From: Clostridiales bacterium
Lineage (GTDB): Bacteria > Bacillota > Clostridia > Lachnospirales > Lachnospiraceae
Direction of reading: 5' to 3'
NCBI GenBank assembly: GCA_021204025.1
Contig: JAJQAC010000087.1
Location: 62,001 to 126,000 of the forward strand
Length of the DNA stretch: 64,000 nt
Positions 1-64,000 of this stretch are shown one piece after another (the first letter of the stretch is position 1; every line of letters begins with the position of its first letter). A program made the position numbers and the translations under genes. The notes beneath the pieces were generated by a model, which worked only from the letters and a program-made list of their open reading frames with translations, was not told the DNA's origin and did not search any database.

Positions 1-331
1 CTGGTGTATCGTATGCGCACTCTGTTCTCTTCTGTGCTTTTCGCTGGTACATTTTTCTCCTGTATTTCTGTCAGATTTTCTTATGTATCCCGCATCTGCA
101 CCTATCCTGCGTACCTTTAGCAACATGCTTCTGTACTTTTATCACAGACTCTATACACTCGATACATGGTAAATTGCCTGTAACAAATTTCCCGCTGTAC
201 GCTTACCCGTTCTTTTGTATTCTTAAGTCCGCGGACGTCTCCGGTATCCGGCCGTCCGGCGGCGTTTTTATGATAGCGGCCGCACGCCGCCGTTTGATTC
301 ACGGCGGCGCAGGCCGTATGTATCAGACTTC
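1..331. other. Intergenic stretch without a convincing gene
   Basis: No reading frame here has a good ribosome site or a recognisable product. The only clear structure is a perfect 9-bp inverted repeat (285-293 with 301-309, arms CGCCGCCGT, 7-nt loop) about 20 bases past the eda stop. It has no T-run on the minus side, so it may protect or process the eda 3' end and is not a standard terminator. Confidence 0.5.
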
Positions 332-982
332 TTATGCGCGGGCTGCCGCAACTGCCGCTACAAACTCCTGAGCCTTAGCGGTAACTGCCGCATAATCGCC
401 GGTCTTAGCGCCCTTGGTCAGGCTGCTGCCGGTACCAACTGCATAAGCGCCTGCCTTGAGCCATTTGTCAACGTTGTCAACATCAACGCCGCCCGACGGC
501 ATGAACTCGCCCTGCGGAAGCGGTCCCTTGAAGCTGCTGATCGCAGCCGGTCCCACGATATTGCCCGGGAAGATCTTGATGACGTCGCAGCCAGCTTCCA
601 TCGCGGTGATTGCTTCAGTAGGAGTCATAACGCCCGGAAGCATCGGTACACGATAACGGTTGCACATCTTAATGGTATCTACATTCAGACCAGGGCTTAC
701 CACATAGTTTGCGCCCGCGATAATTGCCAGTCTTGCCGTCTCCGGATCCAGAACCGTACCGGCGCCGATGACAATCTTATCGTTATCTTTGTACTTCTCA
801 ACCATAGCGGCGATCAGGTCGATCGGGCTTCCCTCGTCTACGGTCATGCAGATCTCGATAAAGTTGATGCCGCCGTCGATGACCGCGCCGATCACTTTCT
901 CACCCTGCTCCAGATTCTTAGCGCGGATAACCGCCACCAGGCAATCTTCTTTCAGTCTTGCTAAAACCTGTTCTTTTTTCAT
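332..982 (-). CDS. eda: Bifunctional KDPG / 4-hydroxy-2-oxoglutarate aldolase
   Basis: This 216-residue protein is a class I aldolase that cleaves 2-keto-3-deoxy-6-phosphogluconate to pyruvate and glyceraldehyde-3-phosphate in the cytoplasm, the last step of hexuronate breakdown. The Schiff-base lysine sits in VIKIFPG (Lys136), and the catalytic glutamate is in FIEICMT (Glu43). PSGGV near residue 178 is the phosphate-binding loop. The length is normal for the family. The start at 982 follows an AAGGAG site at good spacing. The gene lies next to pfp and uxaA on the same strand, which fits a uronate role. KDG kinase, which would make its substrate, is not in the window. Three AATGAATC-type repeats just upstream suggest its own repressor. 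Confidence 0.95.
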   Translation of the reverse strand: MKKEQVLARLKEDCLVAVIRAKNLEQGEKVIGAVIDGGINFIEICMTVDEGSPIDLIAAMVEKYKDNDKIVIGAGTVLDPETARLAIIAGANYVVSPGLNVDTIKMCNRYRVPMLPGVMTPTEAITAMEAGCDVIKIFPGNIVGPAAISSFKGPLPQGEFMPSGGVDVDNVDKWLKAGAYAVGTGSSLTKGAKTGDYAAVTAKAQEFVAAVAAARA

Positions 983-1009
983 GATGTTCTTCTCCTTTTT
1001 TGATTTTGT

Positions 1010-1051
1010 AATGAATCATTTTGATTTCATAATGAATCGGAATGAATCATT
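1010..1051 (-). promoter_or_regulatory. Operator-like repeats upstream of eda
   Basis: The palindromic 11-mer AATGAATCATT occurs at 1010-1020 and again at 1041-1051, with a partial copy (AATGAATC) at 1031. The copies start 21 and 10 bases apart, about two and one helical turns. The first two lie in imperfect 21-bp direct repeats beginning TTTTGATTT. The array sits 28-69 bases before the eda start, where a repressor or activator would bind. The regulator is not identified. No convincing -35/-10 pair was found beside it. Confidence 0.5.
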
Positions 1052-1057
1052 ACTATA

Positions 1058-1102
1058 AATTAAGCCGCCTCAGAATCCATACTGCGGAACTCTTTGGCGG
1101 CT
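1058..1102 (-). terminator. Possible terminator after the phosphofructokinase gene
   Basis: Arms AGCCGCC (1063-1069) and GGCGGCT (1096-1102) are perfectly complementary across a 26-nt loop and are followed on the minus strand by TAATTTATAG. The long loop and broken T-run make it weak. Confidence 0.35.
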
Positions 1103-1136
1103 CATGTTACCGCCCGGATTACTCACAATACCAATC

Positions 1137-2378
1137 TTATTTTGCCACTGATTTTTTCAGGCGCACAAACCTTGGAAGAGAGTTTTCCTTCTTAATCTGG
1201 ATCTCACCCTGGATCAGCGGAAGTGCATAATTAATGAATTCATCCGTTACATTGTTTCCTCTCTCATTGATCCACTCAACCGGAACCTTCTTCTCATAGT
1301 TTGCCACCTGAGCCAGATCTAAGAGTTCCGCTTCGCACTTGTAACCATTCTCATCACGGGTGCACTTGAAGCCTACCATCTTATCGGTAACACCGGCAAT
1401 CGCCTCGTTCACCGCAGTCTGACCTGCCATAAAGGCCTCATCCGAGTCAGTCTGAGAAGCACAATGCTCCGCACAGCGCTGCAGCAGAGAAAGCTCAATC
1501 GGACGAACCTTAACACCCGGGATTGCATTCTTCACAACATCACCCAGCTTCGCCGCAAGGCCGCCGAGCTGCGCATGGCCAAATCCATCCGTGGCGGAAG
1601 TCTCTGCTTCCGATACAAAACGTCCGTCCGCATAGTGAATTCCCTCGGATACCGCTACGATTACGTTTTTATTTGCATCCCAGATGTTCTTCACATCCTC
1701 AATAAACTCGTCCATCTTGAAATCGACTTCCGGAAGATAAACCAGATCCGCCGGATAGCCAGCGACCTTAGCCAGGGAAGCGGCGCCAGCCAGCCAGCCG
1801 GCATGACGTCCCATGATCTCAACGATCGTAACCTGTCCTTTATCATATACATGAGAATCCTGATAAATCTCTACCAGAGAAGTCGCGATATATTTTGCCG
1901 CCGAAGCATAACCCGGGCAGTGATCTGTGCCAAACAGGTCGTTATCGATCGTCTTCGGAATACCCATCACACGGCAGTCATAACCAACCTTCTTCATATA
2001 TTTAGAGATCTTATTGCAGGTATCCATGGAATCATTTCCGCCGTTGTAGAAGAAATACCGCACATCATATTTCTTAAAGATCTCAAGGATCTTCTTATAA
2101 TCCGTCTCATCCACATCCGGATCCGCGATCTTATAACGGCAGGAACCCAGAGCAGACGATGGCGTATAACGCATAATGGCAAGCTCCTCCGGATCCTCCT
2201 CGTCCATGATATACAGATGATCCGTCAGGACACCGACAATACCATTTGCCGCGCCATAAACCTTCGTAATGCAGTCAGAATCAAGACCCGCCTTGATTGC
2301 GCCATAGCAGCTTGAGTTAATGACTGAGGAAGGTCCGCCGGACTGTCCGATAATCATAGCTCCCTTTAATTCGCTCAT
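1137..2378 (-). CDS. pfp: 6-phosphofructokinase, probably diphosphate-dependent
   Basis: This 413-residue protein is a PfkA-family enzyme that phosphorylates fructose-6-phosphate at C1 in glycolysis. GGPSS (14-18) is the N-terminal phosphate loop. The segment PKTIDND (141-147) carries Lys142 where ATP enzymes have Gly, the classic mark of pyrophosphate use. The other diagnostic site reads GGNDS (113-117): its Asp116 is the PPi-type residue, but the preceding position is Asn where most family members have Asp. Length fits the long PPi group. The start at 2378 follows a perfect AGGAGG. It lies between eda and uxaA but has its own promoter (2449-2478). PPi use is inferred from these residues. 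Confidence 0.88.
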   Translation of the reverse strand: MSELKGAMIIGQSGGPSSVINSSCYGAIKAGLDSDCITKVYGAANGIVGVLTDHLYIMDEEDPEELAIMRYTPSSALGSCRYKIADPDVDETDYKKILEIFKKYDVRYFFYNGGNDSMDTCNKISKYMKKVGYDCRVMGIPKTIDNDLFGTDHCPGYASAAKYIATSLVEIYQDSHVYDKGQVTIVEIMGRHAGWLAGAASLAKVAGYPADLVYLPEVDFKMDEFIEDVKNIWDANKNVIVAVSEGIHYADGRFVSEAETSATDGFGHAQLGGLAAKLGDVVKNAIPGVKVRPIELSLLQRCAEHCASQTDSDEAFMAGQTAVNEAIAGVTDKMVGFKCTRDENGYKCEAELLDLAQVANYEKKVPVEWINERGNNVTDEFINYALPLIQGEIQIKKENSLPRFVRLKKSVAK

Positions 2379-2448
2379 GTTAAACCTCCTGAATTTTTAA
2401 TTATAAGTAAACGAAAATGCTTCGTTTATTATTGCACATACTGTTATT

Positions 2449-2478
2449 ATTATAACACAGAAACCATCGTTTTTACAA
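2449..2478 (-). promoter_or_regulatory. Promoter for the phosphofructokinase gene
   Basis: A consensus -10 TATAAT (2449-2454) has a -35-like TTGTAA (2473-2478) 18 bases upstream, or TGTAAA at 17. The leader of about 65 nt holds a small hairpin with arms AAACGA and TCGTTT (2409-2427) and ends in AGGAGG. Confidence 0.7.
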
Positions 2479-2540
2479 TGCAGTCACTTTTATTTATTAT
2501 ATTCTTCACAAAATGTATTATAGTTTCTGCCAGTACTGTA

Positions 2541-2724
2541 GTCTCGGAGCAGAATCATATCTGTAGAGGACATTTTTCACGTCGGCACTTAATGAGCAGG
2601 ATGCTTCTCCTGCGAATTTATGCCTCAGTATCCCTATGACGTGCCAGTGACACGTCATAGGGAGTACCGCTACGTGAAAACCTAAGTGCGAACGGTCCTC
2701 GGAAGATATGATTCTGAGCCGAGA
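2541..2724. repeat. 184-bp nested palindromic intergenic element
   Basis: Outer arms of about 31 bp (2541-2571 and 2694-2724) match at 26 positions when one is reverse-complemented. Inside lie TTTTCACGT and ACGTGAAAA, which also pair, and a perfect 12-bp hairpin with arms CCCTATGACGTG (2632-2643) and CACGTCATAGGG (2651-2662). A smaller hairpin lies near 2597-2615. The element fills most of the gap between uxaA and pfp, which read the same way, starting about 20 bases after the uxaA stop. It could end or process the uxaA transcript, but it has no T-run. Its size and symmetry resemble a MITE or a nested REP-like element. Its hairpin core contains GTGCCAGTGACAC, a near copy of a motif seen at 39 and 58.9 kb. 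Confidence 0.75.
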
Positions 2725-2744
2725 CGGACCCGGAGCCAAAACTG

Positions 2745-4226
2745 CTACAGCGTCACACCCTGCTTAAAGATCGCCATATCATGGAATCCGGCCTCTTCCG
2801 CCTTTACCTTCTTGCCGGAGGCAACCGCGATCACCAGATCAAAGAGCGCCTGCGCCTGTTCCTCTTTTGTCCGATCCTCAACCATGCGACCCGCGTTGAA
2901 ATCAATCCAGTTATCCTTATACCCTGCCAGCTTAGAATTGCTCGCAATCTTGACTGTCGGCACCGGCGATGCGAATGGAGTACCACGTCCGGTCGTAAAG
3001 AGGACAATCTGCGCGCCGGCTGCTGCCAGAGCTGTCGAAGCGACCAGATCATTGCCCGGAGCCGAAAGGAGATTGAGTCCCTTTACCTTCACCTGACCGC
3101 CATACGGAAGCACACCCTTAACCGGAGCACTGCCGGACTTCTGCGTACAGCCCAGAGATTTGTCCTCAAGTGTCGAGATACCACCCTTTTTATTGCCCGG
3201 AGATGGATTCTCATAAATCGTCTGGTGATTGCTGGTAAAATAATTCTTAAAATCATTAATCAGCTTAACGGTCTGATCAAACAGTTCGGGTGTCTCGCAT
3301 CGATTCATCAGAAGCGTCTCCGCGCCAAACATCTCCGGCACTTCTGTAAGGATTGTTGTGCCGCCCTTCGAGATCAGCAGATCGGAAAACGCGCCTACCG
3401 TCGGATTTGCCGTAATACCGGAAAGTCCGTCAGAGCCGCCGCACTTCATACCGATAATCAGCTCCGCTGCATCAATCTTCTCCCTTGAGAACGCGCCCGC
3501 GTAAGCCGCCAGTTCCTCCAACAGTCCCATTGCCACTTCCTGCTCATCCTCGACATCCTGACACTGTAAGAACTTCACTCTCTGCTCATCATACTCACCG
3601 ATATATTCTTTCAGTACCGGAATGTTGCTGTTCTCGCATCCAAGACCAAGCACAAGCACTCCGCCGGCATTCGGATGATGGATCAGATCCGCAAGCACAT
3701 GGCGTGTATTTTCCTGATCCTCACTCATCTGTGAACAGCCGTAAGGATGATTGAAGGTAACAACTTCCTCAATATTACCTCCGACAAACTTCTGTGCTTT
3801 CGCCTCCAATGCCTTGGCGATTGAATTGACACAGCCCACGGTCGGAATGATCCAGATCTCATTGCGCACGCCCACCTTACCATCTGAACGACGATATCCG
3901 TCAAAATAGACATGCTCGCTCTCCTTTAAATCCGATCCGATCGGTTCATAAGTATAGCTTAACAACTCTCCCAGCGCGGTCTTGATATTATGGACATGCA
4001 CCCATCCGCCCGCCGGGATATCCTCCTTTGCCCGGCCAATGCGAAAACCATACTTGATGACATCACCCCCCGCGGCGATCGGCTTCAACGCGAATTTGTG
4101 ACCCTGCGGAATCTCTTCCAGTGTCGTCACCTGATACTGTCCGACAGTCAGCTGTTCCCCCTTTGCGATCGGGCGAAGCGCCACCGCGACACTGTCATTC
4201 TCATGAATTCTGATAAAATCCTGCAT
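2745..4226 (-). CDS. uxaA: Altronate dehydratase
   Basis: This 493-residue cytoplasmic enzyme removes water from D-altronate to give 2-keto-3-deoxygluconate in galacturonate breakdown. An N-terminal SAF-type domain (about 1-90, IRIHENDSVAVALRPI) is joined to the UxaA/GarD catalytic part, with conserved GLGCENSN and MKCGGSDGLSG segments that carry likely iron-binding residues. The length matches fused UxaA proteins. The start at 4226 follows AAGGAGAAG. A LacI-type operator overlies its promoter (4262-4309), so the divergent regulator probably represses it. Altronate oxidoreductase (uxaB) is absent from the window. A related sugar-acid dehydratase such as galactarate dehydratase is possible but less likely beside uxaC. 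Confidence 0.92.
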   Translation of the reverse strand: MQDFIRIHENDSVAVALRPIAKGEQLTVGQYQVTTLEEIPQGHKFALKPIAAGGDVIKYGFRIGRAKEDIPAGGWVHVHNIKTALGELLSYTYEPIGSDLKESEHVYFDGYRRSDGKVGVRNEIWIIPTVGCVNSIAKALEAKAQKFVGGNIEEVVTFNHPYGCSQMSEDQENTRHVLADLIHHPNAGGVLVLGLGCENSNIPVLKEYIGEYDEQRVKFLQCQDVEDEQEVAMGLLEELAAYAGAFSREKIDAAELIIGMKCGGSDGLSGITANPTVGAFSDLLISKGGTTILTEVPEMFGAETLLMNRCETPELFDQTVKLINDFKNYFTSNHQTIYENPSPGNKKGGISTLEDKSLGCTQKSGSAPVKGVLPYGGQVKVKGLNLLSAPGNDLVASTALAAAGAQIVLFTTGRGTPFASPVPTVKIASNSKLAGYKDNWIDFNAGRMVEDRTKEEQAQALFDLVIAVASGKKVKAEEAGFHDMAIFKQGVTL

Positions 4227-4261
4227 GACTTCTTCTCCTTCATTTAATAAACCCCAATGTC

Positions 4262-4309
4262 AATGTAAACATTTACATTTATTCTACTGAAATCTGGATA
4301 ATAAGTCAA
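4262..4309 (-). promoter_or_regulatory. uxaA promoter with LacI-type operator
   Basis: The -35 TTGACT (4304-4309) and -10 TAGAAT (4281-4286) are 17 bases apart. Directly downstream, over the transcription start, lies AATGTAAACATTTACATT (4262-4279), a palindrome except at its central two bases. That size and symmetry fit a LacI/GalR dimer site, and the divergent lacI-type gene at 4605 is the obvious candidate to bind it. Confidence 0.8.
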
Positions 4310-4359
4310 GAAGAACCGATTGTTTTCTTTAACATTTTGTGCAAATCGCTTTATTTCCC

Positions 4360-4388
4360 TTGCATAATTTTCAATTCCTGATTATAAT
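4360..4388 (+). promoter_or_regulatory. Promoter for the lacI-uxaC-nhaC operon
   Basis: TTGCAT (4360-4365) and a perfect TATAAT (4383-4388) are separated by exactly 17 bases. Transcription from here would give a leader of about 210 nt that contains the whole palindromic element at 4385-4556. The -10 hexamer overlaps the left end of that element. Confidence 0.8.
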
Positions 4389-4556
4389 GATATCAGGGTC
4401 AAAAAAGCTGTGAATGGAACGTATACGTTCCTGTTCACTGCTTTGGGACCCGCCAAAACATGAGGAAGCAGCCATTTTTCGCAGAAAAATGAGCGAATTC
4501 CGAATGTTTTGAGGATTTCGGGAGCGCGAAGCGCGGAGAAATCCGGGATATCATTA
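4385..4556. mobile_element. 172-bp MITE-like palindromic element in the lacI leader
   Basis: The element is bounded by perfect 10-bp terminal inverted repeats, TAATGATATC (4385-4394) and GATATCATTA (4547-4556), flanked on both sides by ATTA (4381-4384 and 4557-4560), a possible target duplication. Inside are three stem-loops. The first (4396-4451) is centred on the 16-bp perfect palindrome GGAACGTATACGTTCC and extended by GTGAA/TTCAC, AAAGC/GCTTT and GGGTC/GACCC. The second (4454-4511) has CAAAACAT/ATGTTTTG outside CATTTTTC/GAAAAATG. The third (4513-4544) has GGATTTC/GAAATCC around CGCG/CGCG. No coding capacity is present. It could instead be a structured leader RNA, since it is transcribed from the promoter at 4360. 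Confidence 0.6.
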
Positions 4557-4604
4557 ATTAAATTCAGAACAAAAACCAATCATACACTGGAACGGAGCAT
4601 CCCC

Positions 4605-5606
4605 ATGAATATCTATGACGTATCCGAACATGCCGGCGTATCCATCGCTACCGTTTCCCGTGTCCTCAACGGCAGTCCGAATGTAAGTGAAAAGACTCGC
4701 GGCCATGTCCTGCAGGTGATGCAGGAACTGGGCTACACCCCCAATGTATTTGCCCGCGGCCTGGGTCTCGGCACCATTCAGAGTGTTGGTATCATGTGCT
4801 CCGATTCTTCGGATCCTTATCTGGCGCACGCGATTTACCATCTGGAACGGGGTCTGCGGGATCACGGATATGATGTCATCCTCTGCTGTACCGGCAGCTC
4901 CCAGGAAACGAAACGCAATTATTTTGATCTCATCCGCTCAAAAAAAGTAGATGCAATCATACTGGCCGGTTCCAAATTTATTGAAACCGCGGCGGAGGAC
5001 AACGATTATATTATTGAAGCAGCCCAGGAACTTCCGATCCTTTTAATCAACGGATTTCTGGAAGCGGAAAACATCTACTGCACCATGTGCGATGACCGCA
5101 GCGCCATGGACTATGCGGCCAGACAGCTCATCCTCTCCGGCTGCCGCGATATCCTTTATCTCTACTCCAGCCGTTCCTACAGCGGCAGAAATAAGCTGGC
5201 CGGATATCAGGACGCGCTGACTACTCACGGTCTGCCGGTCCGCAGAGAATACATCTGTCAGTGTCCCAAGGATATCCTTGCGTCAAAGAATCTCCTGCTC
5301 GATCTGCATCGCCGCGGACTTCCTTTTGATGCAGTGCTTGCCTCTGACGACTCTATCGCCGTCGGTGCGATCAAATACGCGCATACCGTCGGGATCTCCA
5401 TCCCGGATGAACTGAGCGTCATCGGCTATAACAATACCAATCTTGCCATCTGTACCGATCCGGAACTGACCACCGTAGACAGCCGGATTGAAGCCCTATG
5501 CAGTATGGCGGTCAACACTCTGATGGGTGTTTTCAACGGCGGCGACGCGCCCAGCAGGACGATCATTGCCGGCGATTTGATAAAAAGAGCATCAACCAAG
5601 TTTTAA
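4605..5606 (+). CDS. LacI-family transcriptional regulator of uronate genes
   Basis: This 333-residue repressor has an N-terminal helix-turn-helix (residues 2-25, VSEHAGVSIATVSRVLNG), the hinge region to about 60, and a periplasmic-binding-protein-like ligand domain with the usual motifs (SDSSDPYLAHAIYHLERGL, and DAVLASDDSIAVGAIKYA in the second lobe). The start at 4605 is chosen because the helix-turn-helix begins there and a GGAG lies 7 bases before; an earlier in-frame start would read through the palindromic leader. It is the first gene of an operon with uxaC and nhaC and faces uxaA, so a hexuronate or pathway intermediate is the likely inducer. The ligand itself cannot be read from the sequence. 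Confidence 0.93.
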   Translation: MNIYDVSEHAGVSIATVSRVLNGSPNVSEKTRGHVLQVMQELGYTPNVFARGLGLGTIQSVGIMCSDSSDPYLAHAIYHLERGLRDHGYDVILCCTGSSQETKRNYFDLIRSKKVDAIILAGSKFIETAAEDNDYIIEAAQELPILLINGFLEAENIYCTMCDDRSAMDYAARQLILSGCRDILYLYSSRSYSGRNKLAGYQDALTTHGLPVRREYICQCPKDILASKNLLLDLHRRGLPFDAVLASDDSIAVGAIKYAHTVGISIPDELSVIGYNNTNLAICTDPELTTVDSRIEALCSMAVNTLMGVFNGGDAPSRTIIAGDLIKRASTKF

Positions 5607-5638
5607 TTTTTTATTTCAAAATCAAGGAGGACAAACCA

Positions 5639-7054
5639 ATGAAAGCATTCATGGACAAGGATTTCTTACTTTCCACCCCGAGCGCACAGCAGCTCTATCA
5701 CGATTTCGCTGAGGATATGCCGATTCTCGACTATCACTGCCATATCAATCCGCAGGAAATCGCAGAAGACCGCCGTTTTGACAATATTACGCAGGTATGG
5801 CTGGGCGGCGACCATTACAAATGGCGTCAGATGCGCTCCAACGGCGTTGACGAATACTATATCACCGGCGGCGCACCGGATCGTGAAAAATTCCAGAAAT
5901 GGGCAGAGACCATGGAAAAGCTGATCGGCAATCCGCTGTATCACTGGAGCCATCTGGAGCTTCGTAAATATTTCGGTTATCAGGGACATCTGTGCGCCGA
6001 CACCGCCGAAGAAGTCTGGAATCTCTGCAACAAACAGCTTCAGGAAAGACTGACTGTACGCACTCTGATCAAAGAATCCGACGTCCGTCTGATCTGCACC
6101 ACGGATGATCCGATCGACTCTCTTGAATGGCATAAGGTAATCGCGGCTGACGACACCTTTGACGTACAGGTTCTGCCGGCATGGCGTCCGGATAAGGCCC
6201 TCAACGTTGAGAAACCGGATTTTGCAGAATATGCCGCAAAACTTTCCGCAGTCAGCGGTATTGAAGTAAAGGATTTCGCTTCCATGAAAGCGGCGATCCA
6301 GAACCGTATGGATTATTTTGATACCTTAAACTGCAAGGTTTCTGACCATGCTCTGGAATTCGTGATGTTTGTTCCGGCAACCGAGGAAGAGCTCGATGCC
6401 ATCATTCAGAAAGGCCTGTCCCATGAGACAGTTTCCCGCGAGGAAGAACTGAAATATAAGACCGCATTCATGCTTTTCGTCGCAAAAGAATACAACAAGA
6501 GAGACTGGGTTATGCAGATCCACTTCGGCTGCAAGCGCGACAACAATGCTTATATGTTCCAGCAGCTCGGCCCGGATACCGGTTTTGACTGCATCAACAA
6601 CTATGCTCCATCTGCGCAGATGGCTGACTTCTTAAACTGCCTGAGCGCAACCAACGAGATCCCGAAGACGGTTCTTTACTCCCTGAACCCCAACGACGAC
6701 GCTTACATCGGCACCATCCTTGGCTGCTTCCAGGATCCGTCCGTTGCTGGCAAGCTCCAGCAGGGTTCCGCATGGTGGTTCAATGACCACAAGCTCGGTA
6801 TGACCGCTCAGATGTCCAGCCTGGCAAACCTGGGCTGTTTTGGCAACTTCATCGGCATGCTGACTGACTCCCGCAGCTTCCTGTCTTATACCCGTCATGA
6901 TTATTTCCGCCGCGTGATGTGCGCACTACTCGGCGAATGGGTGGAAAACGGAGAATATCCGAACGACCAGAAAGCTCTGGAAAAGATCGTTAAGGGCATC
7001 TGCTACAACAACGCAGTTAATTACTTCGGATTCAAACTGGATACAGTAAAATGA
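5639..7054 (+). CDS. uxaC: Glucuronate (uronate) isomerase
   Basis: This 471-residue enzyme interconverts D-glucuronate with D-fructuronate and D-galacturonate with D-tagaturonate, the first cytoplasmic step of uronate use. It belongs to the amidohydrolase superfamily. DYHCHINP (near 30-37) gives the HxH metal site, CTTDDP and QIHFGCKRDNN are the other conserved active-site segments, and the length matches UxaC. The start at 5639 is set by AAGGAGG eight bases upstream; a longer frame back to 5498 would overlap the regulator and is rejected. It is 32 bases after the lacI-type gene and its stop overlaps the nhaC start, so the three genes are one operon. Confidence 0.96.
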   Translation: MKAFMDKDFLLSTPSAQQLYHDFAEDMPILDYHCHINPQEIAEDRRFDNITQVWLGGDHYKWRQMRSNGVDEYYITGGAPDREKFQKWAETMEKLIGNPLYHWSHLELRKYFGYQGHLCADTAEEVWNLCNKQLQERLTVRTLIKESDVRLICTTDDPIDSLEWHKVIAADDTFDVQVLPAWRPDKALNVEKPDFAEYAAKLSAVSGIEVKDFASMKAAIQNRMDYFDTLNCKVSDHALEFVMFVPATEEELDAIIQKGLSHETVSREEELKYKTAFMLFVAKEYNKRDWVMQIHFGCKRDNNAYMFQQLGPDTGFDCINNYAPSAQMADFLNCLSATNEIPKTVLYSLNPNDDAYIGTILGCFQDPSVAGKLQQGSAWWFNDHKLGMTAQMSSLANLGCFGNFIGMLTDSRSFLSYTRHDYFRRVMCALLGEWVENGEYPNDQKALEKIVKGICYNNAVNYFGFKLDTVK

Positions 7055-8685
7055 AACAAAACGAACGTCTGAACCATCTGTTCGGTTCGCTGTTCTTTGC
7101 TCTGCCGCTTTGCGCCGCCTTTACTTTTCCGGCGCTGGCGGCAGACGGAACCGCCGAATATCTGCCTGCCGTCTATGCGACATTCTGGGCGCTGATTCCT
7201 TCTGTCGTAGCCATTGCTCTCGCTCTGATCACGAAAGAGGTATACAGCTCCCTCTTTTTTGGTATCCTGGTCGGCGCTCTCCTTTACTCCGGAGGGAGCT
7301 TTGAATTGACCATCACCCATATCTTTGAAGACGGCATCATCGCGGTGCTCTCCGACAGCTACAATGTCGGTATCCTGGTCTTTCTGGTCATACTCGGTAC
7401 TATGGTATGCCTGATGAATAAAGCCGGAGGATCTGCCGCTTTCGGGGACTGGGCCGCCTCCCATATCCGAGGAAAGGTCGGCGCGCAGCTTGCCACCATT
7501 CTTCTGGGCGTCGTTATCTTTATTGACGACTATTTTAACTGCCTGACCGTCGGTAGCGTCATGCGTCCGGTCACTGACAAATTTAAGGTTTCCCGCGCCA
7601 AACTTGCTTATCTGATTGACGCTACAGCTGCGCCGATCTGCATCATCGCCCCAATCTCCTCTTGGGCCGCCGCGGTAACCGGATTTGTAGAGAGCGAGGA
7701 TGGGTTCGCCATCTTCATTCAGGCGATTCCCTATAATTATTACGCGATCCTCACCCTCGTTATGATGATCTCCATGGTAATTCTGCGAGTCGAATATGCC
7801 TCCATGAAAACCCATGAAGAGAACGCGACTTTCCATAACGATATCTATACCACGCCGGGACGTCCTTACGCAGCAGCTGAAAACGAGATCCGCCCGGACA
7901 GCCACGGACAGGTTATCGACCTCGTTCTTCCGATCGCTTCTCTCATTATCTGCTGCGTTATCGGCATGATTTATACCGGCGGTTTTTTTTCCGGGACGGA
8001 CTTTATCACCGCATTTTCCAACAGCGATGCCTCTCTCGGACTGACGCTGGGAAGTTTCTTTGGACTGGTACTCACAGTTCTGATCTACCAGCTCCGCCAG
8101 GTGCTGAATTTTCGCGACTGTATGTCCTGCCTGCCGGAAGGCTTTAAGGCCATGGTTCCCGCGATCCTCATCCTGACGCTCGCATGGTCCCTGAAGTCCA
8201 TGACAGACAGCCTTGGTGCCAGATATTATGTCGCCGCTCTGGTACAGGCGAGCGCGGCCAGCCTGCTGAATTTTCTTCCGGCTATCATCTTTGTCGTAGG
8301 TTGTCTTCTGGCCTTTGCCACCGGCACCTCCTGGGGTACCTTTGGTATCCTGATCCCAATCGTCGTTGCAGTATTTGAAAACGTAAACCCAAATCTGATG
8401 ATCATCTCTATCTCCGCATGCATGGCAGGGGCAGTCTGCGGAGATCACTGCTCTCCGATCTCAGATACTACAATCATGGCGTCAGCCGGCGCTCAGTGTG
8501 AACATATCAACCATGTCAACACCCAGCTGCCCTATGCGATTGTAGCAGCGGTCATTTCTTTCTTTACCTACATCTTCGCCGGTTTTGTACAGAACCCTTG
8601 GATCAGCCTCGCCGTCGGTATCGCCATGATGCTCGCCATCGTGTTTGTGATCCGGGCAACCGGGAATATCGTAAAAGAAGAATAA
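7051..8685 (+). CDS. nhaC: NhaC-family Na+/H+ antiporter
   Basis: This 544-residue polytopic membrane protein starts with a signal-like hydrophobic segment and then about eleven membrane helices. VVIFIDDYFNCLTVGSVMRPV (IDDYFN near 151-156) and the C-terminal GDHCSPISDTT are typical of the NhaC family, which exchanges sodium for protons. Its ATG overlaps the uxaC stop (ATGA at 7051-7054), which implies translational coupling, so it is made with the uronate isomerase. This is unusual for a housekeeping antiporter. It may balance sodium or pH during uronate uptake, or it may carry an organic acid, as some relatives do. A terminator follows. The family is clear; the substrate is not. Confidence 0.9.
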   Translation: MKQNERLNHLFGSLFFALPLCAAFTFPALAADGTAEYLPAVYATFWALIPSVVAIALALITKEVYSSLFFGILVGALLYSGGSFELTITHIFEDGIIAVLSDSYNVGILVFLVILGTMVCLMNKAGGSAAFGDWAASHIRGKVGAQLATILLGVVIFIDDYFNCLTVGSVMRPVTDKFKVSRAKLAYLIDATAAPICIIAPISSWAAAVTGFVESEDGFAIFIQAIPYNYYAILTLVMMISMVILRVEYASMKTHEENATFHNDIYTTPGRPYAAAENEIRPDSHGQVIDLVLPIASLIICCVIGMIYTGGFFSGTDFITAFSNSDASLGLTLGSFFGLVLTVLIYQLRQVLNFRDCMSCLPEGFKAMVPAILILTLAWSLKSMTDSLGARYYVAALVQASAASLLNFLPAIIFVVGCLLAFATGTSWGTFGILIPIVVAVFENVNPNLMIISISACMAGAVCGDHCSPISDTTIMASAGAQCEHINHVNTQLPYAIVAAVISFFTYIFAGFVQNPWISLAVGIAMMLAIVFVIRATGNIVKEE

Positions 8686-8692
8686 TAAAATA

Positions 8693-8722
8693 CCCCTGGA
8701 TTCTCTTTTCCGAATCCGGGGG
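8693..8722. terminator. Terminator between nhaC and the convergent sugar transferase gene
   Basis: Arms CCCCTGGATTC (8693-8703) and GAATCCGGGGG (8712-8722) pair with one mismatch around an 8-nt loop. On the plus side ATATTATTTA follows; on the minus side a T-rich stretch follows (TATTTTATTATT), so it may serve both convergent genes. Confidence 0.75.
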
Positions 8723-8758
8723 ATATTATTTACAGCCGTTTTCATCCTTCTTATATCC

Positions 8759-10258
8759 TTACGCAGAACCTTTTCTCCGCAATACCACAACTACAGTCTT
8801 AAACAGAATCTTGATATCCAGCCATATATTCCACTCACTGATATACTGCCGGTCCAGACGGACGACGTCTTCAAAATCCGTAATATCACTGCGTCCACTG
8901 ACCTGCCACAGACCTGTAATGCCCGGCTTGATGGCCAGACGCGCACGGTGATGCAGTTCATATTTGGAAACCTCTTCTACCAGCGGCGGACGGGTACCGA
9001 CCAGAGACATATCTCCGTGCAGGACATTAAAAAACTGTGGGAATTCATCCAGACTGGTGTCCCGCAGGAACTGACCAAAGCCTTTTTTCTGCGTACCGTC
9101 AGGCAGAATGCGGTTGCCGATCACGCGGGGATCAAAGTCAAGTTTAAACATCCGGTCATCGCTCATCTTATTTTCCTTCATCAGTTCCGCCTTCCTCGCG
9201 TCGGCGTCCTGATACATACTGCGGAATTTAAAGATTTTGAATTTCTTACCGTTTTTTCCCACCCGTTCCTGCGTAAAGAAAATCGGACCCGGCGACTGAA
9301 TCATCATAACCGGCGTCACAAAGACAAAAATCCCTGCGGTCAGGATACAACCGACGATGCCTCCCGCGATATCCATCACTCTTTTCATGAGAATCTGTTT
9401 GACAGAAGCACAGTTAATTGTCGTAGTCAGAACGGTGTATCCTCCCACTTTCTCGACAAACTGCTTTTTCCCCGGCGCGTCTGATATTGTCGCGAGATTC
9501 ACATGGATCGTCACTCCGGTTTCCAGTAATTCATCCATCAGCTTCTGCGGAGGCTCCTGCCCCTCGGACGGCACGATAATCACCTCATCGATCCACTCGC
9601 GGCATACATACATCGCCGCGCTGTCTCTGTCCGCGACAACCGGTATCCCGGCGATACTTCTGCTTCCCGGTGAAGTATGGCTTCTTTCACCTTGTCCTGC
9701 ACCTCGTCCGCAGTCGGCCGTTTCATCAATCAGCACCGCGCCTGCAATGGTATAACCGGCATAATTATTAGCTTTTATTTTATCAATCACCGATTCTGCG
9801 ATATTCGGCGCCGCAATAATCAGAAGAGACCGTTCTCCTCCCGCTTTCCACTTTTCGCTTAATCTGTGCTTCCAGATCTGCCTTACCACATAAGTAAGTA
9901 CAGCATAGCAGATAAAGGTCAGGAATAAAGCCAGACGGGAATAAAAAACACTTTGCTGCAATACAAACAAGTATAGAAGTGACAAACCACATAATACAAC
10001 AACATGACGCGCGGTGATAAGAAGTTCCGTGTGATCGCTGCGCTTTAATACTCCCTTTAAAGACTCCAGAGCAATAATTACAATCACATCTGCAAGCGTC
10101 AGAAAAACCGCCATATTGCGGTAAACAATCTGCCGGTAAGGGTGAAAACCATATCCGCTGAGCGCGTATGCCGCCACAAAGGCGATTTGCAGACATATAA
10201 GGTCAAACAGTATAAAATTGTAATGTTTCAGCCATCCTTCTATTTCTTTTCGGTACAT
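8759..10258 (-). CDS. WbaP/WcaJ-type undecaprenyl-phosphate sugar phosphotransferase
   Basis: This 499-residue membrane enzyme loads a sugar-1-phosphate onto undecaprenyl phosphate, the priming step for a polysaccharide or glycan. Four or five N-terminal helices (to about 140) lead to a CoA-binding-like cytosolic domain (KIKANNYAGYTIAG). One more helix follows, then the bacterial sugar transferase domain with KIFKFRSM, DETS-like TSLDEFPQFFNVLHGDMSLVG, PGITGLWQVSGRSD and DIKILFKT. The start at 10258 (ATG, with GAGAG upstream) is preferred over a TTG at 10360, because that TTG is the -35 of a good promoter. It stands alone, with no glycosyltransferases or Wzx/Wzy near, so the glycan is unknown. 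Confidence 0.9.
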   Translation of the reverse strand: MYRKEIEGWLKHYNFILFDLICLQIAFVAAYALSGYGFHPYRQIVYRNMAVFLTLADVIVIIALESLKGVLKRSDHTELLITARHVVVLCGLSLLYLFVLQQSVFYSRLALFLTFICYAVLTYVVRQIWKHRLSEKWKAGGERSLLIIAAPNIAESVIDKIKANNYAGYTIAGAVLIDETADCGRGAGQGERSHTSPGSRSIAGIPVVADRDSAAMYVCREWIDEVIIVPSEGQEPPQKLMDELLETGVTIHVNLATISDAPGKKQFVEKVGGYTVLTTTINCASVKQILMKRVMDIAGGIVGCILTAGIFVFVTPVMMIQSPGPIFFTQERVGKNGKKFKIFKFRSMYQDADARKAELMKENKMSDDRMFKLDFDPRVIGNRILPDGTQKKGFGQFLRDTSLDEFPQFFNVLHGDMSLVGTRPPLVEEVSKYELHHRARLAIKPGITGLWQVSGRSDITDFEDVVRLDRQYISEWNIWLDIKILFKTVVVVLRRKGSA

Positions 10259-10331
10259 AACTTTTCTCTCTTTTGCATCATCTTTCCTGCAATCCAGGTT
10301 TAGAAATAACCAGATCGCGAATATAGTTAAA

Positions 10332-10360
10332 ATTTTACAACAGAAGTGATCAAATAGCAA
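10332..10360 (-). promoter_or_regulatory. Promoter for the sugar transferase gene
   Basis: TTGCTA (10355-10360) and TAAAAT (10332-10337) are 17 bases apart, about 75 bases before the ATG at 10258. Confidence 0.65.
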
Positions 10361-10455
10361 GTAAAATCTGCGTCATCCTGCTATGTTTTCCTGTATACAT
10401 AAAGTTCATGATCAGGACACCCGGATTAACTCCTTATCCGCCCTGTGCAAAAAAC

Positions 10456-10495
10456 AAAAAAAGAACGTTTTCAGCGTCTGTATCTGAAAGCGTTC
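10456..10495 (-). terminator. Rho-independent terminator of the heat-shock operon
   Basis: On the minus strand, arms GAACGCTTTCAG and CTGAAAACGTTC (10484-10495 and 10463-10474) pair with one mismatch around a 9-nt loop and are followed by seven T (10456-10462). It lies just after dnaJ. Confidence 0.9.
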
Positions 10496-10525
10496 CTTTT
10501 ACAATCCTTTATCGGTTCTTTCTTT

Positions 10526-11674
10526 TTACTTATTGAACAATCCTTTTTTCTTTGTTTTTCCCTCTGATGCCGTCATGCCCTTCATTGCGGCGTCAAAATT
10601 CCTCAGGGCTTCCTTCTGCGCCTCTGTCAGACGTTCCGGAACCTGCACCACCAACGTTACATAATGATCTCCACGCATATTACGGCTGCGCAGAGACGGC
10701 ACTCCCTTGCCCTTCAGACGGATCCTTGTATCGGTCTGAGTGCCGGGCTTTACCTCGTACTCTACCTCACCATCCACAGTCTTAATCCGGATTGGACCGC
10801 CAAGCGCCGCTGTCACAAAGGAAATCGGTACAGTCGAATAAATGCTGGTATCCTGGCGCTTAAAGACCGGATGCTGAGATACTGCCACCTGCACCAGCAG
10901 ATCTCCACGCTCACCGCCATTGCTGCCCGGCTCACCGTTACCACTGCAGCGCACGCTCATCCCATTGTCGATACCGGCCGGTACCGTCACCTTGATCTTC
11001 TTTTTCCTCGTCACATATCCCGTACCATAGCAATCCGGGCACTTCTCGCGAATAATCTTGCCCGCGCCGCGGCAGTCCGGACAGGTCTGCACATTCTGCA
11101 CCTGACCAAAGAACGACTGCTGTGTATAGACAATCTTACCCTTGCCGTTACATTTGCGGCAGTTTTCCGGAGAAGTTCCGGGCTTTGCTCCGGTACCATG
11201 GCATTTTGCACATTCCTCGCGGAAATTGATCTCAATCTCCTTTTCGCAGCCAAATACGGCTTCCTCAAAGGTGATCCGAACAGCCGTACGGACATCCGCA
11301 CCACGCATCGGACCGTTATACTGAGCGCTGCCGCGGCTGCTCCTGCCGCCGCCGAAAATATCTCCGAAGATATCCCCAAAGATATCTCCCATATCCGCGC
11401 TGTTAAAATCAAATCCGCCAAAGCCTCCGGCACCGCCCGTGCCATCAAATGCCGCATGACCAAACTGATCGTACTGTCTCCGCTTTTCCGGATCACTCAG
11501 TACACTATAAGCCTCTGACGCTTCTTTAAACTTCTCTGCCGCGGTTTCATCACCCGGATTGCTGTCCGGATGATATTTTTTTGCAAGCACACGGTACGCC
11601 TTCTTTAACGCGGCCTCATCCGCATCCTTCGGAACGCCCAGGACTTCATAATAATCTCTCTTGCTTTCCGCCAT
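10526..11674 (-). CDS. dnaJ: Chaperone DnaJ
   Basis: This 382-residue co-chaperone delivers unfolded clients to DnaK and stimulates its ATPase. The J domain (1-70) has the invariant HPD in [11 protein letters not shown] Gly/Phe-rich stretch follows ([11 protein letters not shown]), then four CxxCxGxG zinc repeats ([32 protein letters not shown], about 150-215) and the two C-terminal substrate-binding folds. Length is normal for full DnaJ. It is the last gene of hrcA-grpE-dnaK-dnaJ, separated from dnaK by 167 bases with a hairpin, and is followed by a strong terminator. Confidence 0.97.
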
Positions 11675-11745
11675 AACTGTCTCCTTGTTTCTCTATTCCT
11701 CATAGTGGCAAAAGATATTTTCTGCCTACGTACTAAATGGCTGTC

Positions 11746-11777
11746 GTCCCGCCGGGCCTTCTATTGCCCCGGCGGAC
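11746..11777 (-). other. Intercistronic hairpin between dnaK and dnaJ
   Basis: GTCCCGCCGGG (11746-11756) pairs with CCCCGGCGGAC (11767-11777) with one bulged base. There is no T-run. It probably shapes RNA processing or the dnaK:dnaJ ratio and is unlikely to end transcription. The rest of the 167-base gap shows nothing else. Confidence 0.5.
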
Positions 11778-11841
11778 ACGCCAGCCCATTTTCTCTTACA
11801 GAGAATATTATCCCCGCTAAATTTGTACTCTTACCTGAGGA

Positions 11842-13713
<1,872 letters not shown>

Positions 13714-13816
13714 TCATTCCTCCTGAATTCATGTTGTTACCATAATTAATTCTGTCATTCATCATCCAATCAGGCATTTCCTGACTGACTGAACTATTTT
13801 ATAACCCGCAAAACCG

Positions 13817-14449
13817 CTAATTCGCCACCTGTACCATGCTGTGCCGGACAACGGTCCCGCGATATTTATATCCCTTCTGAAGCTCCTGGGAAATCACATT
13901 CTCCCCAAACGAATCATCATCGATATGCATCACTGCGTTATGAAGATTCGGATCAAACGGCTGTCCCTCAGCCTCAATTGCTTCCACGCCGGCATCCTCA
14001 AGCATCTTCCATAACTGCTTGTAAATCATCTCAATGCCTTCTGCGAAGGAAGATCCCTTTTCTTCTTCCGGCACTGCGCTCAGGCCCCTCTCAAAATTAT
14101 CCAGCACGGGTAAAATCTTTTCGATGATATCTCTTGCACCAATCTCATACATGGATGATTTTTCTTTTTCCGTCCGTTTGCGGAAATTGTCAAATTCTGC
14201 CATCTGTCGCACCAGCCGTTCCTGAAGTTCTTCAATCTTTTCATCCTTCGGATCTTTTCTGGCGGCATTTGCTTTCTCTGTTTTTCCGGAAGACTCCTCC
14301 AGCCCGGTCGCTGCCTTTCCAGAATCGACCTTTTCTCCGCTTTCGCTGGCGGTCTCCTCCTCCGGCTGCTGCTCCTGAGCCGCATCAGGCTTACTGTTAT
14401 CCTCCTGCGGCATGTCGTCTCCGGTCTCTTTATAATTATCCTGACTCAT
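13817..14449 (-). CDS. grpE: Nucleotide exchange factor GrpE
   Basis: This 210-residue dimeric factor releases ADP from DnaK. The first 70 residues are acidic, Glu/Ser-rich low complexity. A long coiled coil follows (EKIEELQERLVRQMAEFDNF) and then the family core FRKRTEKEK and the beta domain ending in GTVVRHSMVQV. The start is six bases after the hrcA stop, with an AAAGGTGAT site inside the hrcA 3' end, so translation is probably coupled. Length is at the long end because of the acidic N-terminus. Confidence 0.96.
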   Translation of the reverse strand: MSQDNYKETGDDMPQEDNSKPDAAQEQQPEEETASESGEKVDSGKAATGLEESSGKTEKANAARKDPKDEKIEELQERLVRQMAEFDNFRKRTEKEKSSMYEIGARDIIEKILPVLDNFERGLSAVPEEEKGSSFAEGIEMIYKQLWKMLEDAGVEAIEAEGQPFDPNLHNAVMHIDDDSFGENVISQELQKGYKYRGTVVRHSMVQVAN

Positions 14450-14455
14450 GGCTCA

Positions 14456-15490
14456 TCACCTTTCTTCTTTTTTAAATGTCACATCCAGCTGCTTCATCAG
14501 CTGCCTCAGTGTACTGAGAACCCTTTCATAATCCATCCGTTTCGGGCCAATGATGCCGATCGTACCACGCAGCCCCTCGCCCAGTTCATAGTTCGCTGTG
14601 ACGACACTGCAGTCCCGCATCGCCTGCATCTTTGTCTCATCTCCGATATAAACCTGGATACCTGTATTCTCACTGTTATCCACATTATCCGAGATCCACT
14701 CCTGGAGCACATCCTTGCGCTCCAGTGTATTAATCAGACCACTGGCTTTCTCTCCATCCGAAAGCTCCGGATATTTGAAAATATTGGTCGCTCCACTGGT
14801 ATAAACCTCCAGATCCTCCGTAGCCCGGATCGTTTCCGCGACCTCATTTAATACCAGATCAATCACATCCCGATGGTTTCCTGCCTGATCCTTCATCTGA
14901 CTGATTACGCCAAGGTTAATTTCCTCGATCGTCAATCCATTCAGATTAGAATTTAACAGAATATTCAGATTCAGCAGTTCCTCACGGCTGAGTGCTTCCT
15001 GCACGGTAATGAAACGGTTCTTGATCAAATTACCCTCCAGGACGATGACAACCAGAAGTTTCAGCGGTTCCACCTCTGAAAGCTGAATAAATTTCAGCTT
15101 GCTGTGATGCACCTGCGGTCCGCTGATCATCGCGGCGTAATTGGTATTGGCCGCGAGCATCTGCGCCAGACCCTTGAGCACCAGTTCCACCCGGTCTACC
15201 CGCTGGATCATCAATTCCTTGATCTCCGTAACTTCATTTTCCTTGTCCTGCATAATCTGATCTACATAGAAACGGTATCCCTTGTCAGAAGGAATCCGTC
15301 CGGCAGAAGTATGAGGCTGTATAATGTAGCCCATTTCTTCCAGATCGGACATCTCGTTGCGGATTGTAGCTGAGCTGAGCTTTAAATCCGTATATTTGGA
15401 AATGGTTCTGGACCCCACCGGTTCGCCGGTCTCAAGATAGGTTTTAATAATCGCTTTTAATATCTTTATTTTTCGATCATCCAGCTCCAT
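14456..15490 (-). CDS. hrcA: Heat-inducible transcription repressor HrcA
   Basis: This 344-residue repressor binds CIRCE and holds class I heat-shock genes off; its folding depends on GroE. An N-terminal winged helix (about 1-75, with EPVGSRTISK and SSATIRNEMSDLEEMGYI) precedes the GAF-like HrcA domain and the terminal FGPKRM-like segment (IGIIGPKRMDYERV). The start at 15490 has GGAGG seven bases upstream. It is the first gene behind the CIRCE element at 15515-15541, so it represses itself. Confidence 0.97.
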   Translation of the reverse strand: MELDDRKIKILKAIIKTYLETGEPVGSRTISKYTDLKLSSATIRNEMSDLEEMGYIIQPHTSAGRIPSDKGYRFYVDQIMQDKENEVTEIKELMIQRVDRVELVLKGLAQMLAANTNYAAMISGPQVHHSKLKFIQLSEVEPLKLLVVIVLEGNLIKNRFITVQEALSREELLNLNILLNSNLNGLTIEEINLGVISQMKDQAGNHRDVIDLVLNEVAETIRATEDLEVYTSGATNIFKYPELSDGEKASGLINTLERKDVLQEWISDNVDNSENTGIQVYIGDETKMQAMRDCSVVTANYELGEGLRGTIGIIGPKRMDYERVLSTLRQLMKQLDVTFKKEER

Positions 15491-15514
15491 GCACCAACCT
15501 CCGTTTCTGGTTTG

Positions 15515-15541
15515 TTAGCACTCGTCATGTTAGAGTGCTAA
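15515..15541 (-). promoter_or_regulatory. CIRCE operator
   Basis: TTAGCACTC (15515-15523) and GAGTGCTAA (15533-15541) form a perfect inverted repeat with a 9-base spacer, an exact match to the CIRCE consensus. It lies in the leader just after the predicted transcription start and before hrcA. Confidence 0.97.
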
Positions 15542-15553
15542 CATTCTTTCATT

Positions 15554-15582
15554 AATATACTTTACCATGCACTGTTTGTCAA
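15554..15582 (-). promoter_or_regulatory. SigA-type promoter of the hrcA operon
   Basis: A consensus TTGACA (15577-15582) is 17 bases from TATATT (15554-15559). CIRCE begins about 12 bases downstream, so bound HrcA would block the start. Confidence 0.92.
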
Positions 15583-15591
15583 GAGTTTTTT

Positions 15592-17739
15592 TCATTCTAT
15601 CCACAAAATATAAATCAACATCAGACACAGACCGATACCGGCGAGAAGCAGGCCGAAAGACATACTCCTGCCGATAATCATTCCGGTCTCCCGGAGTTCC
15701 TCATAGCGAATAGCAAGAGTATGCCGATGATCGTTCCTGACCGGACGGCGGCGCCGCCAGCTTTTGTTTCCAATTTCCTGCAGCACATTCAACGCGCCGC
15801 CGAGTATATCGGTCACAAAGCTGCCCTCGAGCCGTTCATGCGGCAACGGACTGTCACGGTAAACACTCGCCCGCAAAAGCACAACCATACCATCTGTCAT
15901 ACTGTCAAACACACGCGCAAGCACCGCTCCGACCGGAATCAGGATCGAGACGATCCGGTCCGTCAGGACATCCAGGACATAACATCCGGCTCCTGATACG
16001 GACGGCAGCAGTCCCAACAGCAACGGACGATAAATCAGTTGTTCCAGATCCAGCCAGGATGGCCATACATTGACATACGCGCCCTCTCTCATCAGAAATC
16101 CTCGAATCACAAACAGATAGACCAGGATACCAATCGTTATAGAGATCAGGCCGCCGGAGAGATTCGTAAGACTAAAGTACCGAACGACATGTCCGGATGC
16201 CGTAAGCCCCATCATTCTCTGTCCCAGTTGTGCCGCCCGATCCATGATCCCGTGCGGAAAGACTCCCCATATCCCTAATACAGCCGCACTTCCCGCCAGC
16301 GCAAATACACTCTCCCGATTAATATAAAGCTTTTGCGCGTCATACTGCTCCTGCCTTGCCGGATCTGCATTTTTCTCTATGAAAACCGCGATAAACAGCT
16401 TTGTCATATATGCCACCGTCAGTCCTCCGGAAAAAAGGAACAGCGCCTCCAGACCGCTCATCCAGCCGCCGCCTCCGTACTCGACAATGCTCTCATGAAG
16501 CAGCGTCTTGCTGATATATCCGCCAAATAGCGGGATCCCTCCGATCGCCAGCGCCCCAATCAGAAAAACTACTTTTAACAATGGCTTTTTCCTGCCATAT
16601 CCGCGGATCTCATTCAGATCAAGTGCATGGACATTTTTATAGATCACACCGGCTGCCATGAAAAGAACCAGCTTAATCAGAGAATGATTGACCATATGCA
16701 GCATAGTTCCATGCACGGCAAGAGCATTTTCCTCTCCGAGCAGGCACTGCATCCCCACGCCGATCAGAATAAAACCGATCTGCGACATGGACGAACAGGC
16801 CAGCGTCCGTTTCAGGTCTATGGAAAATACCGCCAGCAGCGCTCCGATCACCATGGTAAAGGTTCCGATGATCAGGATCATCACTCCCCACCTGCCATCA
16901 TACAGAAAGATTCCACACGTCGTAACCAGAATACCGAATACACCGGTCTTTGTCAGGATGCCGGAAAGCAGTGCCGATGCGGGCGCCGGTGCCACCGGAT
17001 GAGCTTTCGGCAGCCAGATGTGCAGTGGAAACGCCCCTGCCTTCGCGCCGAATCCCACCAGCATGCAGCAGCCCAATGCATAGAGGACAGGCTTATTCTC
17101 ACAGGCAGACGCCGCCGATGCCAGCTCTGTCATTTCGAGCGTTCCCAGCTCATGATAAATACCAAAAACGCCCATCAGCATGACCAGTCCGCCAAGCACT
17201 GCCACAGCAAGATAGGTATCCGCCGCACGCAGCGAAGCGACATTCTCCTCCTGTGCGACCCAGACATAAGAAGTAAAGGACATCATTTCAAAGAAGACAA
17301 AAGTCGTATACAGATTGGATGACAGGAATACTCCCATCGTTGCTCCCAAAGTCAGCAGCATAAAGAGATAAAACCGGGCTGTACTGTGATGTCCGGTAAA
17401 ATATTCCCGTGACAGAATCACCGTCATCATCCACATAAACGTAGCAATCAGTCCATATACCAGCCGGAATCCATCCAGTATAAAAGAAAGGCCAAAACCG
17501 CAGATCCCTGCCAGACGCAGAGAGAGTACCGCACCGTTTCCTGCCACGCCCACATATCTCACAAACAGCCATGCCATCACGACGAATTCCGTAACAGCAA
17601 AGAAATCCGCCGTCAGCCCGCTCATAAGAAGTTCCGCGTCCTTTTGTCTGTGCCGGCCCACAGATCCGGCTATCCAGCTGAAAAATCCGCCAACAAACGG
17701 ATAAAAGACCAGGAAACCCAGAAAACCGCTATTTTCCAT
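15592..17739 (-). CDS. NuoL/MrpA-like proton-translocating antiporter subunit (716-residue class)
   Basis: This is the largest membrane subunit of the Mrp/Mbh-like cluster. The Proton_antipo_M core keeps the charged residues needed for transport: the helix-5 glutamate in FVFFEMMSF, the helix-7 lysine in GAKAGAFPLHIWLPKAHP, and the helix-8 lysine in ILTKTG. A long C-terminal extension (about 500-715) carries further helices, an Arg-rich cytosolic loop (KSWRRRRPVRND) and a last membrane helix. GGAGG lies five bases before the ATG at 17739; a GTG at 17742 is the alternative. It is the last gene of the cluster. No NADH- or quinone-binding subunit is present, so it is probably part of an antiporter and not of complex I. 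Confidence 0.85.
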   Translation of the reverse strand: MENSGFLGFLVFYPFVGGFFSWIAGSVGRHRQKDAELLMSGLTADFFAVTEFVVMAWLFVRYVGVAGNGAVLSLRLAGICGFGLSFILDGFRLVYGLIATFMWMMTVILSREYFTGHHSTARFYLFMLLTLGATMGVFLSSNLYTTFVFFEMMSFTSYVWVAQEENVASLRAADTYLAVAVLGGLVMLMGVFGIYHELGTLEMTELASAASACENKPVLYALGCCMLVGFGAKAGAFPLHIWLPKAHPVAPAPASALLSGILTKTGVFGILVTTCGIFLYDGRWGVMILIIGTFTMVIGALLAVFSIDLKRTLACSSMSQIGFILIGVGMQCLLGEENALAVHGTMLHMVNHSLIKLVLFMAAGVIYKNVHALDLNEIRGYGRKKPLLKVVFLIGALAIGGIPLFGGYISKTLLHESIVEYGGGGWMSGLEALFLFSGGLTVAYMTKLFIAVFIEKNADPARQEQYDAQKLYINRESVFALAGSAAVLGIWGVFPHGIMDRAAQLGQRMMGLTASGHVVRYFSLTNLSGGLISITIGILVYLFVIRGFLMREGAYVNVWPSWLDLEQLIYRPLLLGLLPSVSGAGCYVLDVLTDRIVSILIPVGAVLARVFDSMTDGMVVLLRASVYRDSPLPHERLEGSFVTDILGGALNVLQEIGNKSWRRRRPVRNDHRHTLAIRYEELRETGMIIGRSMSFGLLLAGIGLCLMLIYILWIE

Positions 17740-17752
17740 CACTTCCTCCTCT

Positions 17753-19306
17753 CTAGCGAATCACAGCCGTAAGTGCAGACAGGCCGTCAAGCACCGGCTG
17801 CGGATGCAGCCCAAAGATCAACATCGCTGTCACAAAAACTGCCAGTGGCAACAGCATCATCCAGTTTGGATCACAGATCTCTTCATAAGGAATAATCCTG
17901 TATCCGGTACCGGAAACACGGTTTTCGGCTTCTGCTGACACAACCGGCGCAAGTCCCAGTTCCTCCTCCGTATAGTTCGGATCCTTAGGCGGAAAAAACG
18001 CGCGGACAGAGATTGTCAGCATATAAATCGCCGTAAGGAGGGCCGAGACCATCAGCGCTGCCACTCCAAGATACCCCAGCAGATTCCGGCTCTCAATCGC
18101 TGCCCGGACCAGATTCCACTTACTGATAAATCCGCATAGCCCCGGCACTCCCATAAGCGCCATCCCACTGATCGTAAATGCCGCAAATACCTTCGGCATC
18201 CGCCGTCCCAGCCCGTCCAGCTGATAAATGTACTCGCGGCCGCTCCGGTATATGACTGCACCCGCACAGAAAAACGCGCAGATCTTCATGACCGCATGAA
18301 AAATCATATGACACAGCCCGCCCATCAAACCAGCCGGAGACATCAGTACCACTCCAAACAGAATATAAGATAAATTGCTGACCGTAGACCAGGCCAGCCG
18401 TCTCTTAAGATGTGTCTCTTTCACCGCGCGGCTGCAGCCATAAACAATCGTGAAAATCACCGGAATCATCACCACCGTCTGCGCCCATGTTCTCTGCAGA
18501 AACTGCGGACCGAAACTGTAATAAGTGACACGCATCAGCGTAAATGCCCCCGCTTTCACCACAGCCACCGCATGAAGCAGCGCGGTCACCGGAGTCGGCG
18601 CCACTCCGGCCTTTGGCAGCCAGCCGGAGAAAGGGAACATCGCCGCTTTCACACTGAACCCAAAGAAACAGAATACATAGATAAGCAGCAGTAAATTGGT
18701 ATGCTCTCCGATCTTCTGCAGATTCAGCACTCCACCCGGGACAAAATCTGCCGTCGTCCCGTAGATCAGAATAAAAATCACACCTATAAACGCAAAGGCC
18801 GCACCACCCAGAGAATAATAGAGATACGTCCGGCTCGCCAGCACTGCCTCCCTTGTCAGCGTATGCATGACCAGCGGCAGTGTCACCAGTGTTAATATCT
18901 CGTAAAAACAGTACATTGTTACCAGATCTTCTGCCAGCGCGATCCCCAGAGTAACGCCAAAGGTAACCGTATAAAACAAAAAGAAGATTACCTCATGTTC
19001 TTCATGCTTCATATATTCAAAAGCGTAGAGCGTCGCAAACGGCCAGAGCGCGGCGATAATTCCTGCAAATACCGTCCCCAGTCCGTCCAGTTTCAGACTC
19101 AGCGTCAGATTACTGGTGAATTCAAATATGACAACGCCCTCCTCCGGCCGATGCAGAAGCAGACAAAATGTCAACGCCGAAGTAGCCAGCACAACGCACT
19201 CAATATAAACCAAACGGCTCTTCCGGCTGTGAAATGGCAGCAGCGGGATCAGAATCCCGCCGGCCACAGGCAGCAGCACCGCAACCGCCAGTCCAATGGC
19301 ATTCAT
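17753..19306 (-). CDS. NuoM/MrpD-like proton-translocating antiporter subunit
   Basis: A 517-residue protein with about fourteen membrane helices. The key charges are kept: Glu in MYCFYEILTL, Lys in SVKAAMFPFSGWLPKAG and Lys in AVVKAGAF. An unusual cytosolic stretch near 440-480 (PPKDPNYTEEELGLAP) precedes the last helix. The start at 19306 (MNAIGLAVA) follows GGAGGAG; the upstream frame extension to 19342 has no site of its own. It lies 16 bases after the preceding antiporter gene. It may sit between the other subunits as in the complex I membrane arm. Confidence 0.85.
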   Translation of the reverse strand: MNAIGLAVAVLLPVAGGILIPLLPFHSRKSRLVYIECVVLATSALTFCLLLHRPEEGVVIFEFTSNLTLSLKLDGLGTVFAGIIAALWPFATLYAFEYMKHEEHEVIFFLFYTVTFGVTLGIALAEDLVTMYCFYEILTLVTLPLVMHTLTREAVLASRTYLYYSLGGAAFAFIGVIFILIYGTTADFVPGGVLNLQKIGEHTNLLLLIYVFCFFGFSVKAAMFPFSGWLPKAGVAPTPVTALLHAVAVVKAGAFTLMRVTYYSFGPQFLQRTWAQTVVMIPVIFTIVYGCSRAVKETHLKRRLAWSTVSNLSYILFGVVLMSPAGLMGGLCHMIFHAVMKICAFFCAGAVIYRSGREYIYQLDGLGRRMPKVFAAFTISGMALMGVPGLCGFISKWNLVRAAIESRNLLGYLGVAALMVSALLTAIYMLTISVRAFFPPKDPNYTEEELGLAPVVSAEAENRVSGTGYRIIPYEEICDPNWMMLLPLAVFVTAMLIFGLHPQPVLDGLSALTAVIR

Positions 19307-19322
19307 TCCGATCTCCTCCTCT

Positions 19323-20813
19323 CTACAGCACGGATGACGCAATCCCGCTCACAAACCGGATCAGCGGATTGGCGAAAATTCCCAGAAGCAGAGTAAGCGC
19401 TGCCAGAATCGCCAGTGGAATCAGCATCATGAGCGGTGGATCCCCCCGATCCGGAAGCGCCGTTACCACAGCCGTGTCTTTCGGGAAAAATCCATCGGTA
19501 ACAACCGGAAGCAGATATCCCGCTGTCAGCAGCGCCGAAAGCAGAAGCACCGCCGGGCCTGCCCAGCCAAAAACACCAACGCCGCCCTCCATCGCCCCCT
19601 GCGCGAGATACCATTTGCTGATAAATCCGCTCGCCGGCGGGATCCCGATCAACGCCAATGACGCGAATGTATAACACCACAGCGTACACGGCATCTTCTT
19701 ACCGATCCCCCGCAGTTCCTCCACCCGCGTCCGGTCTGTCTGAAAAATAAAGACGCCGGCAGTCAGAAAGAGCGCTGACTTGATAATTGCGTGAAAGACC
19801 ACATGAAGCAGCGCGCCCTCCATCGCCGTCTCCGACAGCACCGACAGGCCAAACAGCACATACGAGACCTGACTTACGGTCGAATACGCCAGCCGTTTCT
19901 TAAACACCGGCTCCCGGAAAGCGAGCATCGACCCCATAAATACGGTCAGAAGCGCCAGCGTCATCCAGGCAGTCTGGATCCATGTCCCCCGGATAAAAGC
20001 CGGTCCTGCAATATAATACACGACACGGATCAGCGCCAGTACACCCGCTTTCGCAATGATGCCCGACATAACCGCGGACGCCGGCGACGGCGCCACCGGA
20101 TGAGCAGTCGGCAGCCATGCGTGCAGAGGAAACATACCTGCCTTTGCGCCAAATCCGATCAACATCCCAAAAACAGCAATCATCAGTATCGTCTGATTTT
20201 CCGCCGCCATTGCCTCATTCAGCACTCCGCCCGGTATAAAGGTGAGTGTATCACAACAGCGGTAAAGAAAGAAAATACCAAAGAGTCCCAGATATGCGCC
20301 GCACATCGAATAAAACAAATATTTAAGCGCAGCCATAATCGCTTCATGCGATCCGTTATGCAGCACCAGCGGCATCGACGTCAGCGTCATCAATTCATAA
20401 AACAGATACAATGTAATCAGATTACCGGAAAACGACAGTGCAACCAACACCCCATACACAATCAGATAAAAACCAAAAAATCTGCGCTCCTTCCCTTCGT
20501 GTTCCATATAAACAAAAGAATAAACCCCCACCAGCACCCAGATCAGGCTGATTACGGTAACAAACAGCCGGCTCACATCATCGATATGAAAATATACCGG
20601 AATCCCTCTCATCAATTCAAACCAGGTCAGGCTGTCCGGCCCGGTCCAGGCCACGGTAAGCGCCGCCACTGCCGTAATCAGCAATACGACACCAACCACC
20701 GCATGCAGCGCCCGGAGAGCCGCTTTTCCCGCGTCTCCCAGTACCTCCTGTCCGACAGGAAGCAGTAAAAGGACTCCCACAGCCACCGGCAGAAAAATCG
20801 GTAATAATATCAT
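19323..20813 (-). CDS. NuoM/MrpD-like proton-translocating antiporter subunit
   Basis: A 496-residue polytopic protein of the NuoL/M/N family. It keeps the helix-5 glutamate (YLFYELMTLTS), the helix-7 lysine (GAKAGMFPLHAWLPTAHP) and the helix-8 lysine (IIAKAGVLAL). The start at 20813 (MILLPIFLP) has GGAGG eight bases upstream. The start and stop are within 15-17 bases of those of its neighbours, as expected of one operon. It is closest by eye to the other HPVAP-type subunit (15592-17739), suggesting duplication within the cluster. Confidence 0.85.
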   Translation of the reverse strand: MILLPIFLPVAVGVLLLLPVGQEVLGDAGKAALRALHAVVGVVLLITAVAALTVAWTGPDSLTWFELMRGIPVYFHIDDVSRLFVTVISLIWVLVGVYSFVYMEHEGKERRFFGFYLIVYGVLVALSFSGNLITLYLFYELMTLTSMPLVLHNGSHEAIMAALKYLFYSMCGAYLGLFGIFFLYRCCDTLTFIPGGVLNEAMAAENQTILMIAVFGMLIGFGAKAGMFPLHAWLPTAHPVAPSPASAVMSGIIAKAGVLALIRVVYYIAGPAFIRGTWIQTAWMTLALLTVFMGSMLAFREPVFKKRLAYSTVSQVSYVLFGLSVLSETAMEGALLHVVFHAIIKSALFLTAGVFIFQTDRTRVEELRGIGKKMPCTLWCYTFASLALIGIPPASGFISKWYLAQGAMEGGVGVFGWAGPAVLLLSALLTAGYLLPVVTDGFFPKDTAVVTALPDRGDPPLMMLIPLAILAALTLLLGIFANPLIRFVSGIASSVL

Positions 20814-20826
20814 CGCTCTTTCCTCC

Positions 20827-22332
20827 CTATGCAAACCGTTCCAGTCCCTCCGCCAGGAGCCTGACGACAGGTTCCGAACAGAGTCCCAGAAACAGATTTA
20901 AAATCACAAAACACACCAGCATTGCCGACTTGAGCGGCTGATCCTTGATCCGGATCCGGGTTCCTGACACCTCAAGTCCGGCCCGCCAACCCGGCGTATA
21001 GAGCCGGATCACTGTCTTCATAAAATAAACCGCATTTAAAACCGTACTAACTGCCAGCGCTACAAGTGCCAGAACCAGCTTATGAGTGGTCTCATACGCG
21101 GCCTGAGCAAATAGCAGCTTGGAGATAAATCCGGCAAACGCCGGTGTGCCCACCATCGACAGTGAACCTACGGTAAACGCCATTCCTGCCAGGATATTGC
21201 GGTAGCCCGCCCCGGTCAGTCCCAGGAAGTCCGTCCGGTCATCTGACACATCCGTCAGACCAGACGCCGCCACGAAAAGCAGTGATTTTGTCGCCGCATG
21301 CGACAGGATATGGTACAGGGCCGCGATCATCCCGGCCGTCGTCCCCAGGCCAAAGCCCATATAGATGTAACCGATCTGCGCAACCGACGAGTACGCGATC
21401 ATCCTGCGGATATGATTCTCCTGGATGGCAAAAACCGATCCCAGAATCATACCCATAATACCAAAGACAAACAGAACGTTAATCACCTTGCTCTCCCGGA
21501 TCACGTCAAAGCCGATCACACGATAAAAGATCTTGATCAGCAGGAAAATGTAACCCTTGGATACCAGTGAAGAAAGGATTGCCGACGATGACAGTGTCGA
21601 ATATCCATATGCGTCCGGCAGCCAGGCATGAAACGGAAAAAGCGCGCTCTTGATCGCGATACCGACAGATATCAGGCAGATGGTAATCAGCAGCGGCACA
21701 TGGTACATACCGGACGCTGCCAGCTCCCCCACCGACTCTTTGATATTGCTCATCAGCAGATGGCCGGTCAGATCATACAGAAAACAGATTCCCATCAACA
21801 ACAGGCCGGAACCAAGCAGACTCATGATCATATATCTCATCGCTGCTTCCAGTGTCCGCCCATTCTGCCGGATCATGATCAGACCGCAGGCCGAGATCGT
21901 ATTGATCTCCACAAATACATATGCGGTAAAAAGGTCATTCGTATAAATCAACGCCAGGAGCGAGGAAAGCAGCAGGCCGATCATCGCATAATACAGATTC
22001 TGCTTGGTCGTCTGCACTTCGCGTTCCAGTTCTCTGCGACCGCTGAGCATACACAACAGCATCACGACACAGAAGAAAGATGCCATACATGCCTCCAGCT
22101 GGCCGACACGAATCTCATTGCCCCAGGGAGCCGGGAAGTGACCCATCTGATAAACATAAGACGCACCTGTACTGATCGTAAAATGCAGCACCATCAGAGA
22201 CATTACGCCAATGATCAGAATCACCGCCGTATTAACCCGCCGCGCCGCACCCCGATCCAGGATCGAACAGAGTGGTCCGGAAAAAAGTGCCAGGATAATT
22301 GAGAAAAAGGGAAAGTTCTGAACCAGTTCCAT
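20827..22332 (-). CDS. mrpD: Mrp-type antiporter subunit D
   Basis: A 501-residue protein with about fourteen helices, in the position of MrpD directly after MrpC. Charged transport residues are kept: Glu in AYVFVEINTIS, Lys in AIKSALFPFHAWLPDAYG and Lys in SLVSKGYIF. The DAYGYSTLSSSA segment is MrpD/NuoN-like. Its ATG (22330-22332) overlaps the TGA of mrpC, so translation is coupled. A GTG one codon earlier is possible. It is the first of four large antiporter-type subunits in this cluster; standard Mrp has two (A and D). Confidence 0.87.
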   Translation of the reverse strand: MELVQNFPFFSIILALFSGPLCSILDRGAARRVNTAVILIIGVMSLMVLHFTISTGASYVYQMGHFPAPWGNEIRVGQLEACMASFFCVVMLLCMLSGRRELEREVQTTKQNLYYAMIGLLLSSLLALIYTNDLFTAYVFVEINTISACGLIMIRQNGRTLEAAMRYMIMSLLGSGLLLMGICFLYDLTGHLLMSNIKESVGELAASGMYHVPLLITICLISVGIAIKSALFPFHAWLPDAYGYSTLSSSAILSSLVSKGYIFLLIKIFYRVIGFDVIRESKVINVLFVFGIMGMILGSVFAIQENHIRRMIAYSSVAQIGYIYMGFGLGTTAGMIAALYHILSHAATKSLLFVAASGLTDVSDDRTDFLGLTGAGYRNILAGMAFTVGSLSMVGTPAFAGFISKLLFAQAAYETTHKLVLALVALAVSTVLNAVYFMKTVIRLYTPGWRAGLEVSGTRIRIKDQPLKSAMLVCFVILNLFLGLCSEPVVRLLAEGLERFA

Positions 22333-22709
22333 CACAGTCCCTCCCTGCGCAGCCTTGTAGAAATCTCATCCAGATTCAACGTGTGATACCTCCGGTACAG
22401 ACGGATGGTCAGTGACAGCATCAATGCAGATACAGACACAGAAACAACAATTCCGGTCAGCACCAGTCCGCTCGGAATCGGATTAATATAGGCATCAACA
22501 CTCTGCACACCGTCCACCACGATCGGCGCTTTCCTCCCCGCGATATAACCCTTCAGGGCCAGGAACAGATACACAGCCGTATCCATAATATTCAACCCGA
22601 TAATCTTCTTGATCAGATTATTCTGCAAAAGCAGATTGGAAAATCCAATTCCAAACAGAATCATCGCAACCGCTTCCTCATAGTTATTCATAAGATTAGC
22701 AAGATTCAA
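22332..22709 (-). CDS. mrpC: Mrp-type antiporter subunit C (NuoK-like)
   Basis: A 125-residue protein with three membrane helices, homologous to NuoK. FGIGFSNLLLQNNLIKKIIG and NPIPSGLVLTGIVVS are typical of MrpC. The start is probably the TTG at 22709, because AAAGGAGG lies eight bases before it; the first ATG (22691) is too far from that site. It lies immediately after the MrpB-like gene and overlaps mrpD, so subunit stoichiometry is likely set by coupled translation. Confidence 0.88.
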   Translation of the reverse strand: MNLANLMNNYEEAVAMILFGIGFSNLLLQNNLIKKIIGLNIMDTAVYLFLALKGYIAGRKAPIVVDGVQSVDAYINPIPSGLVLTGIVVSVSVSALMLSLTIRLYRRYHTLNLDEISTRLRREGL

Positions 22710-22710
22710 T

Positions 22711-23664
22711 TCAGTATCCTCCTTTCCGAAACATGCAATAAAACGTATACATGGTTCCGGCGACGACAACGCCGACACAGATATTCAATACGAAAATTAA
22801 TCCGCTGCTCAGAATCGCCCCCGGCGTCCCCAGCGGAATCACGCTCTCAATGCCATTTGCCCCCGTATAAAACGAATAGCACTTCGACAGCGAATAACAC
22901 GCCAGCGCACAGAAGCTCATCACCTGATACGTCCTTGCTGTAAAAAACCGCTCCGTCTTTTCAAAACCGAACGCACACAGATACAGGATCAGGCCCGCGC
23001 CGATGATCGCTCCGCCGGAAAAGCCGCCTCCCGGTCCCAGATGCCCGCATAAAATCACATAAATTCCGAAAATAATGATTGGCGGTACCAGCACCCGCGC
23101 CGCCGTCTGCAGAATGACGTCATTCTTCGGCTCATACATCCGGTCATTGGTCTTGCGTTTACGCTTCTTATCCTGACGCAGCAGAATCAGCACCGTACAG
23201 GTCGCGGTAAACAGCACATGAGACTCACCCAGCGTATCGAACGCACGATAATCAAGAATCATACCCGTCACGATATTCACCGCTCCTGTCTCCTGCAGCC
23301 CACTCTCGATATAACGCGCCGCTACTTCATTATTAACCGGTCGGTCTTCGGCTCCTACCGTCGGCAGCCAGGATACTGCAGTCAGAAGCATCACCACCAG
23401 AATCAGACAGAATAAGACCGCAAAGACCTGATAAAGCCGATGAAATTCACGCAGCCTGACATTGCGGTTCATATCATACACCCGTGATAACATACGTTCC
23501 CGGTCTCCTTCGCGCCGCTCCTTCTCTTCCTGCGATTCTGTAAACGGCTTTTTCGGCTTCATCTCTATCCGGTCAAGGAAAGGGTCCCTGCTGCCATCCG
23601 CCCACTGTTTCAGATGAAAGGACCACGTTTTCTCATATTCTTCCTGTGTTCGCTGTCTGCTCAT
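22711..23664 (-). CDS. mrpB: MbhE-MrpB fusion subunit of the Mrp/Mbh-like antiporter
   Basis: A 317-residue protein made of three parts. The first 65 residues are charged and cytosolic. One or two helices with an MbhE-type segment follow (ETGAVNIVTGMILDYRAFDT, then LGESHVLF), a region found at the C-terminus of MrpA in standard systems. The C-terminal half is an MnhB/MrpB domain with four helices (GHLGPGGGFSGGAIIGAG). The start at 23664 has GGAGG nine bases upstream; the nearby start at 23688 lacks a site. It overlaps the preceding DUF4040 gene by 32 bases. MbhE fused to MrpB, with the MbhD part separate, differs from the common MrpA layout. Confidence 0.87.
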   Translation of the reverse strand: MSRQRTQEEYEKTWSFHLKQWADGSRDPFLDRIEMKPKKPFTESQEEKERREGDRERMLSRVYDMNRNVRLREFHRLYQVFAVLFCLILVVMLLTAVSWLPTVGAEDRPVNNEVAARYIESGLQETGAVNIVTGMILDYRAFDTLGESHVLFTATCTVLILLRQDKKRKRKTNDRMYEPKNDVILQTAARVLVPPIIIFGIYVILCGHLGPGGGFSGGAIIGAGLILYLCAFGFEKTERFFTARTYQVMSFCALACYSLSKCYSFYTGANGIESVIPLGTPGAILSSGLIFVLNICVGVVVAGTMYTFYCMFRKGGY

Positions 23665-24004
23665 GCCCGGCTTCCTCCTTCCCGACATTTTTCTCCGCCA
23701 AAGCAGTGCCCTCTACAGGCACATCTCCTTCATAAATTCCGCCTTCCGGCTCCAGGTCTTCATCTTCGCTCACAATCGCGTGAATTTTTTTCAGTGTCAC
23801 AAAAAAGAGAATACTCGTGATACCCGCTCCTACCGCCGCCTCTGTGATCGCCAGATCCGGAGACTCCAGAAGGATCCAGATGATCGACATGACAAGACTA
23901 TATGACATGTAAATGCAGACCGAGTTGAGCAAATTCTTTGAAACACTGACAGAAACTGCACAAACCAGCAGGAAACCAAGCAGCAGACTCATCAATATCT
24001 GCAT
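23633..24004 (-). CDS. MbhD/DUF4040-type subunit of the antiporter
   Basis: A 123-residue protein with three membrane helices and a charged cytosolic tail. The segment SPDLAITEAAVGAGITS is the family signature (MbhD, DUF4040), equivalent to part of the C-terminal region of MrpA. It lies two bases after mrpG and overlaps the MrpB-like gene. In this cluster the MrpA C-terminal domains are therefore supplied by separate genes. Confidence 0.87.
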   Translation of the reverse strand: MQILMSLLLGFLLVCAVSVSVSKNLLNSVCIYMSYSLVMSIIWILLESPDLAITEAAVGAGITSILFFVTLKKIHAIVSEDEDLEPEGGIYEGDVPVEGTALAEKNVGKEEAGHEQTANTGRI

Positions 24005-24005
24005 C

Positions 24006-24380
24006 TTATTCCTCCTCCTTTTCTCCGTCCTTATATTCCATCTCCAGATCTTTTAATTCCACCTGACGATAGTGATTCTCTCTCTCCTCGTCCGTATCAT
24101 ATTCCAGGCGGGCAATCAGGTGAGAAGATGTCGGAGATGAGAACCAGAGGAACGCCACTACCAGAAACAATTTCAATGACGCAGCATTCACTCCGTTCAT
24201 CACAATCAACCCGACAATGGAAAAGCCAATTCCCAAAGTATCCCCCATCGCTGCCGCGTGCATCCGGTTCAGGACATAACGGAACCGATAGACGCCTATC
24301 ATCTCAATCGCATAAATCCCCAGCCCGCACAACAGTAGAAAACCGCCGATCACGAACCGGACCCATTCCCATGCCGCCAT
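24006..24380 (-). CDS. mrpG: Mrp-type antiporter subunit G
   Basis: A 124-residue protein with three helices. GLGIYAIEMIGVYRFRYVLNRMHAAAMGDTLG matches the MnhG/MrpG pattern, in which a short basic motif precedes a MH(A)A helix. A charged, Glu-rich tail follows (LKDLEMEYKDGEKEEE). It lies five bases after mrpF and two before the DUF4040 gene. It belongs to the membrane antiporter; its own role in the family is structural or unknown. Confidence 0.9.
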   Translation of the reverse strand: MAAWEWVRFVIGGFLLLCGLGIYAIEMIGVYRFRYVLNRMHAAAMGDTLGIGFSIVGLIVMNGVNAASLKLFLVVAFLWFSSPTSSHLIARLEYDTDEERENHYRQVELKDLEMEYKDGEKEEE

Positions 24381-24385
24381 ATTTC

Positions 24386-24781
24386 CTATACTCCTTTCCC
24401 AACATCGGATAGTTCTTCCAGTAGTCCTTCTTTGGCCGCTGCCAGCTTCTTCTGCGCCGCCTGATGTCTCTCCTCACTGGCCTTTCTCTCCAGATAAACC
24501 CCTGTGTAGATCTTTGTCAGGAGAATCACCGCCAGGAAACTAAGCATCGCATAGATCAGGCAGATATCCGCCAGATACCCCTCTTCCAGCATTACAGTCA
24601 GGATCGCAATAATAACCATGACCATCGTTCCCATCATGTTTACCGCCACAACCCGATCCGCCACACGCGGTCCGATGATCGCCCGGATCAGGCAGAGTAC
24701 CAGCATCAACGCCAGAAAAATCAATGCTGCGCCAAATAAAAGCTGATACGCCTGAGTCAGTCCCTCTACGCCTTTACTCAT
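24386..24781 (-). CDS. mrpF: Mrp-type antiporter subunit F
   Basis: A 131-residue protein with three helices; CLIRAIIGPRVADRVVAVNM is the MrpF signature. A helical, Lys/Glu-rich tail of about 35 residues follows the last helix. The start at 24781 has AAAGGAG upstream and overlaps the 3' end of mrpE by eight bases. Longer frames to 24874 run inside mrpE and are not used. Confidence 0.9.
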   Translation of the reverse strand: MSKGVEGLTQAYQLLFGAALIFLALMLVLCLIRAIIGPRVADRVVAVNMMGTMVMVIIAILTVMLEEGYLADICLIYAMLSFLAVILLTKIYTGVYLERKASEERHQAAQKKLAAAKEGLLEELSDVGKGV

Positions 24782-25247
24782 CCTGTCTCCTTTCTTCCAT
24801 ACCACGGAGCATATCGGCAAACACCGACTCATCCATACCCACCGCCAGACTTTCGTCCAGACAGTGTACCACATAATCCGATCCCTCCAGAGAAACGGTA
24901 ATCGTTCCCGGCGTCAGCGTGATCGCGTCTGCCATCAGTGCCCGTGCCGTCGGCGATTCCAGATCTGACCGGAAATGAACCATTACCGGCCTTAACTCTT
25001 CCCTCTCCGACAGAATCATATGAATCACCGTCATATTCGCTTTTACAATCTCAGATACCAGCACATATCCATAATGCAGCATAGCAGGAATGTGCTGATA
25101 CAGATTGATTTCTTTTTTTAAATTATAATCCATAAATTTGCAGGTAAAAGCAAACATAACCGCCGCAATCACGACTCCGAACAGGCAGACCTCCTCAGTC
25201 AGATTTCCGAGAAACACCATCCAGAGGATAAAATACAACAAATACAC
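24774..25247 (-). CDS. mrpE: Mrp-type antiporter subunit E
   Basis: A 157-residue protein with two N-terminal helices and a cytosolic domain; LTPGTITVSLEGSDYVVHCLD is the MnhE/MrpE signature. The start is most likely the GTG at 25247, because AAAGGAG lies seven bases before it and the product then begins at the first helix (YLLYFILWMVFLGN) with the usual family length. In-frame ATG codons at 25277 and 25340 would add a charged leader not seen in the family. It is the first gene of the ten-gene cluster. Confidence 0.88.
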   Translation of the reverse strand: MYLLYFILWMVFLGNLTEEVCLFGVVIAAVMFAFTCKFMDYNLKKEINLYQHIPAMLHYGYVLVSEIVKANMTVIHMILSEREELRPVMVHFRSDLESPTARALMADAITLTPGTITVSLEGSDYVVHCLDESLAVGMDESVFADMLRGMEERRQDE

Positions 25248-25326
25248 CGCAGATCTCCTTTCTACAAATGAGTTCATCTTCACGAATGAAAATTTCTGTT
25301 CATATTCATACAGGCAAACATTTCTT

Positions 25327-25355
25327 ATTGTAGCTTTCAAAGATCATTTCGTCCA
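25327..25355 (-). promoter_or_regulatory. Possible promoter of the antiporter cluster
   Basis: TGGACG (25350-25355) and TACAAT (25327-25332) are 17 bases apart, about 80 bases before the mrpE GTG. The -35 matches four of six consensus positions, so this is tentative. Confidence 0.4.
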
Positions 25356-25380
25356 GTAAAATAATTTTTTGTTACAATTT

Positions 25381-25495
25381 CTTTACCCGGCTCCGACCGT
25401 GCGATCGAGTAGGAGGCGGCTTTTTCGCCTCATACTCGCCGCGCGGGCCGGGTGCGGCATCAGCCGCAAAACTTCCATATCCGGCCGTGCGCATA
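25381..25495. repeat. Dispersed intergenic repeat, copy 1
   Basis: It begins TTACCCGG, holds a hairpin with arms GAGTA-g-GAGGCG (25407-25418) and CGCCTC-a-TACTC (25426-25437) around GCTTTTT, then a GGTGCGGCATCAGCCGCAAA hairpin (25450-25469) and ends near TGCGCATA. Related copies lie at about 53.15 and 58.84 kb. It fills the gap between mrpE and the cell-wall-binding protein gene. No reading frame of note was found in this gap. Confidence 0.8.
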
Positions 25496-25570
25496 TAAAA
25501 AGGACCACCGCTTTATGCGGCAGCCCCTGTTTTAACTGACTTTATCTTTTCGTTTTTTTCGCTTTCTGTG

Positions 25571-26605
25571 TTACGGCACCCACACGCCGTTTGCGTCTAC
25601 ATAATATCCGTCCGGAGTATAAGTACTGGTCAACATCTTACCGGAACTGGTATCACAATAGTAATAAGAACCGTTTGCAGATAAGATCCATCCGGTACGC
25701 ATATATCCAACAGAGTCGAAGCAATACCAGTAACCATCAATCTGCAGCCATCCATTAGTCGGATAACTTCCATCAGACAGTACGTACCACCAGCCGACAC
25801 TGTCCTGTCTCCATCCGGTAGTCACAGCAACAGGACCGGAACTCGGATTGCTGGTTGTCGTAGAAGTGCTGGAACTGCTTGAGCTTGCTGACGAATAATT
25901 GCCGCTCTGGATCTGCGCTAACAGATCGTCATCCACATAGAGAGCATCCGACTCAATCCACTCGCCCTTCTTGGAGCTGCTGATATAAACACGTACCTTA
26001 AAGGTATAGTCACCGGTTCTCGTAATGGAACTTGCGAAATCATAATAGGTATTGGTCGTCGTCACAGCAGAACCGACCGAAGAATCATTCCGATAAACAC
26101 GTACCTGATAATGACCGCTGTTCTCTTCATCCTCCCAGGTCGCTACCGGGCTGTATTCATTCACCCAGTCTACCTCATCCAGTTCATACGTGCCTTCCAG
26201 TTCATCCAGCTTCACCGTAACCTTCAGAGTCGAGTTACTGTCCGAACGGCTGGAACTCACATAATCTGCGTCATCGCCCTTCAGAGAAATCTTGCTGGAC
26301 GACATCGACGCGAAATAATAATCATCATCGGCCTCAATGGTAATCCGGATTCTGGGCGTATCGCCGGCGCTCCATTCGCCATCATCATTGAGAATTTCCA
26401 CATCTGTTACATCACAATTCGAAGATGAAACCGTCGCCGTTACATCGTCCGAATCAGAGTCTCCCACCGCGATACCGGAATCAATCGTAATCGTAAGACT
26501 GGTGATCGCGGTTCTGCTCTCAGCCGCGAATGCACTCCCCGCAAAGGCTGCTGTCAGCATCGCAGCCGCTGTCGTCATCGTCAATGCCTGTTTCCATTTC
26601 TTCAT
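25571..26605 (-). CDS. Secreted cell-wall-binding repeat protein
   Basis: A 344-residue exported protein. Residues 1-28 are a signal peptide (KKWKQALTMTTAAAML then SAFA-AES). The middle (30-240) is Ser/Asp-rich beta structure with no family I recognise. A Ser/Thr linker (SSASSSSSSTSTTTS) follows. The C-terminal 80 residues are three or four aromatic repeats of the choline-binding/cell-wall-binding type (GWRQDSVGWWYVLSDGSYPTNGW cut here: WWYVLSDGSYPTNGW, YWYCFDSVGYMRTGW, YYYCDTSSGKM, YYVDANGVWVP). The start at 26605 follows AAGGAGG; a longer frame has no site. A TATAAT-like box lies at 26720-26725. It probably sits on the cell wall; a substrate or partner cannot be inferred. Confidence 0.85.
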   Translation of the reverse strand: MKKWKQALTMTTAAAMLTAAFAGSAFAAESRTAITSLTITIDSGIAVGDSDSDDVTATVSSSNCDVTDVEILNDDGEWSAGDTPRIRITIEADDDYYFASMSSSKISLKGDDADYVSSSRSDSNSTLKVTVKLDELEGTYELDEVDWVNEYSPVATWEDEENSGHYQVRVYRNDSSVGSAVTTTNTYYDFASSITRTGDYTFKVRVYISSSKKGEWIESDALYVDDDLLAQIQSGNYSSASSSSSSTSTTTSNPSSGPVAVTTGWRQDSVGWWYVLSDGSYPTNGWLQIDGYWYCFDSVGYMRTGWILSANGSYYYCDTSSGKMLTSTYTPDGYYVDANGVWVP

Positions 26606-26781
26606 AAAATCTACCTCCTTAAATTTTAATTCAATACTCCATATCCCCCCGGTCTTTTCCATGCCGGTTTTAATTGTTGTTCTTATTTTATCTGGCAATC
26701 ATGACCAAACTGTGAATTAATTATAACAAAACGCAAGCAAAAATTCTACAATACTCTTACAATTCCTCAAGAATTGATAAC

Positions 26782-26814
26782 AAAACCGGACAAAAGACTT
26801 CATCTCCTGTCCGG
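26782..26814 (-). terminator. Terminator after murA
   Basis: On the minus strand, CCGGACA and TGTCCGG (26808-26814 and 26786-26792) pair perfectly around a 15-nt loop and are followed by TTTTGTT. It lies about 30 bases past the murA stop. Confidence 0.75.
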
Positions 26815-26844
26815 CACTTTTTGCTTTTTGCACAATTTTCGCTT

Positions 26845-28140
26845 TTATCCGACCTTCAGCCGGAATTTCTTCGCTTCTCTCTCACAGTCGACACACTCAA
26901 TGCAGGCTCCGAGATGCCTCAGCTTCTCATCCAGGCGCTCATACCCTCTCTGGATATATCCGATCTCATCAACGGTAGTAAAGCCCCGCGCCGCCAGCCC
27001 TGCCAGTACCAACGCCGCTCCTGCCCGCAGATCCGGCGCCTCTACCTGAGCTCCGCAAAAGTTTTTTACCCCTTCGATCACGGCGACATTTCCCTCCACC
27101 ATCTTGATATTGCCGCCCATCCGTGTAAGCTCGTCAACATATTTAAAACGATTTTCAAAAATACTTTCCGTAATAATGCTGATCCCGTCAACCAGCGCCA
27201 GCGTCACCGCCATCTGCGGCTGCATATCCGTCGGAAAACCGGGATATGGCAGTGTTTTGATGTTGGTCGGTCTCTGATGCAGCTTTCCTACGACTCGTAC
27301 CGCGTCATCGCCCTCAATGACCTCACAGCCAATCTCAAGAAGTTTTGCCGAAATCGCTTCCAGGTGTTTGGGAATCACATTTCTCACAGTGACATCACCC
27401 CTGGTAACCGCCGCCGCACACATAAACGTACCGGCCTCGATCTGATCCGGTATGATCGAATACTCCGTACCGTGAAGCTGCCGCACACCGCGGATGCGGA
27501 TGATATCGGTACCCGCGCCCTTGATATTCGCGCCCATACTGTTCAGGAAATTTGCCAGATCCACGACATGCGGCTCTTTTGCCGCATTCTCAATCGTCGT
27601 GCGTCCTTCCGCCATCGCAGCCGCCATCATGATGTTGATCGTCGCTCCCACGGAAACAATATCAAGATAAATATGACTGCCCACAAGGTCAATCGCATGC
27701 GCTTTGACCGCTCCGTTTTCAATCTCGATCCTCGCTCCCAATGCCCGGAAGCCTTTCAGGTGCTGATCAATCGGTCTGCTTCCGATATTACAGCCACCGG
27801 GAAGCGGAACCTCGGCGCTCTTATATTTGCCAAGAAGAGCCCCGATAAAATAATACGAAGCCCGAATCTTACGGATATAATCATCATCTACCGAAATCTC
27901 GCGAATCGTAGACGCATTAATCTTTACAACATGTCGGTCAAGCCTGTCCACTCTTGCGCCAATCTTCTGAATTGCCTCAAGCATTACATTAATATCACGG
28001 ACATCCGGAAGATTGTCAATCAGAACATCTTCATCTGTCATAATGGCTGCTGCCAGAATACCAAGCGCGGCATTTTTCGCTCCGCTGATCATCACATCCC
28101 CCACCAGCGGGTTGCCGCCTTTCATGATATACTGTTCCAT
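26845..28140 (-). CDS. murA: UDP-N-acetylglucosamine 1-carboxyvinyltransferase
   Basis: A 431-residue cytoplasmic enzyme that transfers enolpyruvate from PEP to UDP-GlcNAc, the first committed step of peptidoglycan synthesis. The N-terminal SGAKNAALGI (substrate-binding Lys/Asn) and the active-site cysteine in LPGGCNIGSRPID are present, so the fosfomycin-reactive Cys is kept. GFPTDMQPQ and the EPSP-type inside-out barrel repeats are clear. The start at 28140 has GAGGTG upstream. It is monocistronic between its own promoter and terminator. Clostridia often have two copies; which one this is cannot be told. Confidence 0.95.
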   Translation of the reverse strand: MEQYIMKGGNPLVGDVMISGAKNAALGILAAAIMTDEDVLIDNLPDVRDINVMLEAIQKIGARVDRLDRHVVKINASTIREISVDDDYIRKIRASYYFIGALLGKYKSAEVPLPGGCNIGSRPIDQHLKGFRALGARIEIENGAVKAHAIDLVGSHIYLDIVSVGATINIMMAAAMAEGRTTIENAAKEPHVVDLANFLNSMGANIKGAGTDIIRIRGVRQLHGTEYSIIPDQIEAGTFMCAAAVTRGDVTVRNVIPKHLEAISAKLLEIGCEVIEGDDAVRVVGKLHQRPTNIKTLPYPGFPTDMQPQMAVTLALVDGISIITESIFENRFKYVDELTRMGGNIKMVEGNVAVIEGVKNFCGAQVEAPDLRAGAALVLAGLAARGFTTVDEIGYIQRGYERLDEKLRHLGACIECVDCEREAKKFRLKVG

Positions 28141-28282
28141 CCCTGCACCTCTATCTAAACGAAATAAAAACCCTAAACGAAAAGAAAACATTTTCTTTTC
28201 TGCTTCTTTTTATCTATCGGACAATCGCCGTTTATTGCCAAAGAATTACAAAAATATTAAATAATATTTAAACCATTCCCTT

Positions 28283-28310
28283 ATTATACCATAGATCAGG
28301 AATTTGTAAA
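28283..28310 (-). promoter_or_regulatory. murA promoter
   Basis: TTTACA (28305-28310) and TATAAT (28283-28288) are 16 bases apart with a TGG extended -10 context. The leader is about 135 nt. Confidence 0.8.
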
Positions 28311-28342
28311 GCCCCGGCTCATGGCGCCCGGTCCCTTCAGGC

Positions 28343-30814
28343 TCACGGCAACTGCACAGCGCAGATAAAATCATTTCCCAGTCTCCGGAAATACTCGGTA
28401 CTGTCATTGATCCCCGCCTTAAAGCTCGTACCGCCTGATGGCTGATAAACTGTCACATTGTACGCATCATAACCACTTAAAACCACATAAGCACCTTCCT
28501 GTGTATATCCCAGTACCGGCATTCCCTTCCCAATGAAATACAGAAGCTGCTGCATGGAGCAATCGCGCGCATCCAGGAGTACCACGCCATCACTAAAGCT
28601 CCGACTCTCCGTAAAATCTTCAAGATGTTTCTCCATCAGCGCAATGGCAGCGTCCACGTTACTCACCGACGCCGCATCCGGGCGATCCACACGATCCCAC
28701 AGCACATTTTCATTCTGATCCGTCACAAAACCCATTCTCTCATATGCCAGTGACAATGCCTCTGAAAAGCTCGTCGTCACACCAGTCAGACGTCCGTTTC
28801 CATACGCGTAAAAGCACATACCTGCCAGGTCGTAGACCGATGTGAGTTCCAACCGGTCAGATCCTCCGGAGACCAGCCTCCCCGGTGAACTAACCCGGAT
28901 ATTACGAGTCCCTGATATCTCCTGATCCAGCTGAACAAAATAAACTTTTCCTTTATCCTGTGACGCATACCAGCCGATTCCCTCCATATCACCTGCGCCT
29001 ACATCCATATTACAGACAATCGTATCCTCCTGCGCTCCGGTATATCCGCCCCCGTAGCTGCGCGTCACACGGTGCAAATGGATACGACTTTCATCCACCT
29101 CGACACCAGCGACATAATAGCCCGCCTTCTCATAACGGGTCTCTACCTGCATTTCATCATTCATAATCTCAACCGCATACATCGGCAGATCGACGGTACG
29201 GCCATTCTCTGTCCACAACGCGTCCGCTCCCGCCAGGCCATATACCAGATCACCGCCAACAAAGCCCAGCACACGGACAAATTCATTTTCTGTCTCACCG
29301 CAGATATCCTTTCTTTCTCCGGTCTCCAGATCCAGCAGATGAACGATATGCGCGTCATAGGCCCCGCCCTCCTGCCAGGCAATTCTTGACTGATCGGAGC
29401 TGACCGCGAAGCTTCCGTCCTGCAGCGCATCCGCAAGGACCATCGTCTCATTACTGGTACAGTCAATTCCGAAAACGGCATGATCCAGATACAGATAAAG
29501 CATATCGTTTTCCGATTGATACGATAAAGTATCCATATCCATCTTTAATTTTTCATAGCGGCAGTTCACCGGAATGAAAAAAAGTTCTCTCAGACTATTG
29601 GATGACTCGTCATAATGATACCCTGCAATGCCAAATTCGCCTTCATGGCTTCCTCTGTTATGATATCCATAAACCAGAAAATTCATATCGCCATTATCTT
29701 CCACCCCAAGGATACGGATATCATGCTCCCGATGGTCACTGCGCAGATCATTTTCCTCACTGCGGAAAGAAAAAATCCGCACCGCACGGCGCTCTCTCTG
29801 CTGATAACACCACAAATCCCTGTTTGCGCGAAACGCCAGCACCTGTCCGTCCGGACTCTTTGTCACGCTGATCTCATCGTCATTGCCGATGCCAATCATC
29901 AACCGCTTCCCGGAAAAATCCTCCTGTTCTCCGGTTACTACCTGATTTACCTTACGCTCATAATCCATCATGTAGGTACGGATCTCATTCCATTTCATTG
30001 TGAAATTTTCTTCCACTTCGTAAATCTCTGTTCTCCCGGAATCTGTCACTCTGGATGCCATATAGGACAAAGTTACACTGCTGACCCGACCATGTTTTTC
30101 CCGCAGGGAAACCTGTACGTCTCCCACAGGCTGCATCTTAAGTCTTCCCCATGTCAGCTGCGAAAAGCTCGAACGAATCGTCGTCGTCCCAAAACTGCTG
30201 TTGTCCTCCATATCATTCGTTTCCAGATACGTGACCAGTCCCCTGGCCTCATCATAGGAAAAAGTCTTCGCAGAAAAATCAACCGCAAGATTAATCATTG
30301 ACTCAACCGCAGTATCATCCGTCCAGACAATTCTTGTATAATAATAAACACTTTCTCCGCCGATTTTCAGCTCCAGACGAAGCAGATATTCATGATCTCT
30401 CGTCAGAAGATTCTGGATCGGCAGACGCGCCGTAATCTCTCCATCCTGAATATCCCAGTCCTCCAGCTCTGTATTTTCTACCAGACGCTCCAGATCCAGG
30501 CTCCGGATCTCATAACAGATTGCCTGCACCGATCCGCTACTCCCCACCACATCAATGATCAACCCCCGATCCTCGGGCAGCACAGTCAGACTGTCCCTTA
30601 CGCGCACATTTCCCATATCCTGCCGGAATCCATACATCGGATTCATCCTGCGTCCGTACATCTCAGTATATACTACAGGAAGCGTAGATTCTCCCATTGC
30701 CGTATAAGACGACGGATCCGCAGCTTTTTTTCCAAGGTTCCAGATCATATATCCCGCAAGAGCAATCACAAAAATAAAAAACAGGATCGCCCCTTTTTTT
30801 AATATTCGAATCAT
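28343..30814 (-). CDS. Membrane-anchored 823-residue protein of unknown function
   Basis: I do not recognise a named family for the whole protein. Residues 8-26 are one membrane helix preceded by basic residues, so the bulk should face outside. The middle (about 320-680) has repeated short beta motifs (SPDGQVLAFRANRDLWCY, SSDQSRIAWQEG, VHLLDLETGERKD) that suggest a TolB/WD-like propeller. The last 78 residues resemble a C39-type papain fold: Cys752 in DARDCSMQQLLYFI, and VVLSGYDAYNVTVYQP where active members have a His before VVxGYD. Here that His is Tyr, so it may be a non-catalytic binder. The start follows GAGGTG. It stands alone, divergent from the DUF5688 gene. Confidence 0.7.
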   Translation of the reverse strand: MIRILKKGAILFFIFVIALAGYMIWNLGKKAADPSSYTAMGESTLPVVYTEMYGRRMNPMYGFRQDMGNVRVRDSLTVLPEDRGLIIDVVGSSGSVQAICYEIRSLDLERLVENTELEDWDIQDGEITARLPIQNLLTRDHEYLLRLELKIGGESVYYYTRIVWTDDTAVESMINLAVDFSAKTFSYDEARGLVTYLETNDMEDNSSFGTTTIRSSFSQLTWGRLKMQPVGDVQVSLREKHGRVSSVTLSYMASRVTDSGRTEIYEVEENFTMKWNEIRTYMMDYERKVNQVVTGEQEDFSGKRLMIGIGNDDEISVTKSPDGQVLAFRANRDLWCYQQRERRAVRIFSFRSEENDLRSDHREHDIRILGVEDNGDMNFLVYGYHNRGSHEGEFGIAGYHYDESSNSLRELFFIPVNCRYEKLKMDMDTLSYQSENDMLYLYLDHAVFGIDCTSNETMVLADALQDGSFAVSSDQSRIAWQEGGAYDAHIVHLLDLETGERKDICGETENEFVRVLGFVGGDLVYGLAGADALWTENGRTVDLPMYAVEIMNDEMQVETRYEKAGYYVAGVEVDESRIHLHRVTRSYGGGYTGAQEDTIVCNMDVGAGDMEGIGWYASQDKGKVYFVQLDQEISGTRNIRVSSPGRLVSGGSDRLELTSVYDLAGMCFYAYGNGRLTGVTTSFSEALSLAYERMGFVTDQNENVLWDRVDRPDAASVSNVDAAIALMEKHLEDFTESRSFSDGVVLLDARDCSMQQLLYFIGKGMPVLGYTQEGAYVVLSGYDAYNVTVYQPSGGTSFKAGINDSTEYFRRLGNDFICAVQLP

Positions 30815-30917
30815 AAAACAGCTTCACCTCGAAAGTTATCTTAACGTTTTTTTCTTCGATCTGCAAGCCTTATGATCGGAGAAGAAGAAAAAATGTCTTT
30901 CCGGAAAAATTTAGCTC

Positions 30918-30946
30918 TTGCCAAAGCCGGTTCCATCCGCTATAAT
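30918..30946 (+). promoter_or_regulatory. Promoter for the DUF5688 gene
   Basis: TTGCCA (30918-30923) and a perfect TATAAT (30941-30946) are 17 bases apart, with a leader of about 115 nt before the ATG at 31070. Confidence 0.8.
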
Positions 30947-31069
30947 GAGGCTTACCGAAAGTTTCACCAGAAATTTTCGACTTCTGATACTCTTCGTTTC
31001 AAAAGTTTCTAGTGTTCCATCATTTATTTTTCATCCATCTAATTTCATATTGCAATAGGAGGTATTTTT

Positions 31070-32002
31070 ATGAATTATGAAACCTTTCTGGAAACAGTCA
31101 GAGAACTGCTGCAGGCGCAGCTTGGTCCCGAGCACCATCTGGAGATCCATAAGGTTCCCAAAAACAACGGTGTCATGCTTGACGGTATCAGCGACCATCA
31201 TCCTTCAAGCCCACTGGCCCCGACCGTTTATCTTAACTCTTATTATTCTCAATATGATCACGGCGAAATGACCCTCGAAGAAATCTGTGAAGACATCCTG
31301 CGAATATTTCTGAATCATCCCACTCCGGACGGCATATGTGCGGAAGATTTTTCTGACATTCAGAAAATGCGTCCTCTGATCATGATGAAGCTGATCCACA
31401 GCGAATCCAACCAGGCTCTTTTAAAGGATACCCCTCATATCCCTTATCTCGATCTTTCTATCGTCTTTTATATCTCACTGGAACGCTCCGAGCACGGCCA
31501 GCTCACCATTCTCATTCGCCAGGAATATCTCAGACAATGGAATATGGATCAGTACGATCTGCTCCGGCTTGCGATGGAAAATACCCCTCTCGCCTACCCG
31601 GCTGAAATACACAGCATGTCACATATCCTTATGGGCGTCGCAAAGGATCATCTCAATACAGATTATGATGACGAATCCCTGCGGGATCTGTTAGAAGATG
31701 ATGAAGCTGCCTCCTCGCTCTATGTGCTCACCAATTCTTCCGGCATCTACGGCGCTGCCTGTATGCTTTACCGGAAAATATTAAAAAATTTCGCGGATCT
31801 CCTGAACCGGGATCTGATCATCATTCCATCCAGTGTACATGAAGTTCTCCTTGCACCGCTGGAACTTGGCATCGATCTGAACGAGCTGAACCATATCATA
31901 TCAGTCATTAATCAAAGTGAAGTATCTCAGGAAGACCGGCTGTCCAATCACGTCTATCAGTATAATCGCCTGTCTGACGATATATCGATTCCCGCATTCT
32001 GA
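31070..32002 (+). CDS. DUF5688 family protein
   Basis: A 310-residue soluble protein without signal or membrane segments. The layout (an N-terminal VYLNSYYSQYDHGEMTLEEI segment, a central YLDLSIVFYISLE strand region, and a C-terminal LIIIPSSVHEVLLAP) matches the DUF5688 family, which is common in gut Lachnospiraceae and has no known function. AGGAGG precedes the ATG by eight bases, with a good promoter upstream. It is a single gene between divergent and convergent neighbours, so context gives no hint. No nuclease, kinase or binding motif was seen. Confidence 0.82.
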   Translation: MNYETFLETVRELLQAQLGPEHHLEIHKVPKNNGVMLDGISDHHPSSPLAPTVYLNSYYSQYDHGEMTLEEICEDILRIFLNHPTPDGICAEDFSDIQKMRPLIMMKLIHSESNQALLKDTPHIPYLDLSIVFYISLERSEHGQLTILIRQEYLRQWNMDQYDLLRLAMENTPLAYPAEIHSMSHILMGVAKDHLNTDYDDESLRDLLEDDEAASSLYVLTNSSGIYGAACMLYRKILKNFADLLNRDLIIIPSSVHEVLLAPLELGIDLNELNHIISVINQSEVSQEDRLSNHVYQYNRLSDDISIPAF

Positions 32003-32117
32003 TCGTTTTTTCTGCATAAACGGGTCAGATAAACTACCGGCGGTCAGGTTCCAACCTCCCGTCTCCCCGGAAGTATTGATTCTCCATGTCTGATCCGGCC
32101 GCCTGACTCTCGCCTGT

Positions 32118-34112
32118 CTAAAGTTCCAGCAGCATCTCTTTAATCTGAATCATCCGGTCACGCAGCTCAGCCGCCGCCTCAAAATTCAGCTCAGCCGCTG
32201 CCTGACGCATCTTCTTTTCCAGCTTCTTTGCCAACGCCAGAAGTTCCTTCGCATCCATGGATTCCAGATCCTTTTCATTTGCATTGGCCGGGCTTTCCGC
32301 CGCCTTTGATATGGCGATCAGATCCCTCACTGCTTTTTTGATGCTTGTCGGCGTGATTCCATGTTCCTGATTATATTTTTGCTGAATCGCGCGGCGGCGG
32401 TTGGTCTCCTCGATCGCCCGCCGCATCGAATCGGTGATCGTATCCGCATACATGATCACATGCCCGTCCACATTACGGGCGGCGCGGCCTACTGTCTGGA
32501 TCAGGGAGGTTTCCGATCGCAGGAAACCTTCCTTATCCGCATCCAGAATCGCCACCAGAGAGATCTCCGGAATATCCAGACCCTCACGGAGAAGGTTAAT
32601 GCCGACTAACACATCAAAAACATCCATCCGCATATCGCGGATGATCTCCGCCCGTTCCAGAGTATCAATGTCAGAGTGCAGGTATTTGACACGGATATCC
32701 ACATCCCGCATATAATCGGTCAGATCCTCCGCCATACGCTTCGTCAGCGTCGTGATCAGAACCTTATTATGTTTTGCTGTTTCTTTGCGAATCTCTCCGA
32801 TCAGATCATCGATCTGCCCCTCTACCGGACGCACCGAGATCTCCAGATCCAGCAGACCGGTCGGACGGATAATCTGTTCCACGCGGGCCATCTCATGTTC
32901 TGCTTCATACACATTCGGCGTTGCAGAAACAAACATCATCTGATCAATCTTACTCTCAAACTCTGCAAAATTTAACGGCCGGTTATCCAGTGCCGACGGC
33001 AGACGAAAACCATAATCTACCAGTGTCTGCTTTCTTGAGCGATCCCCAAAATACATCCCCCGCACCTGGGGGAGTGTAATATGAGACTCATCCACAATCA
33101 TCAGCAGATCATCCGGAAAATAGTCGATCAGCGTCCATGGCGGCGCTCCCGGTTTCCCAAAGGCCAGATGACGGGAATAGTTTTCAATGCCGGAGCAAAA
33201 CCCGGTTTCGCGCATCATTTCCACATCGTAATTGGTCCTCTCCGAGATCCGCTGCGCTTCAAGAAGTTTATCATTACTCTTAAAATACTCTACCCGCTCC
33301 TTGAGCTCCTCCAGAATATTCTCTGTAGCAAGCTGCATCTTTTCTTTCGGCACCACATAATGAGACGCCGGGAAGATTGCCACATGACCAAGCTGATACC
33401 GCACTTCCCCGGTGAGAGAATCAATCTCACTGATCCGGTCAATCTCGTCGCCGAAGAACTCAATCCGATACGCCTCACTCCCGGAGTAGGCCGGATAAAC
33501 TTCCAGCACATCGCCATGGACACGAAACGTACCGCGGTGAAAATCCATATCATTGCGATTATACTGAATTTCGATCAGCTTACGCACGATATCATCACGA
33601 TCCCGTTCCATACCCGGACGCAGAGAAATAACCATCTCCTTATAATCAATGGGCGAGCCAAGTCCATAAATGCAGGATACGGATGCCACAATGATCACAT
33701 CCCGGCGTTCTGACAGTGCCGCAGTCGCTGAATGACGCAGCTTATCAATCTCATCATTGATTGCAGAATCTTTCTCAATGTAGGTGTCCGTTGAAGGGAC
33801 ATAAGCTTCTGGCTGGTAGTAGTCATAGTAGGACACAAAATATTCGACCGCGTTCTCAGGGAAAAATTCCTTGAACTCGCCGTACAACTGCGCGGCAAGG
33901 GTTTTATTGTGCGCAATTACCAAAGTCGGCCGGTTGAGCTGCTCGATGACATTGGCCATCGTGAAGGTCTTACCGGAACCCGTAACCCCCAGTAAAGTCT
34001 GGAATTGATTGCCTTCTTTGAAGCCTTTGACCAGCTCGGCGATGGCCTGTGGCTGGTCGCCGGTGGGCTGGTACTCGCTGTGTAGGATGAAAGGTTTTTG
34101 TTCACTTTGCAC
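32118..34112 (-). CDS. uvrB: Excinuclease ABC subunit B
   Basis: A 664-residue DNA helicase-like subunit that verifies damage and hands it to UvrC in nucleotide excision repair. Walker A is GVTGSGKT (near 45). The damage-probing beta hairpin is [12 protein letters not shown]. Helicase motifs [19 protein letters not shown] and QTVGRAARN follow, and a C-terminal UVR helical hairpin ([14 protein letters not shown]). The start is the GTG at 34112, because GGAGGTGAT lies eight bases upstream; the ATG at 34211 would add 33 residues foreign to UvrB. uvrA is not adjacent. The accessory island begins right upstream of this gene. Confidence 0.96.
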
Positions 34113-34303
34113 AAAAATCACCTCCGAAAATCTTATCGTAAAAACCTGCGTTATGGTTGAAAATTGTTGCGAAGCGGAGAATTTCTCTGTCTTACAGGCG
34201 AACTTTTTCACTCATTACGAATGAAGGTCACCTGAATCATGTTTTTCATACACAAAAAATTAAAATCCCGCTATGTAAGCCTTTGATCAGTTCATGGCTC
34301 AAG

Positions 34304-37291
34304 TCAAACCATCCTCTGTCCCCAATACTTATCGTTTCCAAACGTCATTTCTAAAAGCTCCGTAGCTATCCCTCTGTCCGACACACGCATCAGATTATCC
34401 TCCACATCCTCTTTTCCAAGGAAATTCAAACTTCCATACCACACAAGCTCCCTGTCAATGATGCAGTAATGCGTACAGTAATCTTCTACGAGATTCATTT
34501 CAAATCCTGCATTTCGCATCCGCTCCTGTAACTCCATCCAGTACGCGCTGTCACCAAAGCCATACATATCCGGTTTCCAAGTAACAATAATAACCTTCAG
34601 GCCATTTAACTGCTTTTCCTGTAAAAGATCAATAAATTCATCTACCTTTTTCCCGCTTATCACAGGACTGGAGAGGATAATTTCCGCCCGAGCCACAAGC
34701 AAATCCTTTTGATACCTGTCATAGTAAGTTTCTGCGTCATAGATAGAACCCGGCAACTTATCTTCTTCTGTATTTTCCACGCAGGCAGCCTCTGAATACA
34801 TATCGTAACCGATCTGTTTATACGCTTTCAAACGCTTATAATACATTTTTTCAAACATGTCAATATGACTGTCTACATAATCATATATGATAACATCTTT
34901 CTTGCCCTCATAATCCCTGTTCAGCCGACCGGCATATTGCTCCACGACATTCTTCCCTGATACAGGCGTCGCCATTATCAACGTGTCTAAGCGCGGATAG
35001 TCAAAGCCCTCACCGACTAATTTTCCGGTTCCAATCAGGATCATGCTTTCATCACGCTGAACTTCACTCATCTGAGCAATCATCTCTCTATGTTCTTTTT
35101 TGGAATTTTCACCGGAAAGCAAAAATATCTTATCCGCATATCCTTGTAGTCGGTCAAATAATTTTCTGGAATGGTCAACATATCTTGACAAAATGACCGG
35201 CGTTCTGCCTTCATTCACACATTGTCTGACATCGCGAATGATCATTTCATCACGATCTTCATTATTTCTCAGGATTTCATATGCTTCATTCGGATGCATC
35301 TTTTCACTTCCGAATCGCGGTGCGACCGCTCTGGTGAAACGCGGAATTACCAGATGCGCTATTCCCTGCTCTTTCGCACGATCTTTTGCAGTGAATTTAT
35401 ACCGAACCGGACCAAGAAGCATATAATTAATCTTTTCCAGACCATCACCACGGGCGGGAGTTGCGGTCACTCCATAAACATATTTTGCGCATACCTCCTG
35501 CAAAACATCCACAATCGTATCCGAAGCGGCATGATGGCATTCATCCAGAATTACCAGCCCGTATTGCTTCAGCCTGTCGTGATATTTTCCCTTTTTACAT
35601 AAGGAACCCACCATGGCAATATCCACAATCCCCGTTGTGGTATCCTGCGCACCCTGCAGTCTTCCAATCACACTTTTCCGAACCTTAACTCTTCCGGTCA
35701 GCGTCCGGTATTCCGGCGGTTTCTCATGAATGTCCAGAAAAGTTCCTAATGCATTTTCCCATTGCTCCATCAGAGCCGAAGATTGCAGCAGGATCAGGGT
35801 ATTTACCCCTTTTCTTGCAATCATGTTACAAGCTAACACAGTCTTTCCAAATGCCGTGGCGGCATGTAATATACCCATATCATGCTTTTCTAACGTCTGA
35901 ACGGCCTTCGTCTGGGATTCTTTCAGTTCCCCACGAAACTGAACTGCTATCTGTCGTCCCTCACATCGTTTATCTTCAATTTCAAAGGAAATACCCGCAT
36001 TTTTACAGCGATCTGTGAGCCCATCCAGTAATCCTCTTGGAATCCGGATATATCCATCAACGTCCCTTCCCAGATAAATATAACGCGAATTTTTGAAATT
36101 GGATAGACCAATTGCCTGATTCTTATAAAATACCGGATTGCTGAAAGCTGCCAGCTCCCGAATCTGATTTCGGATCCTCGCAGTAAGATTTGATCCATCC
36201 ACATATAAAGCGTCAGCTATCGTGATCCGCAGAACACCGGTCACATCCTCAGCATGAAATCCCTTTGATTTATTCCATGGATGTTCCTCCGTCTTTTCCG
36301 ATATTTCATCTAATGTAACTGCAGGCAAAGAGCCACAAATACTCCATTCCTTTATCTTCTGCTCGATAAACTCCCTGCTGAGCTTGTCCTTAGATAACAA
36401 AACAGACCATTGATCCGGATAAGCGTTCCAATATTCGTCTACAAATGCGCTGTTCCCATTCTTAAGTGCCTGTCCCTGCAAAGGCAGTGCAATCAGATTT
36501 CCAAAGCCGCCTTTTGGCATATGATCCTGCATGGGAAGCATCCGGTCATAATAACGGAACGATTTTAAATCGACTGACTCTGCGCCCTTCTTCAGAAGCG
36601 CATTTCCAAATTTCCTGGCAAGGACAGCATCAATCTTTCCTTGGAAAAAGATCCACAAATGGGCGCCTCTTCCGGATCTTGACCTTTCCACCAATGCATC
36701 AATTCCATTGATACTGCAAATCTTTCGAAGTGCATTTACTTCCTCTTTTCATACATCATCTGTATTGGCATAATCACGCTTATTTGCTCCTTCTTCATGA
36801 TTATCAAAATCAAACACGATAAATCGACAGGTATCATCAGGGAGGAGCGGATATACTCCGATCACATCTTCCGCCTCTTTCGACAGACCCTTCAGATGTG
36901 CTACGATCTGCCCCGCTCTCAGAGGGATATATGCCGGTGATGTACATGCACTGCATTGTTTACGTTTATCTGTCCTTTTGGGGCACCCTGCTCTCCAGAA
37001 ATTATAACACTGAGGATAATAATTTGCCGTCCCCTTCGACTTCACAAAAGTACGCCTGCTGTATACGTCCGTTCTTCCCCAGAACATCTTAAAGAACTGA
37101 TTGGCATCCTCTTCCGAAAAATCAGTTTTCGGAATGATGCGGCTACTCTGATCCGGAGCATATGCACTGGTTTTGTCAACAATCGTTTCGGATTCAAAAC
37201 TGATACCAGCTTTTACAAGCAGCCCTTTCAGATAGTCATTTTCTTTTTTCAATCTATCAATTTCGGATTTCAGGTTTTCTATTTCAATCAT
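34304..37291 (-). pseudogene. TOTE-type archaeo-eukaryotic primase/helicase, interrupted by one TGA
   Basis: One reading frame of 995 codons runs unbroken except for a TGA at 36749-36751 (codon 181). Order: coiled coil (1-30); Cys cluster (CYNFWRAGCPKRTDKRKQC); primase domain with FDFD catalytic acids (near 165), SRSGRGAH (near 204) and YYDRMLPMQD; helicase with AFGKT (near 480), DECHH (near 583), TATPARGDG and QYAGRLNRDYEG; and a C-terminal PLD-like region (IIDRELVWYGSLNFLG) whose HKD is incomplete. These parts are those of the TOTE conflict-system primase-helicases, inferred anti-element systems. The TGA falls where the family usually has Trp after NTDD, so TGG became TGA. A downstream TTG (36694) could start only a headless helicase. 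Confidence 0.85.
36749..36751 (-). other. In-frame TGA at a Trp position
   Basis: The frame reads NTDDV, TGA, KEEVNALRKI and continues to the end of the helicase. Both sides align with one family protein without loss of residues, so this is a point change and not an indel. Normal stop use of TGA elsewhere (uxaC, mrpC, yjjI) rules out a Trp-TGA code. Confidence 0.85.
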
Positions 37292-37383
37292 GTATCCTGT
37301 TCTCCATTTTTCAAATACTCAACAACACCAGAATTCCGTTTTGATGTACTATATTTTCGATAGAAGGGATTTCCTCACGTTCC

Positions 37384-38780
37384 TCAAACCTGCTTTGAAT
37401 AAAGGGCACCCGACAAATGATATATCTTATTTTTGGTTCCACCGCTCGCTGCAAGTTGTCCCTCTGCCACCAGTTCTTTCAAAATAACCCTTGTCCTGGC
37501 TTCGCTTAATCCCAACATTTCCGCAATTTCGCTTGTTTTGGATTTTTTATTTTCGCAGATAAACTCAATGATCTTTTCTTTGTTTTTCAAAGTTTTTTTC
37601 GCTTGTTTTATTTCGCTTGTTTTTTTCGCTCGTTTTTTTCGCTCGTTTTTTTCACTCGTTTTTCCAAAAACGACAGTTTCAATATCGTCCGATCCGGTGC
37701 ATACTGTTCTTCCACTTCCGGTTCTTTCCATCCTTGCTGCTCCCATACACTGTAAATATCTGGGACACCGCTTCCTGCACGCTCACCAATTCCAATCAGG
37801 TTCAGCATTTTCATCAGCGCTTTGTTTCTTGGATCAGAAATACCACCCTTCAACATCTGCTTTTTCCCTGTGCGAATGCTGCCCGGATTCTCCATGATAA
37901 TAGACTCTGCATCTTTACGGATCACCACACCGCGTGGCAGATAAAAGTCCGTATTTACAATACAATTCGCCAGTGCTTCCCTGATCGCTTTGTGTACCGG
38001 CGTATCGTCTACTCGTACTATACCATCCAGCTGAAAAGGAACTTTCAAATCCTTCACCAGTTTGCTGTTTACCCGGAAGAAAAAATCAAAAAGATTACCT
38101 GTCCAGTCTCCGGAGCTTGATTGAATACGGTCTGTCCACCGAATCGTCGGATCAAGCACTTCCCGATAATCCAGAAAATATTCCGGGAATTCATAAAGTA
38201 TTTTATATTCTTCGCCAAACATCAGCAGGCCAGCCGCCGTCGGATGCAGTTTGCCATCCTCTTCTGACAATTTTGCCGCTCCTATCCGTTCCAGATACTC
38301 ATCATCACTTAATTTCTCCCAGACATGCTCCCGTCGATATGCCATATGGCGGTTGCGATACGCACGAACTGTTTCAACATCGAGATCAGAAAGCTCCCTT
38401 TCCTTCAGGACCTTCATGTCCATCGTTTCTTCCGGTTCATCTCGAAGCATAGCCAGCACTTCTCTGCGTTCACAATGATAATCTCCTTCCCAGTTCCGAC
38501 GAAACGTACCGTTAAACATATCATTGTTGATATAGACAGGCTTCTGTTCTCGTTTAGCCGCAGGAACATGGATCACTATGATTAATTTCTCATTTTCATC
38601 TTCATAGGTTTCCAAATCTTTATCCGACAGAAGACAAGCAGAAACTTTATTATGATTATTGATTGTATCCCAAAATTCTTTCCGGATTCTCGCCTCATTT
38701 TCCAACCCTGTCGCGCACCAGCTGCCATCCTCATTTTCAATCAAAAGTGCCTTTGGACGAATTTTGGTCACTAAAACCAT
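37384..38780 (-). pseudogene. Schlafen/AlbA-type ATP-binding protein, frameshifted in a 13-bp repeat
   Basis: From 38780 the frame encodes the last part of an AlbA_2 (schlafen-like) domain (KVSACLLSDKDL, VYINNDMFNGTFRRN). An HATPase_c_4-type region follows (HKAIREALANCIVNTDF, PGSIRTGKKQMLKGGISDPRN, IGERAGSGVPDIYSVW). It stops at 37608 inside the tandem repeat at 37600-37663. The C-terminal winged helix (KIIEFICENKKSKTSEIAEML to SKQV) is encoded in the -1 frame and ends at 37384. One extra 13-bp unit, or a -1 shift, would join them. The usual N-terminal start of the AlbA domain (EFK and FANxxGG) is missing; only hairpin-rich DNA lies upstream. It may be a regulator or a defence component. Confidence 0.78.
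37600..37663 (-). repeat. 13-bp tandem repeat inside the AlbA-type gene
   Basis: On the minus strand the unit is seven A plus CGAGCG (variants CGAGTG and CAAGCG). Units start at 37600, 37614, 37627, 37640 and 37653, giving periods of 14, 13, 13 and 13. Because 13 is not a multiple of three, each gain or loss of a unit changes the frame of the downstream winged-helix domain. Confidence 0.9.
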
Positions 38781-38850
38781 TTTCCCTGACTGTGCGGAAA
38801 AGGGGAAATGATACGGAAAATGTAACGCGCGATTGGTTGTCAACAGGGAT

Positions 38851-38944
38851 ATTATAGGAACCGCTTCGCGAACCCTATAATCGGATTGACGGCGCAAAAG
38901 CATGCGCCTTTTATCGGCAGTTGCTGACGCAACTTCCGATAAGC
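38851..38944. repeat. Cluster of hairpins upstream of the AlbA-type gene
   Basis: Three inverted repeats follow each other: ATTATAGG/CCTATAAT (38851-38881), GGCGCA/TGCGCC followed by TTTT (38894-38915), and ATCGGcAGTTGC/GCAACTtCCGAT with a 4-nt loop (about 38917-38944). They replace the expected 5' end of the AlbA-type gene and suggest an inserted or decayed element. Confidence 0.6.
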
Positions 38945-39039
38945 CATATTATAACAGTTTCCCCTGCGATTGTCCACGGGGGCGATTCCTGGCTCTGTTT
39001 GCTTTATACTTTAAAAAGAATCCTGCTTTGTAGGATTCT

Positions 39040-39107
39040 CCGCCTGCGGCGGTTGCTGTGTGCCAGTGGCACACGTTTAGCAACGACCGAAGCGGAGCGC
39101 AGACCGC
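39040..39107. repeat. GTGCCAGTGGCAC palindromic repeat, copy at 39 kb
   Basis: GTTGCT and AGCAAC flank GTGTGCCA-g-TGGCACAC, a nested hairpin, followed by GACCGAAGCGGAGCG. The same ordered blocks occur at 58.87-58.98 kb, there split by about 50 inserted bases. No gene is seen between 38945 and 39223. Confidence 0.75.
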
Positions 39108-39152
39108 TTTAGCGACATATTTCAACTCCGCCGCAGTGCGATCCGTCGGAGA

Positions 39153-39193
39153 CTTTTTATATCACAGGACGTACTTTCCTGTGATATAAAAAG
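39153..39193. terminator. Perfect 17-bp inverted repeat, bidirectional terminator-like
   Basis: Left arm CTTTTTATATCACAGGA (39153-39169) and right arm TCCTGTGATATAAAAAG (39177-39193) pair without a mismatch around CGTACTT. Its right end runs into the toxin terminator at 39187. Confidence 0.7.
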
Positions 39194-39211
39194 GCAGCCG
39201 AACTGACTGCC
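39187..39211 (-). terminator. Terminator of the UPF0175/DUF3368 module
   Basis: On the minus strand GGCAG and CTGCC (39207-39211 and 39193-39197) close a short hairpin followed by TTTTT. A near copy (18 identical leading bases) lies at 40288-40312, on the other side of the module. Confidence 0.8.
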
Positions 39212-39223
39212 ATTAAGCTAACT

Positions 39224-39714
39224 CTATCTCTTATCCTCTCCTGCTGATTCTAACACGAATTTCTCTACTCCATCACTAATATAAAATCCATTCCTTTTCA
39301 TTTCAGATAAAAGAGGTCTTAGTTCCTGAATAAAGCCCTCTTTCCTTGCTTTCAATAAAACTCCGAGTGTTCCCGTGACTGTCAAGCCTAAATACTTTGC
39401 TGTTTTTTAGCTGCATTATCATCAATAATTAGCAGGTCTGCCTTTTGCTCCTGAGCAAGAATCATCACTTCAACCTCTCCGTCATGTAACTTTGCCCGGT
39501 ACATTTTCCTCTCGCTTAAATCCTTAATTGGATCCACATGAACCCAATCTCTCGATTTTTTTATCTGAATACAAGCGGAATCCGTTTTAGCCGTTACCTC
39601 TTTATATACAGCCAGAGGAATGTGAATTTCACCATATAACTTCCGCAGAGGTTCCAATTGTCCAATTCCGCAAAGAACAATCAATGGTGTTGAATTCACA
39701 ATTACCCTACGCAT
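39224..39714 (-). pseudogene. DUF3368 PIN-like toxin, frameshifted at an A6 run
   Basis: From 39714 the protein runs VIVNSTPLIVLCGIGQLEPL, GEVEVMILAQEQKADLLIID, DNAAKK, then stops at 39409 in the zero frame. The -1 frame continues without a gap as AKYLGLTVTGTLGVLLKARK to FVLESAGEDKR and ends at 39224, giving a full DUF3368 protein of about 163 residues. The break is at GCT followed by six A (39403-39408 region); a seventh A would restore ACA GCA AAG. DUF3368 proteins have a PIN-type nuclease fold (early Asp/Ser-Thr motif here NSTPL, so the first acidic residue is replaced by Asn) and pair with UPF0175 antitoxins. It overlaps the antitoxin gene by eight bases. Confidence 0.82.
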
Positions 39715-39961
39715 TGTTCATTTCCTCCATAAATTCTTCTCTATTATCAAATTGAAAAATCGATATATGGTTTTGCCCAAGATAGCGAATAAATTCCTCT
39801 TCTGACATTCCCGCTATCTGAGCACAATATCCAATCGATACGCCGCTCTGTGTATAATATCCAAAAGCAACTGCCTTTTTCACGAAACGATTCGCTTCTT
39901 CTATATTCATCTTGGTATCATAAAGAACCTCATCCGGTATATTCACTGCTATCTGACACAT
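39707..39961 (-). CDS. UPF0175 family antitoxin
   Basis: An 84-residue protein whose pattern fits UPF0175: an N-terminal strand (IAVNIPDEVLYD), a helix (EEANRFVKKAVAFGYYTQSG) and the SIGYCAQIAGMSEEEFIRYL segment. UPF0175 proteins are DNA-binding-like partners of DUF3368 toxins. The start at 39961 follows GAAAGGAGTGG. It is intact, while the toxin gene that overlaps its end is frameshifted, as often seen in decaying toxin-antitoxin loci. It probably represses its own promoter. Confidence 0.85.
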   Translation of the reverse strand: MCQIAVNIPDEVLYDTKMNIEEANRFVKKAVAFGYYTQSGVSIGYCAQIAGMSEEEFIRYLGQNHISIFQFDNREEFMEEMNNA

Positions 39962-40125
39962 ATGATCCACTCCTTTCAAAGTCTGCTCCACTGTATCTAT
40001 AAATCGTTGATACCTTTCAAAATAGCATTTTTAAAAATCCCTACTATTTCTATTATCTTACCACAGCACCAACGCAACCCGCAAGACAACTTTTGATCGA
40101 CGACGACAATGTAATTATATCATTC

Positions 40126-40260
40126 TCAAATATCCTCGTTACGAATAACATCCGTTTTGCTAATTACCTTTTCGATGATCCGCTCAAAGTCCGGCGTGTA
40201 AGTCCGGATAAGCACATTTACCGCATCTTTTTCTGTATTGTTCTCTTCGCAAATGGAATC
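40126..40260 (-). pseudogene. Remnant of an unidentified gene 3' end
   Basis: A 44-codon open stretch ends in VLIRTYTPDFERIIEKVISK and TDVIRNEDI before a TGA at 40126. It has protein-like composition but no start codon or ribosome site, and TGA closes it upstream. A second such tail (ERFTLQELYLDS, stop at 40349-40351) lies before the 40288 terminator. Neither is recognised. Apart from these and the terminator, nothing was found between 39962 and 40415. Confidence 0.3.
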
Positions 40261-40287
40261 GGGTCAATCGCGATTAAATGCCCTAAC

Positions 40288-40312
40288 AAAAAAGGCAGCC
40301 GAACTGGCCGCC
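40288..40312 (-). terminator. Terminator after deoC
   Basis: On the minus strand GGCGGCC and GGCTGCC (40306-40312 and 40294-40300) form a short G-C hairpin around AGTTC, followed by six T. It is a near copy of the terminator at 39187. Confidence 0.75.
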
Positions 40313-40415
40313 ATTATCACACATGGTTCTCATGCAAAACTCATCTGCTTAACTGTCCAAGTACAGTTCCTGCAGCGTAAACCTTTCATCACCACCGGGA
40401 TCATCAATCCCGCTG

Positions 40416-41075
40416 TCAAGAGGGAAATTCCTGCCTCACCAACTTCACAATACGGCTGGTTCCCAGGCGTTCCGCGCCCAGCTCCAGAAATCTCTCCGCA
40501 TCCGCCATAGAGGAGATGCCGCCGGCGGCCTTGATCTTCACACCTTCACCGATATGCGCCGCAAAAAGTTCAACATCCGCAAACCTGGCTCCTGCCGTGG
40601 AGAAGCCCGTAGAAGTCTTGATATAATCCGCACCCGCGTCAGTTACCACGCGGCACATCGTTACCTTTTCCTCTTCTGTCAGAAGACATGTCTCGACAAT
40701 CACCTTCAGGATCTTATCCCCGCAGACCGTTTTCAATGTGCGGATTTCCTGCCCGACACAGTCAAATTTTTTATCTTTGACCCACCCGATGTTGATAACC
40801 ATATCGATTTCATCGGCTCCGTTTGCCAGTGCGTCCTTCGTCTCAAACTCTTTTACGGACGTTGTGCTGTACCCATTTGGAAATCCGATGACTGTACACA
40901 CCGCCATCCGATCCCCCACATACTCTTTTGCCTGACGCACATAGCTGGGCGGAATGCACACGGATGCGGTCCCGCAGGCGATCGCGCCATCACAGATCCG
41001 GCGAATCTCCTCCCAGGTCGCTCCCTGCGTCAGAAGCGTGTGGTCTACATGCTTTAAAATCTCTTTTTCATCCAT
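40416..41075 (-). CDS. deoC: Deoxyribose-phosphate aldolase
   Basis: A 219-residue class I aldolase that splits 2-deoxyribose-5-phosphate into glyceraldehyde-3-phosphate and acetaldehyde, ending deoxynucleoside catabolism. VDHTLL at the start, the Schiff-base lysine in [10 protein letters not shown] (Lys of KVIVE), and [14 protein letters not shown] with its second conserved lysine, then GGISSMADA, match DeoC. The start at 41075 has GGAAGGAAAAG upstream. It is the last gene of the nucleoside block and follows the glycyl-radical pair, as in the E. coli deo region. Confidence 0.95.
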
Positions 41076-41120
41076 TTTCTTTTCCTTCCCTATCAAGGCG
41101 GCACTGTCCCGGACAGGGAT

Positions 41121-41963
41121 TTACAGGATCGCAATGTTCTTAAATCCCTTTTCCCTCAGGATGTCCGCCAGTTGTTTCAAATACACCGGCTCCGGCACCT
41201 GGTAATGAGAATAGCGTTCCCGGACTCCCATGGGCCGGTAAGCAATGATCTTTACCCGGATATCATGGATGGAAAGATATGGCGCCAGAAAATCTCCCAT
41301 GCCACGCACACTTTTCTCTCCGTCATACAGATCCGGCACGATAACCGCCCGCACCTCATAGAGCTTCGAGGTCTTCGCCAGATAGACCGCATTGTCCAGT
41401 ACGATCTGATTCGAGGCCCCGGTCACTCTCTCGTAATCCTCATCGTCAAAGGCCTTGATGTCCAGCATAACGCCGTCGGAGACGTCCATAAGTTCCGGAT
41501 ACTCCCAAAACGGGATCATCCCGTTGCTGTCGATGAGCGTCCCCAGTCCGTCTTTCCTGGCGAGCCGGAACAGTTCGGTCAGGAACTCCGGCCAGAGCAT
41601 ACACTCCCCTCCGGATACCGAAAGCCCCCGGATATAGGGAATCTGCTTTTTTACCCTGGCATACACTTCTTCCGGCGTCATTTCACAGGTTCTGGGTGAA
41701 CTGTCATAAGGGCAGACATGGATACAGCTGTCGCATCGGATGCACCGCTCAGGAGCAAAACAGACCTTTCCGTCCCCGTCAAAGGACAGCGCGCCCACCG
41801 GGCAGTTTCTGACGCAGACGCCGCACTGAACGCAGAGCTTCCTTGTCTCCGGATTGTGGCAGTATTTACAGTCAATATCGCAGCCCTGAAGAAATACGGC
41901 TGTCCGGTTCCCCGGACCATCCACGCTGCTGAATGGGATGATCCGGTTCACCACCGCCTTCAT
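41121..41963 (-). CDS. yjjW: Glycyl-radical enzyme activase, YjjW family
   Basis: A 280-residue radical SAM enzyme that would install the glycyl radical on YjjI. The radical SAM cluster motif is CDIDCKYC (CxxxCxxC, near 29-36). Two extra 4Fe-4S ferredoxin-type motifs follow (CVQCGVCVRNC and CIRCDSCIHVC). LSVSGGECMLWPEF is the SAM-binding glycine motif. Its ATG overlaps the TGA of yjjI by one base, so the pair is made together. The partner and its substrate are not biochemically assigned from this sequence. Confidence 0.92.
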   Translation of the reverse strand: MKAVVNRIIPFSSVDGPGNRTAVFLQGCDIDCKYCHNPETRKLCVQCGVCVRNCPVGALSFDGDGKVCFAPERCIRCDSCIHVCPYDSSPRTCEMTPEEVYARVKKQIPYIRGLSVSGGECMLWPEFLTELFRLARKDGLGTLIDSNGMIPFWEYPELMDVSDGVMLDIKAFDDEDYERVTGASNQIVLDNAVYLAKTSKLYEVRAVIVPDLYDGEKSVRGMGDFLAPYLSIHDIRVKIIAYRPMGVRERYSHYQVPEPVYLKQLADILREKGFKNIAIL

Positions 41964-43507
41964 CAGCGCACCTTCCTCTCCAGGATATGTCCTCCCCTGA
42001 CTGCCCCCAATCCCAGTTCCGTGGTGTTCTGCAGTACAGCCTGGCCCTTCTCCAGCTTCTCCATCTCGGAGCGCTTGACCAGGTAACCTGTAATACGGAT
42101 CACATCACTGTCGCTGGAATAAAAGGACAGATACCTCAGGTTCATCTTGAAAGACCCCTTAATGATGTCCAGCACATATTCCGGATTTCGGTGTACCGTT
42201 ACATCTATCGGGAAGATATCGCCCGTCCCCGACACAAAATACCTGTGGAATTTACTCAGCACGTTCAGGTGATCCACCAGTTCCTCCGGTTCCTCGCCGA
42301 TCGGGATTCTGGTTCCCGGAGTTACATCCTCATCGTCCGACAGACCCACCTGTGCATGGAGCAGGAAATGTCCTCCGGTTCCCTCGCAGTAAGGATTCAC
42401 ATGATGGTCATTGAATTCCCGGATAATCTCCATGATCTCGACTCCCAGCTCGTTGGCGGCCTCATCATGTCCAAAGCGGTCGGACCTGCCTTCCTTCTCC
42501 AGAAGGATATTGACACAGTCCGCCAGACCAACCAGGCCATACATAGCGGAAAAGCGGTCTCGATGGATGAAGCCTTCCTTTACCAGAAAATGATTTTCAA
42601 AGAAGCCGCTCTCTTCCACCTCAAACCGGATCCTCGCGTCCATGTAACGAGCCATCACATCCAGCACATACGGAAGCTCACGCTCCCTGAAATCCTGAAT
42701 ATTTTTCGCCCTCTTAGCAATATTGCCAAGGATCAGGCGGCACAGCGTATACGATCCGCCCCCGACCAACAGTCCGTTATAACAGCTGGCGATGGCATAG
42801 CCCTCTCCCAGCTCGCTTCGGAACATCTGGTGATTGGCAAAACTCGGTTTCGCACTGTGCAGCGCGCAGTCGATGGCCTCCAGGGCAAACTCATCTGTCG
42901 TGATGCCCTCTTCGTATTTTAACGTAATGTTCGGGATCGCGTTCTCCAGTTCCTTCTCCACTTCCAGAAGCAGGCGCCCCGCTTTTGTCGGACGCGGCCC
43001 GATATTTCCGTGGGAGAAGGAATCCAGCACCGTTCTGTCCATGTGAGTCATGAACAGTTTTAACATTTTTCTGGCCTGAGCCTCGTCCACCGTGTCTATG
43101 AACGGCTCCAGCAATTCATCCAGCTGTCCCACATAAACCGGATAATTGGTTACGCTGGGCACATGCTTATAGAAAATCAGCAGGCTGTTCAGTGCCTCAT
43201 AAAGATCAGTCGGAGGAGCCAGCTGAAGAAACTCGCTGCCCTCCTTCATAAACTTTGCGTAATCGGGAACAATGTAGCGTGGTCTCACGGGCGCGTGTCC
43301 TTCATTCAGATCACAGATGCATTTCCGATCGATCGGCGCATTCAGAAGTTCGTCCAGGCCATCCGGAAGATCCAGAACCTCCATCAGGGAATCCGCCTGA
43401 TTGGCAAGATTCGTAAGTTTCTGCTCGTGGGTCAGAGTCGGACTCTTAATAATATTCAGAATCCTTTCCCTTGTCGCGTTAACCCTCTCCATCGAAATGT
43501 CTCGCAT
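41963..43507 (-). CDS. yjjI: YjjI-family glycyl radical enzyme
   Basis: A 514-residue member of the pyruvate-formate-lyase superfamily (YjjI, DUF3029), shorter than PFL. The C-terminal VIRITGYLVKRSEMEKLEKG contains the glycine (in RITGY) that would carry the radical, and the thiyl cysteine is expected in the SCYNGLLVGGGS or CEGTGGHF segments. In E. coli, yjjI-yjjW precede deoCABD; here they precede deoC and follow a nucleoside importer, so a role in deoxyribose or nucleoside-derived carbon is likely. The reaction is unknown to me. It would be inactive in air. Confidence 0.9.
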   Translation of the reverse strand: MRDISMERVNATRERILNIIKSPTLTHEQKLTNLANQADSLMEVLDLPDGLDELLNAPIDRKCICDLNEGHAPVRPRYIVPDYAKFMKEGSEFLQLAPPTDLYEALNSLLIFYKHVPSVTNYPVYVGQLDELLEPFIDTVDEAQARKMLKLFMTHMDRTVLDSFSHGNIGPRPTKAGRLLLEVEKELENAIPNITLKYEEGITTDEFALEAIDCALHSAKPSFANHQMFRSELGEGYAIASCYNGLLVGGGSYTLCRLILGNIAKRAKNIQDFRERELPYVLDVMARYMDARIRFEVEESGFFENHFLVKEGFIHRDRFSAMYGLVGLADCVNILLEKEGRSDRFGHDEAANELGVEIMEIIREFNDHHVNPYCEGTGGHFLLHAQVGLSDDEDVTPGTRIPIGEEPEELVDHLNVLSKFHRYFVSGTGDIFPIDVTVHRNPEYVLDIIKGSFKMNLRYLSFYSSDSDVIRITGYLVKRSEMEKLEKGQAVLQNTTELGLGAVRGGHILERKVR

Positions 43508-43541
43508 ATCCTATCCTCCATTCATTTACCGACAATCATTT

Positions 43542-44477
43542 TTATTTTGATTTCACAAAGATCTTTCCGTTTGCCGCCGGCGTATGCGCCTTCCCCACAA
43601 ACAGCACCAGCGCGAGGATCGTCACCACGTAAGGGATCATGGAAATCAAGTTTGGCGAGATCATATTGCTCTGGCTGGCCAGCGACTTGATACCGCTGCA
43701 CAAGCCAAACAGAAGGCATGCTTTGGTAGCCCCTTCCGGGGAAAACTTCCCGAAGATCACGGCCGCCACCGCGATGAAGCCCTGCCCGACGATGATACTC
43801 GGACGGAACTGGTTGATCGTCGCCAGCGTCACAAACGCTCCGCCCAATCCTGCCATAAATCCCGACAGAACCACGCAGATATACCTCACCCGGTACACAT
43901 CGATGCCCAGCGACTCACAGGCCTCCGGATGCTCTCCGACTGCCCGCAGATGTGCGCCGAACCGGGTCTTGTAAAAAACAAACCAGCATACGAACGCCAG
44001 CACAAACACCAGATACGCCACTGAATATACATTCAGCACATTGTTCCAGAAGGAACCTGTGGGAAATACGCCCTCAAAGAGCTTTGGCAGCTTGCTGGAC
44101 GGAGCCATGGCCGGCGTATCCGAGGAATTGTTGAACATGGCTTTACACAGGAATACTGCAAGGCCGGGTCCCAGGAAGTTGATAGCTGTCCCGGCGATCG
44201 TCTGGTCTGCGTGGAAGGAAATACAGGCAACTGCATGAATCAGTCCGAACACTGCTCCCGCCAGGCCTGCACAGAAGAAAGCCAGCCAGCCGTTCCCGGT
44301 ATACAGACCCATGACCGCGCCGGTAAACGCCCCGATTGTCATCATACCCTCGATGCCGATATTGACCACGCCGCTCCGCTCGGAAAAGCAGGATCCCAAC
44401 GCAGCCAGCAGAAGGGGCGGCGTTGCAATCAGCGTCGCGTTGATCAGAAGCCCAAGATTTTTCAGGATCACATCCAT
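43542..44477 (-). CDS. BMP-type nucleoside ABC transporter permease (second)
   Basis: A 311-residue membrane protein of the BPD_transp_2 family with nine or ten helices. GVVNIGIEGMMTIGAF near the start and the EAA-like loop AVGEHPEACESLGIDVYRV are typical of the YufQ/NupQ permease. The start has AAAGGAGG upstream. It lies one base after the partner permease and 34 before yjjI, so it belongs to the importer operon. The cargo is probably nucleosides, given udk, add and deoC around it. Confidence 0.9.
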   Translation of the reverse strand: MDVILKNLGLLINATLIATPPLLLAALGSCFSERSGVVNIGIEGMMTIGAFTGAVMGLYTGNGWLAFFCAGLAGAVFGLIHAVACISFHADQTIAGTAINFLGPGLAVFLCKAMFNNSSDTPAMAPSSKLPKLFEGVFPTGSFWNNVLNVYSVAYLVFVLAFVCWFVFYKTRFGAHLRAVGEHPEACESLGIDVYRVRYICVVLSGFMAGLGGAFVTLATINQFRPSIIVGQGFIAVAAVIFGKFSPEGATKACLLFGLCSGIKSLASQSNMISPNLISMIPYVVTILALVLFVGKAHTPAANGKIFVKSK

Positions 44478-44478
44478 C

Positions 44479-45546
44479 TCATTTTCCCTCCTTTTTCTTT
44501 GCGAAATTCTGAAGCAGAATCCGGAACACCTGAGAGATCGCGATAAACAGAATCACGCATCCCATGATGATGTCAACAACCTCTGACGGAGCCTTGACGA
44601 TGCTCAGCTTGGAACCTCCGTACTTCATGGCTCCATAAAAGATACCGGAGAAGATACAGCCGATGGGATTAGAAGATCCGACGAGAGCTACCGTGATTCC
44701 TTCAAAACCATAACCCTCCTGGCTGGCAAACTGGCTCAGACGGCCGGCCATACCAAGCACCTGCACCGCTCCTCCGAGACCGGAAAGCGCACCGGAAATG
44801 CCAAGCGCCGTCAGCACGGAACCGTCCGCGTTAATGCCCGCGTACAGAGCGCCGTTATTATTGAATCCGACTGCCTTTAACTGATAGCCCAGTGTCGTCT
44901 TCTCAATAATGACCCAGACAATAATCGCCGCCAGAACTGCCAGAACAATGCCCCAGTTGGCAGCGCTGCAGTCCAGCATACCTCTGATCGATTCCGGGAA
45001 CAAGATCCTGGCTGAATCCGCCACGTCTTTTGTGGCCTCACTGCTCTCCCGGTGAATCGCACTCAGGTTTACCACATAATTGGACAGATAAAACGCGATC
45101 CAGTTGAACATGATAAACGACAGCACCTCATGGATCCCCCTCTTTACCTTCAGGAGTCCCACGATCAGCGACCAGATCGCGCCGGCCGCGGCCGCCCCCA
45201 GAAGGCAGACAATCGCGTGAATCCCAACGGGGAGGTCCAGGACAATCCCCAGAACGCAGGCCGCCAGACCGCCCACCACAAACTGCCCCTCAGCGCCGAT
45301 ATTGAATACGCCGGTCCGGAATGAGAACGCCACGCTGAGACCGGTAAAAATCAGGGGACTTGCGTAGATCAGCGTCCATACCAGATATTTCGGCCGGCTG
45401 AACACGCTGCTCAGAAGCTTGCCATATGCTACAGCAGGACTGATTCCCGCGATCAGAAGGAAGATGGCACCGATAATAAAGCCGGCGATGATCGAGATGA
45501 CCGTATAAAGCACATTGTTCTCCAAAATACTTTTTTTCTTATTCAT
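44479..45546 (-). CDS. BMP-type nucleoside ABC transporter permease (first)
   Basis: A 355-residue permease with about ten helices, of the YufP/NupP type. GVFNIGAEGQFVVGGL and the loop LKAVGFNNNGALYAGIN are family marks. Its start overlaps the last eight bases of the ATPase gene, with GGGAGGA upstream. It would form the heteromeric channel with the following permease. Confidence 0.9.
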   Translation of the reverse strand: MNKKKSILENNVLYTVISIIAGFIIGAIFLLIAGISPAVAYGKLLSSVFSRPKYLVWTLIYASPLIFTGLSVAFSFRTGVFNIGAEGQFVVGGLAACVLGIVLDLPVGIHAIVCLLGAAAAGAIWSLIVGLLKVKRGIHEVLSFIMFNWIAFYLSNYVVNLSAIHRESSEATKDVADSARILFPESIRGMLDCSAANWGIVLAVLAAIIVWVIIEKTTLGYQLKAVGFNNNGALYAGINADGSVLTALGISGALSGLGGAVQVLGMAGRLSQFASQEGYGFEGITVALVGSSNPIGCIFSGIFYGAMKYGGSKLSIVKAPSEVVDIIMGCVILFIAISQVFRILLQNFAKKKEGK

Positions 45547-47080
45547 GCTGTCTTCCTCCCGCCATCATAAAACCAAGCTCCTTCTCATCCGTCTCCCCCG
45601 CGTCCAGCGCTTTCCCGCTCACGCTTCCGGTAATCTGGCCGTCAAAAATCACCTCAATCCGGTCAGACAGGCTCATGATCTCATCCAGCTCAAACGAGAC
45701 CAGGAGAACTGCCCTGTTTTTATTTCTCTGTTCCACCAGATATTTATGTACGAATTCAATGGCCCCCACGTCAAGTCCCCGGGTGGGATTAACCGCGATC
45801 AGCACTTCTTTATCATTCGTCACCTCTCTGGCGATAATCACCTTCTGCTGGTTTCCGCCGGAGAGCGTTCCCGCAGGCGCACCTTCGCTGCCTCTGGGAC
45901 GCACATCAAACTGATCCATCAGTTTCGTTGCATTCTCTCGGATGGCTTTCCGGTTCAGGATTCCCCCGGAAGCATACGGCGCTTCCCCAAAATGCTGCAG
46001 GATAAGGTTGTCTTCGATCGAAAAGTCAAGGATCAGGCCGTGCTTCTGCCTGTCTGCCGGGATACTTGATATCCCGTCTGCAAAAGTCTCGCGCGGCGTC
46101 TTGTTATAGACGTCCTTTCCCAGACAGGTGATCTGTCCGGATTCGGCCTTCCGGAGCCCCGTCAGGATCTCCACCAGTTCCGTCTGCCCATTGCCGTCTA
46201 CCCCGGCCAGCCCCACGATCTCACCGCTTCGCACTTTCAGATTGAGACCCCTTAAGATCTCAACGCCGCGGTAATCCCTGGCATGCAGATCGCGGATATC
46301 CAGTACGACATCTCCAGGTTCCTGATCCCTTTTTTCCACTTTAAAATTCACGTCCCGGCCTACCATCATGGCGGCCAGCTCATTCTGATTGACCTCGTCC
46401 ACCCGGACGGTTCTGACATATTTTCCCTGACGGATAATCGTACAACTGTCAGAAGACGCCATAATCTCTTTCAGCTTATGAGTAATCAGGATAACGCTCT
46501 TGCCGTCGGCTGTCAGATTTCCGATAATTTCCATCAGGCCGTCAATCTCCTGCGGCGTCAGAGAGGCGGTCGGCTCATCCAGAATCAGCGTTTCCGCACC
46601 CCTGTAGAGAACCTTCAGAATCTCCACTCTCTGCTGCATACCCACGGAGATATCCTCGATCTTCGCATCCGGATCCACTTTCATTCCATAGCGCTCGGAC
46701 AGCTCAATGACCCGGGTCCGCGCCAGTTTCCGGTCAACCGTGATCCCTCTGACCGGCTCCACACCGAGAATAATATTGTCTGTCACCGTAAATGGCTGGA
46801 TCAGCATAAAATGCTGATGAACCATGCCAATGCCCATCTCAATGGCATCTCTCGGCCCGGCAAAATGAACCTCTTTGCCATTGATGAAAATCTGCCCGCT
46901 CGTCGGCTTATAGAGTCCGCAAAGTACATTCATAAGCGTACTTTTCCCCGCGCCGTTTTCCCCCAGGATTGCATGGACTTCCCCTTTGTGCACCTTCAGA
47001 TTAATGTGATCATTAGCTGTGAAATTTCCGAATTTTTTCACAATGTCCTTCATGGAGATCACTACGGTGCCTTCATCCAT
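45539..47080 (-). CDS. BMP-type nucleoside ABC transporter ATP-binding protein
   Basis: A 513-residue protein with two ABC modules. The first has GENGAGKSTLMNVLCG and the signature SVGMQQRVEIL, with Walker B LILDEP. The second has a variant P-loop (GLAGVDGNGQTELVEIL) and the signature LSGGNQQKVIIARE, as usual for sugar/nucleoside importers (YufO/NupO, RbsA-like). The start at 47080 has AGGGAGAG upstream; the ATG-like codon at 47098 is less well placed. It energises the two permeases that follow. Confidence 0.92.
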   Translation of the reverse strand: MDEGTVVISMKDIVKKFGNFTANDHINLKVHKGEVHAILGENGAGKSTLMNVLCGLYKPTSGQIFINGKEVHFAGPRDAIEMGIGMVHQHFMLIQPFTVTDNIILGVEPVRGITVDRKLARTRVIELSERYGMKVDPDAKIEDISVGMQQRVEILKVLYRGAETLILDEPTASLTPQEIDGLMEIIGNLTADGKSVILITHKLKEIMASSDSCTIIRQGKYVRTVRVDEVNQNELAAMMVGRDVNFKVEKRDQEPGDVVLDIRDLHARDYRGVEILRGLNLKVRSGEIVGLAGVDGNGQTELVEILTGLRKAESGQITCLGKDVYNKTPRETFADGISSIPADRQKHGLILDFSIEDNLILQHFGEAPYASGGILNRKAIRENATKLMDQFDVRPRGSEGAPAGTLSGGNQQKVIIAREVTNDKEVLIAVNPTRGLDVGAIEFVHKYLVEQRNKNRAVLLVSFELDEIMSLSDRIEVIFDGQITGSVSGKALDAGETDEKELGFMMAGGRQHE

Positions 47081-47204
47081 ATGGCTCTCCCTTTTCACTC
47101 CTTCCTACCTCCTTCATCCGTTTAAAAAGAATGCATATGCGCCTGCGGGGCTCTGCATACAGCAGGCCCCGCATCAGATACATCGGATTCAATTTCCCAG
47201 GTTA

Positions 47205-48305
47205 TCAGTCCAACTCATAGACGTCGCCGTAGGAAGCCTCAAACTCTTCCCGCGTAACCGGCACAACAATCTCTCCGCTAATAATCTGCGCTTTTACTTC
47301 GTCAACTGCCGCAATCACCTCATCGCTCAGCAGATCCTGCGTCGGCGCAATATCCACACCTCCTGCCGCCAGGTCATAGGTATGGATGCCGCCTTCAAGC
47401 GTCCCGTTGATCAGAGACTCAACCGTATCATACACTGCGTTATCCACTCTCTTCATAGCAGAAGTAATGACGGTCTCCGGAGCGATACTTGACTGGTCAC
47501 TGTCTACGCCGATCGCATACACGCCAGCCTCCTGGCACGCCTCGATCACGCCGAGCCCCGTAGCGCCAGCCGCGTGGAAGACAACGTCCGCGCCGTTGGT
47601 GATAGCTGTATTTGTCATGGTCTTACCGGTAGCAGAATCCGAGAAGGAATTTACATTGAACTGCTGAACCTTGATATCCGGATTGGCGTCGATGGCTCCG
47701 CCCACATAACCGTAACCAAACTGGTTCATCGTCTCATTGCTCATGCCGAGTACAAAACCGATATTGTCAGACTCAGTCACCAGTCCTGCCACATAGCCTA
47801 CCAGGTAGGACGCCTGCTCCTGACGGAACATCAGACAGGTCACATTGTCCAGGTCAATCGTGGCGTCATCAATAATCGCGAAATTGGTATCCGGATTCGC
47901 CTCGGCCGCCGCGCGTGTAGCGTCCGCCAGCATATAACCGACACTGATGATCAGATCATAATCCTCGTCCACGAACGTCTCGATATTCGGAGCATAGTCC
48001 GCGTCCGTGGAAGACTCCAGGTAATTCGCCTCCACGCCCATATCTGCCATCGCCGTCTGAAGTCCTTCCCATGCGGACTGGTTGAAAGAACCGTCATTGA
48101 CGCCGCCTACATCTGTGATCAGGCCGATCTTAAAATCGGATCCGTCTGCAGCAGTGCCTCCGTCACTCTTCTCCTCATTTCCTGCCGTCTCCGCGGCGCC
48201 GCCTGCAGCTGCGGTCTCCGTCGTACCCGAGGAGCTGCCCCCGCATGCGGTCATCGACGCGATCACAGCTGCGCACAACACTACTGATAAAATCTTCTTT
48301 TTCAT
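47205..48305 (-). CDS. BMP-family nucleoside-binding lipoprotein
   Basis: A 366-residue solute-binding lipoprotein. The signal peptide ends in a lipobox (MTAC, Cys21), followed by a Gly/Thr/Glu-rich linker. The BMP (PnrA-like) domain follows with KIGLITDVGGVNDGSFNQSA, DYDLIISVGYMLADA, a VLGMSNETMNQFGYGYVGG segment and FHAAGATGLGVIEA. PnrA-type proteins bind purine or other nucleosides, which fits udk, add and deoC nearby. It has its own likely promoter (48383-48412) and starts the importer operon. GGAGAGAG precedes the ATG. Confidence 0.92.
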   Translation of the reverse strand: MKKKILSVVLCAAVIASMTACGGSSSGTTETAAAGGAAETAGNEEKSDGGTAADGSDFKIGLITDVGGVNDGSFNQSAWEGLQTAMADMGVEANYLESSTDADYAPNIETFVDEDYDLIISVGYMLADATRAAAEANPDTNFAIIDDATIDLDNVTCLMFRQEQASYLVGYVAGLVTESDNIGFVLGMSNETMNQFGYGYVGGAIDANPDIKVQQFNVNSFSDSATGKTMTNTAITNGADVVFHAAGATGLGVIEACQEAGVYAIGVDSDQSSIAPETVITSAMKRVDNAVYDTVESLINGTLEGGIHTYDLAAGGVDIAPTQDLLSDEVIAAVDEVKAQIISGEIVVPVTREEFEASYGDVYELD

Positions 48306-48382
48306 ATGTCTCTCTCCTTTGTTCTTTCCTGCTTTCGCCGGTACTGTCCCTTATATATGGGACTTGACCTTATCTTAACATT

Positions 48383-48412
48383 TCTATAACAAAAATAAAA
48401 GACATTTTTCAA
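48383..48412 (-). promoter_or_regulatory. Promoter of the nucleoside importer operon
   Basis: TTGAAA (48407-48412) is 17 bases from TTATAG (48384-48389), or 18 from TATAGA. The leader has a small GTCCC/GGGAC hairpin before the ribosome site. Confidence 0.55.
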
Positions 48413-48438
48413 TCAATCTGTTCAATAAATCCATCCAT

Positions 48439-49053
48439 TTAATCGGATTCCAGTATTTCCCGGATCTGGTTTTTGACCAGTTCGAACGCCACCCGGTTCT
48501 TTCCGCTGTTGATGACGATATCCGCCAGCGCCCTGGTAGGCTCCACATAAAGATAATGCATTGGCTTTACGGTCGTCAGATACTGTTCCGCCACTCCTTC
48601 TATATCCCTTCCGCGCTCTTTCACGTCCCGGATCACTCTTCGCAGGATCCGCTCATCTGCGTCCGCCTCTACATAGATTTTGATATCCAGAAGATTTCTC
48701 AGATTCTCGTCTGCCAGCACTAGGATTCCTTCCAGCAGGATAACTTTCCTGGGCTCTACTACCGTTACCTGCGCGGAGCGGGTATGCAGAGTGTAATCGT
48801 ATACCGGGCACTCAATACTCCTGCCTTCTTTCAGTTCCAGCAGCTGCTTTAAAAGCAGCTCCGTCTCAAACGCGTCCGGATGGTCATAATTGACTCTCTT
48901 GCGTTCCTCAAAAGAGATATCGTCCTGCGCGCGATAATAATTATCGTGATACAGAACCGCCACATCATCCGGGAATGCTTCCCTGAGCCGATTGGTAAAT
49001 GTAGATTTCCCGGATCCGGTACCTCCGGCTATTCCGATTATCACTGTCTTCAT
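48439..49053 (-). CDS. udk: Uridine kinase
   Basis: A 204-residue kinase that phosphorylates uridine and cytidine in pyrimidine salvage. Walker A is GGTGSGKST (near 10-18). YHDNYYRAQDDISFEERKRVNYDHPDAF (YHDNYY, NYDHPDAF) carries the nucleoside-binding residues, and EGILVLADENLR plus RRVIRDVKERGRDIEG form the lid. The length is typical. It lies 30 bases after add and just before the importer promoter. Confidence 0.94.
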   Translation of the reverse strand: MKTVIIGIAGGTGSGKSTFTNRLREAFPDDVAVLYHDNYYRAQDDISFEERKRVNYDHPDAFETELLLKQLLELKEGRSIECPVYDYTLHTRSAQVTVVEPRKVILLEGILVLADENLRNLLDIKIYVEADADERILRRVIRDVKERGRDIEGVAEQYLTTVKPMHYLYVEPTRALADIVINSGKNRVAFELVKNQIREILESD

Positions 49054-49083
49054 CTTTCGCTCCCCATTCTGATTAACAGTCCG

Positions 49084-50052
49084 TCAATCCAGTTTTTTCC
49101 ACAGTTCCTGCTTCGTCTGATCATCCGCAAATGACACTTCCGCCGCGGTGCGCATCAGGATTTTCACTTCCTCGTCTGTGATGCCCCATCGCCTTTGTAC
49201 AAGCTGAATCTCTTCTGTCAGGCTCGTATTACTCACTGTGCGGTTGTCTGTATTGATTGTGACCTTTAAACCCGCGTCCAGAAATTCCCGGATCGGATAG
49301 TGTTCCGCGTCCGCCGCCTGCGTCTGCAGGTTGCTGGTGGGACACATCTCGATACCGATTCCCCGGTCCACGCAGAACTTCTCTGTCCGAAGGTTCCCCC
49401 GCATAGCGATACCATGGCCGATCCTGGACGCACCGCACTCCACCGCATCAAAGATATTTTCCACGCTTCCGCACTCGCCCGCGTGAATCGTAAACGGCAG
49501 TCCCAGCTTCTTCGCCTCCGCAAACAGACTGCGGAAATTTTTCATCGGGAAAGAAGCCTCATCTCCTGCCAGATCCACCGCGCAAAGCCCTTCTCCCAGA
49601 AATTCCCTGCATACTTTCAGCATTGCCAGATTGTCCTCATCACTCTGATGACGCATCGCGCATGCGATCACATTGCATGGGATGCCGCAGATGTTCTCCG
49701 CCTCTGCAATCCCGTCCAGCACCGCTTCCAGCACCTGCCGGCAATTCAGCCCTTCATGTACCGACAACAGCGGCGCAAAACGCACTTCCACATAGCAGAT
49801 ATTCTCCTTCGCCACATTCAGCAGGAATTCCCGGCCCGCACGGCAAAGATTGTCCGCTGTCTGGAGACATTGAAGGGGAATGTCAAATTTCTCCAGGTAT
49901 TCCGACAGATTCCGGCAATTGTCACCCACTTTCAGTTCCTCCACCCGGACTGGACGCCCCAGCATGCGGCTCACACTCTCCGGCGTCAGAGAGCCATCCA
50001 GATGACAGTGCAGGTCAATCTTCGGCATCCGCAAAATTTCTTTTTCCCGCAT
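49084..50052 (-). CDS. add: Adenosine deaminase
   Basis: A 322-residue zinc enzyme converting adenosine and deoxyadenosine to inosine forms. The HxH metal site is in PKIDLHCHLDGSL (near 13-15), the catalytic residues are in FTIHAGECGSVENI, RIGHGIAM, and EMCPTSN, and TINTDNRTVSNT supplies the last metal ligand. The start at 50052 has GGAG twelve bases upstream, a little far; an internal start at MPKIDLH is possible. It follows prfA by 28 bases on the same strand, joining the translation genes and the nucleoside block. Confidence 0.92.
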   Translation of the reverse strand: MREKEILRMPKIDLHCHLDGSLTPESVSRMLGRPVRVEELKVGDNCRNLSEYLEKFDIPLQCLQTADNLCRAGREFLLNVAKENICYVEVRFAPLLSVHEGLNCRQVLEAVLDGIAEAENICGIPCNVIACAMRHQSDEDNLAMLKVCREFLGEGLCAVDLAGDEASFPMKNFRSLFAEAKKLGLPFTIHAGECGSVENIFDAVECGASRIGHGIAMRGNLRTEKFCVDRGIGIEMCPTSNLQTQAADAEHYPIREFLDAGLKVTINTDNRTVSNTSLTEEIQLVQRRWGITDEEVKILMRTAAEVSFADDQTKQELWKKLD

Positions 50053-50080
50053 ATCTGAATATTTCTCCTGTTCTGTCGTT

Positions 50081-51160
50081 TTAGTTCTCCGTATCTGACA
50101 TTTTTGCCAGCTTCGCCGCCTGATCGGCTGCAATACAGGCATCCAGGATTTCCTGGATGTCTCCGTTAAGAATTTTATCCAGTTTATACAGGGTCAGGTT
50201 AATCCGGTGATCCGTCACGCGGCCCTGTGGGAAATTGTAAGTACGGATCTTCTCTGAGCGATCTCCGGTGCCGATCTGACTGCGGCGCTCCTGTGCCTGC
50301 GCGTTCTGTGACTTTTCCTGCTCCAATGCATACAACTTGGCCCGCAGCAGCTGAAACGCCTTGTCCTTATTCTGGAACTGGGACTTTTCCGTCTGGCTGT
50401 AGATCACGATACCGGTTGGAATATGAGTCAGCCGTACCGCAGAGTCTGTCGTGTTGACACACTGCCCGCCGCTTCCCGACGCACGCATGACGTCGATCCG
50501 GCAGTCATTCATATCGATCTGCACGTCGATCTCTTCTGCCTCCGGCATCACCGCCACGGTAGCTGTAGATGTGTGGATCCGGCCGCCGGATTCCGTCTCC
50601 GGTACGCGCTGCACCCGGTGAACACCGCTCTCGTATTTCAGCTTCGAGTACGCTCCCTTTCCGGTCACCATTGCCTGTACTTCTTTAAACCCACCGATCC
50701 CGCTCTCACTCAGGTTAACGATCTCAACCTTCCAGCGCTGGCTCTCCGCATAATTTACATACATCCGATACAATTCCGATGCAAAAAGTGCTGCTTCCTC
50801 ACCGCCGGCGCCTGCCCGGATCTCCAGAATAATATTTTTATCATCATTCGGATCCTTCGGCAGCAGCAGAATCTTTAATTCCTGTTCCTGTTCTGCCACG
50901 CGGCGTCGCGCGTCGGAAAGCTCTTCTTTGGCCAGATCGCGCATTTCCTCATCATTTTCTTCCTCCAGGATCATCAGACTCTCCTCTATGTCCTGTTTTG
51001 CCCGTTTATATCCGGTATAGGTTTCCACAATCGGAGCCAGATCTGCCTGCTCCTTCATCAGTTTCTGAAACCGCTTCGTATCATCTGTCACCCCCGGTTC
51101 GTTTAACATCTGCATCAGTTCCTCATAATGAGCAACAATATCATCCAAACGGTCAAACAT
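50081..51160 (-). CDS. prfA: Peptide chain release factor 1
   Basis: A 359-residue factor that releases peptides at UAA and [19 protein letters not shown] contains the GGQ loop that PrmC methylates (Gln in GGQ). The stop-codon PxT-type region and the N-terminal coiled coil (about 1-100, [15 protein letters not shown]) are normal. It lies 17 bases after prmC, its modifying enzyme, which is the standard arrangement. Confidence 0.97.
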
Positions 51161-51177
51161 CCGTATTCCTCCTTCCC

Positions 51178-52110
51178 TTATCGTTCCAAAATCACCACCC
51201 GGTCATTCCCCGCCAGATCCCTGCAGATTCTGACCGGACGATACCCCTCCGCCTTCGCAATGGCAGTCACCGACTGTGCCTGATCGTATCCGATCTCCAG
51301 GTAAATCCTCCCGTCCGGCGCAAGGTAATCTCCTGCCTCTGACAAAATCCTTCTATAGAAATACAGCCCATCCTCATGGCCATCCAGCGCCAGCCGCGGT
51401 TCATACGTCCTTACCTCCGGCTCCAGTCCGGCGATCACATCCGTCGGGATATACGGCGGATTGGCTGTAATCACATCATATTTTTCCCTGCTTTCCGACA
51501 GGGCGCCAAACAGATCTCCCTGATAAAAAGCCAGTCTGCCCGGAACATGATGTTCTGCGTTTTTCTTCGCAATCTGCAGCGCGCTGTCAGAAAGATCCGT
51601 CGCCGTGATTCTCGCGAAATCACCATACACCGCCAGGCTTACGACGATGCAGCCGGACCCCGTACACAAATCCAGCAAAGACAATCCCGTTTCCGCTGTT
51701 TCCTTTTCACCGGCACTGCCTCCCGGTTCCCGTCTGATCTTCGTCAGAACACCTGCACCTCTCTTACGGCAATCCGTCAGGACCTGCTCTACCAGCGTTT
51801 CTGTATCCTGCCGTGGTACCAGCACATGATTGTCTATCTCAAACTCCAGTCCCATAAATTCTACTTTTCCCAGAATCTGCTGCAACGGAATCCTCCGGCT
51901 CCGCTGTCTGATCATGTCCTGATAACGTTCCCGTGGTTCTCGTAACGTACCGTCATCCGGCAGTTCTCTGGTCCGGTTCAGCAGATACTGTGTCATATCC
52001 GTTGAAAACGCCGCAAAAAGCAGCTCCCGCGCGTCAATCTCCGCATCTGTTTGAATCCCGGCTGCTTCCAATGTATCCCTGCCTTCTGTATACAGTTCCA
52101 GAAGTGTCAT
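51178..52110 (-). CDS. prmC: Release factor glutamine methyltransferase
   Basis: A 310-residue SAM enzyme that methylates the GGQ glutamine of release factors. The N-terminal helical domain recognises the factor; the catalytic domain has [15 protein letters not shown] (SAM loop) and NPPYIPT (the NPPY substrate motif). A linker near 130-145 ([15 protein letters not shown]) is an insertion beyond the usual length. Its ATG overlaps the stop of the DUF1385 gene (ATGA), and prfA follows. Confidence 0.96.
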
Positions 52111-53117
52111 ATCCGGGCTTCCTTTCCCGCATCTTTTCTCACGGCAATTTCTTCACTATCTCCATCCTCCGGGATCTCTGTATCCGGGAAATTCTCACGC
52201 AGATAGGCTTTCCAGTCAAATACCTCATTGACCGCCGCGATCGCCACTTCAATCATACTGTCATCCGGCTCACTGGTCGTCAGGCCCTGCATCCATAATC
52301 CTGGTTTACTTAACAGATTGACCAGCGCGTTATCACTCCGGCCCGCAAGCCGCAGAAATTCATAAGACACTCCCGCAATCACCGGGATCAGCAGGATCCG
52401 ACTGAGGATCCTCAGCCACAGATTTGGCACACGGATCACCATAAAAAAGAGAATACTGATCATCATAACAATGATCAGAAAGCTCGTTCCGCATCGCTTA
52501 TGCTCTCTGGAGCTCTTTCTTACATGCTCCACCGTCAGAGTCATGCCATGCTCGATACAATTGATGCATTTATGCTCCGCTCCATGATACATAAATGTCC
52601 GCCGGATATCCTCCATTCGCGAAATCAGTTTAATATACGCGACAAAGATCGCGATCCGGATCACACCCTCCAGAATCGCCATCACGGTCTCCGACACGAT
52701 CACCTTCCGGCAAAGATTTGCCAGGAACAGCGGGAAAATCATAAAGATCACCACCGCCGCAACCACAGAAAAGACCATCACAAACGACATCAGCACTTTC
52801 TCCACCTGATCGCCGAAAGTATCATCCAGCCATTTTTCAAACTTTGTCGGCTCCGGATCTTCTCCCTCGTCATCTTCAAAAAAACCGGCGGAAAAGGTCA
52901 GCGTCTTCATTCCCAGAATCATCGAGTCCGCAAAGCTGAAAACTCCCCGGATCAAAGGCAGTCCCAGCGCCGGTATCTTCTCTGTCATGCTGACATAACG
53001 ATCCTTCTGCACCGCGATCTCCCCGTCCGGTTTACGGACGGCGACCGCGTAATCATCTTTATTTCTCATCATAATTCCTTCAATGACGGCCTGGCCGCCG
53101 ATGCCGGAATATTTCAT
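52107..53117 (-). CDS. DUF1385 membrane protein
   Basis: A 336-residue membrane protein with about five helices in the middle (roughly 95-270). GGQAVIEGIMMRN at the N-terminus and FMYHGAEHKCINCIEHG are the DUF1385 signatures; the His/Glu/Cys in AEHKC could bind metal. Its function is unknown, but the position beside rpmE, prmC and prfA is conserved in Clostridia. The start at 53117 has AAAGGAG upstream; the longer frame to 53192 runs into the repeat element. prmC overlaps its end. Confidence 0.9.
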   Translation of the reverse strand: MKYSGIGGQAVIEGIMMRNKDDYAVAVRKPDGEIAVQKDRYVSMTEKIPALGLPLIRGVFSFADSMILGMKTLTFSAGFFEDDEGEDPEPTKFEKWLDDTFGDQVEKVLMSFVMVFSVVAAVVIFMIFPLFLANLCRKVIVSETVMAILEGVIRIAIFVAYIKLISRMEDIRRTFMYHGAEHKCINCIEHGMTLTVEHVRKSSREHKRCGTSFLIIVMMISILFFMVIRVPNLWLRILSRILLIPVIAGVSYEFLRLAGRSDNALVNLLSKPGLWMQGLTTSEPDDSMIEVAIAAVNEVFDWKAYLRENFPDTEIPEDGDSEEIAVRKDAGKEARI

Positions 53118-53140
53118 TCGAAAAACTCCTTTCAAAATTA

Positions 53141-53260
53141 CCTTACCCGGCCCTGCCTTATGGTCGAGCAGGAGGCGGCTTTTTCGCCTCATGCTCGCCG
53201 CGCTGGGCGTGTTCAGCGTCAGCTGGAATATTTCCTTACGCGCCCATGCGCATAAAAAGA
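53141..53260. repeat. Dispersed intergenic repeat, copy 2
   Basis: It begins TTACCCGG like copy 1 and has the hairpin GAGCA-g-GAGGCG (53166-53177) / CGCCTC-a-TGCTC (53185-53196) around GCTTTTT. One stem pair differs from copy 1 by a compensating change (T-A to C-G). It ends with TGCGCATAAAAA. It lies between rpmE and the DUF1385 gene. Confidence 0.8.
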
Positions 53261-53305
53261 AAAGGCTGAGCCGTCAAGCTCAACCCTGTCTCCCTCATGC
53301 AGTCC

Positions 53306-53509
53306 TTATGCCGTGATGCCATATTTCTTGTTGAACTTATCAATACGGCCGCGTGCTGTCGTCGCTTTCTGCTGACCGGTATAGAAAGAATGGCACTTGG
53401 AACAAACCTCAACGTGGATTTCCTTCTTGGTAGAACCGGTTACAAATTCATTACCGCAGTTGCAGGTAACCTTCGCCTGATAATAGGTCGGATGGATTCC
53501 CTCTTTCAT
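53306..53509 (-). CDS. rpmE: 50S ribosomal protein L31, zinc type
   Basis: A 67-residue ribosomal protein. Cysteines in CNC (16, 18) and CSKC (36, 39) mark the zinc-binding form. [15 protein letters not shown] and [12 protein letters not shown] are conserved. GAGAGGTG precedes the ATG. It has its own promoter and a leader hairpin, and the family position next to rho is kept. Confidence 0.97.
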
Positions 53510-53556
53510 GATTTCACCTCTCTGCTTTCCCTGTATTTTATGAATGTGTGATCATC

Positions 53557-53639
53557 TAACGATCTCGGGTGTATCGTTAAAATCACGTCACATCTATAAA
53601 GAGCGTTGTTAGTATACCATACAAAAAAGTCATTGGCAA
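53557..53639 (-). promoter_or_regulatory. rpmE promoter and leader hairpin
   Basis: TTGCCA (53634-53639) and TATACT (53611-53616) are 17 bases apart with a TGG extension. The leader then forms a hairpin TAACGAT/ATCGTTA (53573-53579 and 53557-53563) around a 9-nt loop, a possible site for translational control. Confidence 0.75.
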
Positions 53640-53692
53640 GCACAATTTTAACGGAATTTCATCTGTGAATTTCATCTGAATCGGCAAACACC

Positions 53693-55201
53693 TTAATAAA
53701 ATCTCATTTTTTTCGCGCTTTCCACAAATTCCCGGTTGGTCTTTGTCCGGCTGAAGAGATCCAGGACCCGCTCCACTGCGTCGTCCGGCTTTAAGCTGTT
53801 CGTTGCCTTGCGGATATTATCGACTGCCTCCGCCTCATCCTGCGTTAACAGCAGATCATCCCTTCTGGTGCTGGATTTCAGGATATCAATCGCCGGGAAG
53901 ATACGTTTCTCGGAAAGTTTGCGGTCAAGCACAATCTCCATATTACCGGTCCCCTTAAATTCTTCATAGATCACATCGTCCATGCGGCTGCCCGTATCCA
54001 CCAGTGCTGTTGCCAGGATCGTCAGACTACCGCCCTCCCGGATATTGCGCGCCGCGCCAAAAAACCGTTTCGGCATATGCAGCGCGGCCGGATCCAGACC
54101 TCCCGACAGAGTACGTCCGCTCGGCGGTACGACCAGGTTGTATGCCCGCGCCAGACGTGTGATACTATCCAACAGGATCGTCACATCGCGTCCGTGCTCC
54201 ACCAGACGTTTCGCGCGCTCGATCACCATCTCAGAAACTCTCTTATGACGTTCCGGCAGCTCATCAAACGTCGAATAAATCACTTCCACCTGATCGCCGA
54301 CCACAGACTCTTTAATATCCGTTACTTCCTCCGGCCGCTCATCAATCAGCAGAATCATCAGATGCATATCCGGATAATTCGTCGTAATCGCCTGCGCGAC
54401 CTGCTTTAAGAGCGTCGTCTTACCGGCTTTTGGCGGAGAAACAATCATACCTCTTTGTCCCTTGCCGATCGGCGAGAGCAGATCCAGTACCCGCATCGCC
54501 GTCGTTGTCTTCCCAGGCGTCTCCAGGTGCAGACGTTGATTAGGGAAGATCGGCGTCAGGTTTTCAAAATGCGGCCGGCGTTCCACTACACTGACCGGAT
54601 ATCCGTTAACATTCTTTATATACAGCAGAGCTGCAAATTTCTCTGTAGCTGCTTTGACTCTGCGGCTGCCTGTGATAATATCACCCGTTTTCAGATTGAA
54701 CCGCCGGATCTGTGACGGCGCCACATACACGTCGTTCTCTCCAGGGAGAAAATTTTCACAGCGGATAAATCCAAAACCATCCGGCATAACTTCCAGAATC
54801 CCGTTTGCCGCGATCCCGCTGTCAAGCTCTGCAACGTCCTGAGGCGTCAGCACCTCCTGCGGACGGTTCGGTCTCCGGTCCATCTCAGGTCTGCGTTCAT
54901 TTTCCATCCTTTTCTCCGTATACGTTCTCCCATTTGCATCCGGCTCCCCGCGCCGGTCAGAGTCCGTTCGACGCTCCGTCCTGGGTCTCGAGCCTGTATC
55001 CTGCTCCGTCCGGCGGTCAGCCTCCGAAGCCGCCGGTCTCGGCGGCATCGCCACCGTCCGCATCAGTTCTTCCTGTTCTGCCACTGCACACAGCGCATCA
55101 ATCAGCTCGCCCTTGCGCATCGTACTGCTTCCCTTGATTCCCTGGCTTTTCGCCAGTTCCTTCAGCTGTGCAAGCGGCAGCGTCTGAAGTTTTTCTCTCA
55201 T
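53693..55201 (-). CDS. rho: Transcription termination factor Rho
   Basis: A 502-residue hexameric RNA helicase. The N-terminal Rho_N helices (1-50, [17 protein letters not shown]) are followed by an Arg/Asp/Glu/Pro-rich insertion (about 53-118, with [14 protein letters not shown]). The cold-shock RNA-binding domain comes next ([21 protein letters not shown]) and then the ATPase ([11 protein letters not shown] Walker [24 protein letters not shown], and a QIR-type C-end). The insertion resembles the low-complexity N-terminal insertion domains of some Clostridial Rho proteins. The start at 55201 has GGAG upstream. It has its own promoter and a strong leader hairpin. Confidence 0.95.
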
Positions 55202-55330
55202 AGATTTTTCTCCATTCTCAATCAATACCATTATCAATTATAAAATTTCTTCGGTTGGTGTTTTATCTTTTATCATCGGTAAGTTTAAATATGGGAATTA
55301 AAATTTAGAAATGATGATATCTGGATAACA

Positions 55331-55368
55331 GATGTTGGGACGATACAGACGTCCCAGACATCATTATA
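55331..55368 (-). promoter_or_regulatory. rho promoter -10 and leader hairpin
   Basis: TATAAT lies at 55363-55368; the -35 is poor (TTCCAT-like). Right after it the transcript would start with GATGTctGGGACG paired to CGTCCCaACATC (55331-55362) around a 7-nt loop. The remaining leader is A/T-rich and about 130 nt long. The rest of the gap to the rarA stop (55507) shows no gene. Confidence 0.65.
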
Positions 55369-55506
55369 CCCTATCTTCACAAAAAATGGAAGAGCATTCT
55401 TATAAAACTTTGTTCCATATCTGTATGATTGATAACTTCAGAAGAAACCAGAGGCAAATACCTATGCCCCCGACATCTTTCAGGCATTTACAAAAAATCA
55501 ATGATT

Positions 55507-56847
55507 CTATTCTTGTCCTTCAGCCGCACTTCTCCGGATCTCTTCCATATGTTCACGGATTTTACGTTCATATCCCTGATCGGAAGGCCGGTAAAAGACA
55601 CTGTCCGCGAGATCATCCGGCAGATACTGCTGCTCGACATAGTGATTGGGGTAGTCATGCGCATACTTATATCCGATTCCCCGGCCGAGTTTTTCAGCGC
55701 CCCGATAATGCGAATCCTGCAGATAAGACGGCACCGGCGATGCCTTTCTGCTTTTTACTACGTCCATTGCGTCATTGATCGCACAGACCGCCGTGTTGCT
55801 CTTTGGCGCCGTCGCGACATAAGTCACCGCCTGCGACAGGATGATCTGGGCCTCCGGCATCCCGACCCGCTCTACTGCCTGAGCAGCGCTTACCGCCACC
55901 GTCAGCGCCATCGGATCTGCATTTCCCACATCCTCCGACGCACAGATCATGATCCGTCTCGCGATAAAACGGATATCCTCACCCGCATAGAGCATCCGTG
56001 CGAGATAGTAAACCGCGGCATCCGGATCGGATCCCCGCATGCTCTTAATAAATGCTGAAATCGTATCATAATGGTTGTCGCCGTCCTTATCATAGCGCAC
56101 AGCCCGTTTCTGGATGCACTCCTGCGCAACGTCAAGCGTAATATGGATCAGCCCATCTACCGGGTCACGATCCGTCGTCAATACTCCGAGCTCCACTGCG
56201 TTCAGCGCCGCTCTCGCGTCGCCGCCCGAAACATCAGCCAGAAAATCCGCCGCGTCTTCCTCAATTCTCGCGTTGTAAGTTCCCATGCCCCGCTCCGGGT
56301 CCTCGATTGCCCGCCGGATCAGCACCTTTACGTCGTCCTTCTCCAACGCCTTTAATTCAAAAATCCGAGACCGGGACAGCAGCGCGCCGTTGACCTCAAA
56401 ATAAGGATTCTCCGTCGTCGCACCGATCAGAATAATCGTTCCGTCCTCCACAAAAGGGAGCAGATAATCCTGCTGGCCCTTATTAAACCGGTGAATCTCA
56501 TCGATAAAGAGAATCGTCTTTTTCCCATACATCCCCATAGCGTCCTGCGCCTTACGGACGACGTCCTCCATATCCTTTTTTCCCGCTGCCGTTGCATTGA
56601 TCTGGGAAAATTCCGCGCTTGTCGTATTCGCGATCACTTTCGCAAGCGTAGTCTTGCCCGTCCCGGGAGGACCGTAAAAAATGATCGAACCCAGCTTGTC
56701 CGCCCGGATTGCCCGATATAAAAGTTTATCCTTTCCGATCAGATGTCTTTGTCCTACTACCTCATCCAGCGTCCGGGGGCGCATCCTCGACGCCAGCGGC
56801 GATTCTCTCTCCTGGAGATTACTTCTCATATAATCAAATAAATCCAT
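55507..56847 (-). CDS. rarA: Replication-associated recombination protein RarA (MgsA)
   Basis: A 446-residue AAA+ ATPase that acts at stalled replication forks. Walker A is GPPGTGKTTLAKV (near 59-66), Walker B FIDEIHRFNKGQQD, sensor 1 IGATTENPYFEV, and SGGDARAALNAVE the sensor 2 arginine. The C-terminal MgsA tetramerisation region ends YKYAHDYPNHYVEQQYLPD. Length matches the family. It is monocistronic between rho and the deacetylase gene. Confidence 0.96.
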   Translation of the reverse strand: MDLFDYMRSNLQERESPLASRMRPRTLDEVVGQRHLIGKDKLLYRAIRADKLGSIIFYGPPGTGKTTLAKVIANTTSAEFSQINATAAGKKDMEDVVRKAQDAMGMYGKKTILFIDEIHRFNKGQQDYLLPFVEDGTIILIGATTENPYFEVNGALLSRSRIFELKALEKDDVKVLIRRAIEDPERGMGTYNARIEEDAADFLADVSGGDARAALNAVELGVLTTDRDPVDGLIHITLDVAQECIQKRAVRYDKDGDNHYDTISAFIKSMRGSDPDAAVYYLARMLYAGEDIRFIARRIMICASEDVGNADPMALTVAVSAAQAVERVGMPEAQIILSQAVTYVATAPKSNTAVCAINDAMDVVKSRKASPVPSYLQDSHYRGAEKLGRGIGYKYAHDYPNHYVEQQYLPDDLADSVFYRPSDQGYERKIREHMEEIRRSAAEGQE

Positions 56848-56966
56848 CGTACTTTTCCTTCTCTGAAACGAAAATCACAGTCCTTTTTCTAAACCCGATC
56901 TGACAGGAAACAGCATCCACCTTTTCCTTATATCGTCTCCTGATAAGTATAATGAGATTTCGGCTC

Positions 56967-57740
56967 TCAGTCAATCACCAGTTCATCCGCAGTAACAAAG
57001 ACATAGCCTTCTTTTTGAAACAGATCAATCAGTTCAAGCGCCGCGTCCACAGACTCCTGCAGGATATCATGCATCAGAATAATACTTCCATCTTCTGCTT
57101 CCCGGCTCACCCGGCTGACAATAGCAGCCGTATCCTTAAGCTTCCAGTCCAGGGAATCCACCGTCCAGAACACCGGAGTCAGATCCAGACGCTCCTCCAG
57201 TTCCTCATTCCAGTCCCCATAGGGCGGCCGCAGGTATTCCGGCCGTTTTCCGGTAATATCTTCGATCAGTTTTTCATTTTTTTCAATATTAATGCAGGCC
57301 GCTTCCACACCTTCTTTTGTCATCTGGACGTGACGAAAACCATGATTTCCGATAAGGTGTCCGTCCTCCTGCATCTGCCTGACCAGATCTTCATTTCCGG
57401 CAATATTTTCCCCCATCAGAAAAAATGTCGCCACCACGCCCCGCTCCCGCAGACCGTCCAGCAAAAGTTTGGTGGTGGACGCGTCCGGTCCGTCATCAAA
57501 GGTCAGCGCAAGCACCTTTGCCTCTGTCCGGGACTGTATTCTCTCACCTCCTGAAACCGGATATCCTTCTTCGGTTCTCGGAAAATCCGATGACACAGAC
57601 TTCGTCTCCTCAACCGGCAGCCGGTGCCTGTACCATGCCGACGCACCTCCCGCGACAATGCCTAAAAACAGCGCGTCTGTCAGAAGCACCGCAAATAAAA
57701 TCCGCGAATCCCGCCGCAGCCCGCGCTCTTTTCGTCTCAT
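56967..57740 (-). CDS. Polysaccharide deacetylase (NodB domain)
   Basis: A 257-residue exported or membrane-anchored enzyme. Residues 10-30 are a hydrophobic anchor (ILFAVLLTDALFLGIVAGG). The NodB domain has LALTFDDGPDAST (catalytic Asp pair), LIGNHGFRH (metal histidines) and RPPYGDWNEEL, and ends near LILMHDILQES. All core metal and catalytic residues are kept. It probably removes acetyl groups from peptidoglycan or another cell-wall glycan. GGGGAAG precedes the ATG. Confidence 0.92.
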   Translation of the reverse strand: MRRKERGLRRDSRILFAVLLTDALFLGIVAGGASAWYRHRLPVEETKSVSSDFPRTEEGYPVSGGERIQSRTEAKVLALTFDDGPDASTTKLLLDGLRERGVVATFFLMGENIAGNEDLVRQMQEDGHLIGNHGFRHVQMTKEGVEAACINIEKNEKLIEDITGKRPEYLRPPYGDWNEELEERLDLTPVFWTVDSLDWKLKDTAAIVSRVSREAEDGSIILMHDILQESVDAALELIDLFQKEGYVFVTADELVID

Positions 57741-57949
57741 CGGCTTCCCCTGATCTGCCTGTTACTATCAGGTTATGCGGAAAATAGAAAGATTAGAACA
57801 ACAGATCTCTGTATTAAAAACATTCTTTATCAATCTTAAGTACGCATGCCGCATCCAGTGGGACAAAATTAAAAAAATGTTCAGACAGTTCCTTTTCCCC
57901 TGTCCGGAATAATATTCTACATTAATGAATATTCCCTTCAGGTATCTCT

Positions 57950-58843
57950 ATGAACCATATCCGAACACGGCTTCATGCGGAACATACCGGCGGACTGACT
58001 GGCCGCGGCGTAGGCGTCGCGGTACTGGACACCGGATGTTTTCCTCATGAAGATTTTTCTGATAGAATCTCCGCTTTTTACGATATTGTCCACCGTCAGG
58101 GGCAGACGCCCTATGATGATAACGGACATGGCACGCACGTCTGCGGCATCATCGCCGGGAGCGGTCTGACCTCCGGCGGACGCTTTGCCGGAATTGCCCC
58201 CGGATGTCACCTGATCCCCGTCAAGGTACTGGATCAGAAAGGGAACGGTTTCTCCTCTGATATGATCACCGGACTACGGCTCATCCGTCAGAAACAGAGC
58301 TTATATCATATCCGCATCATCAATATCTCCATCGGTTCCCTCTCCGGACAGAGATTCGGCGAAGACTCTGCTCTGGTAAACGAAGTCAATGCCGCCTGGG
58401 ATGACGGCCTGATCATCGTCGCCGCGGCCGGCAATATGGGACCGGATAAAGGCAGTGTCACCGCTCCCGGTATCAGCCGCAAAGTCATCACCGTCGGAAG
58501 CTCTGACGACTGTCTGCCAGTCAATGTCCAAGGGAAACGTATGATCCATTACTCCGGCCGCGGCCCCACCGGTTCCTGCATATGCAAGCCGGATATTGTA
58601 GCCCCAGGAGCCATGGTTGCGAGCTGCGCAAACCGCTCCCGCTCCTACACGGTCAAAAGCGGGACCTCCATGTCAACGCCGATCGTTACCGGCGCTATCG
58701 CACTTCTCCTTGAAAGACATCCAAACCTCACTAATCGGGACATCAAACTCCTGCTGCGCAACCGGGCTGTTGATCTCGGCTTGCCGCAGAACCAGCAGGG
58801 GTGGGGGATGCTGGATATCCGCAGGCTTCTGGCAACCGAGTAA
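57950..58843 (+). CDS. S8 family serine peptidase (intracellular subtilase)
   Basis: A 297-residue subtilisin-like protease with no signal peptide or propeptide, so it acts in the cytoplasm, similar to AprX/IspA enzymes. The triad is complete: Asp in GVAVLDTGCF (near 24), His in NGHGTHVCGI (near 61), Ser in SGTSMSTPIVTGA (near 241), with the oxyanion Asn in AAAGNMGPD. The ribosome site is weak (CAGG) and no promoter was found in the 209-base gap. The stop codon and last codon (GAG TAA, 58838-58843) lie inside the repeat element that begins there, so the C-terminus may have been set by the repeat. Confidence 0.93.
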   Translation: MNHIRTRLHAEHTGGLTGRGVGVAVLDTGCFPHEDFSDRISAFYDIVHRQGQTPYDDNGHGTHVCGIIAGSGLTSGGRFAGIAPGCHLIPVKVLDQKGNGFSSDMITGLRLIRQKQSLYHIRIINISIGSLSGQRFGEDSALVNEVNAAWDDGLIIVAAAGNMGPDKGSVTAPGISRKVITVGSSDDCLPVNVQGKRMIHYSGRGPTGSCICKPDIVAPGAMVASCANRSRSYTVKSGTSMSTPIVTGAIALLLERHPNLTNRDIKLLLRNRAVDLGLPQNQQGWGMLDIRRLLATE

Positions 58844-59008
58844 GAGGCGGCTTTTTCGCCTCATACTTGCTGCGCGGTTGCTGTGTGCCAGTGGCATCTG
58901 CACTCCGTTTCGGTCCGTCCTTAACGTGTGCCAATGGCACACAGGACCGTTTAGCAACGACCGAAGCGGAGCGTAGAACAGGTGCGGCATCAGCCGCAAA
59001 AATTCCTT
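58838..59008. repeat. Composite dispersed repeat, copy 3
   Basis: The GAGTA-a-GAGGCG (58838-58849) / CGCCTC-a-TACTT (58857-58868) hairpin of family 1 leads into GTTGCT, GTGTGCCAGTGGCA, an inserted stretch with a second GTGTGCCAaTGGCACAC (58926-58942), and TTTAGCAACGACCGAAGCGG shared with 39 kb. GGTGCGGCATCAGCCGCAAA (58981-59000) shared with copy 1 follows. Both repeat families are therefore mixed here. Confidence 0.8.
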
Positions 59009-59024
59009 ACCCGCCCCTGCGCAT

Positions 59025-59065
59025 AAAAAACAGGCAGAAGTTTTTTCTTCCTTCTGCCTGCTTTT
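59025..59065. terminator. Bidirectional terminator between the subtilase gene and serA
   Basis: CAGGCAGAAG (59031-59040) and CTTCTGCCTG (59051-59060) pair perfectly around a 10-nt loop. Six A precede it (T-run for serA on the minus strand) and CTTTTCC follows on the plus strand. Confidence 0.9.
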
Positions 59066-59098
59066 CCTTTCAAACATTTTCTATGAATCTTCCGCTCT

Positions 59099-60271
59099 CT
59101 ACTCAGCCTGCTGGATCACTCTTACCCGCAGTACGCCGTCCACGCTCCTCAGATTCTGCACGGTAGTCGCGTTTGGCACTCCGTCCAGATCCATCAGCGT
59201 ATACGCGTATTTGTTTTTACTCTTATTGGTCATATCCGAAATATTGATCCCGCCAGCTGCCAGCATACCGGTCACCTGTCCGATCATATTCGGCACATTG
59301 CGGTGCATAACCGCGACACGGGCCGCCGCCTTGCAGACTCCCATATCGCACTCCGGATAATTGACCGAATTGTGGATATTGCCGTTTTCCAGATAATCCA
59401 TAACCTCAATGACCGCCATCTTCGCGCAGTTGTCCTCAGACTCTTCTGTAGACGCCCCCAGATGCGGAATGATGATCGCGTTTTCCATATTGGCGCTCTT
59501 TGCGTTCGGGAAATCGCTTACATAGCGTCTCACCTTGCCGGAAGCCAGAGCCTCCGCCATATCATCATCATTCACCAGAAGATCACGCGCAAAGTTCAGG
59601 ATCACCACGCCATCCTTCATCCGTGAGAAATTGGACTTGTTTAACATTCCCTTTGTGGAATCCATCAGCGGTACATGGATCGTAATGTAATCACATTCCG
59701 CATAGATGATGTCCGCGCTGGTGATATGTTTCACATCACGGGACAGATTCCAGGCCGCATTGACAGAGATAAACGGATCATATCCATATACTTCCATCCC
59801 CAGACCGGCAGCCGCGTTAGCTACCTCCGCGCCGATCGCGCCCAGACCGATCACGCCCAGCTTTTTGCCGCGAATCTCTCCGCCGGCAAACGCTTTTTTT
59901 GCTTTTTCTGCGCTCTTTCCGATATTTTCATCCGCCTTATTGGCTCTGCACCAGTCAATACCGCCAATGACGTCACGGGCCGCCAGCAGGAGACCGCACA
60001 ACACCAGTTCTTTTACTCCGTTGGCATTGGCGCCAGGCGTGTTAAATACAACGATGCCCTCTTGTGCACAACGTTCCAGCGGGATGTTATTGACTCCTGC
60101 GCCGGCTCTGCCGATTGTGAGAACATGCTCTGAAAACTCCGTCTCATGAAGAGATGCGCTGCGAAGCAGGATCCCATCTGCATCCTCGATGTTTTCCGTC
60201 AGTTCATATTCCTGAGTCAGAAATCCCAGGCCATACTTGGAAATCGCGTTAAGACAATGGATCTTTCTCAT
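59099..60271 (-). CDS. serA: D-3-phosphoglycerate dehydrogenase
   Basis: A 390-residue NAD enzyme starting serine synthesis. The Rossmann loop is GVIGLGAIGAEVANAA, followed by GYDPF. The catalytic residues lie in NFARDLLVND (Arg) and IIPHLGASTEES (His). A C-terminal ACT domain (about 320-390, NMIGQVTGMLAAGGINISDM) is present, so serine feedback is likely. It is shorter than the E. coli form. Its ATG overlaps the serC stop, so serC-serA is one operon. Phosphoserine phosphatase is not in the window. Confidence 0.95.
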   Translation of the reverse strand: MRKIHCLNAISKYGLGFLTQEYELTENIEDADGILLRSASLHETEFSEHVLTIGRAGAGVNNIPLERCAQEGIVVFNTPGANANGVKELVLCGLLLAARDVIGGIDWCRANKADENIGKSAEKAKKAFAGGEIRGKKLGVIGLGAIGAEVANAAAGLGMEVYGYDPFISVNAAWNLSRDVKHITSADIIYAECDYITIHVPLMDSTKGMLNKSNFSRMKDGVVILNFARDLLVNDDDMAEALASGKVRRYVSDFPNAKSANMENAIIIPHLGASTEESEDNCAKMAVIEVMDYLENGNIHNSVNYPECDMGVCKAAARVAVMHRNVPNMIGQVTGMLAAGGINISDMTNKSKNKYAYTLMDLDGVPNATTVQNLRSVDGVLRVRVIQQAE

Positions 60272-61353
60272 GCCTGATGTTCCTCCTCAAATTTTTTCAT
60301 AAACGCAACCAGCTTTTCTACGCCCTCCTGCGGCATTGCGTTGTAGATCGAGGCGCGCATACCGCCGACTGTCCGATGCCCCTTCAGGTTGATAAAGCCC
60401 TGTGCCGCCGCCTCTTTCACAAACAGCGCGTCCAGATCTTTATCACCCGTGACAAACGGAACATTCATCAGAGAACGGTCTTCCTTTACCACAGTCCCAT
60501 GAAACATACTGCTCTGATCCAGGAAATCATACAGGATCTTCGCCTTTCTTTCATTGCGCTCTTTCATAGCCGCCAGGCCGCCCTGTTTTTTCAGCCATTT
60601 GAATACCTTTCCGCAGATATAGATGCCATATGCCGGCGGAGTATTGTACAGAGACTTTGCGTCTGCGTGAATCTTATACTGACACATCGTAGGCGTCCCC
60701 GGCAGGACATCCTCCGTGATCAGATCCTCACGGATAATTACAATCACCACACCAGCCGGCCCGATATTCTTCTGAACGCCGCCATAGATGACGCCGTATT
60801 TCTCAACGTCATGCGGTTCAGACAGGAAACAGGATGAAACGTCCGCAACCAGAGTCTTGCCCTTGGTATTGGGCAGCGTCTTATACTTGGTTCCGTAGAT
60901 CGTATTATTCTCACAGATATAAACATAATCCGCGTCTTCGTCAATCGGAAGATCGGAACAGTCCGGGATATACGAAAAGGTCTTGTCCGCACTGGAGGCG
61001 ATGGCAACCGCCTTGCCGTATTTCTGCGCTTCCTGATAAGCCTTCTTCGCCCACTGGCCGGTGATGATATAGTCGGCAACACCGTTCTTCATCAGGTTCT
61101 GCGGGATCATCGCAAACTGCAGGCTCGCACCTCCCTGAAGAAAAAGCACTTTATAGTTATCCGGGATCTTCATCAGATCTCTCAGGTCCGCCTCCGCGTC
61201 GTCGATAATCTGCTGATACTCCTTGGAACGATGGCTCATCTCCATAACTGACTCACCAGTTCCGTTGTAATTCAACATCTCCGCCGCCGCTTCCTCCAGT
61301 ACCTCTACCGGAAGCATTGCCGGACCAGCCGAAAAGTTATACACTCTTTCCAT
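60268..61353 (-). CDS. serC: Phosphoserine aminotransferase
   Basis: A 361-residue PLP enzyme making 3-phosphoserine. NFSAGPAMLPVEVLEEA at the N-terminus and the PLP lysine in GVIYGGVQKNIGPAGV (Lys near 195) are the family signatures; HRTVGGMRASIYNAMP near the end binds the phosphate. The start at 61353 has GAGGAG upstream; the frame extension to 61386 lacks support. It follows ilvB by 33 bases and overlaps serA. Confidence 0.96.
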   Translation of the reverse strand: MERVYNFSAGPAMLPVEVLEEAAAEMLNYNGTGESVMEMSHRSKEYQQIIDDAEADLRDLMKIPDNYKVLFLQGGASLQFAMIPQNLMKNGVADYIITGQWAKKAYQEAQKYGKAVAIASSADKTFSYIPDCSDLPIDEDADYVYICENNTIYGTKYKTLPNTKGKTLVADVSSCFLSEPHDVEKYGVIYGGVQKNIGPAGVVIVIIREDLITEDVLPGTPTMCQYKIHADAKSLYNTPPAYGIYICGKVFKWLKKQGGLAAMKERNERKAKILYDFLDQSSMFHGTVVKEDRSLMNVPFVTGDKDLDALFVKEAAAQGFINLKGHRTVGGMRASIYNAMPQEGVEKLVAFMKKFEEEHQA

Positions 61354-61386
61354 AATTTTCTCCTCTTTTCTTACTGCATCATTCAT

Positions 61387-63096
61387 TTATTGCCGGATCT
61401 TTAAATCGGTATCATCGAACGCGTCCTGAATCGCATTGCCCGGTGAAACCATCGGATATACCTTATCGTCACAGTTGATCTGACAGTCGATCACCACCGG
61501 TACCTGCGCTTTCATCGCTTCCTCCAGCACCGGCCGCAGTTCCTCTCTGCTGACCACACGGTACGCTTTCGCGCCCATCGCCTCTGACAGCTTACAGTAA
61601 TCCACCGAATCATTCAGCATCGTAGCGGCATATCGTTTCCCGTAGAAAAGAGTCTGCCACTGACGCACCATACCCAGTACCTGATTATTAATGATCACCT
61701 CGATGACCGGTACGCCATAACGCGCCGCCGTTGCCACTTCATTCATATTCATACGGAAACAGCCGTCACCTGCGATATTGAAGATCGGCATATCCGGTTT
61801 TTCCATATCCTCATACGCCAGCTTTGCCCCGATGGACGCCCCCAGGCCATAACCCATCGTTCCCAGACCGCCGGACGTCAGAAGCTGTCTCGGTCTTGAA
61901 TACTTATAATACTGAGCCGCCCACATCTGATTCTGCCCGACCTCGGTACAGATCACCGCATTTCCCTTTGTTATATCATAGATCGTCTCTATCACATAAG
62001 GCCCGGTCAGCTGACTTTTATCATACCGCAGCGGATACATATCCTTCAACCGTTCCATATGCACGATCCATTCATCATGATGGATCGGATCCAGACGCGT
62101 ATTCAGTTTTCTTAAGACCGTCTTCAGATCGCCGATGATCCTCACGTCCGCATGGACATTTTTGTTGATCTCAGCCGCGTCAACATCGATGTGTATCACC
62201 TTTGCATTCTTCGCGAACATTGCAGTATTGCCGGTCACACGGTCGCTGAAACGTGCTCCCGCCACAATCAGCAGATCACACTCACTCACGCCAAAGTTGG
62301 ACGCCTTTGTTCCATGCATACCCAGCATACCGGTGTAAAGAGCATCTGTTCCGTCAAAGGCTCCCTTTCCCATCAGAGAGTCCGCGACCGGCGCCTGAAT
62401 CTTGTGAGCCAGTGTTCGCAGTTCCTCCGAAGCGCCCGACAGGATCGCGCCGCCGCCGACAAAAATGAACGGCTTCTTCGATCTCTGGATCAGCTCCATG
62501 GCTGCCTCCAGATCCTCCTCCCGGATCGTATCCTTCTGACGCTCCACACGATGCGGCTCCTCGGGAGTAAATTCACATTTCTCAATCGTCGCATTTTTTG
62601 TAATATCGATCAGCACCGGTCCCGGCCGGCCGCTCTGCGCGATCTGAAACGCGCGGCGGATGGTCTTTGCCAGATTTTTTACGTCTTTTACGATAAAATT
62701 ATACTTGGTAATCGGCATCGTTATGCCAAGGATATCGATCTCCTGAAAGCTGTCCTTGCCAAGCAGAGTGACGCCGACATTACAGGTGATCGCGATGAGT
62801 GGAATCGAATCCATGTACGCGGTTGCGATACCTGTAACCAGGTTAGTCGCTCCCGGACCTGAAGTAGCCAGACACACCCCGACCTTTCCTGTCGCTCTCG
62901 AATATCCGTCCGCAGCATGCGCAGCTCCCTGCTCGTGAGAGGTCAGGATATGCCGGATCTCATTCTGATGTTTATAAAGCGCGTCGTATATCTCCAATAT
63001 GGCACCGCCCGGATAGCCAAAAACTGTCTTGACTCCCTGTTCCTTCAGACATTCCACAACAATCTCAGAACCGGGAAGAACTCTGGTCTCTGCCAT
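61387..63096 (-). CDS. ilvB: Acetolactate synthase, large subunit
   Basis: A 569-residue thiamine-diphosphate enzyme for branched-chain amino acid synthesis. FGYPGGAILEIYDAL and the activating Glu in TSHEQGAAHAADGY lie in the N-terminal domain. The ThDP motif GDGCFRMNMNEVATAARYG ends in NNQVLGMVRQWQ, whose Gln-Trp mark a biosynthetic AHAS. It lies 77 bases after ilvD and before serC. The regulatory subunit ilvN is not here. GGAAAGGGG precedes the ATG. Confidence 0.95.
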   Translation of the reverse strand: MAETRVLPGSEIVVECLKEQGVKTVFGYPGGAILEIYDALYKHQNEIRHILTSHEQGAAHAADGYSRATGKVGVCLATSGPGATNLVTGIATAYMDSIPLIAITCNVGVTLLGKDSFQEIDILGITMPITKYNFIVKDVKNLAKTIRRAFQIAQSGRPGPVLIDITKNATIEKCEFTPEEPHRVERQKDTIREEDLEAAMELIQRSKKPFIFVGGGAILSGASEELRTLAHKIQAPVADSLMGKGAFDGTDALYTGMLGMHGTKASNFGVSECDLLIVAGARFSDRVTGNTAMFAKNAKVIHIDVDAAEINKNVHADVRIIGDLKTVLRKLNTRLDPIHHDEWIVHMERLKDMYPLRYDKSQLTGPYVIETIYDITKGNAVICTEVGQNQMWAAQYYKYSRPRQLLTSGGLGTMGYGLGASIGAKLAYEDMEKPDMPIFNIAGDGCFRMNMNEVATAARYGVPVIEVIINNQVLGMVRQWQTLFYGKRYAATMLNDSVDYCKLSEAMGAKAYRVVSREELRPVLEEAMKAQVPVVIDCQINCDDKVYPMVSPGNAIQDAFDDTDLKIRQ

Positions 63097-63124
63097 AATA
63101 CTAAAAACCCCTTTCCTTTCCTCA

Positions 63125-63163
63125 ATGATTCAGGCCGACATGGAAATCAGCGACCTGAATCAT
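63125..63163 (-). other. Intercistronic hairpin between ilvD and ilvB
   Basis: ATGATTCAGG (63125-63134) and CCTGAATCAT (63154-63163) pair perfectly around a 19-nt loop. No T-run follows, so it may adjust transcript stability between the two genes. Confidence 0.55.
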
Positions 63164-63173
63164 GGTTCATTCA

Positions 63174-64000
63174 TTAATTTCCTCTCAGGATCGCTCCCTT
63201 ATCCGCACTGGTTACCAGCCCGGCATAACGTTTCAGATAACCGGACACCTCTTTGGTCTTCGGAGTCCATTTCGCACGGCGGGCCGCAAGCTCTTCGTCC
63301 GAGACCTTCAGGTTAATCTTATAGGCATTGATATCAATCTCAATAATGTCGCCGTCTTCGATCAGGCCAATCGGACCCCCTGCGGCTGCCTCCGGGCTCA
63401 CATGGCCAATGGCCGCGCCGCGGGACGCGCCGCTGAAACGTCCATCCGTGATCAGTGCCACAGAAGATCCCAGCCCCATGCCTACAATCGCTGATGTCGG
63501 ATTGAGCATCTCTCGCATGCCCGGTCCACCCTTCGGTCCTTCATAACGGATCACCACGACATCGCCTGCTTGGATCCTGCCGCCCTTGATCGCCTCAATC
63601 GCCTCTTCCTCACTGTCAAATACTTTGGCCACTCCGGTATTCTTCAGCATCTCCAGCGCTACTGCAGAGCGCTTCACAACACAGCCGTCCGGCGCGATAT
63701 TTCCCTTGAGTACCGCCAGTCCGCCGGTCTTGGAATACGGATTGTCAATCGTACGGATGACCTCCGGATCACGGTTTACCGCGTTTGCGATATTTTCTCC
63801 CACTGTCTTACCAGTAACTGTCATACAGTCCAGATTCAGGAGACCGAGCTTGCTGATCTCTTTCATCACCGCATAGATACCGCCGGCCTCATTCAGATCT
63901 TCCATATAAGTCGGACCTGCAGGCGCCAGATGGCACAGATTCGGTGTCTTCTCGCTGATCTCGTTCGCGATGTCGATGTTGATCTCCACGCCCGCCTCAT
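63174..64000 (-). CDS. ilvD: Dihydroxy-acid dehydratase, 3' part
   Basis: The window holds the C-terminal 275 codons; the gene continues past 64000. The enzyme dehydrates dihydroxyvalerate-type acids in valine and isoleucine synthesis with an iron-sulfur cluster. Marks are [20 protein letters not shown] (cluster Cys), a [12 protein letters not shown] segment, [18 protein letters not shown] and [11 protein letters not shown], ending in GAILRGN. The frame is open to the window edge, so an apparent start at 63989 is not real. ilvB follows by 77 bases. Confidence 0.95.

Follow-up and report, generated by a model that had tools for sequence, protein, structure and literature searches.

At BREX loci, the fusion of a Schlafen-family RNase with a minimal histidine kinase and a winged helix-turn-helix (wHTH) domain has been described (PMC12839542). 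The intact relatives of the gene considered here have the same domain order as that protein, namely SLFN_AlbA_2, HATPase and winged helix; however, the accessible portion of that paper mentions no repeat linker, no non-triplet units and no exchange of winged helices. The literature that we searched held, among the matches listed, no report of repeats or phase variation in this Schlafen family.

Another point of comparison is type IC HsdS, which has TAEL/LEAT tetrapeptide repeats (PMC10030836, PMC6789123). As in the Schlafen genes, a short tandem repeat serves there as an inter-domain spacer in a defense protein. According to the excerpts of these two papers, the number of units alters function, and gonococcal HsdS combines the repeat with a downstream frameshift. 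However, the HsdS repeat encodes four residues per unit and stays in frame (by arithmetic, 12 bp), whereas the Schlafen array has 13/14-bp units that are out of frame from one unit to the next and uses like DNA cores in all phases. The Schlafen array also resembles the simple-sequence contingency loci, e.g., mod genes with tetranucleotide repeats (excerpts of PMC3711429 and PMC6789123), in that a non-triplet coding repeat sets the frame by its number of units. Compared with the mod-type loci, the Schlafen arrays have few (mostly 3-7), long, A-rich units, and the out-of-frame state is rare in open Schlafen genes and associated with decay.

The window, i.e., the whole 64,000-nucleotide stretch of Lachnospiraceae DNA that was analyzed (contig JAJQAC010000087.1), probably holds on its reverse strand a decayed, 5'-truncated copy of a defense-type gene with the order Schlafen AlbA_2, HATPase and winged helix, the repeat of which has drifted out of frame. 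The copy has the feature of a contingency locus, a non-triplet coding tandem repeat that sets the frame. Its units are 13 or 14 bp long, and so it has no in-frame tetrapeptide repeat of the HsdS type. It differs from the BREX-locus protein (PMC12839542) in the loss of its first ~52 residues.

The truncated copy in the window

The 13-bp tandem repeat reported in the initial annotation was recovered by TRF at 37592-37663 (reverse strand), with a period of 13, 5.5 copies, 93% matches and a score of 114, the highest among the 25 TRF rows in the window. A two-unit probe, with up to three mismatches, matched the window only in this array, at two overlapping positions, and had no match in 100 shuffles. 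Each unit consists of an A-run and a CGAGCG or CAAGCG core, and the units are 13, 13, 13 and 14 bp long. By these results and by its position, the array is a coding minisatellite that forms the linker between the ATPase body and the winged helix.

The body is an ORF of 431 residues (37608-38903, reverse strand), a truncated Schlafen-type body with HATPase_c_4 (PF13749, E 4.5e-9, 36.6 bits against a cut-off of 26), and it stops at a TAA within the array. A second ORF (37746-37384, reverse strand) reads through the array without a stop in the other frame and continues into the winged helix (37384-37587), where PF13412 (HTH_24) and PF04703 (FaeA) both match above their cut-offs. Thus, the winged helix is present and unjoined, offset by -1 from the frame of the body, and the frame is lost at the repeat between the two, as had been claimed. 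The arithmetic by which a gain of 13 bp or a loss of 26 bp would fuse the frames is also right, and it is supported that the non-triplet repeat decides whether body and winged helix are joined.

The body has 376 codons beyond its junction with repeat-derived sequence, and neither these nor the winged-helix frame contains a further stop; decay of the downstream frame, which had been named as one of two signs that would speak against a switch, is not visible. If the gene is dead, its death would be recent; alternatively, the ORF may still be in use, and its translation could begin at a start codon in the sequence that derives from the repeat.

Among the four relatives compared, the nearest body is that of L048 (81% identical over 339 codons), and the winged helix shares 48-59% identity with its counterparts in L044, L121, L048 and L136. 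L048 and L136 have the same type of array, both in frame, and the window copy has one 13-bp step fewer than they do. This difference comes from manual reading of the sequences, with three 13-bp steps before the 14-bp unit in the window and four in L048 and L136; the automatic unit chain gives the same spacings for the window and L048, since the first core of both relatives is left out of that chain.

The assignment to the AlbA/schlafen genes made in the initial annotation was sound as to the gene type, given HATPase_c_4 here and SLFN_AlbA_2 in L004 and L121, but it overlooked that the AlbA_2 start is missing. SLFN_AlbA_2 (PF04326) had no match in the window ORF at E 0.1. When residues 1-75 of L004 were compared with the window by tblastn, the single significant match began at residue 53, at position 38738 (E 2e-5), and the remaining matches had E values of about 1 or worse. 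The first ~52 residues have been replaced by sequence of a dispersed repeat, from which the residues of the ORF before 38738 derive. Judged by its sequence, the window ORF is a remnant of a member of the Schlafen AlbA_2-HATPase-winged-helix family.

The pieces of the dispersed intergenic repeat that abut the truncated gene lie at 38726-38857 and 38946-39017 (reverse strand, together 38726-39017), as recognized by blastn to the same-genus relatives L011, L021 and L029. The segment 38700-39240 has 59 matching places in its own genome, the query itself counted. Matches to 38691-39240 fall mostly on query positions ~44-236 and ~288-392, and some of the places are adjacent to each other. In the three same-genus relatives, the dispersed repeat directly adjoins uvrB and there is no Schlafen-TOTE pair (blastn); in the window, the pair sits between the repeat and uvrB, which is the gene that follows downstream (32118-34211, reverse strand, identified with Pfam), so that L011, L021 and L029 have the arrangement of an empty site.

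The TOTE-type gene (34304-37291, reverse strand) is made up of two ORFs in one frame (37291-36749 and 36694-34304) and has AEP-TOTE, ResIII, DEAD and Helicase_C domains, with PLDc_2 below its cut-off. It is broken by one in-frame stop within the primase domain. L107 has a TOTE gene without such a break, immediately upstream of its Schlafen gene. On the other side of the window copy, 39224-39991 (reverse strand) holds a UPF0175 gene (PF03683) followed by a small gene that is split in two frames and that is whole in a 97% identical stretch of L011; we take this small gene to be PIN/DUF3368-like.

The 13/14-bp array across the family

Loci were gathered from the genus, from 397 family genomes (52 with a match), from GTDB contigs (the best 80 of 456 relatives) and from the genus of G366. 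Six close loci among the 30 of the genus were taken (L001, L004, L005, L006, L010 and L020), together with 30 of the 59 listed places in the family genomes, all 80 from the GTDB contigs and 20 new ones from the genus of G366; with L055 (the window again) and L060 left out, the total was 134. Without the five loci that have no joint motif (L005, L057, L154, L157 and L159), 129 remain, and without two that have N in the linker, 127.

An array of three or more units is present in 106 of these 127 loci, duplicates included, and 423 of the 431 spacings are 13 or 14 bp (246 of 13, 177 of 14, seven of 12 and one of 15) in a count that allowed only 12-15 bp and included duplicates. Another anchor, applied to 89 nonredundant arrays, gave 174 spacings of 13 bp, 143 of 14, 20 of 12, 12 of 15 and five others. 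The eleven later loci with a joint (from L185-L197, of which L192 and L197 lack the motif) gave 22 spacings of 13 bp, 14 of 14 and four of 12; at least four of these loci (L185, L186, L195 and L196) repeat L062, L070, L131 and L138, as judged by their tails, and so the later sample is not independent. Most arrays alternate between 13 and 14 bp (27 bp), and some run 13, 13, 13 (39 bp), including the nearest relatives of the window array. Units of 12 bp occur only in a few relatives, e.g., L053 and L193, and some genes have no array (L040, L042, L101, L125 and their like).

A search of the 397 family genomes for AAGCGA at 13/14-bp spacing, which covered this one core type, found the pattern in 13 genomes at 13 separate places; the window array, which has CGAGCG cores, does not belong to them. 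Eleven are in Schlafen genes (10 known and the fragment L167), and two are elsewhere (L169 and L172). The reversed pattern, which served as a control, matched in 6 of the 397 genomes (G000, G058, G115, G213, G284 and G383), partly because GCGAA arrays contain the reversed pattern too. One of the L169/L172 arrays lies in a lysine-rich ORF end, and the other has no open frame of more than 30 codons across the array on that strand.

In most of the intact relatives compared, a lysine-rich linker that the minisatellite encodes connects the body with the winged helix. With an A-run and a GC-richer core every 13 or 14 bp, the reading frame changes from one unit to the next, and the gene stays open only if the units add up suitably, as 13+14 or 13x3 do. 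Identity at the out-of-frame lags of 13 and 14 is above that of synonymous-codon shuffles (z of 18.8 and 12.6, population means), as is identity at the in-frame lag of 27 (z of 13.5), over 99 loci, duplicates included, out of an earlier set of 106; single loci go beyond z 3 in 10 of 99 cases at lag 13 and in 1 of 99 at lag 14. Cross-phase core concordance within a gene is 0.717 against 0.482 expected, with phases permuted between genes and a maximum of 0.537 in 500 permutations, and in 65 of 87 loci the cross-phase cores of one gene are more alike than cores of equal phase taken from other genes. We read this likeness as concerted evolution of the units across frames, and we predict that the process behind it is turnover by slippage, unequal exchange or conversion. 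L149 has CAAACG in all five units and reads KQTIKTNDK where its relatives read KQAIKTSDK.

Exchangeable tails and the probable defense setting

At the array, the conserved body meets an exchangeable cassette of array plus winged helix, and the boundary is sharp. Among 629 locus pairs with bodies at least 80% identical (94 loci), the winged helices are less than 45% identical in 363 pairs and at least 70% identical in 125. For 29 such pairs, drawn from 17 loci and at least 90% identical in body DNA, identity drops at a median of +5 nt from the linker start (quartiles 5 and 15, range +2 to +17), a position that coincides with the first unit or slightly precedes it (median anchor +13). In the closest pairs, near-identical bodies (up to 99.7% over 340 residues) carry winged helices that are 15-42% identical. 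The type of core tracks the winged-helix type and not the body (standardized coefficients of 0.121 and -0.025, respectively; 3321 pairs, 82 arrays); therefore, array and tail travel together. The specificity domains of type IC HsdS are also interchangeable, a likeness to the Schlafen tails.

The loci L042, L085, L093, L097 and L100, with bodies 98.8-99.7% identical in the pairs listed, have four different C-terminal modules, two of which lack a 13/14-bp array. The array was considered as a recombination handle for cassette exchange; however, the joint is equally sharp without an array (L040, L042 and L100), and the array is therefore not required for exchange. Silent donor cassettes are likewise not a general mechanism of tail switching. 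Partial copies of the body end occur in the flanks, which are of unequal length, of only 4 of the 129 loci (L069, L076, L104 and L117), and the copy at L104 is out of frame, too.

The intact relatives L004 and L121 have SLFN_AlbA_2 (PF04326) and HATPase_c_4, and L121 also has HTH_24 and FaeA. Further intact genes come from commensals, among them L061, L087 (Blautia wexlerae) and L098 (Faecalibacillus intestinalis). In view of the literature, the intact proteins are presumably RNase-type phage-defense effectors, in which the winged helix may sense or target. Nearest neighbor ORFs were listed for 16 loci, and 20 of the 32, from 13 loci, were scanned. The neighbors include PglZ and an Eco57I-type methylase (L092), HamA and a UvrD-type helicase (L062), AbiH (L109) and TOTE (L107); housekeeping genes (EF-Tu, uvrB, ATP synthase and a sigma factor) are present as well, and three of the scanned ORFs had no match. 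At some of the loci, but not at every one, a defense setting is thus supported.

With PADLOC, all matches were partial. Its Aga_SIR2 model matches the body, at residues 153-388 of the window ORF (E 3e-9) and 143-377 of L121 (E 2e-7), which suggests that part of the Schlafen body may be common to argonaute-associated proteins. Weak matches fall on the linker and winged helix (residues ~408-494) of L061, L087 and L121, to SoFic (E 0.13), PDC-S72 (E 0.0022 and 0.059) and a type I specificity model (E 0.0044), and similar tails may occur on other defense proteins. Sequence searches against solved structures returned only 2kyy, a RecG-related protein that matches the N-terminal part. Plasmid and phage relatives are below 60% identity, one of them being the Salmonella record L141 (H23). 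The exact window probe was absent from viral contigs, where no relative was confirmed, and the gene of L002 had no DNA match in E. coli.

Frame state, rival explanations and meaning

The frame table comprises 108 nonredundant loci, with 21 duplicates set aside; the winged helix is in frame in 101 and out of frame in seven. With two loci at contig edges left out, it is out of frame in 2 of 94 loci with open bodies (L116 and L117) and in 5 of 12 with broken bodies (L001, which is the window, L006, L020, L124 and L155; Fisher p = 1.5e-4). A body was called broken if its ORF had fewer than 395 residues before the linker; L001 and L020 were set to broken by hand, because foreign sequence opens their frame. 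The choice of the best 80 of 456 relatives slightly disfavors out-of-frame loci. The loci L162-L184 and L185-L197 stand outside this comparison. Of the later out-of-frame loci, L167 also has a 5'-truncated body, and L189 has 395 open residues, exactly at the threshold, and lacks about the first 12 residues; by the threshold rule, it would count as a third open out-of-frame case. At L020 (G017:C13), a methylase-like N-terminal part, presumably HsdM-like, runs in frame into the middle of a Schlafen body, which is followed by a seven-unit, out-of-frame array. Both frame states are not common in otherwise intact genes, given 2 of 94, and frame loss of the winged helix tracks gene decay in this family.

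The initial annotation had proposed a contingency switch, in which slippage would change the number of units and a working protein would alternately gain and lose its winged-helix tail. Part of this has held, in that the repeat sets the joining and the number of units differs between similar genes. The units are non-triplet across the family, and L116 and L117, perhaps also L189, are otherwise open yet out of frame at the array, as an OFF state would be. Similar bodies also carry different arrays: L004 has five units in frame and L020 seven units out of frame, with bodies 98.8% identical over the last 500 nt, and the bodies of L109/L124 and L130/L158 are 96.4% and 99.4% identical over 500 nt. 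However, L020, L124 and L158 have broken bodies as well, and among the 94 loci with open bodies no more than those 2 have lost the frame. We consider such a switch unlikely, and for the window copy the proposal is not supported: this copy is probably not a working switch, because its 5' end is lost and the neighboring TOTE gene is broken, and frame loss goes with broken genes. An error of sequencing or assembly in the A-rich repeat would also produce a lost frame, in a repeat and homopolymer context, in a genome of 91 contigs and next to a small gene that is frameshifted relative to its counterpart; but, compared with L048 and L136, what is missing is one entire 13-bp unit, and neither the 5' truncation nor the TOTE stop is a homopolymer error, which makes this explanation quite improbable.

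It is very improbable that programmed -1 ribosomal frameshifting joins the frames and keeps the gene functionally intact. The heptamers of the A AAA AAC type, said to lie in phase in the units, are found in two single units and not in every one: A AAA AAC at 37638-37632, in phase with the body frame, and A AAA AAA at 37626-37620, also in phase in the upstream frame (both reverse strand). The first of these and the -1 position of the winged helix at 7 of 8 out-of-frame loci (six called automatically, and L020 added by reading) would suit frameshifting. Nevertheless, the difference in heptamers between out-of-frame loci (6 of 8) and in-frame loci (56 of 101) is not significant (p = 0.46), L116 and L155 have none at all, and with 101 of 108 nonredundant loci in frame there is no conserved need for it. 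That the array is instead a DNA or RNA binding site, e.g., for its own winged helix, would explain both the likeness at the DNA level and the covariation of core with winged-helix type, but joint exchange of array and winged helix already explains the covariation. Copies of the unit in the flanks, which might have been autoregulatory, numbered 24 against 15 in a single, crude 3-mer block shuffle (19 loci), and some of them come from partial gene copies; this is not convincing, and we regard a binding site as extremely improbable.

Truncation and decay thus remain our preferred explanation for the window copy. The 5' end would have been lost first, the number of units would then have been free to drift, and the winged helix would have fallen out of frame; this order, truncation before unit loss, is the one that we infer. 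In the intact genes, we predict that selection holds the frame. Natural changes in unit number do shift the tail into and out of the frame, and selection seems to keep working genes in frame. A bolder reading, which we hold to be rather doubtful, is that the joint is a device for evolvability, in which turnover of the 13/14-bp units, read in alternating frames, would be so fast that they remain similar in all phases and would pass through out-of-frame intermediates, the tail would be stochastically detached and re-attached, and whole cassettes would be swapped at the joint, re-targeting an abortive phage-defense effector.

As regards the window, the outcome is largely a deflationary one, in that the gene is truncated. 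For the family, it is a non-triplet coding minisatellite at the joint between modules. It is unusual that the DNA unit, and not the peptide, is kept alike across the frames of a coding repeat, and that a single change of the unit affects different amino acids in several positions together, as in L149. This points to turnover in frame-breaking steps, and tail-less forms should then arise in nature. The joint also makes it testable whether Schlafens change what they sense by swapping tails.
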